Of a stretch of DNA of 64,000 nt, positions 1 through 64,000 are shown in pieces; the stretch's first letter is position 1, and each line of letters begins with the position of its first letter. Both the position numbers and the translations under genes were made by a program. The notes under the pieces were generated by a model that was not told the DNA's origin, searched no databases, and saw only the letters and a list, made by a program, of their open reading frames with translations. This DNA comes from Ignisphaera sp. (GTDB lineage Archaea > Thermoproteota > Thermoprotei_A > Sulfolobales > Ignisphaeraceae). The DNA is taken from the NCBI GenBank assembly GCA_038831005.1, contig JAWBKZ010000004.1:62001-126000 (forward strand). The letters run 5' to 3'.

Positions 1-2
1 AA

Positions 3-128
3 CCAGTATTCAGGTTGCATCCCCCCAAGAAAGGTTTTAAAAGAAGTATAAGGAGACCCTACAAAGATGGCGGTGAGTTAGGGTATAGGGGAAAAGAAAT
101 AAACGAACTTCTTCTGAGGATGATATAA
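3..128 (+). CDS. rpl30: Ribosomal protein L30, C-terminal fragment
   Basis: Large-subunit ribosomal protein L30 (uL30), cut by the left edge of the window. Only the last 41 codons are present, in frame 3. The translation has the archaeal L30 tail: FRLHPP, then [12 protein letters not shown], then [17 protein letters not shown], ending in TAA at 126-128. The stop abuts the L15 ATG at 129 with no spacer, the usual archaeal rpl30-rpl15 arrangement. The rest of the operon (S5, L18 and so on) should lie to the left of the window. Confidence 0.93.
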
Positions 129-584
129 ATGGTTGTTAGAAGTAAAAAAAAGAGTAGAAAGATGCATGGATACAGAAACCGTGGATGGGGTAGCATAGGA
201 CAGCATAGAAAATCTGGATCTAGAGGTGGAAGAGGCGCTGTTGGTATGCATAAACATAAATGGTCATGGACTATTAAATACTTTAGAGATTGGTATGGTA
301 AAGAGGGATTTACACCCAGAAGCCCTGAACATATTGTGGAAACAAACATAATAAATCTAAAACAGCTCGATGAACTTGCAACAAAACTTATTACAAGTAA
401 TAAAGCCGTATACGAGAATGGGCAAATAATTGTTGATTTAAGTAGTATGGGTATTACAAAAATTGTTGGTACAGGCAAAATAAATCATCCAGTAAAGGTA
501 ATAGTCTACAAATCTTCAGAAAATGCTAAGAAAAAAATAATAAAGGCTGGAGGAACAGTAGTACAACTTTATGGAGATTCCTAG
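129..584 (+). CDS. rpl15: Ribosomal protein L15
   Basis: Large-subunit ribosomal protein uL15, 151 aa, normal length for an archaeal L15. The N-terminal half is the Gly/Arg/Lys-rich rRNA-binding extension (KSRKMHGYRNRGWG, GQHRKSGSRGGRGAVGMHKHKWSW). The C-terminal half is the globular domain ending in the typical VIVYKSSENAKKKIIKAGGTV segment. It starts directly after the L30 stop and is cotranscribed. SecY, which normally follows L15 in archaea, is absent: the next 1.7 kb holds only pseudogene remains, so the operon ends here or was rearranged. Confidence 0.96.
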   Translation: MVVRSKKKSRKMHGYRNRGWGSIGQHRKSGSRGGRGAVGMHKHKWSWTIKYFRDWYGKEGFTPRSPEHIVETNIINLKQLDELATKLITSNKAVYENGQIIVDLSSMGITKIVGTGKINHPVKVIVYKSSENAKKKIIKAGGTVVQLYGDS

Positions 585-845
585 ATTTATTGATATACTG
601 ATATATAATTAAATATATGTTAACCTAAGTCCATAATTCTTAACCAGTATAGAGTTCATTAAGTATGGTATTTATTATTATAAATATACCGGAATTAAGA
701 ATTCGTATTGCATAAACTTGCAATTTTGCACGAACTAGAAGAACGTGTTAGATAAAGGTTTTTGGACTCAGATTTGATGCTAAATATGGTGTAGCTAGAT
801 CTGGATAAACTAGATGTATAAGGGTAAGTTCAAGAGAATCTTTAT

Positions 846-1590
846 CTAAGCACATATAATATCTATACACCTTCACAACGCACCCGGATGCATAATACCA
901 TCTGAGTCGAGTACTTGTTTAAGTTTTTAATCAAGCTCCCTATATTTTGGTATTATGCCAATTTCACCAGTTCTTCTATGGTTGTGTATGAAAATATTAC
1001 AGAGAATTGCTAAGAGGAAATACTCGAAGGAAACTATATTGGCATAGGAGAATGAGTATAGAGATAGAGTAAGGAAGATGTTTAAAGAAATAAAGTCATA
1101 TAGTGATACAAACAAGCTAAAAAACTTAAGTTAAGCCTAACCAACGCTTCTCACAACCTCGGCGTCTATCTAGGGTTTGTCTCTTTAATTATTCTAGGAT
1201 CCGTTGGATGACCAGCTATCATTAATTCGAACATTGTGTAATGTCGGCTCTGTATTGGATAAACAATAGCCCCCTCTTGTATTTTGGATCAGCTTCGTCA
1301 GGATCTCCAAGCACAGGATCCGTTAGAATATAGTAGTGAAACTAGCTTATAATATCTCAGATATTCATATAATTGAGCTACAATCATTCCTGGAGTTATA
1401 TGTCAACTAAATTGATTGAGATCTCAACTTACATCCAAATTTAAGATATGTAGCATCATCTCTAGAATAGGCTACAAGAAGTGCTGAATCTCCGCAACCA
1501 ATTCTGGTCCCGAATCTTTGTTAAAATCTTTTTAACCATTTCAATTGCATCATAATCAATTAACTGTATATTTCGTATACTCATACTATC
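846..1590 (-). pseudogene. Remains of FAD-linked oxidase (GlcD-like)
   Basis: No intact frame exists, but the minus strand read across frames gives recognisable pieces in the right order. From about 1590 downward comes MSIRNIQLIDYDAIEMVKKI, then after a frameshift a piece containing DSALLVAYSRDDATYLKFG, which resembles the N-terminal 'AYSRDATY' region of FAD-linked oxidases (glycolate or D-lactate dehydrogenase type). A middle piece follows (TPGMIVAQLYEYLRYYKLVS, TDPVLGDPDEADPKYKRG, YPIQSRHYTMFELMIAGHP). Near 950-850 lies a C-terminal piece, KLKQVLDSDGIMHPGAL, typical of the end of this family. Several stops and frameshifts interrupt it and part of the middle appears deleted. It sits just downstream of the Fe-S subunit remains at 1620-2180, matching a GlcF-GlcD-like pair. 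The family call is an inference from short motifs. Confidence 0.6.
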
Positions 1591-1619
1591 ACAATCGTTC
1601 AAGAGCTGTATCCAGAAAC

Positions 1620-2180
1620 TCGATAATATCTATGATCTATGATCTCTAGATTATACTCTGAAGCTACTTTACAAAATACTCCTACACAATATGGACCGAT
1701 ATAATAAGCTTCTTTACTCCTATACTAGTCGCTTCCTCGAGACGTCTTCTAGAGTTAAGAGCTAACTGTGGAAATGTAAATATAATACCTCCTCCTGAAC
1801 CACAACAATATGTATTAAGCTTATTTCTAGGCATTTCTACTATTTCTGTTCCAACAGCCTCAAATAACTCACGAGGCTGATTCTGAATGTGAAAAGACAT
1901 TAATGCATCGTGTAATGTTGCAAGGATCATTATATGAGACCTTAACCCTTAACTTCTTTAACCTGCCCTTTTAATCCTCTCGATAATAGGTTCTATGAAC
2001 TCTAAGTAATGTGTTGCCTCAAATGAATAATTAAGATCTTCTTCAGATACCTTTTTCTTGAATGTTCTATAATCATGAGGATCTAGAAACACTACAGTCT
2101 TTATGCCCAGAATCTTCTAAAGCTTTAATATTTCGAGTTAGAAACTCCTCACCCCTACCACGTAGTCCTGCTCTAAACAT
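1620..2180 (-). pseudogene. Remains of HdrD/GlcF-like Fe-S oxidoreductase subunit
   Basis: The minus strand carries the second CCG (cysteine-rich) domain of an HdrD/GlcF-type iron-sulfur protein, broken by at least three frameshifts. In order the pieces read: GRGEEFLTRNIKAL, KTVVFLDPHDYRTFKKKVSEEDL, VKVSYNDPCNITRCINVF, then NQPRELFEAVGTEIVEMP and NTYCCGSGGG, then GPYCVGVFCKVASEYNLEIID. NDPC...CCGSGGG...PYC is the family's conserved cluster-binding signature. The stretch encoding PRELF to CCGSGGG is still an 82-codon open frame (1682-1930) but makes sense only as a fragment. The intact protein would have paired with the FAD-linked oxidase whose remains follow. Recent decay is likely because the motifs remain legible. 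Confidence 0.85.
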
Positions 2181-2303
2181 TTTTAAGGTATCAGAATATA
2201 GTAAGATTAATTATAATGGTTTTCAGTAGAGGAAAACAATCTGATAATAATGTTGTAGGTATTGTTAAATATTCGTCATGATTAATAATATTTGTTGCAA
2301 AGG

Positions 2304-4520
2304 TTATAGCGATAAGAAGTCTTCTGGTCTTGGTGGTTCAGGTTTTAGTCCTTTTCTTTGTCTTATTTTTTTCACTATGTCTAGCAACATGGAATCTGGA
2401 ACAGGTAACCATCCGCTAAACTCTGTGCCCCAAAATGCTTTACCGGCACTAGAGCTACGGAGTTCGTTAGCTAAATCAGCTGATTCTGCAACAGGTACTT
2501 CGCAAATCATTTTTACGATATTACCTACAGTGTGTATTACATTTAGTATCTTACCTCTTTTCCTTGTTATAACGCTAGAAACAGGTCCCATAAAGTCTAG
2601 TGGGAACTTTATTTCAATTTTTTGTATAGGTTCTAGTAAAGTTGGTCTCGACAATAATATCCCTGCAAATATAGGATTTCTTACTGCTGGATATATCTGT
2701 GCTGGACCTCTATGTGCAGGGTCTTCATGTATTAATGCATCATGTAACACAACCTTAATTCCTCTAACAGGTTCAGCAGCAAGTGGTCCCTCCCTCATGG
2801 CTAACCTAAATCCTTGGATAATAGTGTCTCTAACTTCTCTAAGATACTGTATACCTGACGTTTTATCTACGAATACGTTAATGTTTTCATCTATGGCCCA
2901 TATTCTACGAGCTTCATCGTAATCCCAGTTGGCTTCGTCATGCAAGATTCTGGCACGTTTATGTGAATCCATATCCTCAGATACTGTGCCCTGCTGTATT
3001 AGTTGGAGTGTTTCGTTGTTTAAAGGTTCAACACTTATATAAAATCTATTATGCTTATTTGGCGATTTACCTTCAACAACTTGACTATTAGCGCGTATGG
3101 TCTCTCTGTACACTACTGTCGGAGGTGATGTATCCACCTCTAAATCAAATCTATCCTTGAGTAGCGTTAGAACAATTTCAAGATGTAAATGTCCCATACC
3201 TGACACAAGGTATTCTCCAGTTTCTTCATTAATTTTAACAACTAAATTAGGATCTTCAATACTCATTTTCCTTAAAGCATCAATAAGCTTCGTTATATCG
3301 GTCGTCTTCTTGGGCTCAATGGCCATAGTGACAACAGGTTCAGATACGTATCTTAATCTCTCAAACGGTGTTGTAATGTCTTTTATTTTGGGTTCTATTA
3401 TTGTTTCTCCAGCTCTAGCTAGATCTGGACCCAAGACGGCTGCTACATTTCCTGCAGGAATCCTGTCTACTACCTCTCTATAGGGCCCCATGTATAGACT
3501 TACTTGAAGTATTTTTTGTGTAGTTCTTGCATTTAATAGATATGCTTCCTGACCATTGTATACTGTACCCGAAAATACTCTACCAGTTGCTACAAATCCT
3601 GCATGAGGATCCCATCTAATATCACATACAAAGAATATTAATGGCCCTTCTGGATCTGCTTCCATGAGCGCTTTACCCAATTCCGTATCGATCTCACCTT
3701 TCCAAATCTTTGGAATTCTATACTTTTGTGCTTCTTTAGGATTAGGAACGAATTTAACAACCATATCTAATAGTGCCTCATGTAGTGGCATCTTCTTCTT
3801 AAGTTCTTCCAAAACTTCTTTATCTCCAGATCTATAAGCTTCTATAAGATCATCTATCTTTACTCCTTTCTTTCTGCTCATTGGTACGGTTAACCCTATA
3901 GCATCTTTAGCGCACCCAAAGGCAACCATACCTTGTGCTGGATCTAAAATCCATTTCTTTTTAAATTCTGGATCGGCGTAAGTCTCAATCAATGAATTAA
4001 CATCCTTTATGATTTCGATAAATCGTTGTTTAATTTCATCAGAACTCATACGCAACTCTTTAATAAGTCTATCAATTTTGTTTATGAACAACAGGGGTCT
4101 AACTCTTTCTTCTAGAGCTTGTCTCAATACTGTTTCAGTTTGTGTCATAACGCCTTCAACAGCATCTACAACAACTATAGCTCCATCAATCATTCTTAGA
4201 CTTCTTGTGACCTTGCCCGTAAAATCGACGTGACCTGGTGTATCAACAAGATTTATTACGTAAGGCTTTCCTTCATATTCATGGTATAAACTTATATTAG
4301 CGGCTTTTACTGTCATTTGTCTTTTTTGCTCTATATCAAGGAAGTCCATGGCAAGCACTTGACCTGCTAGTCTTGATGAAATTATTCCAGCAGCTGCAAG
4401 AAGGCTATCTGTTGTTGTTGTCTTGCCGTGATCCACATGGGCTATGATACCTACATTTCTAACTTGTTCTACATTATTCATTATCTTGAGTATTTGTTCA
4501 ACTGTTTTAACGTATCTCAT
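2304..4520 (-). CDS. fusA: Translation elongation factor EF-2
   Basis: Ribosomal translocase GTPase, 738 aa, full archaeal/eukaryal length. The G domain has the P-loop AHVDHGKT (residues 27-34), DTPGHVDF (G3) and NKIDR (G4). The C-terminal domain carries [13 protein letters not shown] near residue 605, whose histidine is the one converted to diphthamide in archaeal EF-2. The start [14 protein letters not shown] matches the crenarchaeal N-terminus, and a GGTAAGG..GGTGG purine-rich leader precedes the ATG. A TATA box at 4574-4587 gives it its own promoter. Pseudogene remains lie downstream. Confidence 0.98.
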
Positions 4521-4573
4521 TTTACCACCAACCTTACCTACATCACTATCCTCTAGCGTTTATTAATCTTGAT

Positions 4574-4587
4574 GAATATATAAAAAG
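4574..4587 (-). promoter_or_regulatory. TATA box of the EF-2 gene
   Basis: Read on the minus strand this is CTTTTTATATATTC, a good archaeal TATA box about 54-67 bp upstream of the EF-2 ATG. It predicts a start site near 4555 and a leader of about 35 nt that contains the purine-rich ribosome-binding region. Confidence 0.6.
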
Positions 4588-4612
4588 TACATCAGTAGTG
4601 CCTCAGCTAAAA

Positions 4613-5344
4613 TTATGATACTTCTTTTGATCTCTTTGATCCATTCATTTCTAAATAATCAATTATTCTTTTTTTGTGCTCCGAACCAACTTTCTCTATG
4701 TAATCTTTGTATATAGCATGAATTATCTGATACAGTTCCCCAGCTTTCTTATCACTTAATCCTTCTATACGTGTAAGCTCTTGAATAGATGCGTTACAGA
4801 AATTATGTATAGATCCAAAGGTCTCTAGTACTCTCTGAGCTATTTTTGGGCCTATATATGGAAAGCATTGAATAATATACCTCTGCCACTCAGCCACGGT
4901 ACTGATTTTAGGTTTATGGACTGTTGTTAAAGGCTTAACTGGTTTCGGTTTATGAAATGCTATACGTTTTATTACTTCAGCTGTTTCTTCCTCATTTCGT
5001 GTGGTTATAATGTAAGCCTCCATATCGAACAATATCGATATATAAGATCCTATAATAGCATTCCTATGTACATTTCTGTTTCTGATTTCTTTATGTATAT
5101 CTCCCTCAATTATTAACAACGTTTTCTCGTAAATTTTTTTTAATCTGTTCAACTGATCAAAGAGCCTTCCATCGATTAGGGAGTTTAAGTAATCATTAGC
5201 ACTCTTCCTTTCAATTCCTATATAATTAGAAATCACATAATCTCCAGCTTCAAGCATTTTAAATACTATTGTTAATCCTTTTGAAATTAGAATGTTTGGA
5301 ACCCTAGAATTTTTCTCCCTTTCATCTACATAGATCGTTACCAT
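4613..5344 (-). CDS. xpf: XPF/Mus81-family structure-specific endonuclease
   Basis: Crenarchaeal short-form XPF, 243 aa, cleaving 3'-flap and branched DNA near junctions. The nuclease domain (about 1-140) contains the signature GIERKSAND at residues 43-51, with supporting acidic residues D7 and D35. The C-terminal half (about 150-220) is a tandem helix-hairpin-helix domain (FPYIGPKIAQRVLETFG, LTRIEGLSDKKAGELY). The helicase domain of euryarchaeal Hef is absent, as is usual in Crenarchaeota. No PCNA-interacting motif is visible at the C-terminus. It ends 29 bp after the DHH phosphoesterase gene and belongs to the same minus-strand run. Confidence 0.93.
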   Translation of the reverse strand: MVTIYVDEREKNSRVPNILISKGLTIVFKMLEAGDYVISNYIGIERKSANDYLNSLIDGRLFDQLNRLKKIYEKTLLIIEGDIHKEIRNRNVHRNAIIGSYISILFDMEAYIITTRNEEETAEVIKRIAFHKPKPVKPLTTVHKPKISTVAEWQRYIIQCFPYIGPKIAQRVLETFGSIHNFCNASIQELTRIEGLSDKKAGELYQIIHAIYKDYIEKVGSEHKKRIIDYLEMNGSKRSKEVS

Positions 5345-5372
5345 GATTATTACACCTCAATACATCATCTCA

Positions 5373-6482
5373 CTAAAGAACCTTACTTTCCACTAATTCT
5401 ACAAACCTATTTCCAGCTAACTCATTGATAATTTCTATCACTTCTCTAAAGATTGTTGAAGCCTTTGGTACACCTATGACAACTGCACCAGCAGCTCTAT
5501 GCCCTCCTCCTCCACCACCAAGTTTTTGTACTACTTTCTTAAGTATATCGTTATATACATCTATGATCTGTAGTACAGTATTATCATCACGAACTCTGTA
5601 CACAACTCTAGTAGCTTTAATTTCTTCTTCTTCTGAAGCAACAATAGCTATGTCGTATCCTATATTTATCAATGCTGTAGCACAATCTGATTCATAGGCC
5701 CCCACTTCTGATATCGCCATATATAGATCCGTTGATCCTAGCGAGATTTTATATCCTCGATGTCTTAAAACACATTTTATTTTAGCCGTTTTTGTATAGT
5801 AAGGTTTTGTTAGTGTAATCAATTGTTGTGTTTTTTGATAATCAGCACCAAATTCTAGAAGTTTAGCCACACATTCAAATGTTTCAGCAGATGCTCTAAG
5901 AAATCTCCTGGTATCCCAAATTATTCCTGCTAAAATCATTTCCAGTAGATCTTTAGGTAATGATAGATTAAAGAAACTGAGTATGCGAAAAATAATCTCT
6001 GATGTAGATGAAGCTTTAGAGTCTATAAAGGTTAGCATGTGCTGGTCTTCTGTTAGATTGAGTCCATAATTATGAAAATCATGGTGATCTATTACAATAA
6101 TATATCCACATCTATTAAAATATTCAGCTAAGATTTTTACCTGCTCAATAGATGCAACATCAACTAGAAAACATAGGCTGTTCTTATATAATACTTCATT
6201 GGCAACATCTATCCTTTTTTTAATTAGTAATATAGGTACACCATATTTACCACATATTTCAGCTATTTTCTTACTTTCCATACCTATACCTTCGGGAATA
6301 AGTACCTTTACTACCGCGCTGTTATTCATGTACTTAATCGCATATGCTAATGTGCATGCTGCTGCTAGTGCATCAGGGTCGGCATTTGCATGAGGAACTA
6401 TAGCTACGTTGGTGTTATTTGTTATCATTCTCTTTATACTTTCTAAATCTTGATAGGTATGTCCTAACTTTTGTAAAGGCAT
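5373..6482 (-). CDS. DHH-family phosphoesterase (RecJ/NrnA-like)
   Basis: Predicted Mn-dependent phosphoesterase or exonuclease of the DHH superfamily, 369 aa. The DHH domain shows HANADPDALAAA near residue 31, LVDVAS and the defining IVIDHHDFHNYG; the C-terminal DHHA1 domain carries LGGGGGGHRAAGA. Archaeal relatives include RecJ-like and NrnA-like enzymes; which substrate applies is not decided here. The listed start overlaps the upstream gene by 68 nt. An internal ATG at 6428 (MITNNTNVAIVPHANADP) would cut the overlap to 14 nt and keep the whole catalytic core, so the start is uncertain. Confidence 0.88.
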   Translation of the reverse strand: MPLQKLGHTYQDLESIKRMITNNTNVAIVPHANADPDALAAACTLAYAIKYMNNSAVVKVLIPEGIGMESKKIAEICGKYGVPILLIKKRIDVANEVLYKNSLCFLVDVASIEQVKILAEYFNRCGYIIVIDHHDFHNYGLNLTEDQHMLTFIDSKASSTSEIIFRILSFFNLSLPKDLLEMILAGIIWDTRRFLRASAETFECVAKLLEFGADYQKTQQLITLTKPYYTKTAKIKCVLRHRGYKISLGSTDLYMAISEVGAYESDCATALINIGYDIAIVASEEEEIKATRVVYRVRDDNTVLQIIDVYNDILKKVVQKLGGGGGGHRAAGAVVIGVPKASTIFREVIEIINELAGNRFVELVESKVL

Positions 6483-6750
6483 AATTAAGTACCCTATCTA
6501 GTATACTTTCTAGATTCGTGTGGGGTGGTATGTAAGCTTCAACTTCTAGATCTACTGAAATATTAATAACCTTATCAGCTATTTCGGTGCCAATAGTTAC
6601 TACTAAATTAATTAATCTTTGATTCAAGATCTTCATTAATTCATTTCTTATACAATGCTCAATGAGTTCTGCTAACTCTACTAAATTGTCTTGAGTAATA
6701 CGTTCAGTATCTATATTCAATTCCTCTACATATCTATACAATTGTTTCAT
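6415..6750 (-). CDS. Conserved small archaeal protein (DUF3194-like)
   Basis: A 111-aa protein between prefoldin beta and the DHH gene, the place where many archaeal genomes carry a DUF3194-type gene. It has an N-terminal helix (ELIEHCIRNELMKIL), a beta-rich middle with alternating polar and hydrophobic residues (INLVVTIGTEIADKVINISVDLEVEAYIPP) and a C-terminal helix (VLNYAFTKVRTYLSRF). The alpha-beta layout resembles Pcc1 dimer-forming proteins, but no function is established. Assignment rests on position and overall pattern. Confidence 0.7.
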   Translation of the reverse strand: MKQLYRYVEELNIDTERITQDNLVELAELIEHCIRNELMKILNQRLINLVVTIGTEIADKVINISVDLEVEAYIPPHTNLESILDRVLNYAFTKVRTYLSRFRKYKENDNK

Positions 6751-6786
6751 AGATAAAACCTAGCTCTCAGAGAAAAACTGTATACA

Positions 6787-7149
6787 TTACAAAGTCTTTT
6801 TATACGATGAAGACATATACTGACTTAACTTGGTTTGAATTTCTGATAATTGTTGACGTAATAGAGATTCTTGTCTATTTAATGTCTTTATTCTCAGCTC
6901 CAACAATTCTTTTCTTTCATTAAGCTCCTTTTCAGCATTTTCCTTAGTCACCCTTATTAAGAGATGTCCAGCCAATTTATAGATATCAGTGTTATCTGAC
7001 ACATTCTTTAATACTTCAAGAGCCCGTTCCACCTCTCTCAATTCTTGTTCTAATACACTTTTTTCAGCTATTAATTGATTTAACTGAGCCTGTATTTGTT
7101 GATATTTTATTGCTTGTTGTTGTACCTCTGGAGGTAATCTTTCGGCCAT
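6787..7149 (-). CDS. pfdB: Prefoldin beta subunit
   Basis: Beta subunit of the hexameric prefoldin chaperone that hands unfolded proteins to the thermosome. It has 120 aa, normal for the family. Two long coiled-coil helices (about 5-50 and 75-112, rich in Gln/Glu/Leu heptads) flank the hairpin containing SDNTDIYKLAGHLLIRVTKENAEKEL, the conserved 'VYKLVG.LLV' signature of beta prefoldins. In archaea the gene commonly sits in the L37Ae-Pcc1-prefoldin neighbourhood, as here, but it is separated from pcc1 by an unusual 0.8-kb gap. Confidence 0.95.
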   Translation of the reverse strand: MAERLPPEVQQQAIKYQQIQAQLNQLIAEKSVLEQELREVERALEVLKNVSDNTDIYKLAGHLLIRVTKENAEKELNERKELLELRIKTLNRQESLLRQQLSEIQTKLSQYMSSSYKKTL

Positions 7150-7973
7150 GCTATAATACCCAAATACTACTACAGTTTAGCACTTATTATAAGTATCCAT
7201 GAAAATAAATTATAGTACTTTTTACTATTTCTAGATACAGCAATATCCTAGGTTGCAGCTTGTAACTAAACTTAATAACAAGAACATAACATCCTAGTAT
7301 CTTAAAAGCGAAAAACTCAATAAATCCAATCATTTGTTATTTTATTTAATTAAGCATAGAAGTACATGATTATAGAAAGTTCATAATATATTATTTTTAA
7401 ATGATCAAACAATAAGTTACTGCTAGACTTTTGATTACCAGCTTTTATTGATAATTTAATCCAAACCCAATGAATCTAGTTCTGCAGGAGAAATATTGTA
7501 CAAATATATCGTTGAATGCTGGTCCAGAGATTTATGGGTAGAATAAGAAGATGTCTTGTCTTGAGTTAGTGCTTAGAATGTTAGTCAAGGAATTTATTTT
7601 CCTTAAAGTCATACACACCATACTAATTGTTAAGCATAAATGTAGATGTACTATAAAGCCAACCTGATAATTTTTAATAAAATAGTTTATAGACCATAAT
7701 CATAATACAAAACTACCTTAACCTTATTTCTACAAGAAACGTGAAGAGAGGTGTAATGTTTATTCTTTTTGATAACCTAATAAGCATTTTCATGGAAATA
7801 TATTTTGTGTTAATATTGGCTACATGAAATATTTGAATCATAGAATATAATATTAATAGAAGCGTAAATTTTATGAAGATTTATCAATTCTATTTCAAGA
7901 TTATTGTTTGCACACTTGTTGACAACTTGATAGAACCAAGCATAATGAATTCTGGAGAATTGACATAATCATA
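7150..7973 (-). other. 824-bp gap inside the superoperon, no gene recognised
   Basis: Very AT-rich DNA between prefoldin beta and pcc1. The longest plus-strand frames start MSCLELVLRMLVKEF and MNLVLQEKYCTNIS; both are short, lack ribosome-binding sites and match nothing I know. No C/D boxes, tRNA or repeat array seen. Other archaea keep these two genes close together, so this is either an insertion or a decayed gene. Confidence 0.5.
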
Positions 7974-8273
7974 TTATAGAATATTATTTTGATGATAATA
8001 GTTACTGACTATTTTAACTGTATAAAGTAGGGTATGTATTAAATACATTACTGAATTAACTACAGCTCTAAGCTGACTTAACGACTCAGAACATATTGTT
8101 ATCATCAAACATCGATCTTCTTCATTAATGTCTACTCCAACATATGTTTTTGAACCACCTATAGGGTTAATTAGTTCTACATATAGACTTTCAACAACTG
8201 TACGGAATAGTGATTGGTCATTGTTATTAAAACACATAGTTATTGAGGCTTTGTGAATATTTTTGCATTGCAT
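7974..8273 (-). CDS. pcc1: KEOPS complex subunit Pcc1
   Basis: Small dimer-forming subunit of the KEOPS complex, which makes the N6-threonylcarbamoyl group on tRNA A37. It is 99 aa. The signature is in the second half: ITICSESLSQLRAVVNSVMYLIHTL, matching the 'LRA.LNS.L' helix of Pcc1, preceded by the strand pair KTYVGVDINEEDRCLMITI. The start codon lies inside the end of the Brix gene (34-nt overlap), indicating coupled translation. Slightly longer than many archaeal Pcc1 proteins because of its C-terminal tail. Confidence 0.82.
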   Translation of the reverse strand: MQCKNIHKASITMCFNNNDQSLFRTVVESLYVELINPIGGSKTYVGVDINEEDRCLMITICSESLSQLRAVVNSVMYLIHTLLYTVKIVSNYYHQNNIL

Positions 8274-8842
8274 ATTCTGATCACTGGACCGAGAACCCTT
8301 TCCTCCATATTTTTAAACATTATTTCATAAAAAGGTCTCCTGGAATTTTTCGATACTCTCTTTATGTCTATGGTTATTGTATCGCTACTGCAGATAGATA
8401 CACCATTTCTTAAATCGTTACAGACTTTTACATTAAACCCTATTAAAAGACATTCAACTATCGACTCATTATCAATGTTGCTTAAAGCATTAATATTAAC
8501 AACAATTCTCTTTGGTTTAAATTGCTGTACACTATTCTTATATACAGATCTTGGTATTGAATAACCACAAATATACAATGTACAGAACTTGGTTAATTTT
8601 AATTCTGGTTTGATTTCATTCACGATATATACGTCTATATATCCAGGATTTCCTTTTTTATTTCGTACTACCAGAAGTTTATCGGAACCTACATCTAATG
8701 CTTGAAGAGCTAGCATGTTAAATGATAGCTTTCCTCTTGATATTCTAATAGAATTTGGTAAAATCATTAGGAGACTCTTTATAAAACGTCGTGTAGTAGG
8801 TGTAGGGCGTCTTGATGAAGTAATTATTACCTTTGCCACCAA
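8240..8842 (-). CDS. Brix-domain ribosome biogenesis protein (Imp4-like)
   Basis: Archaeal Brix/Imp4-family protein of 200 aa, predicted to act in pre-rRNA processing and ribosome assembly. The opening IITSSRRPTPTTRRFIKSLLMILP and IRISRGKLSFNMLA is the hallmark sigma70-like/Imp4 signature of archaeal Brix proteins, followed by DKLLVVRNKKGNPGYIDVY. The gene lies between L37Ae and pcc1 exactly as in the conserved archaeal exosome superoperon and overlaps pcc1 by 34 nt. Confidence 0.9.
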   Translation of the reverse strand: MVAKVIITSSRRPTPTTRRFIKSLLMILPNSIRISRGKLSFNMLALQALDVGSDKLLVVRNKKGNPGYIDVYIVNEIKPELKLTKFCTLYICGYSIPRSVYKNSVQQFKPKRIVVNINALSNIDNESIVECLLIGFNVKVCNDLRNGVSICSSDTITIDIKRVSKNSRRPFYEIMFKNMEERVLGPVIRICNAKIFTKPQ

Positions 8843-8875
8843 GTTACATCCTATTAAATGATCTCTAGGTATTCA

Positions 8876-9106
8876 TTAGCTTTTTAGAGACCAGGGAGTG
8901 TATGCCGCTCCTGCCCATACAGTTTTACATTTTGGGCATTGCCATATACCAAATGCTAAACGTTCCATTACAACATTATTTGAGCAATATGGACATTGAT
9001 AGACATTATATCTACGCTCCATTATCTCTCTCCATTTCTTTCTCAAACTTGAACCATATCTAGCTCCAAACCTTCCTGCTATACCAATACTTTTTGTTCT
9101 ACCCAT
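8876..9106 (-). CDS. rpl37ae: Ribosomal protein L37Ae
   Basis: Zinc-ribbon protein of the large subunit (eL43), 76 aa, normal length. The basic N-terminus GRTKSIGIAGRFGARYGSSLRKKWREI is followed by the zinc ribbon CPYC...CPKC and the conserved WAGAAYTPW near the end. It lies between the exosome genes and the Brix gene, the expected archaeal order. Confidence 0.97.
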   Translation of the reverse strand: MGRTKSIGIAGRFGARYGSSLRKKWREIMERRYNVYQCPYCSNNVVMERLAFGIWQCPKCKTVWAGAAYTPWSLKS

Positions 9107-9173
9107 AGTTATATCACTTGATGTAGGATTAAGTTAGTTACGTTGTTTAGTATTCAATAACTAATGTGCCACC

Positions 9174-10016
9174 TTATAAGGTTAACTTCACATCTCTAGA
9201 TTTCTTTAGAATACTGAAAAGTTCATCAGATTTTGTCAAAGCTATGGAGATAGCTTCATCTAGCTCTTTCTCTGAAAGAGCTCCGAGACCCATTTTTTGT
9301 AATCCTACAATATTTTTCTCTTCATCAATAGCTATAGCGAGTCTATAAGTTGTTAACGATTCTTCTTCAGCAGTAGGATCCACGACTAAGGCTTCGCCTA
9401 TCTTACTTATAGTTACAGTTACAACATGTTTATTTATAGGCATACTACTGTGCTTCTTAGACTTATCTATCTTGACTAGACCTTGTACCTCATCAACTTC
9501 GTAATAAGGTATATAGGTATTCAATAAAGCTGCCATAGAAGCTAGCATAGAGGCATCAACTAAATTACCATCATAGTCAAGTATGTATATGTCGAGCCAT
9601 ATAATCCACACTTTCTTTCCAGGAATTATACATAGTTTATCGAGAGCTACCGCCCTAGACTCCCTCAACGACCTATCGATAATTCTGGCCAGCTCTATCG
9701 CATTCTCGTCTGGAGGACCTGGTTCAAATGAAGGTGAAGCTGCTGGGATGTATTCAGCATTTACTATTATAGCTCCCTCGTTAGGTGTATCTGGATAAGG
9801 TTGCCCTACCTCAAGTTTTACTCCAACAAGTACCTGTGTGTTCCCTAGTTTTACTAGTGCTGAACCTTCAGCTTTGGGTGAAATACCATATGTAATCTCA
9901 ATAGATCTATAGCTTGTTAAAGATCTTTTGTCTATGTGGAAGCCTCGCGATATAACACTTAGTATCGCACTATACTTTATTTTTGGAATTACAGGTTGTT
10001 CTGGTGTCTTAGACAT
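9174..10016 (-). CDS. rrp42: Exosome core subunit Rrp42
   Basis: Non-catalytic RNase PH-like subunit of the archaeal exosome, 280 aa. It forms the hexameric ring with Rrp41. Recognisable family segments are GFHIDKRSLTSYRSIEITYG, GSALVKLGNTQVLVGVKLEVG and EYIPAASPSFEPGPPDENAIELARIIDRSLRES. It lies 3 bp downstream of the Rrp41 stop, so the ring partners are made in tandem. Confidence 0.96.
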   Translation of the reverse strand: MSKTPEQPVIPKIKYSAILSVISRGFHIDKRSLTSYRSIEITYGISPKAEGSALVKLGNTQVLVGVKLEVGQPYPDTPNEGAIIVNAEYIPAASPSFEPGPPDENAIELARIIDRSLRESRAVALDKLCIIPGKKVWIIWLDIYILDYDGNLVDASMLASMAALLNTYIPYYEVDEVQGLVKIDKSKKHSSMPINKHVVTVTISKIGEALVVDPTAEEESLTTYRLAIAIDEEKNIVGLQKMGLGALSEKELDEAISIALTKSDELFSILKKSRDVKLTL

Positions 10017-10019
10017 AGA

Positions 10020-10745
10020 TCACTCACCTAATTCAATATACTTTTTCCTGAGAGCTTCTTTTTGAAGCTCATAGATTTTATTAATACCCTTTATAGCAAG
10101 CAATAAAGCTTCTCTGAATTCTGTAGCTGACAGAACTCCGTTCAATTGTATCATTGTTATTCTATTTAATGAAGGCATAATAGCTATAGGCATATCAGCC
10201 TCACCATACATATCTTCGAGCTCATTTAAGTCCAATACTATTACACCATCGATTTTGCCTACAGCTATTGCTGTAACTAAGTCAACTATAGGTATTCCAG
10301 CATCAGCTATCGCTAATGATGCAGCAGTTATCCCTGCGGTTCTCGTACCTCCATCAGCGTTTATGACCTCAATGAAGATATCTACGGCTGTTCGTGGATA
10401 ATAGCTCGATAATATTGCAGGTTCTAAAGCTTCTCTAATCACTTTCGATAATTCTATTTCTCTTCTGCTTGGTGCAGGACTTTTTCTTTCAGATGTCGAG
10501 AACGAAAGCATCCTGTACCTACATCTTATTATCGCTCTATCTGCAAGTTCCTCATGTCTTGGAACTACTTCTCTAGGTCCATAAACTGCTGCTAGTATTT
10601 TCGTATTTCCTAACTCGATGTAAGCGGAGCCATCAGCGTTTTTTAGTACCCCTACCTCAATTCTCAATGGACGTATTTCATCTGGTTTTCTACCATCAAT
10701 TCTATTTCCATCCTCACCTATTAACTTAGGTTTGTTCAACTTCAT
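10020..10745 (-). CDS. rrp41: Exosome catalytic subunit Rrp41
   Basis: Phosphorolytic RNase PH-type subunit of the exosome, degrading or tailing RNA 3' ends; 241 aa. Family motifs are [43 protein letters not shown] and the phosphate/active-site stretch [27 protein letters not shown]. The ADMPIA segment supplies the expected acidic residue. Its start overlaps the Rrp4 end by 20 nt; Rrp42 follows after 3 bp. Confidence 0.97.
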
Positions 10746-11478
10746 GTCTAATTAGACCTCTTTTCACTTTTTCCTCTATAATAAATGATCTTATTCTCTC
10801 GGTTAGTCCAGGTATATGTGCCTCTTGTTCGATCTTTTTTATTGCTAGTATAGCTATATACTCGTATTCTGGATCAGGACATTTGAGTAAAATCCTTCCA
10901 TTATTTCCAATAACTATATTGCATTTGGTTTGCTCTTCCAACATCATTAACATTGACTTTTTCTTACCTATGACTCTTGCAACTTTCGATGGTTCTATTT
11001 CAACCAGAGAACCTTCTATAACTTTACCTAAGTCTTTATCCTGAGTTGTTAGTATTGGGTTTCTAGATCTGTCAAATTGTGCTATTTTTGCTAGAATTAC
11101 ATCTCCTACATCTAAATACTTACGAATGTTGTCCGATGCAGGACTAAAAGACCTACCTAAGTAATCTGCTGCATTAAGAATGGCATAATATGGCGCATTA
11201 ATATCGATTATCCATGAAGATAGTGCTACATCTCTAACAATACCAATGATAATATCTTCTTCTTTTGGTAGATATCTGCCTTTCAATGGAATTAATCTAA
11301 TCTTCTTTTTATTTTCAGATTCCTCTATATCAAGTAATGAAATCACCGTAGTAATCAATCTATTATCTTCTTTATATAGGTAGTGGCCTTGCTCTATTTC
11401 TCCTTCAATAGCAATTATGTCCCCAGGTACAACTATGAAACGTTTTGATGAAATTTGAGACATTGAGCCTTTAGACAA
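10726..11478 (-). CDS. rrp4: Exosome RNA-binding cap subunit Rrp4
   Basis: Cap protein that feeds RNA into the Rrp41-Rrp42 ring, 250 aa. The N-terminal domain contains [13 protein letters not shown], the central S1 domain runs from about 70 to 150 ([45 protein letters not shown]) and a KH domain follows ([33 protein letters not shown]). The start may be MSKGSMSQ or the internal MSQ a few codons later. The gene overlaps SBDS by 8 nt and Rrp41 by 20 nt. Confidence 0.96.
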
Positions 11479-12169
11479 TAGTTACCACCTTAATATTTGC
11501 AGATCCTTTTGTCAACCTATTTATTTGATCTATTACTTCATTCTGCATACCGGCTGGTATTTCCATTTCAACGGATAGTGATCCATCTTGTAGCCATACA
11601 GATTTCTTTACTTCTCCAAGTTTCATTATCTGACCCACTACCTTATTAGCATACTCGGTTGGTATAGTTACACCTATTAAGGCTTTGGCTATTCTTATGG
11701 GTAATACTTTTGATATTGCCTTAACTATGTTTGGAACTTGTTCTTCAATGGATTTGTATAAATCTATAGCAACTTTAACCTCTTCCAGAGCCTTTTCAAT
11801 TCTAGAAGGTGGTATTGGTGTCTTGGTTTTTGGATCTATTGCGGATTTCGATATATGGTACACTATTTGTTTCTTCTTCATTTCAATCATTTGTTTTCTT
11901 TGTTCTGAAGTAAGTTGTAGCTCTCCCTCTTTCAAAATCCTCTCTGAAATTTTATATACATCAGTTGTATCAAAGGTTTTTACGAGTTCTTCAGGAGATG
12001 CTTTAAGCCCTTTTCTAACATCTTTATATACGTAATCACTAATGACTATGTCCGTTATCGGTATACTTTTACCTTCTCTAAACAGGTAAGCTTTCACCGG
12101 ATCAACTAATATCTCGAATTTCTCTCCTTTCACATTCAACCTGGCAATAACATATTCTTTTTTGCTCAA
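11471..12169 (-). CDS. sdo1: Ribosome maturation protein SBDS/Sdo1
   Basis: Archaeal ortholog of the Shwachman-Bodian-Diamond protein, 232 aa, which with EF-2-like GTPases releases anti-association factor aIF6 from the large subunit. The three-domain layout is visible: FYSH domain ([28 protein letters not shown]), a helical middle ([43 protein letters not shown] is the usual block) and a C-terminal ferredoxin-like domain ([21 protein letters not shown]). It overlaps psmA by 4 nt and Rrp4 by 8 nt. Confidence 0.97.
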
Positions 12170-12897
12170 ACATTGACACCTGCTTTTTCAAGCAGCATTC
12201 CTATCTCCTCTGAAGTAAGTTTTCTAAATGTTTTAGTATCTATATCTGTATAACCTATCTCAACTTTATCTATGGTTAATGGCTCTTGGAGAGCCGCCCT
12301 TAGAGCTCTTAGACCCAGGATAATTATTTCATCCATAGATAGCTTCGTGTGATAGTATTTTTCGATATAGCTGAGAGCCGTTTGTTCCCCTGCTCCTGCA
12401 ACTGTAGCATAGTATTTAAAGTATAGCCCACTAGGTTCCGTCTTTATTAACTCTACATCACCTCTATCAATACCTCCAAATATAATTGATACTCCAAATG
12501 GTCTTACGCCCCCTTGTTGTGTGTAAAGCTGTTTTATATCACATATGGTTCTTGCAAGTAATTCAATATCTATAGCTTCGTCAAATGTGAGTCTGTGTCT
12601 TACAGCAATCAATCTTGCATAATCTATCAGTACTCTACCATCATGACCTAACCCAGAGAATGTAGCACCCACGTGAGTATCAACTATGAATACCTTTTCA
12701 AGATCTAGAACATCGTGCAAAGGTGCTACCTTTCTTTTTTCAGCAATAAGCACAACTCCGTGCTCTGATTTTATACCAAGTGAGGTCCAGCCTCTCCTGA
12801 CAGCTTCAGCAGCATATTCGACCTGGTATAGCTTGCCATCTGGTGAAAATATTGTTAAAGCTCTATCATACCCCATTGCGGCAGGCATGAATGACAT
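12166..12897 (-). CDS. psmA: Proteasome alpha subunit
   Basis: Outer-ring subunit of the 20S proteasome, 243 aa from the chosen ATG. The N-terminus [25 protein letters not shown] is the alpha-subunit signature forming the gate and H0 helix; SALR-like [24 protein letters not shown] closes the protein. The open frame begins at a GTG at 12906, but that codon lies inside the purine-rich AGAAGGTG stretch, which makes a better ribosome-binding site for the ATG at 12897 ([11 protein letters not shown]). It is the first gene of the proteasome-exosome superoperon. Confidence 0.96.
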
Positions 12898-12983
12898 GAA
12901 CTTCACACCTTCTGAGACTTACCATAATGTCTAACACAGTAAAAAGCAGTATTGAACTTAAGAATTTTGTTGAGGAAATGAAT

Positions 12984-13043
12984 TATCAGCGGGTAGTCTT
13001 CACCAAATCATTATTGTCATATTAGCCGAGGGACTCATCATTT
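12984..13043 (-). ncRNA. Candidate C/D box sRNA upstream of psmA
   Basis: On the minus strand a perfect C box ATGATGA (13035-13041) is followed by a GC-rich guide (GTCCCTCGGCTAAT), a D'-like ATGA, a C'-like ATGATTT, a second guide (GGTGAAGACTACCCG) and a perfect D box CTGA (12986-12989). The minus-strand TATA box at 13067-13074 predicts transcription starting at about 13043, right at the C box. The internal D' and C' boxes are imperfect and the guides are somewhat long, so this could instead be the psmA operon leader. Confidence 0.45.
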
Positions 13044-13066
13044 TAAGACTAATACTTTTTTAGCTA

Positions 13067-13074
13067 TTTATAAA
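13067..13074. promoter_or_regulatory. Palindromic TATA box, TTTATAAA
   Basis: TTTATAAA reads the same on both strands. On the minus strand it predicts a start near 13043, matching the candidate sRNA and psmA leader. On the plus strand it would start a transcript near 13096, about 110 nt before the Orc1/Cdc6 start codon. It lies in the divergent spacer between psmA and cdc6. Confidence 0.5.
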
Positions 13075-13207
13075 CTTTTGTTATAAGGAGAGCTAATATT
13101 TAGAGTAATTAAATAAGAAGAGTGAAAGTTTCGGCCGAGTTCGTAACGTTTTTAGCTAGGTTAGCAAAGTACAGAATTAAGGTGCTTAGAATAGTGGGTA
13201 TAAGTAT

Positions 13208-14443
13208 ATGAATAGTAATGATGTTATAGTAAGTGTTTTCAAGAAAATTAGTGTCTTTAAGAATATAGAGACCTTGTATCCTGAATATATTCCTGAAAAT
13301 CTACCTCGTAGAGAGATCCAACTAAGGCAACTTGCTGAAATTTTTAAACCTATGATGATATCTCCCGGAGGTGTATTCGTAAGGACAATGATAGTAGGGG
13401 GAGTAGGTGTAGGTAAGACAGCCATGGCAAAAGTTTTTGGTAGAGAAATCAGGAAATTTGCATCAGAAAGAGGATTCGACTTACGCTATGTTCATATTAA
13501 TTGTCATAGAGATAGAACTTTATACGAAGTGGTTTCTGAAATAATTAGGCAAATAGGTGCGCCAATACCAATAAGAGGTCTATCACCAAGAGAAATGATG
13601 CTAGCGCTTTTGAATTATATAGAGAAGCATGATATCTATCTTCTCGTTACTTTAGATGAATTTGATTACTTTATATCAACAGAAGGTAATGATGCTGTGT
13701 ATTTTTTAATAAGGGTATATGACGAATATTCTGATACTAAAAAAAGGATAAACTATATATTCATTTCACGGAATATATCATCATTAAGCAAGTTAGATCC
13801 TACAACGGAAAGCTACATACTTAGACACATGGTTAAGCTGGATCCCTACACGTCTGGTGAACTTTTTGATATACTGAGTTACAGAAGAGATTTAGCGTTC
13901 TATGAAGGAACAATAGACGATGAATTGTTGAAATTCATAGCCGATAGCAAAGGTGTTGATAAAGGTGGTGAAGGTAATGCGAGATCTGCTCTTGAAGCAT
14001 TATTGTTGGCAGGGCAAGCAGCTGATCATGAAGGTGTTCAGAAAGTTACCATAGAACATGTAAGAAAAGCTTTAGGCATTGTTCACTCAGAAATTGTACG
14101 CATCTCAGATGATATAAACTTTCTACAACTTCATGAACTTTTATTATTAAAGGCAATCATAAGGAGCCTAAAGAAGAAGAAGACAGTCTTTGTTAAAATC
14201 GGTGAGGTTGAAGATGAATATAGCTACATATGCCAATTATTTGGTGTTAAACCTCGCAGACATACACAAGTTTATGAATATGTTAATACTCTTAAACATA
14301 TGGGAATAATTGAAGCTAAAGTTTCTAGCAAGGGTTTCAGGGGACGAACAACACTAATATCGATAGCCGTTCCATTAAATGAACTTGAAATGAAAGTTGA
14401 TGAAGCCATCAATACAAAGAAAGAACTTGCGGATACTTCTTAA
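13208..14443 (+). CDS. cdc6: Orc1/Cdc6 replication initiator
   Basis: Archaeal origin-recognition and MCM-loading AAA+ ATPase, 411 aa. The AAA+ domain has Walker A GGVGVGKT (64-71), Walker B LLVTLDEFDYF and sensor-1 region INYIFISRN; the N-terminal YIPENLPRREIQ is typical of the family. The C-terminal 110 residues form a winged helix (YICQLFGVKPRRHTQVYEYVNTLKHMGII). It opens a replication cluster with RFC, GINS and MCM. Archaeal origins usually sit next to such a gene, but I see no clear origin recognition box repeats in the 300-bp spacer upstream. Confidence 0.95.
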   Translation: MNSNDVIVSVFKKISVFKNIETLYPEYIPENLPRREIQLRQLAEIFKPMMISPGGVFVRTMIVGGVGVGKTAMAKVFGREIRKFASERGFDLRYVHINCHRDRTLYEVVSEIIRQIGAPIPIRGLSPREMMLALLNYIEKHDIYLLVTLDEFDYFISTEGNDAVYFLIRVYDEYSDTKKRINYIFISRNISSLSKLDPTTESYILRHMVKLDPYTSGELFDILSYRRDLAFYEGTIDDELLKFIADSKGVDKGGEGNARSALEALLLAGQAADHEGVQKVTIEHVRKALGIVHSEIVRISDDINFLQLHELLLLKAIIRSLKKKKTVFVKIGEVEDEYSYICQLFGVKPRRHTQVYEYVNTLKHMGIIEAKVSSKGFRGRTTLISIAVPLNELEMKVDEAINTKKELADTS

Positions 14444-14494
14444 TCATACTACTCCTTCCTTTTAAATATTCTTTACCAATAATGGGGCAAATAG

Positions 14495-14818
14495 ATGAAA
14501 ATGTTTATTGATGAATTAACCCATTATAATATGTTGAAAAATAGGGTTTCAATTGTTGGAAAACCCTGTATATGGGCTGTATTATCCGTGCTTATAGAAA
14601 CAGAAAACAACACACTTAATATTACAGCACTAATATCTAAATTGAACAGCAATTATACCACTATATCTAAATGTATAGATCATATGAAAAGACTTCAGCT
14701 TATTGAGGAAATAAAAATAGGGAAACTAAGGCTAATAAGGCTGACAAATAATGATATGGCAAAGCTTATGATTAATATTATAAAAAGTCTTGATGAACTT
14801 TCAACTATTTCTTCGTAA
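14495..14818 (+). CDS. Small winged-helix DNA-binding protein
   Basis: A 107-aa protein with a predicted winged helix-turn-helix: CIWAVLSVLIETENNTLNITALISKLNSNYTTISKCIDHMKRLQLIEEIKIGKLRLIRLT fits helix, recognition helix and wing of MarR/ArsR-like regulators. The last helix (MAKLMINIIKSLDEL) may serve dimerisation. It follows cdc6 by about 50 bp and overlaps the end of the convergent RFC large-subunit gene by 14 bp. The regulated genes are unknown; a role beside the replication genes is only suggested by position. Confidence 0.7.
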   Translation: MKMFIDELTHYNMLKNRVSIVGKPCIWAVLSVLIETENNTLNITALISKLNSNYTTISKCIDHMKRLQLIEEIKIGKLRLIRLTNNDMAKLMINIIKSLDELSTISS

Positions 14819-16196
14819 ATGATAGAAGATCTCTTGAGATTTTTTCTGACTTTTTTGTTTTTTCTTCATCATTTCTCTGCTTCTTATTATTTAATTCGCT
14901 TAATGATCCGTTCTCTATTTTCTTCTTGATTTGACGATACTGCTCTAACACTTGTTGTTTATATGGCCCTGCTAGAAACTCTATGATTTTTTCTGAAAAT
15001 CCCATACTATATGCTATTTTTGCTGCAAATAAAGTATTAGAAGCGAACATTGATCTTAGAAATGGTATTACTTCGTTTTTTGCTGTTGATATTGATATGT
15101 GCAATCTTATGGCTATAATTTTAGCTAGATCATCAAATATCTCGCGAACCTCCTTTAACTTAGATAGGAGTGTAATCCTTTGAGGAAAGGAGTATTTGGT
15201 CCATTTGTATTTGTCTTTAGGGTTGTTCTTAGCAGAAAAAGCTATACCAGCTGTCATTAAGTCTATAGCATATGAAAGTAGATCCCAATCGCCTGTTCTG
15301 ATAATCCTTCCCATATATACATCAGCTCTACTTAAAGCCTCATAAGCTCTTGAAAGATCTTCTGTATTCTGATACTGATAGGGGATATTCTCTTCAAGCC
15401 ATAATTTAAGTTGTTCATAATCAAGTTGTGACTGATTTAGTGCCATTTTGGCTTGCCATGAAAAGTTCGCAGAAAATATCATACGTAGTGTTTCAAAAGG
15501 GTCACGTTCCTTATCACGTGGTCTAAGCAGTAACTTAACCATATCAACAGTTATTCTGTTTTGACCTTCACCTACTGCTTGTAAATCATTTATTGCTGCA
15601 CGCATATCACCCTCAGATCTATCTACTATATAATCTAGTGCATCTTCTTCACATTCAAGACCCTCATTTACGCATATTTTTTGTAGAAACTTTTTCATAT
15701 CAGTTTTTGATAGTTTTTTGAATTGAATCATTTCACAATGTTCTCTTAGTTCCCTTAGTTTTGGATCCCAAGGATTATTAGCTATCATTATTATAGGAAT
15801 AGATGAAGATTCTATGAGAGCTTTTACTGCTTCGAGACCTCCTACATCATCTTTTACAGCTATACCGTCTATTTCGTCTAATAATACTAGCTTGTTTTTG
15901 TATCCTTTTAGTGACTTTGTCAAAGATGTTTTTGTAGCTATCTTTTCTATATCGGTTTTTCTTCTATTATCACTAGCATTTAGTTCAACTAATTCATATC
16001 CTAGATCATTGGCTATAGCTTCGATAAGCGATGTCTTTCCAACACCTGGAGGACCATATAATAGAAGAGCTTTTTTATCTACATTAGGCCATTTCTTTAT
16101 CCACTCCAAGATCTTCTTCTTAGCTTCATCCTGATCAACTACGTCATTAATGCTTTTAGGTCTGTACTTTATAGTCCAAGGAACCTTTCTATTCAT
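14805..16196 (-). CDS. rfcL: Replication factor C large subunit
   Basis: Large subunit of the clamp loader that places PCNA on primed DNA, 463 aa. It has PWTIKYRPKSINDVV at the start, Walker A LYGPPGVGKTS, Walker B LVLLDEIDGI and the sensor region IIMIANNPWDPKLRELR. The RFC collar follows, and the tail is Lys-rich and charged. The C-terminal end DLLSFTKK loosely resembles a PCNA-interacting peptide. It lies 16 bp downstream of the small-subunit gene. Confidence 0.96.
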   Translation of the reverse strand: MNRKVPWTIKYRPKSINDVVDQDEAKKKILEWIKKWPNVDKKALLLYGPPGVGKTSLIEAIANDLGYELVELNASDNRRKTDIEKIATKTSLTKSLKGYKNKLVLLDEIDGIAVKDDVGGLEAVKALIESSSIPIIMIANNPWDPKLRELREHCEMIQFKKLSKTDMKKFLQKICVNEGLECEEDALDYIVDRSEGDMRAAINDLQAVGEGQNRITVDMVKLLLRPRDKERDPFETLRMIFSANFSWQAKMALNQSQLDYEQLKLWLEENIPYQYQNTEDLSRAYEALSRADVYMGRIIRTGDWDLLSYAIDLMTAGIAFSAKNNPKDKYKWTKYSFPQRITLLSKLKEVREIFDDLAKIIAIRLHISISTAKNEVIPFLRSMFASNTLFAAKIAYSMGFSEKIIEFLAGPYKQQVLEQYRQIKKKIENGSLSELNNKKQRNDEEKTKKSEKISRDLLSFTKK

Positions 16197-16211
16197 ATTC
16201 CGTACCTATGT

Positions 16212-17198
16212 CTACCTTATGCTTGTTCTTTGACCTAAGAGTGCCATCCTAGCTAAAAGCGCTGTCAACTGTATTTCTTCATCAGAACCTTCTATTACCC
16301 TAAAATGTATTTCGCCGATAAAGTCTGCCAATGTTATCCTTACGTCTTCTGGTATCTTTAGATCAGCCGAAAATATCTCTCGGTGCATCTGTCTTAAAAC
16401 ATCATTACCGCTTAATCCGTAAATTATCATTAAATTCCTAAGTTTATCTCTAGCTTCTATAAATTTACCAGATAGAGCTAAATTTATGATATCCCTTATT
16501 TCTTTGGGATGTGCTAGTCCAACGACCTTGTATACCGATGATACTGTAACTTCACCTAATGCAACTGCACCTTGTAGAATATTTATTGCTTTTCTCATAT
16601 CACCTTCGCTAACTTCATATATAACCTCAAGACCGTCATCTTTACATGAAACATTTTCTTTGCTACATATCCATTTAAGTCTGTATACCACGTCCTCTTT
16701 CTTTAATGGCAAAAATCTGAAGGAAGCACATCGAGACTGTATCGGGTCTATTATCTTGGTAGGGTAGTTCGCTATGAGTATAAATCTCGTTGTTTCAACA
16801 TACATTTCCATAATTCTCCTCAAGGCTTGCTGTGCATCAGCTGTCATGTTATCAGCTTCATCAAGTATAACTATTTTGAATGGAATTTCTCCGGGAAGCC
16901 TGCTTCGTGCAAATTCTTTCACCTTACTTCTTATTACAGTAATCCCTCTTTCATCGCTTGCATTTAGTTCTAACACATATTTTCGCCATTCATCACCATA
17001 GAGGTCGTGAGCTAATGCTAATGCTGCTGTAGTCTTTCCCGTTCCTGGAGGACCAGCAAAAAGGAGATGCGGCATATTTCTTTCTTCAACGAATTTCAGT
17101 AGTCTTCTGACAACTTCTTCTTGATTCACTATATCTCTTAATGATCTAGGTCTATATTTTTCAACCCATAAAAGTTCTTCTAATGTTTTTTGACTCAT
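16212..17198 (-). CDS. rfcS: Replication factor C small subunit
   Basis: Small clamp-loader subunit, 328 aa; four copies plus one large subunit make archaeal RFC. Motifs: WVEKYRPRSLRDIVNQEEV, Walker A FAGPPGTGKTT, Walker B IVILDEADNMT, the SRC motif in DPIQSRCASFRFLPL, and GDMRKAINILQ in the sensor-2 region. No intein is present, unlike several other archaea. It is transcribed divergently from gins23 and just upstream of rfcL. Confidence 0.97.
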   Translation of the reverse strand: MSQKTLEELLWVEKYRPRSLRDIVNQEEVVRRLLKFVEERNMPHLLFAGPPGTGKTTAALALAHDLYGDEWRKYVLELNASDERGITVIRSKVKEFARSRLPGEIPFKIVILDEADNMTADAQQALRRIMEMYVETTRFILIANYPTKIIDPIQSRCASFRFLPLKKEDVVYRLKWICSKENVSCKDDGLEVIYEVSEGDMRKAINILQGAVALGEVTVSSVYKVVGLAHPKEIRDIINLALSGKFIEARDKLRNLMIIYGLSGNDVLRQMHREIFSADLKIPEDVRITLADFIGEIHFRVIEGSDEEIQLTALLARMALLGQRTSIR

Positions 17199-17385
17199 TT
17201 GATTTTTCCCTCATCCACTACACTATATTATTCTTGACTGCTTCAAAAAGTAATAATCTTTTAGATTTAAACATAAAACGTTAAAAAGTTTCAAATATCT
17301 AATCAAATTGACCTAGATACGAGATAGCTAACTGCATTTAAACTGTTAAAGCTTACAAACCTTACTGTGAGAAGGAGACAGCAAA

Positions 17386-17919
17386 ATGATACTGAGATTA
17401 TTGAAGTTAATGTATGAATTGCAACCTGTAAAAACTACAATGCTAAAGAGCTGCAAAAAAATTCCGGTAATTGATAGCTCGTTACAAAAAGGGTCTCAAG
17501 TACCACTTCCAAGAGTGTTAGCAAAGATCTTAGAAAACAACGGATTAGCCGAAATAACTGAAGGTATAATGTCACAACAAGACTTGGCAAGAGCTAGATT
17601 CTCGCATATGCAGCAAAAAGGTTCATTGCTAAAAATAGATGATTTCTTCTATGTAAAGGCTAAGGAAAGCATAAGAATGATTATGGCTAAGGCAAAGACA
17701 GAGGGCGATATAGTTACACTAAGAACTTCAGAAAAGATGCGCGAAGATTTTACAGATATAGCTAATGTAAGGCTCTCGGGAATACTTAGAGCGTTACAAT
17801 TAGGTGGAATAGATATTATTGAAAAGAACTGTACCATAGAAGAGAAAATACTTATAAATATTATACATAATATCTATAAACAATGGATTAAAGAGTTCGT
17901 AGAACTTAATGATAGGTGA
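17386..17919 (+). CDS. gins23: GINS complex subunit (Gins23-like)
   Basis: Subunit of the archaeal GINS complex, part of the CMG-like replicative helicase with MCM and GAN/RecJ; 177 aa. The KGSQVPLPRVLAKILENNGLAEI segment corresponds to the small B-domain strands placed N-terminally in the Psf2/3-like class, followed by a helical A domain (RARFSHMQQKGSLLKIDDFFYVKAKESIRMI...ADIANVRLSGIL). The ribosome-binding GAGAAGGAGA precedes the ATG. It overlaps mcm by 4 nt (GTGA); this gins23-mcm pair is known from Sulfolobus. Assignment to Gins23 rather than Gins15 rests on that context. Confidence 0.85.
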   Translation: MILRLLKLMYELQPVKTTMLKSCKKIPVIDSSLQKGSQVPLPRVLAKILENNGLAEITEGIMSQQDLARARFSHMQQKGSLLKIDDFFYVKAKESIRMIMAKAKTEGDIVTLRTSEKMREDFTDIANVRLSGILRALQLGGIDIIEKNCTIEEKILINIIHNIYKQWIKEFVELNDR

Positions 17920-19997
17920 AAGTTATGGAAGAATTAGATAGAGCCGTTTCTTCACACATTATTGATTATCTATCTATGATTGAAGAATTCATTAAGTATT
18001 ATAAAGATGGTGATGGAAAACCTAAATATGTGAATTCTTTAAAGAGAATTTTAGTAGAAAACAAATCTAGTATTGAGGTTAGCTTTACTGATATACTTAG
18101 TTTCTCTACAGAACTTGCAGATTACATTTCTAGAAATCCTGAACAATCACTAAACAAACTTAGTGAGATTTTTAGAAAAATAATTGAATTAGAAATACCA
18201 GAATATCTAGACAAGATACATTACATTGTGCCCAGACTTGTAGATATACCTTCATCATTAGTAGTGAAGATAAGAGATTTACGAAGCGTATATATAGGAA
18301 AACTGATAGCCATTGAAGGTATCGTAGTTAGAGCTACACCGCCAATTCAGAAGATAGTGAAAGCCATATTTAGACATGAATGTGGTAACGAGGTTGTGGA
18401 GCAGGTTATTGGAGAAGTAATTGAAAAACCAATACAATGTCCATATTGCAGAAAAACTGGTGGTAGTTGGAGATTAATTGTAGAAAAATCACAGTATAGA
18501 GATTTTCAACGTCTTGTTATTCAAGAACGCCCAGAAGAGATGCCCGCAGGTAGAATGCCTAGATCTATTGAAGTTGATGTATATGATGATCTTGTCGATG
18601 TAGCACGACCTGGTGATAGGGTAACAGTTATTGGTATACCAAAGATAAGGACTCCAGAGAGCAAAAGAACGAGAAGTATCTATGCCATGTTCATAGATGC
18701 CAACAATATAATAGTATCTCAGAGAATGTTAGAAGAGATAGAGATAACGAAAGAAGATGAAGAGAAGATTCTATATTTGGCACATGATCCGTTAATCAGA
18801 AGAAAAATTATAGCATCTATAGCTCCAGCCATATATGGTATGTGGGATATTAAGGAGGCTATAGCGTTAATGCTTTTCGGTGGTAATCTAAAACAGTTGA
18901 AAGATGGTACACGAATTAGGGGCGATATTCATGTTCTGGTAATAGGTGATCCTGGCACAGCAAAATCTCAATTACTTCAATATGTTGCACGTATTGCTCC
19001 AAGAGCAATATATACAACAGGTAAAGGGGCTACAGCTGCAGGACTTACAGCAGCAGTTATTAGAGATAAACAGACAGGAGAGTTTTATCTTGAAGCTGGT
19101 GCCTTGGTAATAGCTGACGGTGGTGTTGCGTGTATTGATGAAATAGATAAAATGAGGGAAGAAGATAGAGTTGCAATACATGAAGCAATGGAACAGCAAA
19201 CGATATCTATAGCTAAAGCGGGTATTGTAGCTAGATTGAACTCTCGTACTTCTGTATTGGCTGCAGGTAACCCACGATACGGTAGGTATCTGCCGAATAG
19301 ATCGATATCAGATAATGTTAACTTACCTCCAACAATACTCTCAAGATTTGACTTGATATTCGTTATTAAGGATATACCAACCGCAAATAGGGACCTAAAA
19401 CTTGCAAGACATATAACTGTTACACATAGCGAATATGAAGAAATAAAACCATTAATAGATGTAGAACTATTGAGGAAGTATATAGCTTATGCGAGAAAAT
19501 ATGTGAGACCTGAATTAACAGAAGAAGCTAGGAGAATTATAGAGAACTTCTTTGTTGAAATGAGGAAGAAGAGTTTAGAGGTACCGGAATCACCTATAGC
19601 TATAACAGCTAGACAACTTGAAGCACTAATACGATTAGCTGAAGCTCATGCTAAAATGGCTTTAAAACACGAGGTAACAGAAGAAGATGCAGCTGAAGCC
19701 ATAAGACTTATGAAGAGTATGCTTGAAAGTGTTGGAATTGATGTAGAGAGGGGAGAAGTCGACATAGATGTCATAATGACCGGGCAACCCAAATCTCAGA
19801 GAGAGAGAATGTTAATAGTAGAAGAAATAATAAGAGATCTATCAAAATCCGATGGATGCGCCAAAATACGTGATATAGTTGTAAAGGCTAAGGAGAGAAA
19901 CATTGATGAAAGACTTGTTGAGGAGACTTTAAGTAGAATGCGTAGAGAAGGTATAGTTTATAAAGCTAGGGAAGAATGTTATGCGCTCACTTTATGA
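17916..19997 (+). CDS. mcm: Replicative DNA helicase MCM
   Basis: Hexameric 3'-5' replicative helicase, 693 aa. The N-terminal domain has a zinc site with FRHECG and CPYC. The AAA+ core has Walker A GDPGTAKSQ, Walker B ACIDEIDKM, sensor 1 AAGNPRYGRY and arginine finger LSRFDLIF. A C-terminal winged helix ends the protein. The GTG start overlaps the GINS stop (GTGA); an ATG three codons later (MEELDRAV) is an alternative. No intein. After the stop a T-rich tract near 20019-20030 may terminate transcription. Confidence 0.98.
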   Translation: MKVMEELDRAVSSHIIDYLSMIEEFIKYYKDGDGKPKYVNSLKRILVENKSSIEVSFTDILSFSTELADYISRNPEQSLNKLSEIFRKIIELEIPEYLDKIHYIVPRLVDIPSSLVVKIRDLRSVYIGKLIAIEGIVVRATPPIQKIVKAIFRHECGNEVVEQVIGEVIEKPIQCPYCRKTGGSWRLIVEKSQYRDFQRLVIQERPEEMPAGRMPRSIEVDVYDDLVDVARPGDRVTVIGIPKIRTPESKRTRSIYAMFIDANNIIVSQRMLEEIEITKEDEEKILYLAHDPLIRRKIIASIAPAIYGMWDIKEAIALMLFGGNLKQLKDGTRIRGDIHVLVIGDPGTAKSQLLQYVARIAPRAIYTTGKGATAAGLTAAVIRDKQTGEFYLEAGALVIADGGVACIDEIDKMREEDRVAIHEAMEQQTISIAKAGIVARLNSRTSVLAAGNPRYGRYLPNRSISDNVNLPPTILSRFDLIFVIKDIPTANRDLKLARHITVTHSEYEEIKPLIDVELLRKYIAYARKYVRPELTEEARRIIENFFVEMRKKSLEVPESPIAITARQLEALIRLAEAHAKMALKHEVTEEDAAEAIRLMKSMLESVGIDVERGEVDIDVIMTGQPKSQRERMLIVEEIIRDLSKSDGCAKIRDIVVKAKERNIDERLVEETLSRMRREGIVYKAREECYALTL

Positions 19998-20111
19998 TCT
20001 TACACATGATCAAGAACGTTTTTAACGTTTCTCTAAGGCTTATATATATTGGTTAAAATCATATCTCAAGTTATAACATTATGTACTTCAAAAAACAATG
20101 GTGTACAATAA

Positions 20112-20378
20112 ATGAGTATATGTCGTAAGTACGTAGTAAAAGTTGGTGATAAAGAAATAAATTTAGATGAAAAAATTGTTAAAATATTGAATACCTATGT
20201 ACGAACAGAAACAAGCCTAGAAAAGTTAGCGGAAGAACTTGGATTAGATGATTGGGACGAAGCCTACGAATTCATAAAGAAGGTGCCAGCATGGATTATG
20301 TGGACTCCTTCAATTTTATGGAAAAAAGAGATGGAAAAATGCTCTTCAGCTGCTGAAATAAAGATCGTAAAGATATAA
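20112..20378 (+). CDS. Conserved small hypothetical protein
   Basis: An 88-aa protein I do not recognise by name. It has an N-terminal beta pair (YVVKVGDKEINLDEKIVKIL) followed by helices (SLEKLAEELGLDDWDEAYEFIKKVPAWIMWTP) that look like a small helix-turn-helix or helical bundle. Its codon use is like its neighbours and it stands alone between mcm and tRNA-Pro, with a TATA-like TTATATATAT at about 20040. No metal-binding motif. Function unknown. Confidence 0.65.
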   Translation: MSICRKYVVKVGDKEINLDEKIVKILNTYVRTETSLEKLAEELGLDDWDEAYEFIKKVPAWIMWTPSILWKKEMEKCSSAAEIKIVKI

Positions 20379-20454
20379 CTGGCTATATAATTTTGACATA
20401 ATAAAAATTAATATCCTAATTTTTTGGTGACTAACTTTAGGAATCAACCTGTGT

Positions 20455-20545
<91 letters not shown>

Positions 20546-20789
20546 CTATCTATCCTTAGATACTGTTCTAATATTACGAATAGTCTATTCTAAATGATAT
20601 TACTAAATTGCTTTTCAGCAATATAGTAATTAGTGTACCCCGGGTCTCACCGTCAATTTGATTTTAAAAATCTGAATGAAGTATTTCATCCATAACTTAA
20701 TTTGGGTATTATCTGAGTATTACTTGGGTCCAGGTATAAATATCAAACCCCTCTTAATCTTCTTAAGAGAAGTTTCGGTGTGGTCTCTC

Positions 20790-20981
20790 ATGCCAGTAGT
20801 CTATAGATGTACAAAATGTGGTGCAATTATATACACCTTTTTGAGGGCCGGACAGGATTATTATGGAGTTCCTTCACCTTCAGAGCTTATTGTACGAATA
20901 GCTAGTACATGTCCTAGTTGTGGTAAAATTCTAGAAAAAATGGTCGATATATCAAGAATTGAGATCAAGATCTTCAAGTAA
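20790..20981 (+). CDS. Small zinc-ribbon protein
   Basis: A 63-aa protein with two CxxC knuckles, CTKC near residue 7 and CPSC near residue 43, forming a likely zinc ribbon. The open frame extends up to 20676, but a TATA-like GTATAAATAT near 20732-20741 and the compact MPVVYRCTKCGAIIYTF start argue for the ATG at 20790. Such short ribbons in archaea are often nucleic-acid-binding. Its last 30 bp overlap the end of the convergent CCA-adding enzyme gene. Exact function unknown. Confidence 0.7.
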   Translation: MPVVYRCTKCGAIIYTFLRAGQDYYGVPSPSELIVRIASTCPSCGKILEKMVDISRIEIKIFK

Positions 20982-22409
20982 TCTCATAATTTTTTTGATG
21001 GAGCTTCCTTCCAGAAACTCCTTCAGCCATTTCTTGAAATCAGGATCCACTATCTGCAGGGTTTCTCTGTTTCCTAGGTCTAGGAGCTTTGTTGGTCTCA
21101 AGCTTGTTGGCGAAGATCTCGAGACTGTATCCATGATTATCTTCTCTATGTTTGTGTCGATCATTCTGAAGGTATAGAGCCTTCCATCGTCGTCGATCCA
21201 GGAAACCATCCCTGTGCTCTTGTTCTTGACCAGAAACTCTAGAGCGTTATGGGTATCATATGCATAGGGACCCCTATGTAATGCGTACCTCTTGTTGCAG
21301 AAGATTACCTCTACAACTGTTATAGCCTTCGTTAAGGCTCTATTGATCCACGAATCCACCCGCACCGATTCGCCTATTCCCTGGGACCTAAGGGTATTCG
21401 CTATAGTTTTGCGTAACCTATTCAACTGACCCCACACAACATCTGGAATGGGCTTCACCACATCGAACTCTAGTCCGTATAGACAGCTTCTGTAGCTCTC
21501 TAAATGTATACGGACAACATCTTCGGCAGGAACACCGCTACACACCTCTATCTCACTGGCCCGGAAGAACATACGCGATGGACTCTCTATGAACAGCCTC
21601 GCTAGGAGCTTAAATAAGGCAAAGTTCTTCAACGATAAAGCAGACGCGGCATTCCTGTTGGAGTCCACGGGATCTACTACGACCAGCACATCGTTTCTGA
21701 ACCTCTTTAGACACTCCCCCTGGGTTCTATAATGGTTTTCTATATCTATGCATGTTCTGTAGGCTCTCCAACTGGTACAGCTCTTCAACAGGTTGAGGAA
21801 TGTGCCGTACGCTATTACTAGCAGCTCCACCAGGTAGCCCGAAAAACCCTTGGTAGAGGCTTCAGCTCCATAGAGACTCCACTGCTTGAGGAAATACTTC
21901 AGAACCCTCACCTCATCTCTCTGCTCCATAGAGAGACGGTTCCTAACGTATTCAGTGTGAAACGGGGTTCTATCAACAGCGCTAACTATCTTGCTGGGGC
22001 TCTCAATCCTAAAAGCAGGTACTATATTCACCTCCACATCATCAACATACAGTGTAACATATGGATGAGAAGTGTAGTTCAGTGTATACTTGTAGTCTCT
22101 GAAACAGCCTATAACGGCGGGAACTAGGACCCCCTTGAACCACTCATAACCTGTACCGCTACGTGGCTGAAACAGCAGGAACACATCGATGTCTGATTGA
22201 CCCCTGAGAAAGGTGTCCTTAGCTAAAGATCCCTGCAACGTTACCACCATCTCTCTATCCAAGCACCGTGACAAACATATCTCCAGTATAAACTTTATGC
22301 GTTCGTATATCTCCATAAGCCTCCTTCTCTCCTGATCAGAGGGTCTTATTTCCTCAGCAACCTCGCGGATAATACTGTTCACATCGGGCATTATTATATC
22401 ATGCATCAT
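20952..22409 (-). CDS. cca: CCA-adding enzyme (archaeal class I)
   Basis: tRNA nucleotidyltransferase that builds or repairs the 3' CCA end, 485 aa, as in archaeal class I enzymes. The nucleotidyltransferase core shows LQGSLAKDTFLRGQSDIDVFLLF with the GS...DxD metal-binding motif, then HPYVTLYVDDVEVNIVPAF with the third carboxylate. TKGFSGYLVELLVIAYG is the archaeal tail-domain signature. The gene is noticeably GC-rich (three sampled lines 47-53% GC against about 28% in the adjacent thpR), so it looks acquired or replaced by transfer. It matters because most tRNAs, including the tRNA-Pro nearby, lack an encoded CCA. Confidence 0.96.
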   Translation of the reverse strand: MMHDIIMPDVNSIIREVAEEIRPSDQERRRLMEIYERIKFILEICLSRCLDREMVVTLQGSLAKDTFLRGQSDIDVFLLFQPRSGTGYEWFKGVLVPAVIGCFRDYKYTLNYTSHPYVTLYVDDVEVNIVPAFRIESPSKIVSAVDRTPFHTEYVRNRLSMEQRDEVRVLKYFLKQWSLYGAEASTKGFSGYLVELLVIAYGTFLNLLKSCTSWRAYRTCIDIENHYRTQGECLKRFRNDVLVVVDPVDSNRNAASALSLKNFALFKLLARLFIESPSRMFFRASEIEVCSGVPAEDVVRIHLESYRSCLYGLEFDVVKPIPDVVWGQLNRLRKTIANTLRSQGIGESVRVDSWINRALTKAITVVEVIFCNKRYALHRGPYAYDTHNALEFLVKNKSTGMVSWIDDDGRLYTFRMIDTNIEKIIMDTVSRSSPTSLRPTKLLDLGNRETLQIVDPDFKKWLKEFLEGSSIKKIMRLLEDLDLNS

Positions 22410-22418
22410 TATATCATC

Positions 22419-22994
22419 TTACCTTAGACTAACGATAAATACGTCGCGATATATAGGTCCCTGAGGTCTGAGTATACTTTGTTTTAACTTAATTTTAGTA
22501 ACAGATGATACTCCAAACAAATAATCATTATAGTGCTTATAGAAATCGTAAAATGACTCTATATTTCTAAGACTTTTTACACGTGCTAATGTGATATGTG
22601 GATGGAACTCTTGTTCATCTTTATGAATATCATATAATTTATTCTTTGATATTTCATGATCAATTATTTTCCTTATCTGATATAATTCTTCAACACCTTT
22701 TCCAATACCAACCCAAATCACTCTAGGATTAACAATTGATGGAAAGGCTCCTAGACCTCTGATCTCAATTTCAAATCTATTAATTGTCTGACTAAAGCTT
22801 GATAACATTTCCTTTACGACTTCAAAACTATTCTGCGATATACCGCCCAGAAATCTTAATGTTAAGTGTATATTTTCATCTTCAACTGGTTTTATATCTA
22901 GACCTCTTATCGATAGTTCTTCTTTAACCTTTATAATCTCTCTAAGTACTTCATCATTCTCGATTTCTATAGCTATAAAGCATCTAATACTCAT
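22419..22994 (-). CDS. thpR: RNA 2',3'-cyclic phosphodiesterase (LigT/ThpR)
   Basis: 2H-phosphoesterase family protein of 191 aa, opening RNA 2',3'-cyclic phosphates to 2'-phosphates. Two HxT motifs are present: HLTLRFLG and HPHITLARV. The start at ATG 22994 gives MSIRCFIAIEI, the normal family N-terminus; the open frame runs three codons further up. It is 9 bp upstream of cca on the same strand, a pairing seen in several archaea that links the two to tRNA 3'-end metabolism. Its base composition is normal for this genome, unlike cca. Confidence 0.92.
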   Translation of the reverse strand: MSIRCFIAIEIENDEVLREIIKVKEELSIRGLDIKPVEDENIHLTLRFLGGISQNSFEVVKEMLSSFSQTINRFEIEIRGLGAFPSIVNPRVIWVGIGKGVEELYQIRKIIDHEISKNKLYDIHKDEQEFHPHITLARVKSLRNIESFYDFYKHYNDYLFGVSSVTKIKLKQSILRPQGPIYRDVFIVSLR

Positions 22995-23138
22995 AAAGAT
23001 CACAATAAGTCTTCAGTATTTTCACCAATTCACTTATCCGTGAAGTTAATTTTATTGTTTGTGTCTTAATAAAGCTTAAAATTTCTAGACACTTAAATGC
23101 ATTGTAGACCTCTACCTATGTTAACTCCAGCGACTGTA

Positions 23139-23144
23139 GGAGGT
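23139..23144 (+). promoter_or_regulatory. Strong Shine-Dalgarno deciding the Cren7 start
   Basis: GGAGGT lies 9 nt before the ATG at 23154 and selects it over the upstream in-frame ATGs at 23097 and 23118. Confidence 0.75.
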
Positions 23145-23153
23145 AACCAAGGT

Positions 23154-23339
23154 ATGGTATGCAAGAATGAGGTAAAAGTTAAAGATCCTACATCCCATAC
23201 GGTGATCACAATAGCTCCTAATAAAGTATACGTAATTAGAAATCACAGAGGTAAGGAAATTAAGATAGGGTTGTTCATAAGCCCTAGAACATCTAAATAC
23301 TTCAGGGCTTTACTACCCTATACATATTCATGTGAATAA
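23154..23339 (+). CDS. creN7: Cren7-like chromatin protein
   Basis: Crenarchaeal DNA-bending chromatin protein, 61 aa from the Shine-Dalgarno-supported ATG. VKVKDP near the start and IKIGLFISPRTSKYFRALLP near the end match the Cren7 fold strands (VKVKTP ... [20 protein letters not shown] in Sulfolobus). The aromatic residue that wedges into DNA, Trp26 in Sulfolobus Cren7, aligns with Tyr here (NKVYVI versus EKVWAL), and the neighbouring Leu and Val become Ile. The gene is monocistronic; TATA-like TTAATAAAGCTTAAAA lies at about 23069-23084. Confidence 0.85.
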   Translation: MVCKNEVKVKDPTSHTVITIAPNKVYVIRNHRGKEIKIGLFISPRTSKYFRALLPYTYSCE

Positions 23340-24174
23340 TTTTAATTAAATCATGAAAATGGTATTTGATAGTAGAAGACTGTGCAACTGATTCTTTAAT
23401 GTTAAAATAAGCTTCCATATGTAAGTTCATTTTATCTAATCTTTAATATAGTCATGATTCCAATCTTTCATTGACTTAGACATACATCTACCTTTATCAT
23501 ATTTATCATTTCTATTTTTGTCCAATCAATTAAATGAACTGTATTCTTGACATCGATTATCCTCTAAACGGTATGTGACATCATTATCACTGGACCTCTA
23601 CAATTATCTTTTATTTACAATACGAACAATTGCTGTTTAATTTCATGTTCTTGACTTTAAACGAACTTCATTATTTTATTTTAGAGAATTTAATATGAAC
23701 TATATATTATTAAATTAAGGTCAAGATGCCTATAGCTTTTAGTGTTGCTGATGTCTCATAAGGTACATTAGAACAATTACACTACTTAAAGATTGAAATA
23801 ATGTTATATTTGAGTTTCCTTTGTTATCTTGCTTTACGTAATGTAACTATATGACTTTATTTTATTATTTTTGAAGAATTTAAATTATTACTAAAACATC
23901 TTTGTATACTTAATTTACTAAAACTAATCGATTAGTATGTCTAAGGTGGATAAATGTGTATTAACATACTTTAATGATTATAGTACTATACTAACGTGGG
24001 TTACCAATAGTAGATATAGCTACTTTGAATTATAAATGTTATAAAGTAATTATACAATCATATATTTGAGGTAAGCATTATCTCTCATATATTTAAACAA
24101 TAGCACAGTAAAGTAATTATGGTAATACTAAAGTGTTCAGCATAAAATATGCCGTCCTACACATAGAGACTTAT
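23340..24174 (+). other. 835-bp AT-rich spacer, no gene recognised
   Basis: No tRNA, repeat array or full C/D box set. The minus strand at about 23610-23480 gives disconnected pieces (RGPVIMMSHTV; IIDVKNTVHLIDWTKIEM) separated by stops, which may be gene debris but match no family I can name. The rest is very AT-rich. Confidence 0.4.
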
Positions 24175-24576
24175 TTATTCTTGAAGGTTTTCTTCTGGCG
24201 GTAATGGTGCTTCCCTCATCCTTTCCTCAACTTCTTCAGCGAGCTCTGAAAGCAATATTTTAATTTCCTTAACCATAGGTTTGGCAAGCTTCTTTATACC
24301 TCTATGACCAGGCATATACACGGCTCTAACGATATTTGCTTCTTCAAGTCTTCTTACATGGGTACTGATATTTGCTTTGCTTTGATTAAGTTTTTCAGCT
24401 AAATCTTCTATTCCTACATCTTCCTTAAATATCAGTCCAAGAATTCTTAGTCTTGTCAAAGACGCCAAAGCACTTGCTACTTTCTCTATAAACTCTTCGC
24501 CAGCTACATACATGGTATCTCCTTCAATCCATATGCCTCGTTTAATCTTTGGAACATTCTTTTCATTTGAGCTCAT
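24175..24576 (-). CDS. ArsR-family winged-helix regulator
   Basis: Transcription factor of 133 aa from ATG 24576 (MSSNEKNV); the open frame has seven more codons. The helix-turn-helix is plain: ASALASLTRLRILGLIF, VGIEDLAEKLNQSKANISTHVRRLEEANIV, then the wing region MPGHRGIKKLAKPM. A C-terminal acidic helix (LLSELAEEVEERM) probably dimerises. No metal-binding cysteines. It lies just downstream of the GAPOR gene on the same strand, separated by 190 bp, so it may regulate that gene, but this is inference from position. Confidence 0.85.
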   Translation of the reverse strand: MSSNEKNVPKIKRGIWIEGDTMYVAGEEFIEKVASALASLTRLRILGLIFKEDVGIEDLAEKLNQSKANISTHVRRLEEANIVRAVYMPGHRGIKKLAKPMVKEIKILLSELAEEVEERMREAPLPPEENLQE

Positions 24577-24786
24577 AGTTTCATGCCCAAAATACACTAT
24601 ACTATTTGCTTTATATAGTTTATGTGTTATAAAAGTTGTACATCTTTTTATCTTGTCATCAGTAATACATTAAAAGTTCATTATCCACAAATTTACTATC
24701 TTGTTTTTATTCATCTCATAATGTATGTTATGTATTATTTTATTTTAAGATATTGGAGATTACTTTATTAGCTTCGTATTTGTAAA

Positions 24787-26763
24787 TCAATTAAGCCATT
24801 CTTGAGGAAGTTTAAGTTGTTCTACGATATACTTACTAGCTCTATTCCACCATTCTTTTACAGAGTTCTCTCGATCTGTGTTGAATTTAGAGATCCAGTT
24901 AACGGAGTTCGTTTCGAGAGCGAGCGTTACGAATATATCTTTAACCTTCTCACTTTCAATATATCTTGGTTTAGCACCAGATCTTATGTTGTATAAAGCC
25001 ATCTTGATGTACAGCTCGTTTGCGTACTTATCAAGGTCTATATCTATTCCTAAGAGCTTATAGAGATCAGACGCATTCTTTTCGAACCAGCCTCTGTGAA
25101 ATCTACACAATCCCGTATTTTCAATTATCATTTCCTTTAGTATCCTTATTGCTACTGTTTTGGCAAATTCTTCTGGTTCAGAGAATGTTGGTGTGTAATT
25201 AGTCAAGTACTTTCCTGCAATAACTAGAGGTAACACAACACCCGGAGACCAGTAAAACGTTGGCGTCATATACCCATCCTCACCATAGGGTACATACACT
25301 ACAATGTCTTCAAATCTGGTACGAATCTTTTCAACTCTATCTTTAAACATGTTATCTAATTCTTTAGCTGCAGCTCTAATACCTTTTTCCGCAACAAGTT
25401 TCAATACATCTGTTTTCTTTTCTAATATATTCAAGATAATCTTTTCAGCTAACCTAATATTCTTTGACCACAAGCTGATATTTAATGCTGAAGGGTCTAG
25501 TGAAGGAATATCATCAATGCCTACCTCTTCCGGCTTTAGTAGTCCTTTGTATACAGCTTCAAGAAGCCATGCAACGATATGACCTAGTGTTATTAGGTCA
25601 TATCCAAGTTGATCGCCTATGTCTACTGCTTTTGTCACTAGCTCTAGATCTAAAACACCTATGAAAGGTCCTAAAGCGTTGAAAGGTTCGTAGTCAACTT
25701 TCTTACCTCTCCATATCTTTTTACATGCTGCGGGACATGGTTCACCACACGTTTCCCAAGATTTACTTTTTACAAAAGTTTCTTCAACAAATGGTAACCA
25801 GAAATTCTCTAACAACATATCAACTAATTTTTTCTTTATATGCTTAGGTACGTACATAGTGTTATAGTTGAATAACGGTAGGAGCTCTCTATAATGAGGA
25901 TAATTTACACCAAACGTTCCTCCAGCGCCAATAGATTGATCATACCGATACTTTACTGTAGATTTAGTTACAGTAGAGACAAAATCCGTTCCTGTAATCT
26001 TTTTATATAATTCGTTCAAATTAGATATATTATTTAATTCTTCAGGTAACTTAGGTTTCCAGGTTCCACCAGCTATTATAGCAACAACATTATGAGCCTG
26101 AGCTAGAACAGAACCTCCACCACCTCTAGCAGCATAATCTTCTCTTCCATGTATCAACAACTTCTTGCTAGGATCTATATCGACAGATACTATAGCACCA
26201 TATACAGTCCTTAATGCAGCTGGACCTACTACTATGGGTCTAGCATTTAGTGTTTGTATAGTTTCTAGGTACCTATCTAATAGATAACGTATAAGCGCAA
26301 AAGCTCCAATATATCCTTCGTATCCTCTGTATATTCTTTCAAGCTCCTCTAGTTCAATATAATCTAACTTAACTTTTACGATACCCTCGGTATTTCCTTC
26401 TATTGTAATAACTATGGGCTTTGAACCCATACCCTCTATTGAAACTGCATGAACTCCGCATCCAATAAACTTATACGCTACCCCACCCATAGCGGAGAAG
26501 TGTATTCCTTTACTTTCAGGGCTCCTAAATAACGCTATAAGTCTATGTGAACCAAATAGCTTACCTCCAGCAAATGGACCTGCCCCTAAAATTAAGGCAT
26601 TATTAGGGCTGAATACGTCATATTTCCATGATTCAAGTTCTTCATGTATCTTCAAGCCTACATCTATAGGACCTAATACTTCGCTAATATTGTACTCCTT
26701 TATAGTGTAGCTTCCACTACTAACATTTATCCTAGCAACTCTGTACATAAATTCCATACCCAA
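24787..26763 (-). CDS. gor: Glyceraldehyde-3-phosphate:ferredoxin oxidoreductase
   Basis: Tungstopterin enzyme of the AOR family, 658 aa, oxidising glyceraldehyde-3-phosphate to 3-phosphoglycerate with ferredoxin in the modified Embden-Meyerhof glycolysis. It resembles Pyrococcus GAPOR rather than AOR: GPFAGGKLFGSHRLIALFRSP, STMGG-like SAMGGVAYKF, GREDYAARGGGGSVLAQAHNVVAII, STVKYRYDQ and GGTFGVNYP. The 4Fe-4S cysteines are in TCGEPCPAACKK, with a fourth in ENTGLCRFHRGW. The open frame starts at TTG 26763; the ATG at 26748 (MYRVARINV) is a likely true start. Confidence 0.92.
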   Translation of the reverse strand: MGMEFMYRVARINVSSGSYTIKEYNISEVLGPIDVGLKIHEELESWKYDVFSPNNALILGAGPFAGGKLFGSHRLIALFRSPESKGIHFSAMGGVAYKFIGCGVHAVSIEGMGSKPIVITIEGNTEGIVKVKLDYIELEELERIYRGYEGYIGAFALIRYLLDRYLETIQTLNARPIVVGPAALRTVYGAIVSVDIDPSKKLLIHGREDYAARGGGGSVLAQAHNVVAIIAGGTWKPKLPEELNNISNLNELYKKITGTDFVSTVTKSTVKYRYDQSIGAGGTFGVNYPHYRELLPLFNYNTMYVPKHIKKKLVDMLLENFWLPFVEETFVKSKSWETCGEPCPAACKKIWRGKKVDYEPFNALGPFIGVLDLELVTKAVDIGDQLGYDLITLGHIVAWLLEAVYKGLLKPEEVGIDDIPSLDPSALNISLWSKNIRLAEKIILNILEKKTDVLKLVAEKGIRAAAKELDNMFKDRVEKIRTRFEDIVVYVPYGEDGYMTPTFYWSPGVVLPLVIAGKYLTNYTPTFSEPEEFAKTVAIRILKEMIIENTGLCRFHRGWFEKNASDLYKLLGIDIDLDKYANELYIKMALYNIRSGAKPRYIESEKVKDIFVTLALETNSVNWISKFNTDRENSVKEWWNRASKYIVEQLKLPQEWLN

Positions 26764-26971
26764 TGCCTAAAGCTAAGAGAAGAATATATTCGTTACTATT
26801 ATAATTATTATAATGAGTGAACCTATATCTAATAATCAATACATTGTGTGTACATCAGAATCTAGTCTTGTAGAATATGACCTAATAAAATCATTTACGC
26901 ATTTATATCTTGTAGAATATTGCAAGATAGATATAAAAGATAGCTGCACATAATAATCAAGGAGATTATGT

Positions 26972-27217
26972 GTGAAAATCAAAGAGGCAATAAATAGGAT
27001 CATCTGGAAACATAGAGATTCTCTGGAGGAATTTCTAATAGTGATAATTGATAGAATGACGACAACTGGATACAGATATATACCGTTTAGTTGTATAAAG
27101 AATGCGGACAACAACTACATATATGTAAGTAACGAAGTCAATGAATTCATAGCTATTCCAATTCACAGAGTTATTAGAATAGAGAAAAAGAATGGTGAAA
27201 TAGTATGGAAGAGATGA
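26972..27217 (+). CDS. DUF504 family protein (UPF0248)
   Basis: An 81-aa protein of the DUF504 family found across archaea. Family features: KIKEAINRIIWKHRD at the start, the central FLIVIIDRM.TTGYRYIPFSCI and the closing AIPIHRVIRIEKKNGEIVWKR, matching the 'IPxHRI..I...G..VW.R' end. The GTG start has a clear AAGGAG ribosome-binding site 7 nt upstream. Biochemical role unknown; an RNA-related function has been proposed in general for this family because of distribution, not from this sequence. Confidence 0.8.
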   Translation: MKIKEAINRIIWKHRDSLEEFLIVIIDRMTTTGYRYIPFSCIKNADNNYIYVSNEVNEFIAIPIHRVIRIEKKNGEIVWKR

Positions 27218-27297
27218 TCCTAGCCATTATGAATTACCTAATGTTGTTTTCCTTACTAATCCTCAGAGCTAAAAACCATACTATATAGAGTAATGAA

Positions 27298-27325
27298 TTA
27301 TACGAACATACCTTATACGAACATA
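27298..27325 (+). repeat. Tandem 13-bp direct repeat
   Basis: TTATACGAACATA occurs twice, at 27298-27310 and 27313-27325, with a 15-bp period. It lies between the DUF504 gene and the end of the convergent membrane gene. Could be a protein-binding site or slippage product. Confidence 0.5.
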
Positions 27326-27350
27326 GTCAGAGTATAGAACATTGCTGCCG

Positions 27351-28151
27351 CTAAGAACATAACAATAAAAACGTAATTAGCAACACAGTAATGAGCCCAT
27401 TAATGACTAATAATGTTCTTAACCCTGTAATAGTAAAAAGCAGTAGGGAAATAATCAATGATAATAACATTAGGAAAAGTGATGATAGTGTATGTTGTGG
27501 TAAGATATTATTAGGATTAGATAGAGAATTCATGTATCCATAAAGATACGATAGATGTAATACATACATAAAGGCTAAGAATGAGATATTGCCTGAATTG
27601 ACGAATATATACGCCATGATTGGAGGAAGAGTTACTTGGAGAGGAAATCTTTTCAAGAATGTAAAGAGAGTTAGCAATGACAATATAAGTATTAATGCTG
27701 CATTCTCCAATCTAAAGTCATAAATATGGTTAACATATACTGATAACAATAACATAAAGCTTGAGGCATCTGAAATGGTCGTTATAGATTTTTTGGACAT
27801 TATAGAATCTAATTTTGTAGATAGTGCTTGTAGAACTAATGGTAACGCAAGTATAAACATACTTGTTTTAATCAAGCTAAAACCTATATCCTTTGCCAGC
27901 TTTATTAGGATATAATTGTACATTACTGATATCGTGAAAAGGTGTATCTTCAACATCCTTAGAATGACTACTCTATCATTATTTAAGGAAAAGAAGTTAA
28001 CAATGAAACTATATATCTTTGTGTACATGTAACTAACAAACATGATAAAGATCTTTAAATAAACATTCGTTTCTATGAGTAAGCAAAATGTTGTTGTTAA
28101 CGCTATGATAGATGATAAACGTATGTTGCGATTTTGTATCAATCTATTCAA
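27351..28151 (-). CDS. Multi-spanning membrane protein, unknown function
   Basis: A 266-aa integral membrane protein with roughly seven to eight hydrophobic segments (for example LSSIIALTTTFCLLIET, FILALPLVLQAL, ALILILSLLTLFTFL, LSSLFLMLLSLIISLLLF and LLVINGLITVLLITFLLL). No catalytic or transport motif is visible. It is translated right after the 106-aa membrane protein at 28154-28474 (2-bp gap), so the two probably act together. Not recognised as any named family. Confidence 0.65.
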   Translation of the reverse strand: MNRLIQNRNIRLSSIIALTTTFCLLIETNVYLKIFIMFVSYMYTKIYSFIVNFFSLNNDRVVILRMLKIHLFTISVMYNYILIKLAKDIGFSLIKTSMFILALPLVLQALSTKLDSIMSKKSITTISDASSFMLLLSVYVNHIYDFRLENAALILILSLLTLFTFLKRFPLQVTLPPIMAYIFVNSGNISFLAFMYVLHLSYLYGYMNSLSNPNNILPQHTLSSLFLMLLSLIISLLLFTITGLRTLLVINGLITVLLITFLLLCS

Positions 28152-28153
28152 AG

Positions 28154-28474
28154 TTATTCACTATTATAGTTTTCAGCGTTTACTTCTATAGGGCTTGGTA
28201 AAATACTTAGGAAACTTGAACCTATGTTATTCTTGTTCACTACGACAACTACAACAAGAGAATCACCTACATCTACCGTGTATGCATAACCACTATTTAC
28301 CGATTTATAGATATCATATTCCTCACTCCGCATATTTTTATCACCTTTACTACTTTTGTCCTTGAATGCCATACGATTTCTTAGCTTGAGATTCAAAGCT
28401 AGAATAGCCATCGATGAAGTAAGAAATGTTGTAGCTATTAATGTTGTAAATAATAGTTCCATTGGACTTCCCAA
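28154..28474 (-). CDS. Small membrane-anchored protein, unknown function
   Basis: A 106-aa protein with one N-terminal membrane segment (LLFTTLIATTFLTSSMAILAL), a short basic linker and a soluble C-terminal domain of about 55 residues (YTVDVGDSLVVVVVVNKNNIGSS). The five-valine strand suggests a small beta domain. It is the first gene of a two-gene operon with the multi-spanning membrane protein downstream. Ribosome-binding and start are unremarkable. Function unknown. Confidence 0.6.
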   Translation of the reverse strand: MGSPMELLFTTLIATTFLTSSMAILALNLKLRNRMAFKDKSSKGDKNMRSEEYDIYKSVNSGYAYTVDVGDSLVVVVVVNKNNIGSSFLSILPSPIEVNAENYNSE

Positions 28475-28935
28475 TATTATTGTACAAAAGTATTATGTAA
28501 ATAAGGAAAGGGGCGACATATTAGGGTATAGCGGGAAGAGTACCAGAGTATAACATATAGGCCTTTAAATTCTTGGATTACTTAAATATAAGGTGATCTA
28601 ATAAGGATTAGCATTGCGTGTTACTGTTTCTAATGAATGAAAGGATGTTCCTATGCATCTAGTGGAGATATCTGGAATACTTTCGCCGATCTTCAAACAT
28701 TCTTAGCCATGATAAATAGTTTCTCAAGAACAATAGAGTAAAAATGCATTATCCATGTAAAGTATAAATATTATCTTATCAAAATTGTTCAAAATTGTTA
28801 CTGACATCCTAATCATTATTGAATAACACTGAATTTGAATATTAAGCATACTGTTTAAAGTATTCAACATACTTTAACTTTTTATTTGTGTACATATAAC
28901 GTAACTATCACCTTAGGTTCAGAGAGTAAGAGAAC
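28475..28935 (+). other. 461-bp spacer upstream of pyrG, nothing recognised
   Basis: AT-rich divergent spacer between the membrane operon and pyrG. AT-rich TATA-like stretches occur (for example AAGTATAAATATTA at about 28760) but none is clearly placed for pyrG. No attenuator, tRNA or C/D box set seen. Confidence 0.4.
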
Positions 28936-30549
28936 ATGACTAAGTACATCTTTATAACAGGAGGTGTTTTGAGCGGAGTTGGTAAAGGTGTTACATCAGC
29001 ATCAATAGCTATGTTACTTCAGTCTATGGGATATAATGTGACTGCCATAAAAATAGATCCGTATATTAATGTTGATGCCGGAACTATGAATCCTTATGCT
29101 CATGGAGAGGTTTTTGTAACAGATGACGGAGGTGAAACAGATCTAGACATAGGTCATTATGAAAGATTCTTAGGTAAAAATCTCAGTAAGAAAAACAATA
29201 TAACGACGGGGCAAGTGTACCTTTCTGTTATAACTAAGGAGAGAAAAGGTGTATACCTAGGTTCAACAGTACAGATAATTCCACATATAACTAATGAGAT
29301 AAAGAATTCAATCATGGAGGTAACTAGAGAACAGGCTGCTGATATAGCACTTGTTGAAATTGGCGGTACTGTTGGTGATATCGAGGGCTTGCCATTTCTT
29401 GAGGCTATAAGGCAAATGAGGTTAGAAAATGGATATAGAAACACATTCTTCATTCACGTGGCACTAGTGCCAACACTAAGGACTACTGGAGAACAAAAGA
29501 CTAAACCTATTCAACACAGTGTTCAAGAGTTACGAAGAATAGGAATACAACCTGATATGATTGTTGCCAGATGTGAGAAGCCGTTGAGTGATGAAGCTCG
29601 GAGAAAAATAGCCCTCTACGGTAATGTCCCTGAAGAATATGTCATATCTAATCATGATGTGGAAACAATATACGAAGTCCCCTTAATATTGTATAGGCAA
29701 CGAGTTCCGTTACTTATAGCCCAAAGACTTGAACTACTGTATAGAGAACCGGATATATCGTTATGGTTAGACTTTGTGGAAAAACTTAAGAAAGCTGATA
29801 TAAAATTACGTATAGCAATGATGGGTAAATATACTAAGTTACAAGATAGCTATATAAGTATAATTGAAGCTATTAAGCATTCTTCTGCACATTTAGGCAT
29901 AAAACCAGTATTTCATTGGATAGAATCTTCAGAACTTGAAAACCATGACAATTATAGTGTGGAAGAACTTATAGGAAAAGTGGATTGTGCAGTAATACTT
30001 CCAGGATTTGGTAAAAGAGGTAGTATGGGTAAGATCAAGGCCATAAAATATTTAAGAGAAAATAACATACCAACATTAGGTATATGCTTTGGTTTCCAGT
30101 TAATGGTAGTTGAATTCGCTAGAAACATACTTAATCTACATGATGCTGATAGTAGCGAGCTTAATCCATTAACTCCTCACCCTGTCATAGATCTGTTACC
30201 TATGCAACGTAATATAGATTTTCTAGGAGGAACTATGCGTTTGGGTTCTAAGCCTATTAGGCTTATAAAAGGGACGAAAGTTTTTGAAGCCTACGGAAGA
30301 GATATTGTAGTAGAGAGACATAGACATAGATATGGTGTCAACAATAAGTACGTTGAATTGCTTGAAAAGAATGGATTCATAATTAGTGGCATAAGTAGTG
30401 ATGAGGAGATCATAGAGTTTATGGAGCTGAAGAATCATAATTTCTTTATAGGTACTCAGGCTCATCCTGAATTTCGAAGCAAACCTCTAGAGCCATCACC
30501 TATCTACATGTATTTCTTGAAAACGACATTATCAAATAAAGAGCGTTAA
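28936..30549 (+). CDS. pyrG: CTP synthase
   Basis: Makes CTP from UTP, ATP and glutamine; 537 aa, normal length. The synthase domain opens with YIFITGGVLSGVGKGVTSAS and contains IKIDPYINVDAGTMNP and GEVFVTDDGGETDLDIGHYERF. The glutaminase domain (about 290-535) has LPGFGKRG, the nucleophile in LGICFGFQLMVVEFARN and the His-Glu pair in QAHPEF. Monocistronic with a 150-bp spacer before the next gene. Confidence 0.98.
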   Translation: MTKYIFITGGVLSGVGKGVTSASIAMLLQSMGYNVTAIKIDPYINVDAGTMNPYAHGEVFVTDDGGETDLDIGHYERFLGKNLSKKNNITTGQVYLSVITKERKGVYLGSTVQIIPHITNEIKNSIMEVTREQAADIALVEIGGTVGDIEGLPFLEAIRQMRLENGYRNTFFIHVALVPTLRTTGEQKTKPIQHSVQELRRIGIQPDMIVARCEKPLSDEARRKIALYGNVPEEYVISNHDVETIYEVPLILYRQRVPLLIAQRLELLYREPDISLWLDFVEKLKKADIKLRIAMMGKYTKLQDSYISIIEAIKHSSAHLGIKPVFHWIESSELENHDNYSVEELIGKVDCAVILPGFGKRGSMGKIKAIKYLRENNIPTLGICFGFQLMVVEFARNILNLHDADSSELNPLTPHPVIDLLPMQRNIDFLGGTMRLGSKPIRLIKGTKVFEAYGRDIVVERHRHRYGVNNKYVELLEKNGFIISGISSDEEIIEFMELKNHNFFIGTQAHPEFRSKPLEPSPIYMYFLKTTLSNKER

Positions 30550-30700
30550 TTTAAGTTAATAATTATAATTAATTTAATCTTGATCAAATAATGTAACCTT
30601 AATTTTTTAGTTTAAGTAAAACTTTTGTGTCCCCCTAACTACATTAGCGGGTGGGCATAAAGAGTTTCATAAGGATGATGAAGCTTACAAGGAGTGAAAA

Positions 30701-31750
30701 ATGAACGTAGAACCCGCGACTGAAGGTAATGGCATAACTTATAGTAAAATTCTAAAAGAAATTAAAATAGAGAACATAAATAGAGATGTAAATGAACTCG
30801 CTAGAAAATATGGTTATTTGCCTTACATTGTGCAGAGATATATAGATATGATTGGTTTTGAAGAAACAATAGAATTGCTTGATACTTTCGAAAATTATGA
30901 ATATAGGCCAGCAATTCTGTGTAACATATTGAGAACTAAATGCGACATACTAATTGAAAGACTGAAAATGTTAGGCTATTCTATAACTACAATCAATTGG
31001 TGTAGCAACGGTTTTCTAGTAACAAAAGATATTAAAAAACCTTCGTTGGGTTCGCTCCATGAATATCTAAAGGGTTTTTACTATGTCTATAGAGATCAAG
31101 CATCATTAATACCGCCTCTAGTACTACACCCTAAACCAGGTTCTAAAACTTTAGATATGTGTGCTGCACCAGGAGGCAAGAGTATACATATGCTGATTTT
31201 GATGAAAGATAAAGGGTTGCTTGTAGCAAATGATGTATCAAAACATAGAATTAGATCTCTAATAGCAAACATGTTTAGAATGGGATTTAAATCGTATATG
31301 ATTACACTAGAGAATGGAATTCGAATTCCTAAAAAGATTGAGAGGGATTTCGATTATGTGCTTCTTGATGCTCCATGCAGTGCCGAAGGAGCTATAATGT
31401 TTGATAAATCAAGAAAAATGAAAACGACACAAGAAAATTTAGCTAAGTTAGTATTTCGTGAAATTATGTTGTTAAAATCTGCAATAAATTTGACTAAACC
31501 CGGAGGTAGAATAGTTTATACAACATGTAGTATAGCACCCGAAGAAAATGAATATGTTATTACTAAAGTTATCGACGTTATGAAAGATAAGGTTATTATT
31601 GAAGAGGCGAATATAGGTATAGGATCAGATGGAATAAATTGGTACAGAGGTATGAAATTTTATGATGATGTAAGGAAGTGCATAAGAATATGGCCACATA
31701 AACATAAAATGGAAGGATATTTTGTCTGCATCCTTAGAAAAAATACATAA
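30701..31750 (+). CDS. RNA m5C methyltransferase (NSUN/RsmB family)
   Basis: SAM-dependent cytosine-5 RNA methyltransferase, 349 aa. The SAM site is LDMCAAPGGKSIHML; the catalytic cysteine motifs are DAPCSAEG (motif IV) and YTTCSIAPEENEYVI (motif VI), both intact. The first 110 residues form a family-specific RNA-binding extension. Archaeal relatives modify tRNA (Trm4-like) or rRNA; which one applies cannot be told. The ATG has AAGGAGTG 6 nt upstream. Confidence 0.9.
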   Translation: MNVEPATEGNGITYSKILKEIKIENINRDVNELARKYGYLPYIVQRYIDMIGFEETIELLDTFENYEYRPAILCNILRTKCDILIERLKMLGYSITTINWCSNGFLVTKDIKKPSLGSLHEYLKGFYYVYRDQASLIPPLVLHPKPGSKTLDMCAAPGGKSIHMLILMKDKGLLVANDVSKHRIRSLIANMFRMGFKSYMITLENGIRIPKKIERDFDYVLLDAPCSAEGAIMFDKSRKMKTTQENLAKLVFREIMLLKSAINLTKPGGRIVYTTCSIAPEENEYVITKVIDVMKDKVIIEEANIGIGSDGINWYRGMKFYDDVRKCIRIWPHKHKMEGYFVCILRKNT

Positions 31751-31790
31751 AGCATATTGATAGAGCAAATTATTAGAATATTTTACAAGA

Positions 31791-31798
31791 TTTAAATA
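31791..31798 (+). promoter_or_regulatory. TATA box of the lipid gene pair
   Basis: TTTAAATA about 40 bp upstream of the geranylgeranyl reductase ATG, predicting a start near 31820 and a short leader. It probably drives both the reductase and the UbiA prenyltransferase. Confidence 0.6.
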
Positions 31799-31836
31799 CC
31801 GTGTATATCAACAATGATTTTAAAGTGTGAGTAATA

Positions 31837-33189
31837 ATGAAGTATGATGTAATTGTGGTTGGAGCAGGGGTTGCAGGACTTTTTGCATCGTTTACATTAG
31901 CTAAGAATGGATTTAAAGTAGCTTTTGTGGACATAAAGAACGAGAACAACATTGGCGATAAAGTATGTGGAGATGCTATAGGTGAACATCATTTTGTGGA
32001 ATTGGGATTAGATCCACCTAAGATGTACGATGAAGCAACTAATGTTTATCGTGGTGTAAGGCTAGTCTCGCCCGATGAACAACATATGATGGATGTACAT
32101 GGTAAAGGATATTCTCTAAATAGACAAAAGTTTGGGTATAGACTGTATACAATGGCTGTAAATGCCGGTGCTGAACCATATCTTGAACATTATTTCATAA
32201 ACCCTCTTATTGAAGGATCTTGGGTCAAGGGTGTTTTAATTAAAGACAAGTCGGGTAATACAAAGGTTATGAGGGCTAGTATTGTTATTGATGCTACAGG
32301 TGTACCAGCAGCCGTAAGAAGTAAACTACCTAAAGAGTGGTGGGTCTCGGAACCTATACCTAAAGAAGATTTCAATATTACCTACAGAGAGATAATAGAA
32401 GGTGATATCAGAGATCTAGAAGAGGATTTAGCGTACATATACATAAATACTGACATAGCTCCTGGAGGTTATTGGTGGTTGTTTCCAAAAGGAGGAGGTA
32501 TGTATAATGTAGGCTTGGGTGTCCAGTGGAGAAATGGTGCTCGAAATCCAAAGCAGAACTATGACAAATACATAAGACCTAGAATACAAAGATCTGTAAC
32601 TAAGATATTGAATTCCGGAGGTGGATTAGTACCTACACGTAGGCCTATACCTTGTATGGTATGGAGTGGATTTGTTGCTATAGGTGATGCTGCAGCTACA
32701 GCCAATCCTGTACATGGAGGAGGTATAGGATCTGCAATGATTAGTGCACACACTGCAGCAAAAGTAGTAACAAAAGTGTTATCCCAAGGAGAGCCCGCCA
32801 TGGATAATCTATGGGAGTATCATATAGAGTACCATAAATCATACGGAGCTAAACAAGCTTCCCTAGATATACTCAGAATATTTATTCAACATCTAAGCAA
32901 TAACGATTTCAATTTCATATTTAAGTCAAAACTGGTTATTGGTGATGAAGTATACAACATTGGTTATAAGGGAGAGTTATCAGTTTCCATACTTAATCGT
33001 CTGAAAATGTTTGTATCGCTAGTCTCTAAACCGTCTTTCTTAACAAAACTCTACAAATTAAAGCAATACATGGATCAAGCCTATGCACTATATCTATCGT
33101 ATCCTTCGTCACCTATAGAGTATCTAAAGTGGAGATCGAGAGAGATAGAACTATTTAGTGACTTTAGGAAATGGATACAATCTATATAG
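31837..33189 (+). CDS. Geranylgeranyl reductase family FAD enzyme
   Basis: Flavoprotein of 450 aa expected to saturate the geranylgeranyl chains of archaeal ether lipids (digeranylgeranylglycerophospholipid reductase). The FAD-binding GAGVAGLFASFTLAKNG is at residues 8-24. GDKVCGDAIG is the cysteine-containing family signature, and GYWWLFPKGGGMYNVGLG and FVAIGDAAATANPVHGGGIGSAM complete the FAD site. The C-terminal 110 residues differ from shorter family members. It is followed within about 60 bp by the UbiA prenyltransferase, whose product is its likely substrate precursor. Confidence 0.9.
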   Translation: MKYDVIVVGAGVAGLFASFTLAKNGFKVAFVDIKNENNIGDKVCGDAIGEHHFVELGLDPPKMYDEATNVYRGVRLVSPDEQHMMDVHGKGYSLNRQKFGYRLYTMAVNAGAEPYLEHYFINPLIEGSWVKGVLIKDKSGNTKVMRASIVIDATGVPAAVRSKLPKEWWVSEPIPKEDFNITYREIIEGDIRDLEEDLAYIYINTDIAPGGYWWLFPKGGGMYNVGLGVQWRNGARNPKQNYDKYIRPRIQRSVTKILNSGGGLVPTRRPIPCMVWSGFVAIGDAAATANPVHGGGIGSAMISAHTAAKVVTKVLSQGEPAMDNLWEYHIEYHKSYGAKQASLDILRIFIQHLSNNDFNFIFKSKLVIGDEVYNIGYKGELSVSILNRLKMFVSLVSKPSFLTKLYKLKQYMDQAYALYLSYPSSPIEYLKWRSREIELFSDFRKWIQSI

Positions 33190-33252
33190 ACATATAACGT
33201 AAGTTGGTAGGGGAATTGAAAGCTCTCCTTGTGGTACTATAAGGTAGATACT

Positions 33253-34131
33253 ATGTCGAGGTATTCGAGAATTCTGAAATCATGGTTCTCACTTATTAGA
33301 ATAGGTAACGCGATCGCCTTAGGTTATGCCGCTATTGTCGGATATGTACTAGGTATTCCAAGACACATTGATGCTTTAGTAACGATCAAGCTTTTTACAG
33401 TAGCATTTCTTATTGGTAGCGGAAGCAATGCCATAAACGATTACTATGATAGATATATTGATCAGCTAAATAAACCCTGGAGACCTATACCTTCTGGATT
33501 AATAGATGCTACTACAGCATATGTCGTAGCTATAGCCCTTCTAGCTATAGGTGTAGCGCTCTCTTTCTCAGTGTCATTATTGAACACACTAATAGCGTTA
33601 GTTGCATCCATACTTTCTTACCTCTATTCACAAAGATTGAAAAAGATTATACTCTTAGGTAATATTATTGTGGCTTTCTTGACAAGTCTTGCAATAATCT
33701 ATGGAGGGTCGGCATCAAACATCACAATTCATGTATGTATAGCTAGTCTGTATGCATTTCTATTAAACATTGGAAGAGAATTTCTCAAAGGAATAGAAGA
33801 TGTAGAAGGTGATAAGAAATATGGGGTGAAAACCTTAGCTACAGTGCTAGGTTCAAAAAACGCGTTCATTATTTCTATGAGCATCTTTCTTAGCTTAATC
33901 ATGTTAAGCTTTATACCATACTTCGATTCCAGATTTAATTACTCTATCATGTACTTGATCATTACCGTAACTGGAGTAGATACCATAATAGTAATAGCCC
34001 TGATAAAGGCTTCGTCGTTGAACCCTAAAGATGCGTTAAAAGCAACAAAACTACTCAAGATCGCTGTCTTCTGCGGAATATCTGTATTCTTTTTTGAGGC
34101 TTTAAGAATCATCTACGGTATATCAATCTAA
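33253..34131 (+). CDS. ubiA: UbiA prenyltransferase, probable DGGGP synthase
   Basis: Integral membrane prenyltransferase that most likely adds the second geranylgeranyl group to geranylgeranylglyceryl phosphate; 292 aa from ATG 33253. The first Asp-rich motif is NAINDYYDRYIDQLNKPWRP; IPSG follows, as in archaeal DGGGP synthases. The second motif is LKGIEDVEGDKKYGVKTLA. Eight or so membrane helices are evident. The start at 33253 has AAGGT 8 nt upstream; the open frame runs eight codons further. Its end overlaps the convergent cobalamin gene by 9 bp. Confidence 0.9.
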   Translation: MSRYSRILKSWFSLIRIGNAIALGYAAIVGYVLGIPRHIDALVTIKLFTVAFLIGSGSNAINDYYDRYIDQLNKPWRPIPSGLIDATTAYVVAIALLAIGVALSFSVSLLNTLIALVASILSYLYSQRLKKIILLGNIIVAFLTSLAIIYGGSASNITIHVCIASLYAFLLNIGREFLKGIEDVEGDKKYGVKTLATVLGSKNAFIISMSIFLSLIMLSFIPYFDSRFNYSIMYLIITVTGVDTIIVIALIKASSLNPKDALKATKLLKIAVFCGISVFFFEALRIIYGISI

Positions 34132-34653
34132 ACGTTCGAAATCTATTCCTCTAATCGCATCAACATACAATGCATAAACATACAAAAGATCGGAAAGTCT
34201 ATTTAAGTAGACATAGATGTTCCTGTTAATCAAACCGTTTCTCAATAAAGCAACAGCTCTACGCTCAACAGATCTACATAAAGTTCTAGCAAAATGGAGC
34301 AATGAAGACTCTAGACTACTTCCAGGCACAACAAAACAATGATTAACATTGACTATTTTGCTAAACGTAATAATTTCTTTTTCGACATCCTCAACATACT
34401 TACTAAAGAGATCACTATATCTATGATCTCCTGCTGCTATTCCTGCTACCTTCATTAAAGTTAACTGTATACTCTTAATTTTTGTTGCTATTTCTCTTAA
34501 GGCTTCGTTTTCACTTATAGTAGATCTTATGATACCGAGAAAGGATACAAGCTCATCTACACTTCCTATGAATTCTATTATGTATGAATCTTTAGGAATG
34601 CGAGCACCTATGATGTCTGTATATCCGTTGTCTCCTCTATGAACAATCTTCAT
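34123..34653 (-). CDS. pduO: ATP:cob(I)alamin adenosyltransferase, PduO type
   Basis: Makes adenosylcobalamin; 176 aa from ATG 34653 (MKIVHRGDNGYTD). Family marks: GDNGYTDIIGARIPKDS (ATP-binding N-terminus), EFIGSVDELVSFLG, LMKVAGIAAGDHRYS, and the strongly conserved ARTLCRSVERRAVAL and YLNRLSDLLYVYALYVD. A GTG 12 bp upstream extends the frame, but its GTGGGA is better read as the ribosome-binding site. Convergent with ubiA, 9-bp overlap. Confidence 0.93.
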   Translation of the reverse strand: MKIVHRGDNGYTDIIGARIPKDSYIIEFIGSVDELVSFLGIIRSTISENEALREIATKIKSIQLTLMKVAGIAAGDHRYSDLFSKYVEDVEKEIITFSKIVNVNHCFVVPGSSLESSLLHFARTLCRSVERRAVALLRNGLINRNIYVYLNRLSDLLYVYALYVDAIRGIDFERLD

Positions 34654-34859
34654 TCCGTATCCCACTTGTAATATATTTTGAAGTCTAATTTATCTTTCTC
34701 ATTTAACCGTTGATAATCAACTCAGTTTACATTTTTAGCTGTACCTCTATGAGGGTGTATCAGTTTATTAGTCGTGTGATAGATAAAATAACGTGATCGA
34801 TATCATCAAATAATGTTTAAATAGATAATGATGAATGGTGACGGAGAGGACCACAAGGG

Positions 34860-35192
34860 ATGATAGCAAGACGCCTAACTGAACATATAGTATTTAAAAT
34901 TTGGGTAAAGATAATAATGTATAAAGCTTTGTCCTGGCGAATGGTTATGAAATGTCTAGCAATTAAGATAGTGAGTTTTAAAAATATTGGAGAGAAAACT
35001 TTAGAAATATGCTCAGAAAGTAGAGAAGTTTCAACTATTTTGAATATTATTAAAAAACAAATAGACATTGAGATGGTTCAAGAGGAGTTAATGGTTGTAT
35101 GTGATAATAAACAACTTTACCTAGATGAAGAGGTTCCGGAAGAATGCAAGGTATTAATGTTGTTTCCATTAGCACTTGGTGGAACCATATAG
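34860..35192 (+). CDS. Small beta-grasp (MoaD/ThiS/SAMP-like) protein
   Basis: The core from about residue 30 (MKCLAIKIVSFKNIGEKTLEI ... ELMVVCDNKQLYLDEEVPEECKVLMLFPLALGGTI) has the strand-helix-strand layout and 'VLLFPP..GG' ending of ubiquitin-like sulfur carriers. The di-glycine is followed by two extra residues (GGTI), so a true carrier would need trimming. The first 29 residues look unlike the family, and the region 34828-34882 contains C/D-like boxes, so translation may really begin near ATG 34941 or 34947. Its gene ends exactly where a C/D box sRNA candidate begins. Function as sulfur carrier or protein modifier is inference. Confidence 0.55.
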   Translation: MIARRLTEHIVFKIWVKIIMYKALSWRMVMKCLAIKIVSFKNIGEKTLEICSESREVSTILNIIKKQIDIEMVQEELMVVCDNKQLYLDEEVPEECKVLMLFPLALGGTI

Positions 35193-35246
35193 ATATGATG
35201 TTGTGCTCTAGTCTGAGGGATGATGAATTCGAACCTCACTGATTAT
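35190..35246 (+). ncRNA. C/D box sRNA with tRNA-like guide complements
   Basis: Box order: C ATGATGT (35195-35201), 11-nt guide TGTGCTCTAGT, D' CTGA (35213-35216), spacer GGG, C' ATGATGA (35220-35226), 12-nt guide ATTCGAACCTCA, D CTGA (35239-35242). Three boxes are perfect and the C box has one change. ATATA/TATAT flanks can form a short terminal stem. The D' guide complement ACTAGAGCACA looks like a tRNA D arm; the D guide complement TGAGGTTCGAAT looks like a T arm, placing the methylated residue (fifth from the D box) at G53. It starts at the stop codon of the beta-grasp gene, in its 3' region. Confidence 0.75.
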
Positions 35247-35282
35247 ATATTCATATACTTCATCAGATGAGGATATTCTATA

Positions 35283-36281
35283 TCAACTGTTATCTATAAC
35301 CAAGCTTATTTTGTCAAAAATTGCTATTCGTTTTATTAAATTAATCCATAGTCTATCATTACTTATAGAGCCTTTTTCTGAAAAATTGTTTATAGGACTT
35401 ATAATCAATAGCTTTTTAACTTTTATAATATCTCTAGAACCATTGTATAAATATGGCAAAAATTGTGTTGAAGGCAATGGTATCCATAAATAGTAAAAAC
35501 AGTTAAGATATTGTTCTAATACTGTAACATATGATGATAAAAATTCTATTATTAGAACATTCGAATTACAATTATCACCTATTGATATGAATTTAAATCG
35601 TCTATCGTAGTCTATAGATATTCTACAATTACTATTAAACTCACTAAATGGATCTGAACAAAGGAAAGGATTGTATGTACTAATTACCTCATAATTTCTA
35701 ATATATCTTAACGTATTTTCAATTATCTCTTTTCTACTCCATATACCTAGTAGGATGTTCATACCATCTATTGAAATGATGCCTTCATGGTGAGCTAATT
35801 GTGAGAAGCAGATATGTGCATGTTTATTAACATCTGATTTATTTATTATTATTGTAGGTATGTATTTTGCTGATACGTGGGGCATAGACATAGGATCGTA
35901 AACAAATATTAAGTCAAGGTCTTTCTTTGAAACTAGATTGAATCTCTGTAACCATATCTTTGAATCCTTTATAAATGATGCAAAGTCTAAAGGATCAGTT
36001 AATGTGGGTCTTCTGAGTAGCAATAGTGCTCCACCAGGTAACAGAATGTAATCATTAAAGTAATTTTTAATGGTATGATAATTACAGGATATAGGTAGCA
36101 TAATTGTTTTAGATGTTGTATCCTTCATAAACATTCTGTAAGCCTTTTGAAAGTATCTAACAATATTATTGAGTTCATCTCCATAATTTATCACAAAAAC
36201 CTTACGTAACAACTTTGAGGGAACCTTAATCAATTTGGCTAGTAGCACATTTGATGCCATATATAGTAGTCGATAGAACAT
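35283..36281 (-). CDS. Hypothetical protein
   Basis: A 332-aa protein I cannot place. It has no membrane segment or clear nucleotide-binding loop. Features include a hydrophobic stretch LPGGALLLLRRP, DLIFVYDPMS, IIINKSDVNKHAH and several paired cysteines (CNYH, CFSQ, CSDPF, DNCNSN) without a regular spacing. The codon use is AT-rich as in neighbours. It stands alone between two sRNA candidates. No function is proposed. Confidence 0.6.
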   Translation of the reverse strand: MFYRLLYMASNVLLAKLIKVPSKLLRKVFVINYGDELNNIVRYFQKAYRMFMKDTTSKTIMLPISCNYHTIKNYFNDYILLPGGALLLLRRPTLTDPLDFASFIKDSKIWLQRFNLVSKKDLDLIFVYDPMSMPHVSAKYIPTIIINKSDVNKHAHICFSQLAHHEGIISIDGMNILLGIWSRKEIIENTLRYIRNYEVISTYNPFLCSDPFSEFNSNCRISIDYDRRFKFISIGDNCNSNVLIIEFLSSYVTVLEQYLNCFYYLWIPLPSTQFLPYLYNGSRDIIKVKKLLIISPINNFSEKGSISNDRLWINLIKRIAIFDKISLVIDNS

Positions 36282-36307
36282 AAATTGCCCTAAATATAAG
36301 AATAAAT

Positions 36308-36370
36308 ATATAGTGATGAAACGGCTGTGAACTGAAACAATAATGAAGAACCGTGTTTAATCTGAAGTTG
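36308..36370 (+). ncRNA. C/D box sRNA
   Basis: C box GTGATGA (36313-36319), 12-nt guide AACGGCTGTGAA, D' CTGA (36332-36335), 7-nt spacer, C' ATGAAGA (36343-36349), 12-nt guide ACCGTGTTTAAT, D CTGA (36362-36365). C, D' and D are perfect; C' has one change. Box spacing is exactly that of archaeal 2'-O-methylation guides. AT-rich sequence just upstream may hold the promoter, but no TATA box is ideally placed. Targets would be TTCACAGCCGTT and ATTAAACACGGT; I could not assign them. Confidence 0.7.
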
Positions 36371-36518
36371 TATAATAGTCTTTGGAGACTTACTAAAGGA
36401 TTACGATCAACCTGATAATGTTTATAGATTATAAAGCTGATGTCGAGATAAAAGTAGATAAAGATTATTTATTCTAAATAACACTTGCATAAAGATAGAT
36501 AACTCGTGTGGTAATACT

Positions 36519-37334
36519 ATGAGTGTAGAAATAGATATGGCTGATCATAAACCTCTAGGTAATACTGGTGAAAAAGTTCCAGCCATAGGACTAGGTACTA
36601 AGGGTATACAGAATTATAGATGGGCTGAAGAAGCCCTTTTCCACGCACTTAATCTTGGATTAAGACTTATTGAAACATCAGATCAATATGGGGAAGGTCT
36701 TGCTGAAGAAGTTATTGGAAGAACAATCAAGAAATTTAAGCGTGATGAAATATTTATTGTGCTTAGAATTGATTCATATCGACTTTCAGATATAGAGAAT
36801 GCTATAAAAGTTTTATCTAATAGCTTAAAACGTATGTCTATTTCCTATGTAGATATCCTGTTAGTTGATGGACCTGGCGATGTTGTACCAATAGATTTGC
36901 AGATGAATGTTTTAGAGAATATCGCTCAAAAGGGTTTGACAAGATATATAGGATTAAGCGGATTTAAAGTTAAGGACATCTTAAAGGCTCTTGAAGCTCT
37001 CTCAAAGTATAGTATCGTAATGATTCAAAATAAGTATAGTATTTTAGATAAGCGTGTAGAAAAAGACATTCTGAAAATAGCTACCGAAAATAAAATGACT
37101 TTACAAGCATGCTCACCTCTTGAAAGGGGTTCCGTGAAGCGTAATCCAATGATTATTCATGTGGCAAATAAATACGGTAAAACACCTATACAGGTTGCCC
37201 TTAATTATATTATTTCAAAACCATACGTAACCGCTATACCTAAATCCGAGAGAAAAACACATATAGACGAAATTGCTGGAGCCCTTGGGTGGAGATTGGG
37301 TAGTGAAGATATAAAGTTTCTAGAGAAACTTTAG
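36519..37334 (+). CDS. Aldo/keto reductase family protein, altered active site
   Basis: TIM-barrel aldo/keto reductase fold of 271 aa: VPAIGLGTKGI, LIETSDQYGEG, YVDILLVDGPG, YIGLSGF, VMIQNKYSIL and TAIPKSERKTHIDE in order. The catalytic tetrad Asp-Tyr-Lys-His of the family aligns here with Glu52, Tyr57, Arg83 and Asp117, so three of four residues are changed. The nucleotide-binding end (IPKSERKTHIDE) is intact. It may bind NADPH without the usual reductase chemistry. It precedes the MEMO gene by 34 bp. Confidence 0.88.
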   Translation: MSVEIDMADHKPLGNTGEKVPAIGLGTKGIQNYRWAEEALFHALNLGLRLIETSDQYGEGLAEEVIGRTIKKFKRDEIFIVLRIDSYRLSDIENAIKVLSNSLKRMSISYVDILLVDGPGDVVPIDLQMNVLENIAQKGLTRYIGLSGFKVKDILKALEALSKYSIVMIQNKYSILDKRVEKDILKIATENKMTLQACSPLERGSVKRNPMIIHVANKYGKTPIQVALNYIISKPYVTAIPKSERKTHIDEIAGALGWRLGSEDIKFLEKL

Positions 37335-37368
37335 AATTAGGTACATGATTTGATGAAGGTATATATCC

Positions 37369-38277
37369 ATGGGATATGAAGTTAGAGATTCTCAGGCTGG
37401 TATATGGGGATTCTATCCAATAAACAAGGATAAGTTAATAAAAGAAATAGAAAAGGCATTTGTAGATAGAGAGCTGGGACCTGGCGAGCTACCTAAAAGG
37501 TATATCAATGAGGTTAATGTTGTAGGAGGTGTAGTGCCTCATGCAGGGTACCAATATTCTGGTGCATGTGCCAGTTGGTTTTACAAGAAATTAGCTGAAA
37601 ATGAACCTAAAATAGATACAGTCATAATTCTAGGTACAAATCATAGTGGATTTGGAGGACATATAACCACAACAACTTACTTTAGTAGATGGTCAACTCC
37701 TCTAGGTGACATAGAAGTCGATATTGAGCTAATAAAAACACTTAAAGAAAATTATAAAGAGCTAACCGATGATCCACTAGCCCATATAAGAGAACATTCT
37801 ATCGAAGTACAGCTACCGTTTCTCCAATATATTTACAAAGACTTTAGATTAGTACCAATTGTAGTAAGAGAGATAGATTACGAAGAAGCACAATTATTTG
37901 CAAAAGCACTATATGAAACTATCGTTAAAAGCAATAAGAGATGTATAGTTATAGCATCATCTGATTTTACGCATCATGGAGCGATATATAATTATATACT
38001 ATTTACAAGTAACGTAGGTAATAAAGTTAGAGAACTCGATATGATGTTCATTGATAGAATAATTAATCTAGATACTAAAGGTTTCTTAGAGCTTATTCAA
38101 AAATATGATGCAACAATATGTGGTTATGGAGCTATAGCAATAATTATTGAGTACGTTAAACTGTTAAATGGAAAGGCTGAGTTACTAAAGTATTACCATT
38201 CAGGAGATGTCACGAGTGATGAAGACATAATTGTGGGATATGCCGCAATAGTGTTTCAGAAAGAGCGTTACAAATAA
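37369..38277 (+). CDS. MEMO1 family protein (AMMECR1/MEMO/SAM partner)
   Basis: A 302-aa protein of the MEMO family, related to class III extradiol dioxygenases and conserved in nearly all archaea. Family marks: VRDSQAGIWGFYP, GGVVPHAGYQYSGACASWFY, ILGTNHSG (His), REHSIEVQLPFLQYI and SSDFTHHG with conserved histidines, and YHSGDVTSDEDIIVGYAAIVF at the end. Biochemical role in archaea is unsettled. In many crenarchaea it lies next to mevalonate kinase; here a nuclease gene has come between. Confidence 0.93.
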   Translation: MGYEVRDSQAGIWGFYPINKDKLIKEIEKAFVDRELGPGELPKRYINEVNVVGGVVPHAGYQYSGACASWFYKKLAENEPKIDTVIILGTNHSGFGGHITTTTYFSRWSTPLGDIEVDIELIKTLKENYKELTDDPLAHIREHSIEVQLPFLQYIYKDFRLVPIVVREIDYEEAQLFAKALYETIVKSNKRCIVIASSDFTHHGAIYNYILFTSNVGNKVRELDMMFIDRIINLDTKGFLELIQKYDATICGYGAIAIIIEYVKLLNGKAELLKYYHSGDVTSDEDIIVGYAAIVFQKERYK

Positions 38278-38287
38278 TTAATTATGG

Positions 38288-38995
38288 TTACCTACCACTA
38301 TAACATCTATTTGTATAAATTTTCAGATTCAAAAAGTCAATATAGCGGTCTATATCTAGTATGAAATCACGAAATTTGTATAATGAAACTATAGGTACAC
38401 CTTTAAATACTTTAATTTGTAAATCGTGTAGTGTTACAATAACAGGAAGAATGTTCATTACATGTCTAAGCTTGCTAAGTTTAAGACAGACCCATTCACA
38501 ATTTCTTAAATATTTTTCAATCCTCTTTATATGATTATCTATTATATCTTCTAGATTCGTATAGAAACTAGACATTCTTTTCCAATGCTTACATTCAATA
38601 AATAAAGATAAATTTATAGAGTGATTTAACGCTATTATGTCTATTTGAAATCTTTCAACTCTATCATGTCTATAATTTAAATATGTATCCCAGCCGAATT
38701 CTATAAGTAATCTAGTTATGAATTCCTCAAATTCGTGCCATTCTATATACATACTTAATCTACTTGGATCGATACCATACAAGGGTAGATATGTTAAGAA
38801 TTCGACAGCATCTACGAGTTTTATGTTGTTACCTATCTTTTCCATTATACCTCTCTCAATACATGATTCAATTAGAGAATTAACTTTATCTCTCTCTTTG
38901 TATTCTACTAAATTAATAAATTCAATTTCTATATTTCTATCCCTTGTTAATCGTTCAAGAAACTCATATAGAGATGTTCGACCCATTATTATCAC
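38288..38995 (-). CDS. PD-(D/E)XK nuclease-like protein
   Basis: A 235-aa protein with a C-terminal restriction-endonuclease-like core: WHEFEEFITRLLIEFGWDTYLNYRHDR, then FQIDIIAL and LFIECKHWKR, giving the E...D...ExK catalytic pattern. The N-terminal 80 residues look like a small helical or winged-helix domain (VNSLIESCIERGIMEKIGNNIKLVD). The GTG start overlaps the stop of a small upstream frame (GTGA). It may be a repair or defence nuclease; no methyltransferase is nearby, so a restriction system is unlikely. Confidence 0.8.
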   Translation of the reverse strand: MIIMGRTSLYEFLERLTRDRNIEIEFINLVEYKERDKVNSLIESCIERGIMEKIGNNIKLVDAVEFLTYLPLYGIDPSRLSMYIEWHEFEEFITRLLIEFGWDTYLNYRHDRVERFQIDIIALNHSINLSLFIECKHWKRMSSFYTNLEDIIDNHIKRIEKYLRNCEWVCLKLSKLRHVMNILPVIVTLHDLQIKVFKGVPIVSLYKFRDFILDIDRYIDFLNLKIYTNRCYSGR

Positions 38996-39093
38996 AATTT
39001 TGCATAGTTGAGTACATAACTCACGTCATTTAGATAACTACCTATAACACTCATGAGTGCTGACACTGTTCTTAGGATAGATCTTGACATCAT
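38992..39093 (-). CDS. Candidate 33-aa small protein coupled to the nuclease gene
   Basis: Frame MMSRSILRTVSALMSVIGSY...LNYAKL, ending in TGA that overlaps the nuclease GTG start. An AAGGAG ribosome-binding site lies 9 nt before the ATG. The frame stays open upstream to about 39160 without a start codon and reads coherently (CVSWRNYFDHKEQGE before MMSRS). A second frame, MMFLKPVYHGEIILTTRSKVK (39090-39155, minus), begins nearer the promoter and overlaps this one. A -1 shift at CTTAAAG (around 39141-39147) would join them into one protein of about 54 aa. Either a small protein made by frameshifting or a gene broken by one indel. Confidence 0.4.
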   Translation of the reverse strand: MMSRSILRTVSALMSVIGSYLNDVSYVLNYAKL

Positions 39094-39155
39094 TTCACCT
39101 TGCTCCTTGTGGTCAAAATAATTTCTCCATGATACACAGGCTTTAAGAACATCAT

Positions 39156-39458
39156 GATACCCCTACTTTTGTCTTCACTCGATTCTTCTATATGAAGGAT
39201 TTAAACCACCTCCTATTCAAAATGATTTCTTTACTATATAATATTAATCTACTTATAGTGTCCGAGAATTATATTATCTATAATGTTATGTACATTCATA
39301 TCTTCATTTAATTATATACTTAACTGACAATATGCATTACTGATTAATTCAGTTGATAGCTAGCCAAGTATTATTATAAATGTGTTTATGTTTTATTATC
39401 TTGCTCGTACATACGTTAATATGTGATACCATAAACAATATCAGTTAATTACAAGCTT
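39156..39458 (-). promoter_or_regulatory. Spacer with TATA box for the nuclease operon
   Basis: A minus-strand TATA box, GTTTAAAT at 39199-39206, predicts a start near 39176, about 20 nt before the first small frame. Upstream of it the spacer to mevalonate kinase (to 39458) is AT-rich and holds no gene or RNA that I can see. Confidence 0.5.
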
Positions 39459-40478
39459 CTATACTAACGATACACCATCCTTACATAGTCCCTTACTTAT
39501 TACTCTGGCCCCTAAGGATTCAGCAACTGAAGCTAGTTCATCTAGTTCGCTTGTTGATCGCGCTAAAGCTAAAAAGGCACCTCCACTTCCTGCACCACTG
39601 GTTTTTGCACCTATAGCTCCGGCATTTCGTAACACATGAAGCAATGTGTCATGTGTCATATCTACTATACCTAGGGATTGAAGGATACCATGATTTATGT
39701 TCATAAGCACACCTAAGGTTTCTATGTCATGGTTCAGAAAAGCTTTTCTAGCGTTTTCTACAATAGTCTTGATAATGTTCAATAACTCATTAAATACATT
39801 TTCATCTTTTTCTTTGAGTTTTCTGACTTTACGAACCAATTCGACTGTTGTGTTTTTTCGATTAGTATAGCCAACAATTATTGGCATCCAATTGTCAGTA
39901 TCTATGAGCTCTGCCTTAGGTACATTAGGTTCGATGTATCTTAGTCCACCCAATGTAATCGTGTACGTGTCCATGGGGCTAGCCGCCCCTTGTACTGTTT
40001 TTTCTACGTTCCAAGCCATTTTAGCTATATCTTGTCGATGATTCTCTAGATTCTCTATGTAGCCATTTAGAGCAAGACATACAACAATCGTACCAACGGA
40101 TGTGGCTGCAGAAGTCCCTAATCCTATTCCAGTGGGTAGAGGACTATCTATGATTAAACTGTATCCCCTATTTCTTGTAGTACCAAGTTCTTGTTCACAT
40201 AGATCTATCGATGTTAAAATGTAATTGAGTAATTTTTTAACGATCACAGTATCAGATTGTAACTGTATTTCTTCTCTATCGCGATGTATGGTTATATTGC
40301 TGAGAGGTGTTGATAATTTGTTACTAAAAGTAATAGAAACGACTTCTTCTGATAATGTCTTACCCTTTATGTTCATGTATACAGGGATTGTTGAGGCTAT
40401 GGCTGGAACACCATAGATGACCGCATGTTCGCCAAATAACGTGATCTTTGTTGGTACTTTAACTGTAACCTCATCCAT
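39459..40478 (-). CDS. mvk: Mevalonate kinase
   Basis: GHMP kinase phosphorylating mevalonate in isoprenoid synthesis, 339 aa. Motif 1 TKITLFGEHAVIYGVPAIA near the start, the ATP loop PLPTGIGLGTSAATSVG, an invariant lysine/aspartate region SPMDTYTITLGGL, and motif 3 GAKTSGAGSGGAFLAL. Full length. It works with the HMG-CoA reductase at 56.3 kb and the lipid genes at 32-34 kb. A C/D box sRNA candidate occupies its upstream spacer. Confidence 0.97.
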   Translation of the reverse strand: MDEVTVKVPTKITLFGEHAVIYGVPAIASTIPVYMNIKGKTLSEEVVSITFSNKLSTPLSNITIHRDREEIQLQSDTVIVKKLLNYILTSIDLCEQELGTTRNRGYSLIIDSPLPTGIGLGTSAATSVGTIVVCLALNGYIENLENHRQDIAKMAWNVEKTVQGAASPMDTYTITLGGLRYIEPNVPKAELIDTDNWMPIIVGYTNRKNTTVELVRKVRKLKEKDENVFNELLNIIKTIVENARKAFLNHDIETLGVLMNINHGILQSLGIVDMTHDTLLHVLRNAGAIGAKTSGAGSGGAFLALARSTSELDELASVAESLGARVISKGLCKDGVSLV

Positions 40479-40487
40479 TATGTTGCA

Positions 40488-40546
40488 CCTTCAGAGGAGG
40501 TTCATATCATCATGAAATCAGTGTGGGCAACAGACCATCATCTGCT
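40488..40546 (-). ncRNA. C/D box sRNA in the mvk leader
   Basis: Minus-strand order: C ATGATGG (40535-40541), 13-nt guide TCTGTTGCCCACA, D' CTGA (40518-40521), spacer TTTC, C' ATGATGA (40507-40513), 12-nt guide TATGAACCTCCT, D CTGA (40491-40494). Three boxes are perfect and C has one change. It fills the 95-bp spacer between the thrS stop and the mvk ATG, so it could be processed from a thrS-mvk transcript or start from the AT-rich AATAATTAACC near 40571-40581. Complements TGTGGGCAACAGA and AGGAGGTTCATA are not assigned. Confidence 0.72.
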
Positions 40547-40573
40547 ATGATTCTGCAATGTATTTCCGGTTAA

Positions 40574-42433
40574 TTATTCTATAGGTCTGAGGTAATATAG
40601 TGTAGGCCTCTGAGTTAATAGTAATGGTAATGCTGGTGGAACCATCGGATATCCTGCCGTATCTTTTAAGAGCATAGATATAAGTTCGTCTAGCGTCATG
40701 ATCTTCTGTACACTATCTCGTCTAATACGAACATTTACAGTATTTGTACTAACTTCCCTATCACCCACAACTATGACATAAGGTATCCACTCAATTCCAG
40801 ATTCACGTATTTTCTTACCCAAACTCTCATCACGATCATCTATATCGACACGAAATCCATACCTCAATAATTCACGGGCTATGTTATAGGAATATTCAAA
40901 ATGTTCTTTCTTAACAGGTATAATTCTTACTTGAATAGGTGAAAGCCATGTTGGTAGCACCGGAACTTGACCTTTATTCTCGGCCTGAGCTATTGCGTCA
41001 AAGACCATGTATATGTATCTCTCTAAGGAACCAAGTAGAGCCGTATGAATAATTACTGGATATAATTTTTCCCCATTTTCATTTGTGTAATATATGTTGA
41101 AGCGTTTGGCATTTCCTACGTCTATCTGCCATGTAGCTATTTCTCTAGGCCTATTCATTTCATCTATAATTATGTATTCAACATTTATAACCCAATAGTA
41201 TATATTAGCTGGATAAATTACTAGCAAAACAGGTTTTCCCTCTCTCCTGACTAGTTCTTGGATATAATCACGATAGTTGTTAAAGAAATCTTCAGTCACA
41301 TTATATATAGCTAGATACTCTCTACCAACTTTTCTAGCTTCTTCAGCTATCTTGTCTCTAACTATATGAACAACCTTTTTTGCTTCCTCAATATCTCTTG
41401 TAAGAATATGTAAATCAGGCATATGAAATTTTCTCAATCTAAATCCTAAAACAAGTTCTCCTCTTTGTTCATATCGATAACTATCCGCTACTTCAAACAT
41501 GCCCAAAGGTAAATCTTTATAACTTAATGTCCAGTCTTTTAGTATAGAGAACTGTTGATAACATGCAGCAAATCTCAGGATTAAGATTTCGTTGTCCATT
41601 TCAATTTCATACATTCTTTCTCCGAAGAGTTCTGCATGCTGTTTTACGGGTTCAGCTCGCAGACTAAACATATTGGTTCCTCTAACCCTGAAAATAGGTA
41701 TACCTAATGATGTTGCTGCAATCCATGAATACATTGAAACAGCATCAAGAATTACTGTAGCATGCGGTTGATATCTCATGTGCCCTTTATCCGATATCTC
41801 TTCCCATTCGAATCCAAATTTTCTCAAATACTTACTAATTCTGCCCTCTCCCCCTTCAAGCTCCTTTCCGAAAACCTCTTTGTCTACTAATATCTTGAAT
41901 TCTTTTTCTTTGTCCTTGAATAGATACTCTTCAGGATTGTATATCATTCCACTAGGCGCCATTATATAGAATTTCTTTTCTATAACTTTCTTCTGTATAA
42001 CTTGGTCCACTTCAATACGTCTTGATAGCTCACTCAATGGATGGCCATAACAATGAATCAAAAACTCCTTGTACCATCCAAATGGAGCTTTATATACATG
42101 TACCTCTCTTTTTAGCAAGGATCTATAGAGATTATTAAGTATCTCTCGAGCTTTATACGGAGATGCCAATGAATGGGATAAATGAGCATAGGGGTAGAGA
42201 AGTACAGCATCAGCTTTAACTTTCTTATACACATCCAGAATCTCTTCACACGCTTTTTCTACAATAGCTTCTGGAGCCTTTTCGTCATTAGATTCAATGC
42301 TTGTAAAGACTACTAATACATTATTAAGTTCTTTACCGTGAATTACGTCATCTGTAATATCATCTGCTTCGTCTACAGCTTTACTAACAATATTGTACAT
42401 AAACGTTTTTGCGTGAATAAATAATAATCGCAT
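40574..42433 (-). CDS. thrS: Threonyl-tRNA synthetase, archaeal type
   Basis: Full-length archaeal ThrRS, 619 aa from ATG 42433 (MRLLFIHAKTF), which has AGGTGA 6 nt upstream. The N-terminal DTD-like editing domain is present (LLYPYAHLSHSLASPYKAREIL, APFGWYKEFLIHCYGHPLSELS). The class II core has RFAACYQQFSILKDW, GMFEVADSYRYEQRGEL and FHMPDLHIL with the zinc-ligand Cys and His residues; a third His is in IHTALLGSLERY. The anticodon-binding domain (RIIPVKKEHFEYSYNIARELL) ends the protein. Some crenarchaea split editing and charging between two genes; this one does not. Confidence 0.96.
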   Translation of the reverse strand: MRLLFIHAKTFMYNIVSKAVDEADDITDDVIHGKELNNVLVVFTSIESNDEKAPEAIVEKACEEILDVYKKVKADAVLLYPYAHLSHSLASPYKAREILNNLYRSLLKREVHVYKAPFGWYKEFLIHCYGHPLSELSRRIEVDQVIQKKVIEKKFYIMAPSGMIYNPEEYLFKDKEKEFKILVDKEVFGKELEGGEGRISKYLRKFGFEWEEISDKGHMRYQPHATVILDAVSMYSWIAATSLGIPIFRVRGTNMFSLRAEPVKQHAELFGERMYEIEMDNEILILRFAACYQQFSILKDWTLSYKDLPLGMFEVADSYRYEQRGELVLGFRLRKFHMPDLHILTRDIEEAKKVVHIVRDKIAEEARKVGREYLAIYNVTEDFFNNYRDYIQELVRREGKPVLLVIYPANIYYWVINVEYIIIDEMNRPREIATWQIDVGNAKRFNIYYTNENGEKLYPVIIHTALLGSLERYIYMVFDAIAQAENKGQVPVLPTWLSPIQVRIIPVKKEHFEYSYNIARELLRYGFRVDIDDRDESLGKKIRESGIEWIPYVIVVGDREVSTNTVNVRIRRDSVQKIMTLDELISMLLKDTAGYPMVPPALPLLLTQRPTLYYLRPIE

Positions 42434-42639
42434 TGTTTCACCTAATCTATAGATTAAATCCTTGTTCATAACTACATAGTACTAGAGGTGATTATAAAGT
42501 TTATACTTTACAGAACCTCACTTAGATGTAGTTTATTCGATATATCTATTATGGTATTAGCCAAAACTTTCTGCTAGGTGCAGTAGACTATATTAGGTCT
42601 TTTACCCAATATCACTAACTTAGCGGAGAGTGAAATTAT

Positions 42640-43590
42640 ATGACTGAACAGAAGATTAAAAGTCTTGAAGATTTAGGTATCTCTAGTACCATACTGAAGA
42701 AATTGCAAGAGGTAGGTATAACTACTTTAGAAGCACTATCAGTAGCAAATGCTCAAGAACTCAGTCAAAATTTAGCAATACCCTTGCCAACAGTTCAAAG
42801 ACTCATTTCACAAGCAAGAGCTGCTCTGGGATTAAGCTTTAAAACAGCATTAGAGCTAAAGAAGGAAAGAATTGGTCTTCCAAAAATAACTACTAGTAGC
42901 AGTAACCTTGATAGTCTACTTGGAGGAGGTATTGAAGTAAAAACAATCACTGAACTCTTTGGAGAATTTGGTAGTGGCAAAACCCAGTTGTGCCATCAAT
43001 TGGCAGTAAATGTCCAACTTCCTATAGAAAAAGGAGGTTTAAATAAGAAGGCTATATATATAGATAGTGAAGGCACTTTTAGATGGGAACGAGTAGAGGC
43101 TATGGCAAAAGCTCTAGGCTTAAACCCTGACGCTGTTATGGAGGGAATATTGTATATAAGAGCCGTTAATAGTGATCACCAGATGGCAATAATAGAGGAA
43201 TTAAAGGAAATGATACCGAAGGAAAACATAGGTCTAGTCATAGTAGACTCTATAACCGGGCACTTTAGAGCTGAATATCCGGGAAGAGAAAACCTAGCTA
43301 TAAGACAACAAAAACTAAATAAACATCTACATCAGCTTATGTCATTGGCAGAATTGTATGATGTTGCCGTAATCATCACGAACCAAGTCATGGCAAGACC
43401 CGATATATTTTATGGTGATCCTACTGTTGCTATTGGTGGACATGTACTATATCACGCACCTGGTATAAGGGTACAACTTAAAAAGAGTCGAGGAAACAGA
43501 AGAATTGCTAGAATTGTTGATGCGCCACACCTTCCAGAAATTGAAACAGTGTTTGTGATTACAGAGGCAGGTATTAGAGATCCAGAGTAG
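42640..43590 (+). CDS. radA: DNA repair and recombination protein RadA
   Basis: Archaeal RecA/Rad51 recombinase, 316 aa, normal length. The N-terminal helix-hairpin-helix domain is [27 protein letters not shown]. Walker A is GEFGSGKTQ, Walker [13 protein letters not shown], and loop L1/L2 regions include [18 protein letters not shown] and [24 protein letters not shown]. No intein. Followed after about 100 bp by the prepilin peptidase-like gene. Confidence 0.98.
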
Positions 43591-43687
43591 AAGCAAATTG
43601 ATGCATTCTTCGATAGTTGTACTCAAACTAACATCTGCTCTAAACTTATTCAACTCCTAAATTTAGATATAAGGTAGTGAGACGTAA

Positions 43688-44506
43688 ATGAGCTTTATTG
43701 GAGATTTAGATATAGTTGTTATTGGTATTATCTTGAAATGCATAGTGGCTTATGTAACATATAGCTATGCAGCTTTTAGTGATTGGATTAAACGCGAGAT
43801 CAACCCTTTAATATGGATACCTCCAATAGTATTTGGAGTGGTAATAAACTTAATATCGATTAAGAGCATTGAAAATTACACGAATATTGTCTATGTCAGT
43901 TTTACAGAACTTCATCTGTATTTATCTATTACATTATCTATCATGATGATACTATTATTGAGTGTTCTATCATTTGTATTAGGATTACTTGGAGGAGCCG
44001 ATGTATTATGTACCATAGCGTTTGTATCTATGTATCCAAGTAATATAGAATTGATTGTTTTAGCTCAGAATACCAAATACTTGATTAATTCGAATATTTT
44101 ACTATTAGTGCTCTTTCTACCACCAATAATTATTATATTCATATTGTACTCGCTTATTGTATTCATATATATGGTTTATAATACTGTTTACAACATAATA
44201 CATGTAAAGGAATTGAAGAAATACAAAATGACTTTACGGAAAATGTTACATTACATACTTTTCGGGAAAATAGTTAAAGTAGAGGACCTTCAGGCTAAAC
44301 GTTTCTACTATCCTATATACATACCAAACGTTATAGAAAGATTAACATTTAATGTAGAAGAAGATGATGCTTATTGGAGCAATGTCTTGAAAAAATTGCC
44401 GCCAGATACAACTATTGTAGTTACATGGGGAATACCTATGGTTACGTTGATTTCTATAGCAATATTTCTTTATGTTACGTCTCATTTAGCTTTATTGATA
44501 ATATAG
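43688..44506 (+). CDS. Type IV prepilin peptidase-like protein (PibD/FlaK family)
   Basis: Membrane aspartyl protease of 272 aa that would cleave class III signal peptides of archaellins and pilins. The two catalytic aspartates are in AAFSDWIKREINPLIW (the 'S..D...REIP' motif) and LGLLGGADVLC (the GAD motif). Six or so membrane segments are evident and a longer cytoplasmic loop precedes the last helix. The Pro of REIP is replaced by Asn-Pro shift (REINP). No pilin genes are nearby. Confidence 0.82.
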   Translation: MSFIGDLDIVVIGIILKCIVAYVTYSYAAFSDWIKREINPLIWIPPIVFGVVINLISIKSIENYTNIVYVSFTELHLYLSITLSIMMILLLSVLSFVLGLLGGADVLCTIAFVSMYPSNIELIVLAQNTKYLINSNILLLVLFLPPIIIIFILYSLIVFIYMVYNTVYNIIHVKELKKYKMTLRKMLHYILFGKIVKVEDLQAKRFYYPIYIPNVIERLTFNVEEDDAYWSNVLKKLPPDTTIVVTWGIPMVTLISIAIFLYVTSHLALLII

Positions 44507-44573
44507 ATATATATAAGCTAGTGATCACATCTAAATCATGAAACTAATGTATAGAGAGATAGGGTGGTACGAA

Positions 44574-45062
44574 ATGGATGTGTTATGGGCTCCTTGGCGT
44601 AGAAATTACATAGTCTCATTATCAAAAAATAATGAATGTATCTTCTGTAAAGCTGTGCAAGGTGATGATAGGCATAACTATGTTATCTACAGAACTAAGT
44701 ACGCTATTGCAATGCTTAATCGGTATCCTTACAATAATGGTCATACAATGGTGGCTCCAATAAGACATACACCAAGCCTGGAGCTATTGTCTGATGAAGA
44801 GCTCTTAGATATTATAAAGACGGTAAACATCGTCATATTAGCTATCAGACAGAACTATAATCCAGATGGTATTAATATTGGAGCGAATATAGGCAAAGCT
44901 GCAGGAGCAGGAATCGAAGGTCATTTACATATACACGTTGTTCCCAGATGGTATGGAGATACAAACTTTATGCCGGTTATAGCTAACACTAAAGTTATAC
45001 CTGAAAGTCTTGATGAAACTTGGCGTAAATTAAAAGGATATATAGACAAATTCATCAAATAA
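44574..45062 (+). CDS. HIT family hydrolase/transferase
   Basis: Histidine triad protein of 162 aa from ATG 44574 (MDVLWAPWRRNYI), which has GGTGG 8 nt upstream; the open frame runs 12 codons further. CIFCKAVQGDD gives the CxxC zinc site seen in Fhit/Ap4A-phosphorylase-like members, ML-NRYPYNNGHTMVAP is the nucleotide-binding block and GHLHIHVVPRW the His triad. Likely acts on dinucleoside polyphosphates or nucleotidyl amides; the precise substrate is unknown. Confidence 0.93.
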   Translation: MDVLWAPWRRNYIVSLSKNNECIFCKAVQGDDRHNYVIYRTKYAIAMLNRYPYNNGHTMVAPIRHTPSLELLSDEELLDIIKTVNIVILAIRQNYNPDGINIGANIGKAAGAGIEGHLHIHVVPRWYGDTNFMPVIANTKVIPESLDETWRKLKGYIDKFIK

Positions 45063-45101
45063 TTCATAGAGATCTCTTACCGATACTAAAATACTAATGC
45101 A

Positions 45102-45160
45102 ATTTTCAGATAAGAGCCCTTCATCATTACGATCAGATTTGCTACATCTCATCATGATGC
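45102..45160 (-). ncRNA. C/D box sRNA, all four boxes perfect
   Basis: Minus-strand order: C ATGATGA (45149-45155), 12-nt guide GATGTAGCAAAT, D' CTGA (45133-45136), 5-nt spacer TCGTA, C' ATGATGA (45121-45127), 11-nt guide AGGGCTCTTAT, D CTGA (45106-45109). A TATA-like TAATATATC at 45179-45187 predicts a start near 45156, at the C box. The layout matches archaeal 2'-O-methylation guide RNAs exactly. Complements ATTTGCTACATC and ATAAGAGCCCT are the predicted targets; I could not assign them to rRNA or tRNA by memory. Confidence 0.88.
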
Positions 45161-45178
45161 TCAAAAATACGATATTGA

Positions 45179-45187
45179 TATATTAGA
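45179..45187 (-). promoter_or_regulatory. TATA-like box of the 45.1-kb sRNA
   Basis: TAATATATC on the minus strand, centred about 26 bp from the C box start. Supports independent transcription of the sRNA. The remaining spacer to 45429 is AT-rich with no gene seen. Confidence 0.5.
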
Positions 45188-45429
45188 TGACAGTATTATA
45201 TGTTTTAAATTATATGTTTTAATAATTAAGTGTTTCTAACTGATAGAAATACTTATACTGAATTCTTTATATCAAAGATGTGCATATAATGTACCGACGA
45301 TACTGACATTATTATGATTGTAATTGTTCGATTTCCTGATGCATGAGAGGATATTGAGATCTATCCTTAAATTCTTCGGTAAACTTTATATTTTGTCAAT
45401 AGATTCTTACTAAGTACGAGTGGAGTAAT

Positions 45430-46284
45430 ATGATTATGATTATTGTTGATAGAGATAGAATTGAATCTGTAGCCCAAATGTTTAAGTCCATAGGTATCGA
45501 AAATGTGTCGACTTTTGAAAATATAGACCCTCAATATCTATCGATTATGAAGGCTATAGCTATGTGCAAATCTGATAATCTTATTTACGCTTTCTATATT
45601 AATGCCTTAGTTACATACAAATTAAAAACCAAAGGTGAGTATTTTTGGAAAAAATTTACAGAATTCATTGTAGAAAACTGTGATAAGTTAAAAGATGTTC
45701 AGCAACTTCTAAACTTAATAAAAGAATTCACATATAGATACAATAATTATGCTTATGAGAACAAACTCAAAAGAATAATGAAGATAGGTAATTGTCTTGA
45801 TGTTTTAGATTATACCACTAGTACACATTATCTAGAGTTAGCTAGAAAAACATCTGAGTGCTTAAAAATATCATACAAGTACAAGACAGTTGTATTTTCG
45901 ATAAAAATTGTTTATTACTTTCATAAAGCTCAAGGCATGAGATCCATATTGCCTTTTGAGTTACCTATACCAGTAGATAGAAGAGTGACGTACATATCTT
46001 TCACATCAGGTATGATAGATGTTGTGCACCAAACTCTAAATAAAGACATGGTATCGTTAATAATGAAAAAAGCTGATGTTATAAGAGACGCCTGGAATAG
46101 TGTTGCAACTATTTCTCATATACCCCCCTTACATATTGATGCCGTCCTATGGTACCTCGGTAAATACGGTTATATTAATAACAGACGGAGTATCATAGAG
46201 GAGGTTCAAAAAAACCTTTATATAATTGATAAGAAAATCGTTGAAAAACTTGTAAATGAATTGTATTTTAGACTACCAGAGTAA
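45430..46284 (+). CDS. Archaeal 8-oxoguanine DNA glycosylase (AGOG)
   Basis: Bifunctional N-glycosylase/DNA lyase of the AGOG family (HhH-GPD superfamily), removing 8-oxoguanine; 284 aa. The family blocks are KTVVFSIKIVYYFHKAQG, with the likely Schiff-base lysine, LPFELPIPVDRRVTYIS and AWNSVATISHIPPLHIDAVLWYLGKYG, which includes the catalytic aspartate. The N-terminal 40 residues are divergent. GTGGAG precedes the ATG. Typical of Crenarchaeota and Thermococci. It stands alone. Confidence 0.9.
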   Translation: MIMIIVDRDRIESVAQMFKSIGIENVSTFENIDPQYLSIMKAIAMCKSDNLIYAFYINALVTYKLKTKGEYFWKKFTEFIVENCDKLKDVQQLLNLIKEFTYRYNNYAYENKLKRIMKIGNCLDVLDYTTSTHYLELARKTSECLKISYKYKTVVFSIKIVYYFHKAQGMRSILPFELPIPVDRRVTYISFTSGMIDVVHQTLNKDMVSLIMKKADVIRDAWNSVATISHIPPLHIDAVLWYLGKYGYINNRRSIIEEVQKNLYIIDKKIVEKLVNELYFRLPE

Positions 46285-46619
46285 ACAATAATTTAGTCAT
46301 AATTAGATAGAATTTATCAAGATCCTTATCTTTATAACTATTTCTAAGGATTGGGTATCTAGGTAATAGTGTGCTATAACTACGATATTTCTTAGAGCAT
46401 TAACTAACTCTAACTATGGTATCTATAATGTGAGTAATATCCTTCAATACTTGTTTTAACTATATTTCCTTTTCTTACTTAATATTAAACAAGAATATAT
46501 CAGCTAATCCTATTTCTCACTCATTAACTAGGTACATGATCTGCATTGTACATTACGAATCAAAGTTGATGAAATCTAATAAAGTTGTAGAATATACTAT
46601 TTATTGGTGCAAATAATCT
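46285..46619 (+). other. 335-bp spacer, nothing recognised
   Basis: AT-rich spacer between AGOG and nicotinamidase. A GTTGATGA occurs at about 46565 but no partner D box follows, so it is not called as an sRNA. Confidence 0.4.
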
Positions 46620-47213
46620 ATGGCTGTAATCAGAATACGGCCTATGGATGCTTTGATTATTGTTGATATGCAAAATGACTTTATGCCTGGGGGAGCTTTA
46701 CCCGTACCTAATGCTCTCGAAATCATACCTATAATAAATAGTTATATAGATATGTTTAAAAAGAATAAAGCAGTATTTGTTGCAACACGTGATTGGCACC
46801 CACCAAACCACATTTCATTTAAATCTCGAGGAGGACCTTGGCCTCCACATTGTATTCAAGGAACCAGGGGAGCAGAGTTTCATCCAGATCTAGCATTGCC
46901 TCAAGACGTAATAGTTGTATCTAAAGCTTATGACGAGAATATAGAAGCTTATAGCGGATTTGAAGGAACAAATCTTGATCAGATGCTTAAATTAAGAGAA
47001 ATAAAAAGAGTATTTATCTGTGGTGTTGCTACAGATTATTGTGTGAAAGCGACGGCACTAGATGCACTTAGACTGAGATACCAGGTCTTTCTCTTAATGG
47101 ATGCTGTTAGAGGAGTGGATATCCCAAGAGGATCTACTGCTAGAGCTATTGAGGAACTTTTGAACGAAGGCGCAATACTGATAACAGTAAACGATTTTGA
47201 AATGAATAGATGA
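46620..47213 (+). CDS. pncA: Nicotinamidase
   Basis: Converts nicotinamide to nicotinic acid in NAD salvage; 197 aa. Isochorismatase-like hydrolase with catalytic Asp in ALIIVDMQNDFMPGGAL, metal-binding RDWHPPNHISF, catalytic Lys in VVSKAYDENIEAYSGF and nucleophile Cys in CGVATDYCVKATALDA. Apparently leaderless or short-leadered. Its stop is 6 bp from the end of the convergent hypothetical gene. Confidence 0.96.
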   Translation: MAVIRIRPMDALIIVDMQNDFMPGGALPVPNALEIIPIINSYIDMFKKNKAVFVATRDWHPPNHISFKSRGGPWPPHCIQGTRGAEFHPDLALPQDVIVVSKAYDENIEAYSGFEGTNLDQMLKLREIKRVFICGVATDYCVKATALDALRLRYQVFLLMDAVRGVDIPRGSTARAIEELLNEGAILITVNDFEMNR

Positions 47214-47218
47214 AGATA

Positions 47219-47986
47219 TTATTTGCCTAGTAGAGAACTTGTGAGAGCTATTCTATATGCGGTCTCTACATTATTTACTATAGCTAGTAGTACGGTGCTG
47301 GGTATTATCGAAATCAGTCTAGCTATAAATCTTGGTGAGAATGCTGTAGAGCTCTTTAAATCTATTTCATGGTCATTATATATAAGTTTGAAAATCCTCA
47401 TAGTTATACCCTTAAGGTATCTTACCTCTTTTAGGTTATCATCCTTAGATTCGTTAAGCCATAAGATAAATTCAACTATGTTTAAGACCTGATTATCATC
47501 TATTTTTAATTCTCTGAGAGACTTGTCATTAAAATTTTCAATGATTTTTAAAGCTACATCTATGTATGTTCTTATGTTGCTTGGCATTATACGAACAATG
47601 TTTCTCTCGCTAGGTGATAGAACAATTTTATGAGCTAAAGCTGAAGACACTAGAATCAGTAAATTCTCATTAGATGTCAAGTCTATGGCTGGAATGTGGG
47701 TCCAAAAATTGTTGCTAAACTTTCTATACAAGAAATAACTCTTTATAACAGCATATATCTTTTGTTCATGAATATATATTGTAGTATATGGAATAAGTGG
47801 AACTTTAGGTATCCCATCTTCACGGTCTTTAATTGCTATTGGTAATAATACGTCATGAAGAGCTATATAGTATCTACTATTTAGTGATGAGAGATCTAAG
47901 ATCTTCTGCTCAACGATATAAGAACTGATCAATATATTCATAGAGTCCAAGATATTCAAGAAACGTGTAACTTCATCAATTTTCAT
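47219..47986 (-). CDS. Hypothetical protein
   Basis: A 255-aa mostly helical protein with no recognised motif. It contains a beta-like segment (KVPLIPYTTIYIHEQKIYAVIKSYFLYRKF) flanked by helices and a C-terminal helix rich in hydrophobics (FIARLISIIPSTVLLAIVNNVETAYRIAL), perhaps a membrane-associated or dimerising helix. Composition matches the genome. Convergent with pncA with 5-bp spacing. No function proposed. Confidence 0.6.
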   Translation of the reverse strand: MKIDEVTRFLNILDSMNILISSYIVEQKILDLSSLNSRYYIALHDVLLPIAIKDREDGIPKVPLIPYTTIYIHEQKIYAVIKSYFLYRKFSNNFWTHIPAIDLTSNENLLILVSSALAHKIVLSPSERNIVRIMPSNIRTYIDVALKIIENFNDKSLRELKIDDNQVLNIVEFILWLNESKDDNLKEVRYLKGITMRIFKLIYNDHEIDLKSSTAFSPRFIARLISIIPSTVLLAIVNNVETAYRIALTSSLLGK

Positions 47987-48257
47987 TATTAGGCTCCCAA
48001 GATAATCCTATGATCGTGACCTCCGTAAATCATTTAGCTTAAAAATATAATATCCTTATATGACGTCATCCCCTTATAATCATTGAACATCTCGATAAAA
48101 CTACATATATCTTGACCTTATGAATGGCTAATATGGAGTCATTGTGATTAGCTAACGTCTTGTCAGATCATTAATACATTTGATGAAATATTACGACTTT
48201 CTGTTAATATAGTTAGGTTTTTAAGGTAGTATTACATTAGATTAGCGGTTAAGACTA

Positions 48258-48734
48258 ATGTATACTAGCAACATTAACGATGTAAACGATGAATTAAATG
48301 AAATACTAAATAGAATTGTATCAGGAATAACATCCAATGCTTCTAAAATTAGAACAGTTGAAAAAAGCTGCTGCAAAGCTCATTTAAACAAAGGGACTAT
48401 TTCTGTACGCACGTATGACGAATTTCTACAGGCAGTGGATGTATGCAAAGTAGCCTTCGTCCTCATCACCACGACAGTATGTCCTTATTGTCAATTATTT
48501 AAGTCTATATTTGCTAAGGTTGCTAAAGTCTATTCAGATAGAGCTGTATTTATTGAAGCTAATGCGGACTATGTGCCCGAGATTGCCATGGTCTTTCACG
48601 TATATTCTACTCCAACAACATTAGTACTACATAATGGTAAGTTAGTGGATACTGTTATTGGTTACATTCCTTATAACAACTTTGAAAACTATGTTCGAGA
48701 AACACTATATAGCATAGGATGTATAAGTAGTTAA
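48258..48734 (+). CDS. Thioredoxin-like protein (CPYC)
   Basis: A 158-aa protein with a C-terminal thioredoxin fold: active site TTVCPYCQLFKSIFAKVA, cis-proline in VYSTPTTLVLHNGKLV and the helix-strand pattern of the family. The CPYC pair is as in glutaredoxins. An N-terminal extension of about 50 residues contains CCKAH and no signal peptide, so it is probably cytosolic. Partner unknown. Its stop is 6 bp from the end of the convergent NurA-like gene. Confidence 0.85.
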   Translation: MYTSNINDVNDELNEILNRIVSGITSNASKIRTVEKSCCKAHLNKGTISVRTYDEFLQAVDVCKVAFVLITTTVCPYCQLFKSIFAKVAKVYSDRAVFIEANADYVPEIAMVFHVYSTPTTLVLHNGKLVDTVIGYIPYNNFENYVRETLYSIGCISS

Positions 48735-48740
48735 AAAGTC

Positions 48741-49769
48741 TTAGGCAATTTCTATTATTTCTCTACCTGAGGCTATAGGTATCCCTATGAGCATCATGGC
48801 ATTGATAAGGCTTTTCCTAGGAAGCCTACTGATCCTATGAACATATTCCAACGGTGCAGGATAGCCAGAAGAAGACCACTTCTTCAAGCATGAAGCTACA
48901 TACTTTATATCTTCTTCATGTACCTCACGTGGGAATGAAATTTGGTAAACAGGTGCATTATCTCTTAATCTCATATATGTAACAGTAACGCTGTTAACAT
49001 CAATGTATCTGACATCAATAATTTTTGATAGAGCATTTGTTTTAATCTTTATAGGCTCTAGAAATCCAGATCTATAGTAGGGATAGATTCTATACAATCT
49101 TGTAAGTTCTAAGACATACATATCAGAATATAAACTTTGTGTATAGAATCCTGCATTTGATGATTTTGCTAAGAAAACGCTATGTTTCTTTTTGCTTAAC
49201 TCATTAATACACATACTCTTTCTATTTTCTATCGATTCTAGACTATATGTATCTTTGATGCTCTCTATAGTTGTCTCCGCTTCCTTGCTTATCTTAGTTG
49301 CTGCAAAAGAAATGAACGATCCATCAATAAGCACGGCATCAACTAATTGTGTGTTCATAATATCTACAATGCTCTCTACTTCAAGCATATACGCATAGCT
49401 CGTTAAAGCTTTCTTGAAAATTGATTTCCTAATCACATAGCTTTTCTTCGTAGGTTTAGCACTAATTAATCCCACATCCGAGAACATTTTGTAAGCTAAT
49501 CTCTTTACAGTATTATCTTGGATTGTGTAAACTGCTGCCATTCCTTGGATGGCATATATATGTCCTATTCTCGATTCTATAAGTAAGAAACTTGAATCAG
49601 CTACTGCACAACTACATTCTCTCTCTTCTTCTACTACATACCATCTATATTTCTTTAAAACCTGTTCCGTAGAACCTTTTTCTTTGTCGAATCTGTCTCT
49701 AATATTCTTAAGGAGTAGAGGTAGCCTTTGCTCTAATTCTGGAAATATTGTCTCCAATGGTTTCACCAT
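48741..49769 (-). CDS. nurA: NurA-domain nuclease
   Basis: Predicted DNA end-resection nuclease of the NurA family, 342 aa, normal length. The RNase H-like core shows the first acidic motif in CAVADSSFLLIE, the GHIYAIQGMAAVYTI strand pair and the second motif VDAVLIDGSFISFAA; FLAKSSNAG follows as in other NurA proteins. NurA normally works with the HerA helicase in an operon with Mre11 and Rad50; none of those is in this window. It is 13 bp downstream of the DUF711 gene on the same strand. Confidence 0.82.
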   Translation of the reverse strand: MVKPLETIFPELEQRLPLLLKNIRDRFDKEKGSTEQVLKKYRWYVVEEERECSCAVADSSFLLIESRIGHIYAIQGMAAVYTIQDNTVKRLAYKMFSDVGLISAKPTKKSYVIRKSIFKKALTSYAYMLEVESIVDIMNTQLVDAVLIDGSFISFAATKISKEAETTIESIKDTYSLESIENRKSMCINELSKKKHSVFLAKSSNAGFYTQSLYSDMYVLELTRLYRIYPYYRSGFLEPIKIKTNALSKIIDVRYIDVNSVTVTYMRLRDNAPVYQISFPREVHEEDIKYVASCLKKWSSSGYPAPLEYVHRISRLPRKSLINAMMLIGIPIASGREIIEIA

Positions 49770-49782
49770 AATATCATCAAAT

Positions 49783-50847
49783 TCAAATCATTGCAACATA
49801 TGTTGTGCCAAACATCTTCAAATTTACCGGGGCGGTTGGATTCTGATCTACCGGTATTACCCTCATTGCAACATTTCTCCTCTTTATTTTATGTACAGTT
49901 AACATATCAATTGCTATACTATAGATGTTCGCATTAATTGGTATAGCAACCATATCCAAACCTGCTACACACACTAAGGAATAATTTATCAGATCCCGAA
50001 GTCTTATATCACTATTTTTGATCCGTTCATTTAATATAGAATCTTCTGCTACAGGTAACATAACCTCATTGAAACCTATACTACGAAGCTTAAGCCTCTC
50101 TATAATTCTATTTATCAATTTATTTAAGCTATATATAGCGTTTATGGTTCCCGGATGCCCAATTCTATTTCTTATGAGTTTTTCTATCAATCCTGCAACA
50201 CTTTCATCCATCCATGGAGATAGTGATAAATCAACCCCGATGAACGGCACATCAGAACACTTAGAAAGACACATAGCTTTACCATTAGACTCCTCTATAA
50301 ATCTAAACAATTCTAACACATTGTTATTAAAAAGAGCTTTCTCGACTAAATCTACATACATTAATGAAATACTCAATCCATGTACATTACTAAAATTACA
50401 TGTTGCAGGGAAATACGGGGTTTCAATCCATGTACCGAAAATTAATGCAAATCTCGTGTAAACGTTATAATCAATATCAATGCTCCGTCTAAGATACACG
50501 CTATCAACAACTTTTTCAATACACATATCATTATCGCATCTTGTAGACATATAGAGCTTCGGGTATGTAGTTAATAATGGAACTATACTATTGATACATT
50601 CTCTATGTTCTTCGATACCTAAACCTACCATTATATCATCATCTAACACATTAAATAAATCTTGTGACAATCTGTATAGATCTCTACAATCTGTAGCTGG
50701 AGGAAGTATTAAACGTAATGTCCAAGGCTTCATACCGCAAATACTTAAACATTCGGAAATCTTGTCCACGATTTTAGTTATAGACTCAGTAACGTTCTCA
50801 TTACCATTAAGAGGTGTATGTAATGCTAAAGCCCTTACTTGGGCCAT
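49783..50847 (-). CDS. DUF711 family protein
   Basis: A 354-aa protein of the DUF711 (UPF0210) family. Matching blocks: VRALALHTPL at the start, RFALIFGTWIETPYFPATCN, PFIGVDLSLSPWMDESVAGLIE, IGFNEVMLPVAEDSILNERI, INYSLVCVAGLDMVAIP and VIPV near the end. The fold resembles glycyl-radical or phosphate-binding barrels in related structures, but activity is not established. It is translated just upstream of nurA (13-bp gap), so both come from one transcript. Confidence 0.82.
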   Translation of the reverse strand: MAQVRALALHTPLNGNENVTESITKIVDKISECLSICGMKPWTLRLILPPATDCRDLYRLSQDLFNVLDDDIMVGLGIEEHRECINSIVPLLTTYPKLYMSTRCDNDMCIEKVVDSVYLRRSIDIDYNVYTRFALIFGTWIETPYFPATCNFSNVHGLSISLMYVDLVEKALFNNNVLELFRFIEESNGKAMCLSKCSDVPFIGVDLSLSPWMDESVAGLIEKLIRNRIGHPGTINAIYSLNKLINRIIERLKLRSIGFNEVMLPVAEDSILNERIKNSDIRLRDLINYSLVCVAGLDMVAIPINANIYSIAIDMLTVHKIKRRNVAMRVIPVDQNPTAPVNLKMFGTTYVAMI

Positions 50848-51064
50848 GCCACACCACTACAATAAATATTACTAAGACTTTTTGCTAACTCCGAGGTATT
50901 ATATTTTGATTGTGAATAAAGTATTTTGGTTTACTAATTAAATACCATTTAGTGACCCCCTACTCCGAGATTACAGCAGAAATAACGTAATCTTAGTATA
51001 GATATAGGTAAGACAAGTATACTGAAGTACTGTATCATCCTTTGCATCACTCTAAGCCTGATGC

Positions 51065-51649
51065 CTAAGGGTTTTGAAAGGATCTTGCCTTAATGTATCT
51101 ACCAACGTAATAGAAGAACATACCAGAACCGTGTAGAGGTATATTGATTTTTGTAAAATTCCATCCCCAAATATCTGCAGAATCTTCTTTCACATAGTAT
51201 TCAAGTACCTCAAATACATGGAAACGTGACTCTCCTACATCAACTATGTCAAGAACTTTAGCCTCGATCCAGCCTATGGCATTCTTAAGTATAGGCACCG
51301 ATACTTTCTTAGCTTTCTCTAACTCTATTTTAAAGTACTTCACCTTGTCTACATTAGCTCCTGAAATAGTTCCTAAGCTGTAGACCGTATCGACTTGATC
51401 TATAGACGGAATATTTATTGTAACTTCTTTGTGGTATTCTAGACAGCGATACGTATATGTTTCTTTACCTATTGCTGCTCCTACTGTTGGAGGTTCCTCA
51501 GATATCGGTGCAATCCATGAAACAGGCATAATATTTACGCGATCATTGGGACATAAGGAGACTAGCAGGACTACAGGTCTTGGATGAAGTAGATAGTAGA
51601 ACTTCCTGGGTCTAGGCACACGAATACCCCTCATACTCTCTATAGTCAA
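51065..51649 (-). CDS. Flavin reductase-like FMN-binding protein
   Basis: FMN-binding split-barrel protein of the flavoredoxin type, 194 aa. It has [36 protein letters not shown] and [11 protein letters not shown], followed by [28 protein letters not shown], the usual family order. It likely binds FMN and accepts electrons from NADPH or ferredoxin. Its start lies inside the end of the upstream fucose-isomerase-like gene (38-bp overlap from the first ATG; 23 bp from the second, 51634). Confidence 0.87.
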
Positions 51650-52946
51650 TTACATCAAATCCTAACATGTAAAGTACTTCTGTAAGTTTTTTGCGCAGAT
51701 TCCCCTGCATAACGATATGATGGTTATTGGGAACAATATTAGGTAGATATTCAGTACTGTGACTAAATTCTAGAACCATTTGCGCTCTGCATGCCGAATA
51801 ACCTAAAGTACCAGATGCTACAACGTTAGCTGTAGCAATTGATGCTACAGTAAAGTCTCTATCTATTGAAAGAAGAGTTACAAACTCACCAATATACTCT
51901 CCGGTTACCGCATAGGGTTTTCCAGATTCATAGTGAGCTACACTTCTGACATTTTTAGCGATATCTAATGCTATGGTACAGTGAGCTAAAACACATCTAT
52001 TAGATGAAACATCAACTACATTGACCATCCATCCACTTCTTCCAGTCAATAATCGTGACAACATGAGGCCTAATAAAGCCGGAAGATCTGCTTCACATCC
52101 AGCTATAATGCCCTCAGAATTAAGTAACGATAGAGGTATACAGGGCGTTATACCCTTTTTTAATATAAATGGAAAACAATCAATAGCTACAGCATCAAGC
52201 TTATCATTAACTACAAAATTCTTTAAGACTAGATAGAGCCTTGCTACTTCATCCATATACTCACCTGGTCCCTCCACATCTATAACTCCTGTGATACGTT
52301 TCTTTACTTCATTAACGTCGCTTTCACTATAACGATTCATTTCTTCCAAAACCTGTTCAAAAGGTTTTATATGAATTGATGCATTAAACCTAAATTCAAA
52401 AGTTTCTTCAATTTCATTTTTAGTATCTCTATCAACCAGAAGACCTACTCTAGAACCTATTACGGTAGCCACAGATTTGGCTACACTCATCATGTCTCTG
52501 ATGATCAACATACATTCAGTACTATTCATGTTAGAACAGTGATAAACAAGACTCGTAATACCTCTTCTTTCCATTTTACTTCTAGCTGAAACTGCTGAGG
52601 CCAAACTATTGTGCTGAGAATGTGAAAACATTATAATTCTTTCAAAGTTACCACCGTCACTAAAGCTCTCTATAAGACTACTCGTACCTCCGGTTAGGGT
52701 TATCGCTATAGGTAGGAACCCTGAGTATTTCTTACCTACGCGTATAGCCTCTTCTGGATCCGTAATGATCTCTTTATGAATCTCTACACCGTATACAGCT
52801 ATATGATTCTTAATTATATCGTAAAGACCTACATAGTATTCCTTTCCATGTATTTCTGACGCAAAAGGTACAACAACTATCGGTATCATAGGTTTATACC
52901 TATAGTTTTTAGAAATAGAATAAATATTAAAGTTATCGTTAAACAC
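51612..52946 (-). CDS. L-fucose/arabinose isomerase-like protein
   Basis: A 444-aa protein with the fold pattern of L-fucose isomerase relatives: an N-terminal [68 protein letters not shown] in the middle and [24 protein letters not shown] near the C-terminal metal-site domain. Such proteins in archaea are often annotated only as 'fucose isomerase-like'; the substrate here is unknown. The true start may be MIPIVVVPF. It is in a tight minus-strand run: thioredoxin-like gene, this gene (2-bp gap), flavin reductase (overlap). Confidence 0.75.
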
Positions 52947-52948
52947 AG

Positions 52949-53560
52949 CTATTCAATGAAAATTCTACAGCCCTTTTCATCACATACCTCTCTAATATTT
53001 CTACCCTCAAATAAAAGCTTCCTCAGTTTCGAAACAACTTCTTTTGGTTTCTTGAAATCGAGATCTATATAAAGAGATCCGCTATCTGTTTCCTCTTCAT
53101 GATTTTCTTCAAAGTATCTTTTCATTCTGTCAAAAGTACCGTTAACAAATATTTCAAGCTTATCTAAGGTGTCTACACCGATTTCTCTTTCAATGTATAT
53201 AGGGGTGCTGTTTTCAGATATTATGGCTATAACCTGCGGAGTTTCCAAAACTAGGTATAGTATGAACGTGTCTACTGCATCACCATCAAAACATTCATAG
53301 AAGAAATGTGTACATTGAACTATTATGAACTCTTTAATGTTATGGTCTTCTCTATGCTTCTTAATATACTCAATCCATATTCTATCAAAAGCCTTACAAC
53401 CTGGACATTTCCTGTTCCTAAAGTACACTACATGCAGACCGTCTTCGCGTGGTACATATGGTTCTCCTAGCTTCAGTCTAGTCCATGTTAAGGCATTTTT
53501 ATTATACATGTAGACTCCGTCTTCATCTGTATTCATTTGAAGCCACATCATATTTATCAC
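52949..53560 (-). CDS. Thioredoxin-like protein (CPGC)
   Basis: A 203-aa protein with a thioredoxin fold: strand HVVYFRNRKCPGCKAFDRIWIEYIKKH with the CPGC pair, then FIIVQCTHFFYECF, and ETPQVIAIISENSTPIYIE with the cis-proline. The C-terminal 50 residues add two more cysteines (VCDEKGC). It starts the three-gene run with the isomerase-like and flavin reductase genes and is divergent from the endonuclease IV-like gene. A redox role for that cluster is inference. Confidence 0.78.
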   Translation of the reverse strand: MINMMWLQMNTDEDGVYMYNKNALTWTRLKLGEPYVPREDGLHVVYFRNRKCPGCKAFDRIWIEYIKKHREDHNIKEFIIVQCTHFFYECFDGDAVDTFILYLVLETPQVIAIISENSTPIYIEREIGVDTLDKLEIFVNGTFDRMKRYFEENHEEETDSGSLYIDLDFKKPKEVVSKLRKLLFEGRNIREVCDEKGCRIFIE

Positions 53561-53594
53561 CTCTCAAAAGTTATAAAATCTATGGTGATGCATT

Positions 53595-54440
53595 ATGTTT
53601 GAACCTAGTAAGCTGCACTTTGGTACAGCAGGTATACCAAACTCCACGGCTAGGAAGAACACAATTAATGGTATTAAGAGGATAATCGAGCTAGAACTTG
53701 ATGGTATGGAGATAGAACTTGTACGTGGTATCAAGATGTCTCTAGAGCTTGCTGAAGAAGCGAAAAATGTTGCTAAAGAATTGGGAGTACTTCTTACAGT
53801 TCATGCACCCTATTACGTAAATCTAAATTCTTCAGATTCATCAAAAGTTCAGGCAAGTATTCAAAGAATAGTAGAAAGCGCTAAAATAGGATATGAGGCT
53901 GGAGCTTGGAGTGTTGTATTTCATTCAGGTTACTATGGTAATTCATCTCATGAAGCAGCATACAATAACATTAGGAATGCACTAAAAGTTGTTACAGATA
54001 TGCTTAGAAATTCAGACATCAAGATATGGCTAAGACCTGAGCTAATGGGTAGCATAAGTGAATTTGGATCTCTAGAGGAGGTTATAACTTTGAGTGAAGA
54101 ACTCGACTACTACGTGCTACCATGCATAGATTTTGCACACCTTCATGCTAGAACAATAGGAAAGTACAATACCTATGAGGAATTTAGAGAAGTACTAATA
54201 GTAATAGAAAACAGATTAGGAAGAACAGCACTAAATAATATGCATATACATGTAAGTGGAATCGAGTACGGAAACAAAGGTGAAATAAAACACCTAAACC
54301 TAAATGAATCTGACTTTAATTATAGAGACCTCATGAAAATACTGAAAGAATTCAGCGTAAAAGGCATAGTTATAAGCGAATCACCAAATCTAGAAGATGA
54401 TGCATTACTAATGAAAAACACGTACTTAAAGATAACATAA
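53595..54440 (+). CDS. nfo: Endonuclease IV-family (AP endonuclease 2) protein
   Basis: TIM-barrel metalloenzyme of 281 aa in the Nfo/xylose isomerase-like family, expected to cut at abasic sites. Metal ligands are recognisable in TVHAPYYVNL, VVFHSGYYG, LRPELMG, CIDFAHLHAR, HIHVSGIEYG and VISESP. This matches the three-zinc pattern. The start ATG follows the divergent thioredoxin-like gene by about 35 bp. Combined with AGOG at 45.4 kb it could complete base excision, though they are not in one operon. Confidence 0.87.
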   Translation: MFEPSKLHFGTAGIPNSTARKNTINGIKRIIELELDGMEIELVRGIKMSLELAEEAKNVAKELGVLLTVHAPYYVNLNSSDSSKVQASIQRIVESAKIGYEAGAWSVVFHSGYYGNSSHEAAYNNIRNALKVVTDMLRNSDIKIWLRPELMGSISEFGSLEEVITLSEELDYYVLPCIDFAHLHARTIGKYNTYEEFREVLIVIENRLGRTALNNMHIHVSGIEYGNKGEIKHLNLNESDFNYRDLMKILKEFSVKGIVISESPNLEDDALLMKNTYLKIT

Positions 54441-54458
54441 AATATATACACCACGAAT

Positions 54459-54466
54459 ATTTATAA
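54459..54466 (+). promoter_or_regulatory. TATA box of tRNA-Arg
   Basis: ATTTATAA about 31-38 bp before the first tRNA base. It would start transcription near 54490, just ahead of the tRNA. Confidence 0.55.
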
Positions 54467-54496
54467 TCATGTATTCAGACCGTTATTTAGGTACAA

Positions 54497-54574
<78 letters not shown>

Positions 54575-54771
54575 CACAATAGAATGTTCTTTATTCTAAT
54601 GATTGTTTAAATATGTCATATACAACAGATATTATACTCGGTATTTCTATATCTATAATAATGTTTTTAATGATGCGGCAAGCCGCTGTACGTACAATTC
54701 ATTATGGCTGATTCCTGGAATTGATAGCAATAGTTCAAGTTAGTACTAAATTGAGTAAGAATTGAATTATG

Positions 54772-54864
<93 letters not shown>

Positions 54865-55007
54865 GATGCTGATAAGTTTAAGACTCGTTTTGTTAATAAG
54901 CTTATCACAGGCTGTTTAACTATATCAGTAATAGTTCTATCACGCTGTTTCTTAATGAATACAACAGTTATTAAGTTCGGAAAGCAAAGTATTTATGGGG
55001 GGGTGGC

Positions 55008-55469
55008 TTGAGTTCTACATTGAAATTGCCGCCACGCATCAAAATCTTAGAGGCATTGGGTTGCATTGGCGATAAAAGGATTAATTTAATAAACGATAAA
55101 AAAGCTATAGTTATATCATCAGATGGATCCAGGAGATATAATGTTTATGTAGATCTTGATAGAGGTGTAGCATATAGTGATGACAATGGTACTAAGCTAC
55201 GAAGATATATTGGTTATCCTATATTAGCATTGCTAATGATTAAGGGTGTTATACCTCATGATAAGGACTTAGCTAATGCTTTATCAGGTATTCAGTGGAA
55301 AAGATTAAATGAATACTATAAGAATTATCATGTTGTAGAGAAGATAGTTCTAGATGTCCTTAAATCAAAAGGGATAAGCAAAGATAGAGTCAACAAATTT
55401 ATCGAGAATACTATAGATAGACTCCGTAAAATTACATTGCATTACACATATCCTATATCAGAAAGCTGA
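55008..55469 (+). CDS. Conserved crenarchaeal hypothetical protein
   Basis: A 153-aa protein starting at TTG with a strong GGGGGGTGG ribosome-binding site just upstream. It has an N-terminal beta-rich domain (RINLINDKKAIVISSDGSRRYNVYVDLDRGVAY) and a helical C-terminal half (ILALLMIKGVIPHDKDLANALSGIQWKRLNEYYKNYH, VVEKIVLDVLKSKG). I do not recognise the family. It lies after the tRNA pair and before the DUF4443-like regulator, with its own promoter space. Confidence 0.7.
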   Translation: MSSTLKLPPRIKILEALGCIGDKRINLINDKKAIVISSDGSRRYNVYVDLDRGVAYSDDNGTKLRRYIGYPILALLMIKGVIPHDKDLANALSGIQWKRLNEYYKNYHVVEKIVLDVLKSKGISKDRVNKFIENTIDRLRKITLHYTYPISES

Positions 55470-55618
55470 TAACATAACGTTTACTAATTCTTCTATACGA
55501 TGATCGATATTTTCTAGCTAAAAATATTTTTATTTCGACTCTATTTAATTTCAGGAAAAGATATTAGTGTTTCTAACTTAATGTAAAGTACGTGAGAAGA
55601 GAATCGACAGTATAGAAC

Positions 55619-56275
55619 GTGGGGAACCTCTTGACCCTACCACTAAAGGACATAATAGCTAGAACATTATCGTCTACAAAAGGGGTGAAACCCTCATTTG
55701 ATGATTATCATGTTATAAAAGCACTCTTAATTCTATATGAAAAGGGTCCCATGGGACGTCAGCTACTATCTAAAAACTTAGGTATAGGAATAACCCCTGT
55801 TAGAACCTTAATAAAACGATTAAAGTTATTTAATATAATTGAGGTAGATCCCGTAGCTGGATGTTTCTTAACATCACATGGATATAAAATCGCAGAGGGT
55901 ATTCGAAATACTATTAGCAACGTCATTGAAGCAAGTAATATACTTGACAAAGAATTTTTACTGTACAAAAAATCATACGCATTTTTGATAAAAAAAGGTA
56001 CGGTAATACTTAGCCAATTTAATGTAACAAACATAAGAGATCACATCATCAGATACGGTGCCAAGGCAGTTATAATAGTATACATAGATAATGATTTGGC
56101 ATATATCCCACCCTATAGAGAGTTCAACGAAAACGAATATCTATCGTTAAAGAAGTTAAGATCTATACTCAAAGCTGAAGATAAGGATGCAATAATTTTA
56201 GTGTTTTCTGATTCAGATACTGAAGCAGAAAAGGCTATATATAGTGCATTATTAGAGCTTAATATACTCCGCTAA
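55619..56275 (+). CDS. Winged-helix protein, DUF4443-like
   Basis: A 218-aa protein with an N-terminal winged helix (DYHVIKALLILYEKGPMGRQLLSKNLGIGITPVRTLIKRLKLFNIIEVDPVAGCFLTSHGYKIAEGI) and a C-terminal alpha/beta domain of about 110 residues (KSYAFLIKKG, AKAVIIVYIDNDLAYIPP, DAIILVFSDSD), as in archaeal DUF4443 regulators that resemble sugar-sensing CggR-type proteins. The frame opens at GTG 55619; the TTG at 55631, with GGGG just before it, is an alternative. It is 40 bp upstream of HMG-CoA reductase on the same strand and may regulate it. Confidence 0.75.
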   Translation: MGNLLTLPLKDIIARTLSSTKGVKPSFDDYHVIKALLILYEKGPMGRQLLSKNLGIGITPVRTLIKRLKLFNIIEVDPVAGCFLTSHGYKIAEGIRNTISNVIEASNILDKEFLLYKKSYAFLIKKGTVILSQFNVTNIRDHIIRYGAKAVIIVYIDNDLAYIPPYREFNENEYLSLKKLRSILKAEDKDAIILVFSDSDTEAEKAIYSALLELNILR

Positions 56276-56316
56276 CATAGTTAAGAACGGTCAGTATTTA
56301 GATAAATGGTGATAAT

Positions 56317-57594
56317 TTGAGTTCAAATGTGATGAGTTCAAGAATTCCAGGATTTTATAATCTATCAATCGATGAAAGGTTGAAGATAATTAAAGAATGG
56401 GCAGGACTTAGTAATGAAGAAGTAGCACTATTACGAAACTTTGGAAACCTAGATTCAAGAATCGCTAATTCTATGATAGAAAATGTTATAGGAGCAATCT
56501 CGTATCCTTTTGCTGTAGCAGTAAACTTTAGAATAAATGGAAAAGACTATATAGTGCCTATGGTAACCGAGGAACCTAGCGTAGTGGCTGCCGCAAGCAA
56601 TGCTGCTAGATTTATGAGGGAAGGTAATGGTATATGTGCTAATGCTGATAAACAATACATGATAGCGCAAATCCATATAGTAAAATCGTTAACACCGCGA
56701 TATAGCGTTATGGAGATTTTGAAGCATAAAGATACATTAATCGATATGGCTAACGCTACTAATAACACACTAATAAAGCTTGGCGGTGGTGTTAAGGATA
56801 TCGATGTTCGTGTAATTGAGACGAGGCGGGGACCTGTTATAGTTGTTCATCTTATTGTTGATGTTCTAGACGCAATGGGCGCTAATACTGTTAACACCAT
56901 GGCTGAAGCTGTTGCACCATTTCTGGAACAAATAACTGGTGGCGAAGCTAGACTGAAGATAGTGTCTAACTATGCTACATATAGATTAGCACGTGCATGG
57001 GTCCGGATACCTGTGCAAGATATAGGGCGCGATATAGCTGAAAAGATAGTTGATGCTTCTGCTATAGCTGAAGCTGACATATATCGCGCTGTAACACACA
57101 ACAAAGGAATAATGAACGGTATAATAGCTGTAGCCCTAGCTGTAGCTCAAGATCATAGAGCAATAGAGGCTGGAGTCCACGCATATGCTGCAAGAGACGG
57201 TAGATACAGACCCCTTAGTTACTGGGATCTAGAAGGCGAATATTTGGTTGGAACATTAGAACTACCTCTTCAGATAGGTACAATAGGGGGTGCGGTGAAA
57301 ACTCATCCCATAGCACAAATAGCCCTCAAGATACTTAAGGTTACAACAGCAAGAGAGTTAGCCGAGGTCATGGCTGCTGTAGGACTGGCCCAGAATTTTG
57401 CTGCACTAAAAGCTCTTGTTACTACTGGTATACAGGCAGGACACATGAAACTTCATGCTAGAAATCTTGCTGTAATGGCAGGCGCTAAAGGCGAATTAAT
57501 ACACGTAGTTGCTGAAATGATGATCAAAGAAGGTAAAATATCATACGATTATGCCAAACTGATCCTTAATGAACTGCAAAAATCTAAAGACTAG
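56317..57594 (+). CDS. hmgA: HMG-CoA reductase, class II
   Basis: Reduces HMG-CoA to mevalonate, first committed isoprenoid step; 425 aa. The sequence is of class II (Pseudomonas mevalonii-like), not the class I usual in Crenarchaeota: ENVIGAISYPFAVAVNF, VTEEPSVVAAASNAARF, DAMGANTVNTMAEAVAPFLE, THNKGIMNG, DHRAIEAGVHAYAARDG and the C-terminal GHMKLHARN with the catalytic His. The catalytic Glu is in TEEPS. It starts at TTG with GGTGAT upstream and follows the DUF4443-like gene. Its presence suggests replacement by transfer. Confidence 0.95.
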   Translation: MSSNVMSSRIPGFYNLSIDERLKIIKEWAGLSNEEVALLRNFGNLDSRIANSMIENVIGAISYPFAVAVNFRINGKDYIVPMVTEEPSVVAAASNAARFMREGNGICANADKQYMIAQIHIVKSLTPRYSVMEILKHKDTLIDMANATNNTLIKLGGGVKDIDVRVIETRRGPVIVVHLIVDVLDAMGANTVNTMAEAVAPFLEQITGGEARLKIVSNYATYRLARAWVRIPVQDIGRDIAEKIVDASAIAEADIYRAVTHNKGIMNGIIAVALAVAQDHRAIEAGVHAYAARDGRYRPLSYWDLEGEYLVGTLELPLQIGTIGGAVKTHPIAQIALKILKVTTARELAEVMAAVGLAQNFAALKALVTTGIQAGHMKLHARNLAVMAGAKGELIHVVAEMMIKEGKISYDYAKLILNELQKSKD

Positions 57595-57767
57595 GCATAG
57601 AAAATTATATGACTAGTGGATACATGAAACTCTTATCTCTTCAATAAATTCGATAAATTTCTATGTAACAAATTATGTACAACAATGTAAAGCTTAATTA
57701 ATGGAAATAATCCTCAGCTAGAAATCATCGTGACTAAAATATATAAACTGATCTTAACACGTATCAT

Positions 57768-57846
57768 TTATTTGGATGAAGAATCCCGCGCTCTCGATCC
57801 ATAATAAATGAAGAGAATCGCGGCCGCCACTGACACACCTAAATAG
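57768..57846 (+). ncRNA. Candidate GC-rich small RNA, C/D-like
   Basis: A GC-rich island in an AT-rich spacer. Order: C-like ATGAAGA (57776-57782), ATCCCGCGCTCT, a poor D' site, C'-like ATGAAGA (57808-57814), 15-nt guide GAATCGCGGCCGCCA, perfect D box CTGA (57830-57833). Flanks TATTTGG and CCTAAATA can pair as a terminal stem. A TATA-like ATATATAAAC lies at 57739-57748, about 25 bp before the predicted start. Neither C box is perfect (TGAAGA instead of TGATGA), so it may be a C/D RNA or another structured RNA. Confidence 0.5.
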
Positions 57847-57947
57847 TTTTATAATATCCTGTGCATTATTATTCTAATTAACCTCATAAGATATACTCTA
57901 AAGATAGCTAACACCAGTACTAAATTATGTGACTGTAGGGTGGGCTA

Positions 57948-58850
57948 TTGGCAAAAATAGGAATTATCTACCGAAAACTTGTTCCAGAGGACTTCATTTT
58001 ATTAAGGTTCTTGGTCAGAAACTTAAATAAATTTGAGTATGTACCTCTAGACTTCGTTGTTAGGAAATTTGAAGAAAGATACACTCAAAAAGAAATAGTA
58101 GCCAGAATTAAGAAATTATTTCAACTGAAATTGTTAGTTAAACATCCAACAATTGAATCATATAGAGTAACTTTTCTGGGACTTGATTGTTTAGCTCTTA
58201 ATATTCTTGTTTATAAGGATGTGATCAAAGCTATAGACGACAGGATAGGTATAGGTAAAGAAAGTGAGATATATAGAGGCCTCGGTAATGACGATAAGCT
58301 TATCGCAATTAAGTTTTACAGAATTGGAAGACAGTGTTTTAGGCATGTCACAAAGTATAGAGGATACTATGAAAATATTGAACATGGTAGATGGCTCCAT
58401 AAGAGTATTATAGCTGGAAAAAGGGAAAGAGAAGCTCTCTACCTTCTTAATAAATATTTAATAGGGAACATTCCGAAGATATATGGAGGTATATTGCATA
58501 CTGTTGCCATAGAATTCATAGATGGTTTGATGCTTTACGAAGTCAAAGAACTCATTGATCCATATAACGTATTCAATCAGATAATAAATACTGTAAAGAC
58601 TATCTATAGAACCGTAGGTATGGTTCATGGCGATTTAAGCGAATACAATATCCTAGTGAATTCTAGTGATGACGAAGAGAAAATATATATAATTGATTGG
58701 CCTCAATACACATTATCCACAGATCCTATGGCTTTACGGTTACTAGAACGTGATGTTAAACACATAGTTGGATTCTTTAGAAGACGTTTCCATCTAGACA
58801 TAAGTTTAGAAGAAACACTTAAATATGTGCTAGAAAATAACAAGACTTGA
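57948..58850 (+). CDS. rio2: RIO2 serine protein kinase
   Basis: Atypical kinase/ATPase of small-subunit maturation, 300 aa. The N-terminal winged helix (RFLVRNLNKFEYVPLDFVVRKFEERYTQKEIVARIKKL) is the RIO2 hallmark. The kinase domain has the phosphate loop IGIGKESEIYRG, ATP-lysine IAIKFYRIG, the catalytic loop VHGDLSEYNIL and the metal motif IIDWPQ. It starts at TTG with GGGTGGG upstream. Full length for archaea. Confidence 0.95.
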   Translation: MAKIGIIYRKLVPEDFILLRFLVRNLNKFEYVPLDFVVRKFEERYTQKEIVARIKKLFQLKLLVKHPTIESYRVTFLGLDCLALNILVYKDVIKAIDDRIGIGKESEIYRGLGNDDKLIAIKFYRIGRQCFRHVTKYRGYYENIEHGRWLHKSIIAGKREREALYLLNKYLIGNIPKIYGGILHTVAIEFIDGLMLYEVKELIDPYNVFNQIINTVKTIYRTVGMVHGDLSEYNILVNSSDDEEKIYIIDWPQYTLSTDPMALRLLERDVKHIVGFFRRRFHLDISLEETLKYVLENNKT

Positions 58851-58917
58851 GTACTGATTATGTTAATGTATTTATGTACATTATCGATGAGCTAGAGTTC
58901 CACATAGGATAAGATAT

Positions 58918-60900
58918 ATGAAGATACTTGGACTAGATATAGTTAAGGGAAGTCCATTATCACGTACAGTACCTCCTAGATATTCTGTAGTTATTATAGA
59001 TGATGAAGGGAAGGTGATGTATGAATCTCCCGAAGCCTCACTAAGCACAATAATTAAGCTATCTTGGGAATATTCGATAGACAGAATAGGTCTTGACAAT
59101 ATATATGAACTTGCACCAACGTCTCAAGATATAGCTAGAATTCTTTCATTATTTCCAAGTCATACAGAGGTCTACCAAGTTACTTTAAATGATAACGTTT
59201 TTACTAGTCTACTAAATCAAGTTTCTAAGTTAGGTATATCTATATCATATAAGCCTACATCCCTTCAAACAGCATATTTATGTGCATTAATAGCTCTTCA
59301 AGGTTTAGGTACACCGATAAAGGGTGTAGAGCGTAAGACGAAGATCATAATATCTAGGGCAAAATCTATAGGACCTGGCGGCAGTAGTTCTAATAGATTT
59401 GCTCGAGGCATGAGAACAGCCATACTAGCCACAGTTAAGGAGATTAAATCATTATTAGAAAGAGAGAAACTAGATTATGACCTAGTAATCCGGAAAGGTA
59501 GTGGAGGTCTTGATAGTGCTGTTTTTACAGTATATACTGATAGTGAAACCGTGAGAAAGGTTATTAGACCATACAAAGGTAGAGATATACGTATCATAGT
59601 AAGACCTATATATTCTAGCATTACAACAATATCAAATGATGATATAAAACGAAGACCTCTAATAATCGGAATCGATCCTGGAATAGAAACAGGCTTGGCT
59701 TTAATAGATCTTTCTCTTAACATAGTGTTATTGGAATCGTCAAAAAACTTGGATAGAATTGAAATAATAAACAAGATATATAATCACGGTTTACCGGTAC
59801 TTGTCGCTGTCGACACTAATCCTCCACCAGAAAGCGCGAAAAAGATATCATCGATACTTGGTGTACCGTTATATACACCCTCAGAATCTCTAACAATAGA
59901 TGTTAAAGATAAATTGATTGAATGGATCAAGAGAAAAAAACGTATTGAATTAAACATATCAACTTCACATGAAAAAGACGCTCTTGCAGCTGCAATAAAG
60001 GCCTATAAATCCTATGAGAGAAAGCTACTAGAACTCGAGAAGAAGCTACTAGAACTCGAAATAGATGTAGATCTGGACGAACTTAAAGCAATGATTCTAA
60101 AGGGTAAGAACATTAATGAGGTAATAGAATATTCCATAGAGAAACATCTAGAGGGACTCTTAGAATCCAATAGTTCACCTAAGGATTATTCTAGACAGAC
60201 AATAGAATCTGATGAAAGAATAAAGAATCTCGAGGCAAGATTACTTGAACTCACAAGAGAAAACGAAAGTTTAAAACTTAAGTTGCGTGAATTAGAGAAC
60301 AAACTAAGAGAGCTAGAATTTGAAAAAAAGTTCCAGATATCAGCTAGCTTAGATCTTGAAGCTCATCGTGATAGAATATTAACAATGTTGAAGGAACAAG
60401 TAAAACAGTTGCGCAATACAATAATCATACTAAAAAATGAAAACGAGAAATTAGTTAATGAAAAAATGAACCTGATATCTATAATGAGTAAAATTATTTC
60501 AGGGAGATACATAGGTATCCCAAAGATTAAGAACCTAGCTCTATCTAATTTGCATAGTTTGAAAGAATTAGTCTCTAGAACAAAGATACTGGCTGTTAGT
60601 GAAGACACAATATCTCTTGAGGTTATAGATATACTTAAACAATACAAAATTTTAATACTATTCGAGAAATGTTCAGAGAATGTTAAGCAATTACTTCTCA
60701 AAAATGATATACCTGTAGAATGCAATATCAAGATTAATCATATATTTGATGATTTCATTTTAGTAAATAGTGACGATCTAGAACAGTCATTATTTGATGC
60801 TGTAAGTACTCTTTATTCTAGTCGTGGAGAAAAACGTTTGGATCTAAACGATATTATTAGAATAGTATCAGAGTATAGAAATTATTTATACTCTAATTAA
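58918..60900 (+). CDS. DUF460 family protein (RNase H-like plus coiled coil)
   Basis: A 660-aa archaeal DUF460 protein. Domain order: an N-terminal alpha/beta domain (MKILGLDIVKG...), a basic stretch with GPGGSSSNRFARGM, a second RNase H/RuvC-like domain starting PLIIGIDPGIETGLALIDL around residue 245 and ending with DALAAAIKAYKSY, then a long coiled coil (about 365-520, with LLELEKKLLELE and repeated leucine heptads), then a C-terminal alpha/beta domain. The GIDPG motif suggests nuclease ancestry. Its role is unknown; nucleic-acid processing is the best guess. Confidence 0.85.
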   Translation: MKILGLDIVKGSPLSRTVPPRYSVVIIDDEGKVMYESPEASLSTIIKLSWEYSIDRIGLDNIYELAPTSQDIARILSLFPSHTEVYQVTLNDNVFTSLLNQVSKLGISISYKPTSLQTAYLCALIALQGLGTPIKGVERKTKIIISRAKSIGPGGSSSNRFARGMRTAILATVKEIKSLLEREKLDYDLVIRKGSGGLDSAVFTVYTDSETVRKVIRPYKGRDIRIIVRPIYSSITTISNDDIKRRPLIIGIDPGIETGLALIDLSLNIVLLESSKNLDRIEIINKIYNHGLPVLVAVDTNPPPESAKKISSILGVPLYTPSESLTIDVKDKLIEWIKRKKRIELNISTSHEKDALAAAIKAYKSYERKLLELEKKLLELEIDVDLDELKAMILKGKNINEVIEYSIEKHLEGLLESNSSPKDYSRQTIESDERIKNLEARLLELTRENESLKLKLRELENKLRELEFEKKFQISASLDLEAHRDRILTMLKEQVKQLRNTIIILKNENEKLVNEKMNLISIMSKIISGRYIGIPKIKNLALSNLHSLKELVSRTKILAVSEDTISLEVIDILKQYKILILFEKCSENVKQLLLKNDIPVECNIKINHIFDDFILVNSDDLEQSLFDAVSTLYSSRGEKRLDLNDIIRIVSEYRNYLYSN

Positions 60901-60943
60901 GAATGCTACAGGGTACACTATATAGAAATAGATTGAGATTACA

Positions 60944-62158
60944 TTAAAATAATGTTACTTTGCCCTCAACTATATCCATAGTTACCTTATGTATATTCTC
61001 TAGAGCCTCATTAGCTATAGCTTTTGCTTCATTCATCATGTCTGATGTTAATGTTTTCTGTGGTACTAATTTGATATCTACGGCTAGAGGATTATCTATT
61101 GGTTGACCTATCTGACTAAGCAAACTCACATAGACCTCAGTTACATCATTTATTTGTCGATATATCTCATTAGCAATGTTACGTGCAAGAACGTTATATA
61201 TCTTACCTACATGACTCACGGGGTTTTTGCCTGCCGTAGCTTCTAAACTCATTGGTCTCATAGGTGTTATTAGTCCATTAACCCTATTCCCCCGACCAGT
61301 AGCTCCATCATCACCGTGTTCAGCTGAGGTACCCGTTACAGTTAGGTAGAATACATTTTTCTCAGGTTTGTCACCCACATTAATCTGTACCTCAACTTCA
61401 TAGTTTTGCGCTATTTTTGAAATTTCATCTATTACTAAGTTCTTTGCATCCTCCTTGATACTCATATATTCTTTTTTATCTTTAACCTGTTGAGAAACCA
61501 TAGCTACTGCTATTGTTATCTTTATTTTTTTACCTACTCTTAACCCCATGACCTTAACATCTTCGCCTAAAGCTGGCATTAACTTCTTAATGCGTGAACT
61601 ATTCAACAATTGCTCAACACTTAGAACTACTTCTTCTAATGTCGATAATGGAGCATATCCTATACCAAAACTTGTATCGTTAGCCAAGGGAACTTTAGAT
61701 ATGCCAAGCTCATATATACCTACAAGATCTACACTACCTTGACCTATTTTGTAATCTATAATTACATGTTCTCTAGGGTCAAGGTATCTAAAGTTAGATT
61801 TTATCCATTCGTTAGCTGCCTTCAATACTATGGTGCCTATCGGGATAAATTCTAGATCTGAAGCTGTTTTTACATAAGATGTAGCTCTTCCTGATACAAT
61901 TATATGGATTGGATGTAGAACCTCACCACCACCAAATCGTGGATTTGATTGACCCCCAATTACGAGGACTTTATCTATATTGTGATGAAGAATGGTTCCA
62001 TAATTCTTCATGTAATATTTACATAACTCTCTGCTTACAGCTTCTGCTATACCGTCAGCTATATAGTCTGGGTGTCCAAGTCCCTTTCGTTCAACCATTT
62101 CTATTGTTAGGTTCTCTACCCCTTGCCATGGATATTCGTATACATATATATTCTTCAT
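60944..62158 (-). CDS. mat: S-adenosylmethionine synthetase, archaeal type
   Basis: Makes SAM from methionine and ATP; 404 aa from ATG 62158, which has GAGGTC 7 nt upstream. This is the archaeal MAT family, unrelated in overall sequence to bacterial MetK. Blocks: [86 protein letters not shown]. Convergent with the DUF460 gene. It supplies SAM for the methyltransferases at 31 and 63 kb. Confidence 0.97.
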
Positions 62159-62256
62159 ATTACTGACCTCATCTGGGGTTATCAATATTCGTAGAGATTA
62201 TGTATAATGTATATTGACAGCGTTTTTATTTTATCTTGATCTATCACTATACTTCT

Positions 62257-62421
62257 TTAGCTAACTTCTTTAGCTAGTTTGTATGCCTTCATGAATATGT
62301 TTAAACATGATTCAAATTGGCTGCATATTTTGCATTCTATTCTATCAATTGAGAATTCAAAATTTATTGGACAGTTACTGAATTTTCTTGGCTGATTTTT
62401 ATTTTTACGTTTTTGAATCAA
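62257..62421 (-). CDS. Small four-cysteine protein downstream of LSm
   Basis: A 54-aa protein too short for usual gene calling. It starts at TTG 62421, 1 bp after the LSm stop, with the strong AAGGAGGT ribosome-binding site inside the last LSm codons. Its four cysteines, NCPINFEF..., ECKIC, ESC, could bind a metal; the N-terminus is basic (IQKRKNKNQPRKFS) and the end helical (LNIFMKAYKLAKEVS). Not the L37e ribosomal protein that often follows LSm in archaea. Function unknown; RNA binding is plausible. Confidence 0.7.
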   Translation of the reverse strand: MIQKRKNKNQPRKFSNCPINFEFSIDRIECKICSQFESCLNIFMKAYKLAKEVS

Positions 62422-62422
62422 C

Positions 62423-62734
62423 CTATACCTCCTTAGCTAATACTTGTCTTAATTTCGCTTCTGTAAAGTCTACTGAAATATAGAGTATTTGACTGCCCCT
62501 TATAAATATCCTTCCATATTTTGCAACAGTTTCCCTACCCCCATCATTGTATTCTGTAGCCTCTTCTAGTACTACATTCATTGTAGGATCTGTAAGCACT
62601 AACCTTCCCACGAACTCTGAACCTTCTTTTACTTTAACCATTACAGTTCTGTTCATAGAGCCTCTAAGCACGCGTAGAGGTGTTATAGATGGTCTCGTCT
62701 GTGGTTGCGATGCCAAAATTTCTCTCCCTAACAA
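62423..62734 (-). CDS. LSm (Sm-like) RNA-binding protein
   Basis: Archaeal Sm-like protein that forms heptameric rings on U-rich RNA, 103 aa. Sm1 motif in VMVKVKEGSEFVGRLVLTDPTMNVVLEEATEY and Sm2 in IFIRGSQILYISV. An N-terminal tail of about 25 residues (MLGREILASQPQTRPSITPLRV) precedes the fold. Its stop overlaps the ribosome-binding site of the small cysteine protein downstream. Confidence 0.94.
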   Translation of the reverse strand: MLGREILASQPQTRPSITPLRVLRGSMNRTVMVKVKEGSEFVGRLVLTDPTMNVVLEEATEYNDGGRETVAKYGRIFIRGSQILYISVDFTEAKLRQVLAKEV

Positions 62735-62782
62735 TGAACTACGTATTTTTGGCGGTATTAAAAGTTTAGTGGGAAATAGATA

Positions 62783-63502
62783 ATGAATAGTTTAATAGCT
62801 CATTCAATTATCAAAATCGGTAAGGATCTAAAGAATGTGATACTAATTGGTGTACCAATAATGTCAGGTTTCCTGGTAGTTGTAGAACATTTAGAGCCAT
62901 GCTTAAATAGATGGATATTAGCAGAATACGAGTTTGTAGCAAAAATTTATGGATCTAGAGTCATTTTTACAAATATCAAAAACAAAGAACATTACAGAAT
63001 ATTGTCGCGCTATGCTAAAGTATATAACATATCTATAACAGATATGCTGAAGGATTGTGATCATGTAATCGTTCTGGACCCTGAAGCTGATAAAGAACTA
63101 GAGCCTGAAGAACTAGCAAGCATAGAATATGTTATTCTAGGAGGTATAATGGGCAATCATCCACCTAGAAAAAGAACCAAGCTCTATATAACTAATAGAT
63201 TACCTCATTCTAGAGCTCGTAATCTTGGAAAACTCCAGTACACCATTTCTGGAGCTACATATGTTTTAAGGCAAATTGAATTAGGAAAGAAAGTACGCGA
63301 TATAAAGTTTATTTATGGATTAAACGTGAAAAAGATTTTAGGAAATAACGTAGAAGTGGATATTCATCTTCCTTACGCTTTTCCTTTAGATGAGTATGGA
63401 AATATAGTTTTACCTGATGATTATCTTGAGATAGTTACGAACCATCTCATAGTTCATGAGAGTCGCATCTTAACCACAACAGTTAAGGACAACATATGTT
63501 AA
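62783..63502 (+). CDS. SPOUT-like methyltransferase (Sfm1/DUF431 family)
   Basis: A 239-aa protein of the PF04252 family of predicted SAM-dependent methyltransferases; the yeast relative Sfm1 methylates ribosomal protein S3. Blocks: VVVEHLEPCLNRWILAEYEF, VIVLDPEADKELEPEEL, YVILGGIMGNHPPRKRTK and ARNLGKLQYTISGATYVLRQIELGK, matching the knotted SAM site. Divergent from LSm with a short spacer. Substrate in archaea unknown. Confidence 0.85.
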   Translation: MNSLIAHSIIKIGKDLKNVILIGVPIMSGFLVVVEHLEPCLNRWILAEYEFVAKIYGSRVIFTNIKNKEHYRILSRYAKVYNISITDMLKDCDHVIVLDPEADKELEPEELASIEYVILGGIMGNHPPRKRTKLYITNRLPHSRARNLGKLQYTISGATYVLRQIELGKKVRDIKFIYGLNVKKILGNNVEVDIHLPYAFPLDEYGNIVLPDDYLEIVTNHLIVHESRILTTTVKDNIC

Positions 63503-63769
63503 AATTGATATAGCAAAATAAACAGAGCTCCCACGAAAGAGCAGATCAAATTTTGTATCTACTTTTACAAGTAATTTAATAATAATTATACTAGGTATGT
63601 ATAAGAGAGGCAAATATATCCATGTAAAATACGGAGCCAAATCATTAAAAATATTGTAAAGTACTGAAAGAAATAATCCTGTGTTGACTAAAATAGATAT
63701 TATGATTCCGCATAAAACTCCATATATCCCTCTAAGAAGTATTATAATAAACTGAATACTTAGCTTCAT
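63470..63769 (-). CDS. Small membrane protein, unknown
   Basis: About 99 aa from ATG 63769 (MKLSIQFI); the frame opens nine codons further up. Three hydrophobic segments (IIILLRGIYGVLCGIIISIL, FTWIYLPLLYIPSIIIIKLL, VYFAISILTYVVL). No motif. It overlaps the 3' end of the SPOUT gene by 33 bp and its longer form would overlap the start of the NFACT gene. Could be a real membrane protein or a chance frame. Confidence 0.5.
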   Translation of the reverse strand: MKLSIQFIIILLRGIYGVLCGIIISILVNTGLFLSVLYNIFNDLAPYFTWIYLPLLYIPSIIIIKLLVKVDTKFDLLFRGSSVYFAISILTYVVLNCCG

Positions 63770-63783
63770 TGAAGTGCTGCTAT

Positions 63784-64000
63784 ATGGATTCAGCATATAC
63801 TCACCGAAAAAAATTAAGTATGAGCTGGCTAGATTTAAAATTATGGTTAAAAGAGCAAGGCGGTATCGTGACTCATTCGTATATAGATAAATTGTACTAT
63901 ATTCCAGAGGGACCTATACTTCTAATGAAACTATACAACAGTGGTAAATCTTTATCGTTCTGGTTGATCGTAGAGCCATCAAAAAGGGTAAGTGTATCTT
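63784..64000 (+). CDS. rqcH: NFACT/RqcH (Rqc2, NEMF) family protein, N-terminal part
   Basis: Partial gene running off the right edge. The translation KKLSMSWLDLKLWLKEQGG...YIDKLYYIPEGPILLMKL...FWLIVEPSKRVSVS is the NFACT-N opening: conserved 'MS..D...W' start, then 'I...Y...G..LL.KL' and 'L.IEPG.R'. The family binds peptidyl-tRNA on stalled large subunits in ribosome quality control. Start may be ATG 63784 or ATG 63820 (MSWLDLK); both are in frame. Confidence 0.85.
   Translation, partial: MDSAYTHRKKLSMSWLDLKLWLKEQGGIVTHSYIDKLYYIPEGPILLMKLYNSGKSLSFWLIVEPSKRVSVS

Follow-up and report, generated by a model that had tools for sequence, protein, structure and literature searches.

A C/D box sRNA of Ignisphaera with a D guide predicted to address the T arm of tRNA-Asn

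Can one small guide RNA direct modification to two arms of the same tRNA? This question was raised by a locus in a 64,000-nt stretch of DNA from the hot-spring archaeon Ignisphaera sp. (hereafter the window), for which an earlier note had proposed a C/D box sRNA whose two guides both looked like tRNA complements, so that it might act as a dual tRNA modifier. In this study, we analyzed the boxes, guides, orthologues and neighboring genes of this sRNA. The window's genome (G000, genus g1, which is Ignisphaera) is 1.70 Mb long and 99.5% complete.

The sRNA and its orthologues

The whole element occupies positions 35195-35242 of the plus strand. It begins with the C box ATGATGT (35195-35201), which differs from the consensus RUGAUGA in its last base, followed by the 11-nt D' guide TGTGCTCTAGT (35202-35212; complement ACTAGAGCACA), the D' box CTGA (35213-35216), a GGG spacer (35217-35219), the C' box ATGATGA (35220-35226), the 12-nt D guide ATTCGAACCTCA (35227-35238) and the D box CTGA (35239-35242). 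All four boxes are therefore arranged in the order expected of an archaeal C/D box sRNA, with guides of 10-12 nt. The TGATG-CTGA-TGATG pattern of the C, D' and C' boxes was found three times in the window (0.03 expected) and 29 times in the whole genome, where the matches corresponded to 28 distinct sRNAs, whereas the reversed pattern gave no match at all. These counts confirmed the sRNA that had been proposed for the locus. A fibrillarin gene, representing the methylase machinery, was also identified in the genome (E 3.2e-103). The Rfam models at gathering thresholds matched only tRNAs in the window, and a scan for sigma-70 promoters and terminators, whose models are unsuited to archaea, revealed nothing above chance.

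Orthologues were collected by a motif search and follow-up searches in 197 genomes of the order, among which g3 and g5 are other genera of the same family. We detected them in 14 genomes in all: 10 of the 11 genomes of g1, all three of g3 and one of g5 (G012, G013, G014 and G017 being those outside g1). No credible orthologue was observed outside the family among the 197 genomes. When the genomes of 84,980 species were scanned with the D-guide motif, 11 archaeal genomes were returned, all of them among the orthologues already found, together with four unrelated bacterial strings. Within g1, a convergent ORF sharing a C-terminal motif (approximately R-x-W-[IL]-S) ends 3-40 nt past the D box in all 10 sRNA-bearing genomes; in the window it encodes 332 aa (35283-36281, minus strand), has no Pfam match and belongs to no assigned family. 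The constant place of this gene indicates that the sRNAs of g1 are orthologues by position. The sRNA motif was absent from the complete genome of G002, also a member of g1, including at the convergent gene, so that the sRNA is dispensable.

Alignment of 13 orthologues revealed that TGATG of the C box, CTGA of the D' box, TGATG of the C' box and CTGA of the D box were invariant. The same was true of the guide core GAACCTC, which pairs with nt 50-56 of tRNA-Asn, so that both boxes and guide are conserved across species. Position 1 of the D guide could be any of the four bases, the last position (12) also varied, and position 9 changed from C to U opposite G57, which kept the pair. Structural work has reportedly shown that, within the 12-nt spacer, guide and target form a duplex of at most ten base pairs, and a conserved core with a variable first and last position fits this limit.

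Could the boxes be strings that arose by chance, with no RNA made from them? The sRNA is deduced from DNA sequence, and folding of the bare strand was unremarkable (z -0.13), its ends forming no stem together; this value describes a protein-free single strand, and the terminal stem and k-turn motifs of C/D sRNAs form with L7Ae bound. However, boxes and guide are kept in 14 genomes, synteny is kept within the genus, and the box-pattern count far exceeds that of the controls, which leaves chance exceedingly improbable. Judged by its sequence and conservation, the element is a real archaeal C/D box sRNA.

Targets of the two guides in the window's genome

Both guides were scored against 44 tRNA genes (identified with a covariance model) and the 16S and 23S rRNAs of the window's genome. 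The D guide formed 11 contiguous Watson-Crick pairs with nt 50-60 of tRNA-Asn(GUU), whose T-arm sequence GGAGGTTCGAAT spans nt 49-60, and 11 of the 12 bases of its complement were present in this single tRNA. Against all tRNAs of the genome, none of 400 shuffled guides scored as well. According to the N+5 rule (five nt up from box D), the predicted methyl group falls on G53 of tRNA-Asn, and the sRNA thus has a guide complementary to a stable RNA. The D guide therefore addresses a tRNA T arm, as the earlier note had read it, and very probably directs 2'-O-methylation there, with Gm53 as the predicted product. No mention of Gm53 was found in the archaeal tRNA papers searched, and to our knowledge it has no earlier report.

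Results for the D' guide were different. Its complement ACTAGAGCACA, which had been taken to resemble a D arm, was present in none of the 44 tRNAs, so that of the two strings sought in one tRNA gene only that of the D guide was found. The best tRNA matches of the D' guide consisted of 6-7 Watson-Crick pairs plus 2-4 G-U pairs, a level reached by 88 of 400 shuffles when all tRNAs were considered (p about 0.22). The match to nt 20-28 of tRNA-Asn, with N+5 at G22, is of uncertain status, and tRNA-Asn as a second target through the D' guide is weak and without statistical support in the window's genome. With regard to rRNA, the best scores in the 16S and 23S rRNAs of the window's genome were 6.9 for the D guide and 7.8 for the D' guide (p 0.72), both at shuffle level; no rRNA match explained either guide, and rRNA was rejected as their target.

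Several other readings of these guides deserve consideration. The D guide might be a broad T-arm guide acting on G53 of several tRNAs rather than on tRNA-Asn in particular. tRNA-Met, Ile, Arg(CCU) and Gln fit it with 10 Watson-Crick pairs and one G-U replacing A-U; U at guide position 3 can pair with A51 or G51, and U at position 9, present in some orthologues, with A57 or G57. For the D guides of several g1 orthologues, A57/G51 tRNAs and tRNA-Asn are targets of roughly equal fit. Broad tRNA guides have also been described in Pyrobaculum, as summarized in a review (PMC7994747, citing Lui 2018). However, position 3 is invariably U, whereas C, which would better suit the other tRNAs, never occurs there, and the sole full Watson-Crick match in the window's genome is tRNA-Asn, so that we consider a broad guide rather unlikely.

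As for the D' guide, the window's sRNA might itself be a working dual tRNA-Asn guide that reaches G22 in the D stem. The pairing with nt 20-28 comprises nine contiguous pairs (seven Watson-Crick and two G-U), its score against tRNA-Asn alone was matched by just 38 of 3000 shuffles, and the same register is found through GGCGCTC in G003, G004, G009 and G010. On the other hand, the match is unexceptional when all tRNAs are considered, there is no conservation in the guide half adjoining D', the half that sets the methylation site, and a mismatch lies beside nt 22 in G003 and G009. Moreover, the D' guides of g1 are diverse (10-12 nt); the D-stem complement (nt 22-28 or part of it) is kept in G000, G003, G004, G009 and G010 and not in the other five g1 genomes, G005, G006, G007, G008 and G011. 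A functional G22 guide thus appears improbable. We give similarly little credence to a mixed guide whose D' half is directed to rRNA or some other RNA: mixed and orphan guides are common, and the D' guide of G011 forms 9 Watson-Crick pairs with nt 51-59 of 16S rRNA, but the best rRNA match of the window's own D' guide was no better than shuffles.

The scoring procedure was also applied to other guides of the genome. As a positive control, four of them (for tRNA-Met(CAU), Lys(UUU), Val(UAC) and Ala(UGC)) placed N+5 exactly on the wobble nt 34, which archaeal guides are known to target (PMC7994747). Many others had matches of 9-12 bases in rRNA, so that the window's D guide is distinguished by its match to a tRNA. 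At least 7 of the 28 sRNAs addressed tRNAs, including L155, L169, L174, L175 and L176 (Met C34, Ala(UGC) U32, Thr T arm G51, Lys(UUU) U34 and Val(UAC) U34). In another sRNA, L160 (G000:C3:55414-55445 and on), the two guides fit two different tRNAs: the D' guide forms 12 pairs, one of them G-U, with the T arm of tRNA-Glu (N+5 about G51), and the D guide matches tRNA-Ala(UGC) in its anticodon loop, N+5 falling on U34. The window contains two further C/D sRNAs on its minus strand. One (L167, 40500-40545) has a D guide, TATGAACCTCCT, that makes nine pairs with the tRNA-Asn T arm one nt over, with N+5 at G52; its alternative target is 16S near nt 1001, with one internal mismatch. The D' guide of the other (L168, 45115-45160) forms 12 pairs, including one G-U, with nt 2657-2668 of 23S, as in an ordinary rRNA guide.

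A D' guide fitting G18 in the sister genera

The four D' guides of g3 and g5 (ACTCTACCAGTA, GCTCTACCGGCA, ACTCTATCAGCG and GCTCTATCAGCG) were scored against the tRNAs collected from the window's genome; the tRNA-Asn sequence was identical in G012, G014 and G017, and its T arm GGAGGTTCGAAT was identical in every genome where it was found. tRNA-Asn was the best tRNA for all four guides, which pair with 10-11 bases of its D arm (nt 15-24 or 15-25), a single G-U included, and in each case N+5 fell on G18, a known 2'-O-methylation site. Only 1-12 of 3000 shuffles were as good against tRNA-Asn and 6-11 of 400 against all tRNAs, so that in these two genera pairing of the D' guide with tRNA-Asn exceeds chance, as expected of a dual tRNA guide. 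The duplex positions that vary among them (2, 4 and 6) all keep pairing by alternating between C-G and U-G or between A-U and G-U, which is the expected remainder of selection for pairing. Searching the 197 genomes of the order with the D' motif alone gave four exact matches, all in orthologues of this sRNA. The D guide of g3 and g5, by comparison, forms only 8 contiguous Watson-Crick pairs with tRNA-Asn, with a mismatch at A58; tRNAs with a CGGGG stem fit equally, and 71 of 400 shuffles were as good against all tRNAs. Because of this shorter pairing and the fit of CGGGG-stem tRNAs, in these genera tRNA-Asn is better supported as a target by the D' guide.

Thus, the idea of a dual tRNA modifier lacked statistical support in the window's genome, yet it is probably right for the family, since the D' guides of g3 and g5 fit the D arm of the same tRNA at G18, a site beyond the reach of the earlier note. 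Both elbow loops of tRNA-Asn were probably targets of the family (Gm18 and Gm53), and the D' guide of the window's genome has probably drifted. The simplest history would be that of a dual tRNA-Asn guide whose D' half was retained in g3 and g5 and drifted in g1, although the D' change between these groups may have had the opposite polarity. We consider it likely, as the best explanation overall, that the locus encodes a C/D guide RNA with its D guide directed to G53 of tRNA-Asn and a D' guide that has drifted in Ignisphaera. The further proposal that a stand-alone sRNA of the Ignisphaeraceae would methylate both G18 and G53 of tRNA-Asn, and that Ignisphaera subsequently lost the D' half or redirected it (G22), has in our view an even chance of being correct.

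Proposed action, known systems and genomic setting

We infer the expression of this sRNA, as well as the processing and methylation described below, from the sequence, conservation and complementarity observed. L7Ae, Nop5 and fibrillarin bind the C/D and C'/D' motifs of this class and would do so in the sRNA at 35195-35242. The D guide would then pair with tRNA-Asn(GUU) in the T arm, either before or after maturation of the tRNA, and direct 2'-O-methylation of G53, as predicted by N+5; tRNA-Met, Ile, Arg-CCU and Gln, with one G-U for a Watson-Crick pair, may be secondary targets. In g3 and g5, the D' guide would direct a second methylation to G18 in the D loop of tRNA-Asn, and in Ignisphaera it may now be an orphan or retain a weak D-stem match (G22) after drifting.

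The sRNA shares with other archaeal C/D box sRNAs the RUGAUGA and CUGA boxes recognized by L7Ae, Nop5 and fibrillarin, guides of 10-12 nt, the N+5 geometry and the position at the 3' end of a neighboring gene (PMC7994747); such sRNAs usually target rRNA, whereas a tRNA T arm is the predicted target here. In the tRNA-targeting C/D families of Pyrobaculum, as far as the summary of Lui 2018 in this review goes (PMC7994747), one guide addresses a conserved tRNA region and the other has no clear target, which resembles the situation in the window's genome; unlike in the pattern so summarized, both guides fit the same tRNA in the sister genera. Two sites in one tRNA are likewise addressed by the C/D RNA of pre-tRNA-Trp (Cm34 and Um39; PMC7994747, PMC6313347), but that RNA is an intron of its own target and acts on the anticodon arm, whereas the sRNA described here is a separate gene and would act on the elbow. 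Elbow nucleotides are also methylated by guide machinery in the case of Cm56 in Pyrobaculum aerophilum and of G18, along with U34, of tRNA-Gln in Sulfolobus acidocaldarius (PMC7912444, PMC7668247); here, the target would be tRNA-Asn and the predicted T-arm site G53, not C56.

G18 contacts U55, and G53-C61, lying below U54-A58, forms the closing pair of the T loop (PMC7912444), so that G18 and G53 flank the contact between the D loop and T loop. Gm18 occurs in archaea, where no stand-alone enzyme has been identified and a role for guide RNAs has been proposed (PMC7912444). An orthologous sRNA family with a D' guide fitting G18 of tRNA-Asn is thus a concrete and testable candidate, for which Ignisphaera, a genus without the G18 fit, offers a natural comparison; if true, it would provide a guide for archaeal Gm18 and the first known report of Gm53. 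It also illustrates, in a single gene family with conserved synteny, how one guide stays constant as the other drifts.

Judging from its position, the sRNA probably arises by cleavage of the mRNA whose gene ends 2 nt upstream. This ORF (34860-35192, plus strand; 110 aa, or 81 aa from ATG 34947), a possible source transcript, has its TAG stop at 35190-35192, two bases before the C box. The sRNA does lie against a stop codon, as had been noticed earlier, but the beta-grasp identity once given to the ORF found no support, since no Pfam or NCBIfam family matched it. The same short ORF recurs in G004 with a TGA stop inside the C box, and another gene ends in the C box in G012 and G013; archaeal C boxes commonly harbor stop codons (PMC7994747). 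Release of the sRNA from the upstream mRNA is plausible, although the arrangement is not conserved: the upstream gene differs among orthologues, and the neighbor that stays constant across the genus is the downstream convergent gene. A different C/D sRNA (with GGCTGTGAG in the D' guide and CCGTGTTTAAT in the D guide; L197 2528, plus strand, and L198 3095, minus strand) was observed beside the same convergent gene in G002, on its other side, and beside a weak relative of this gene in G017.
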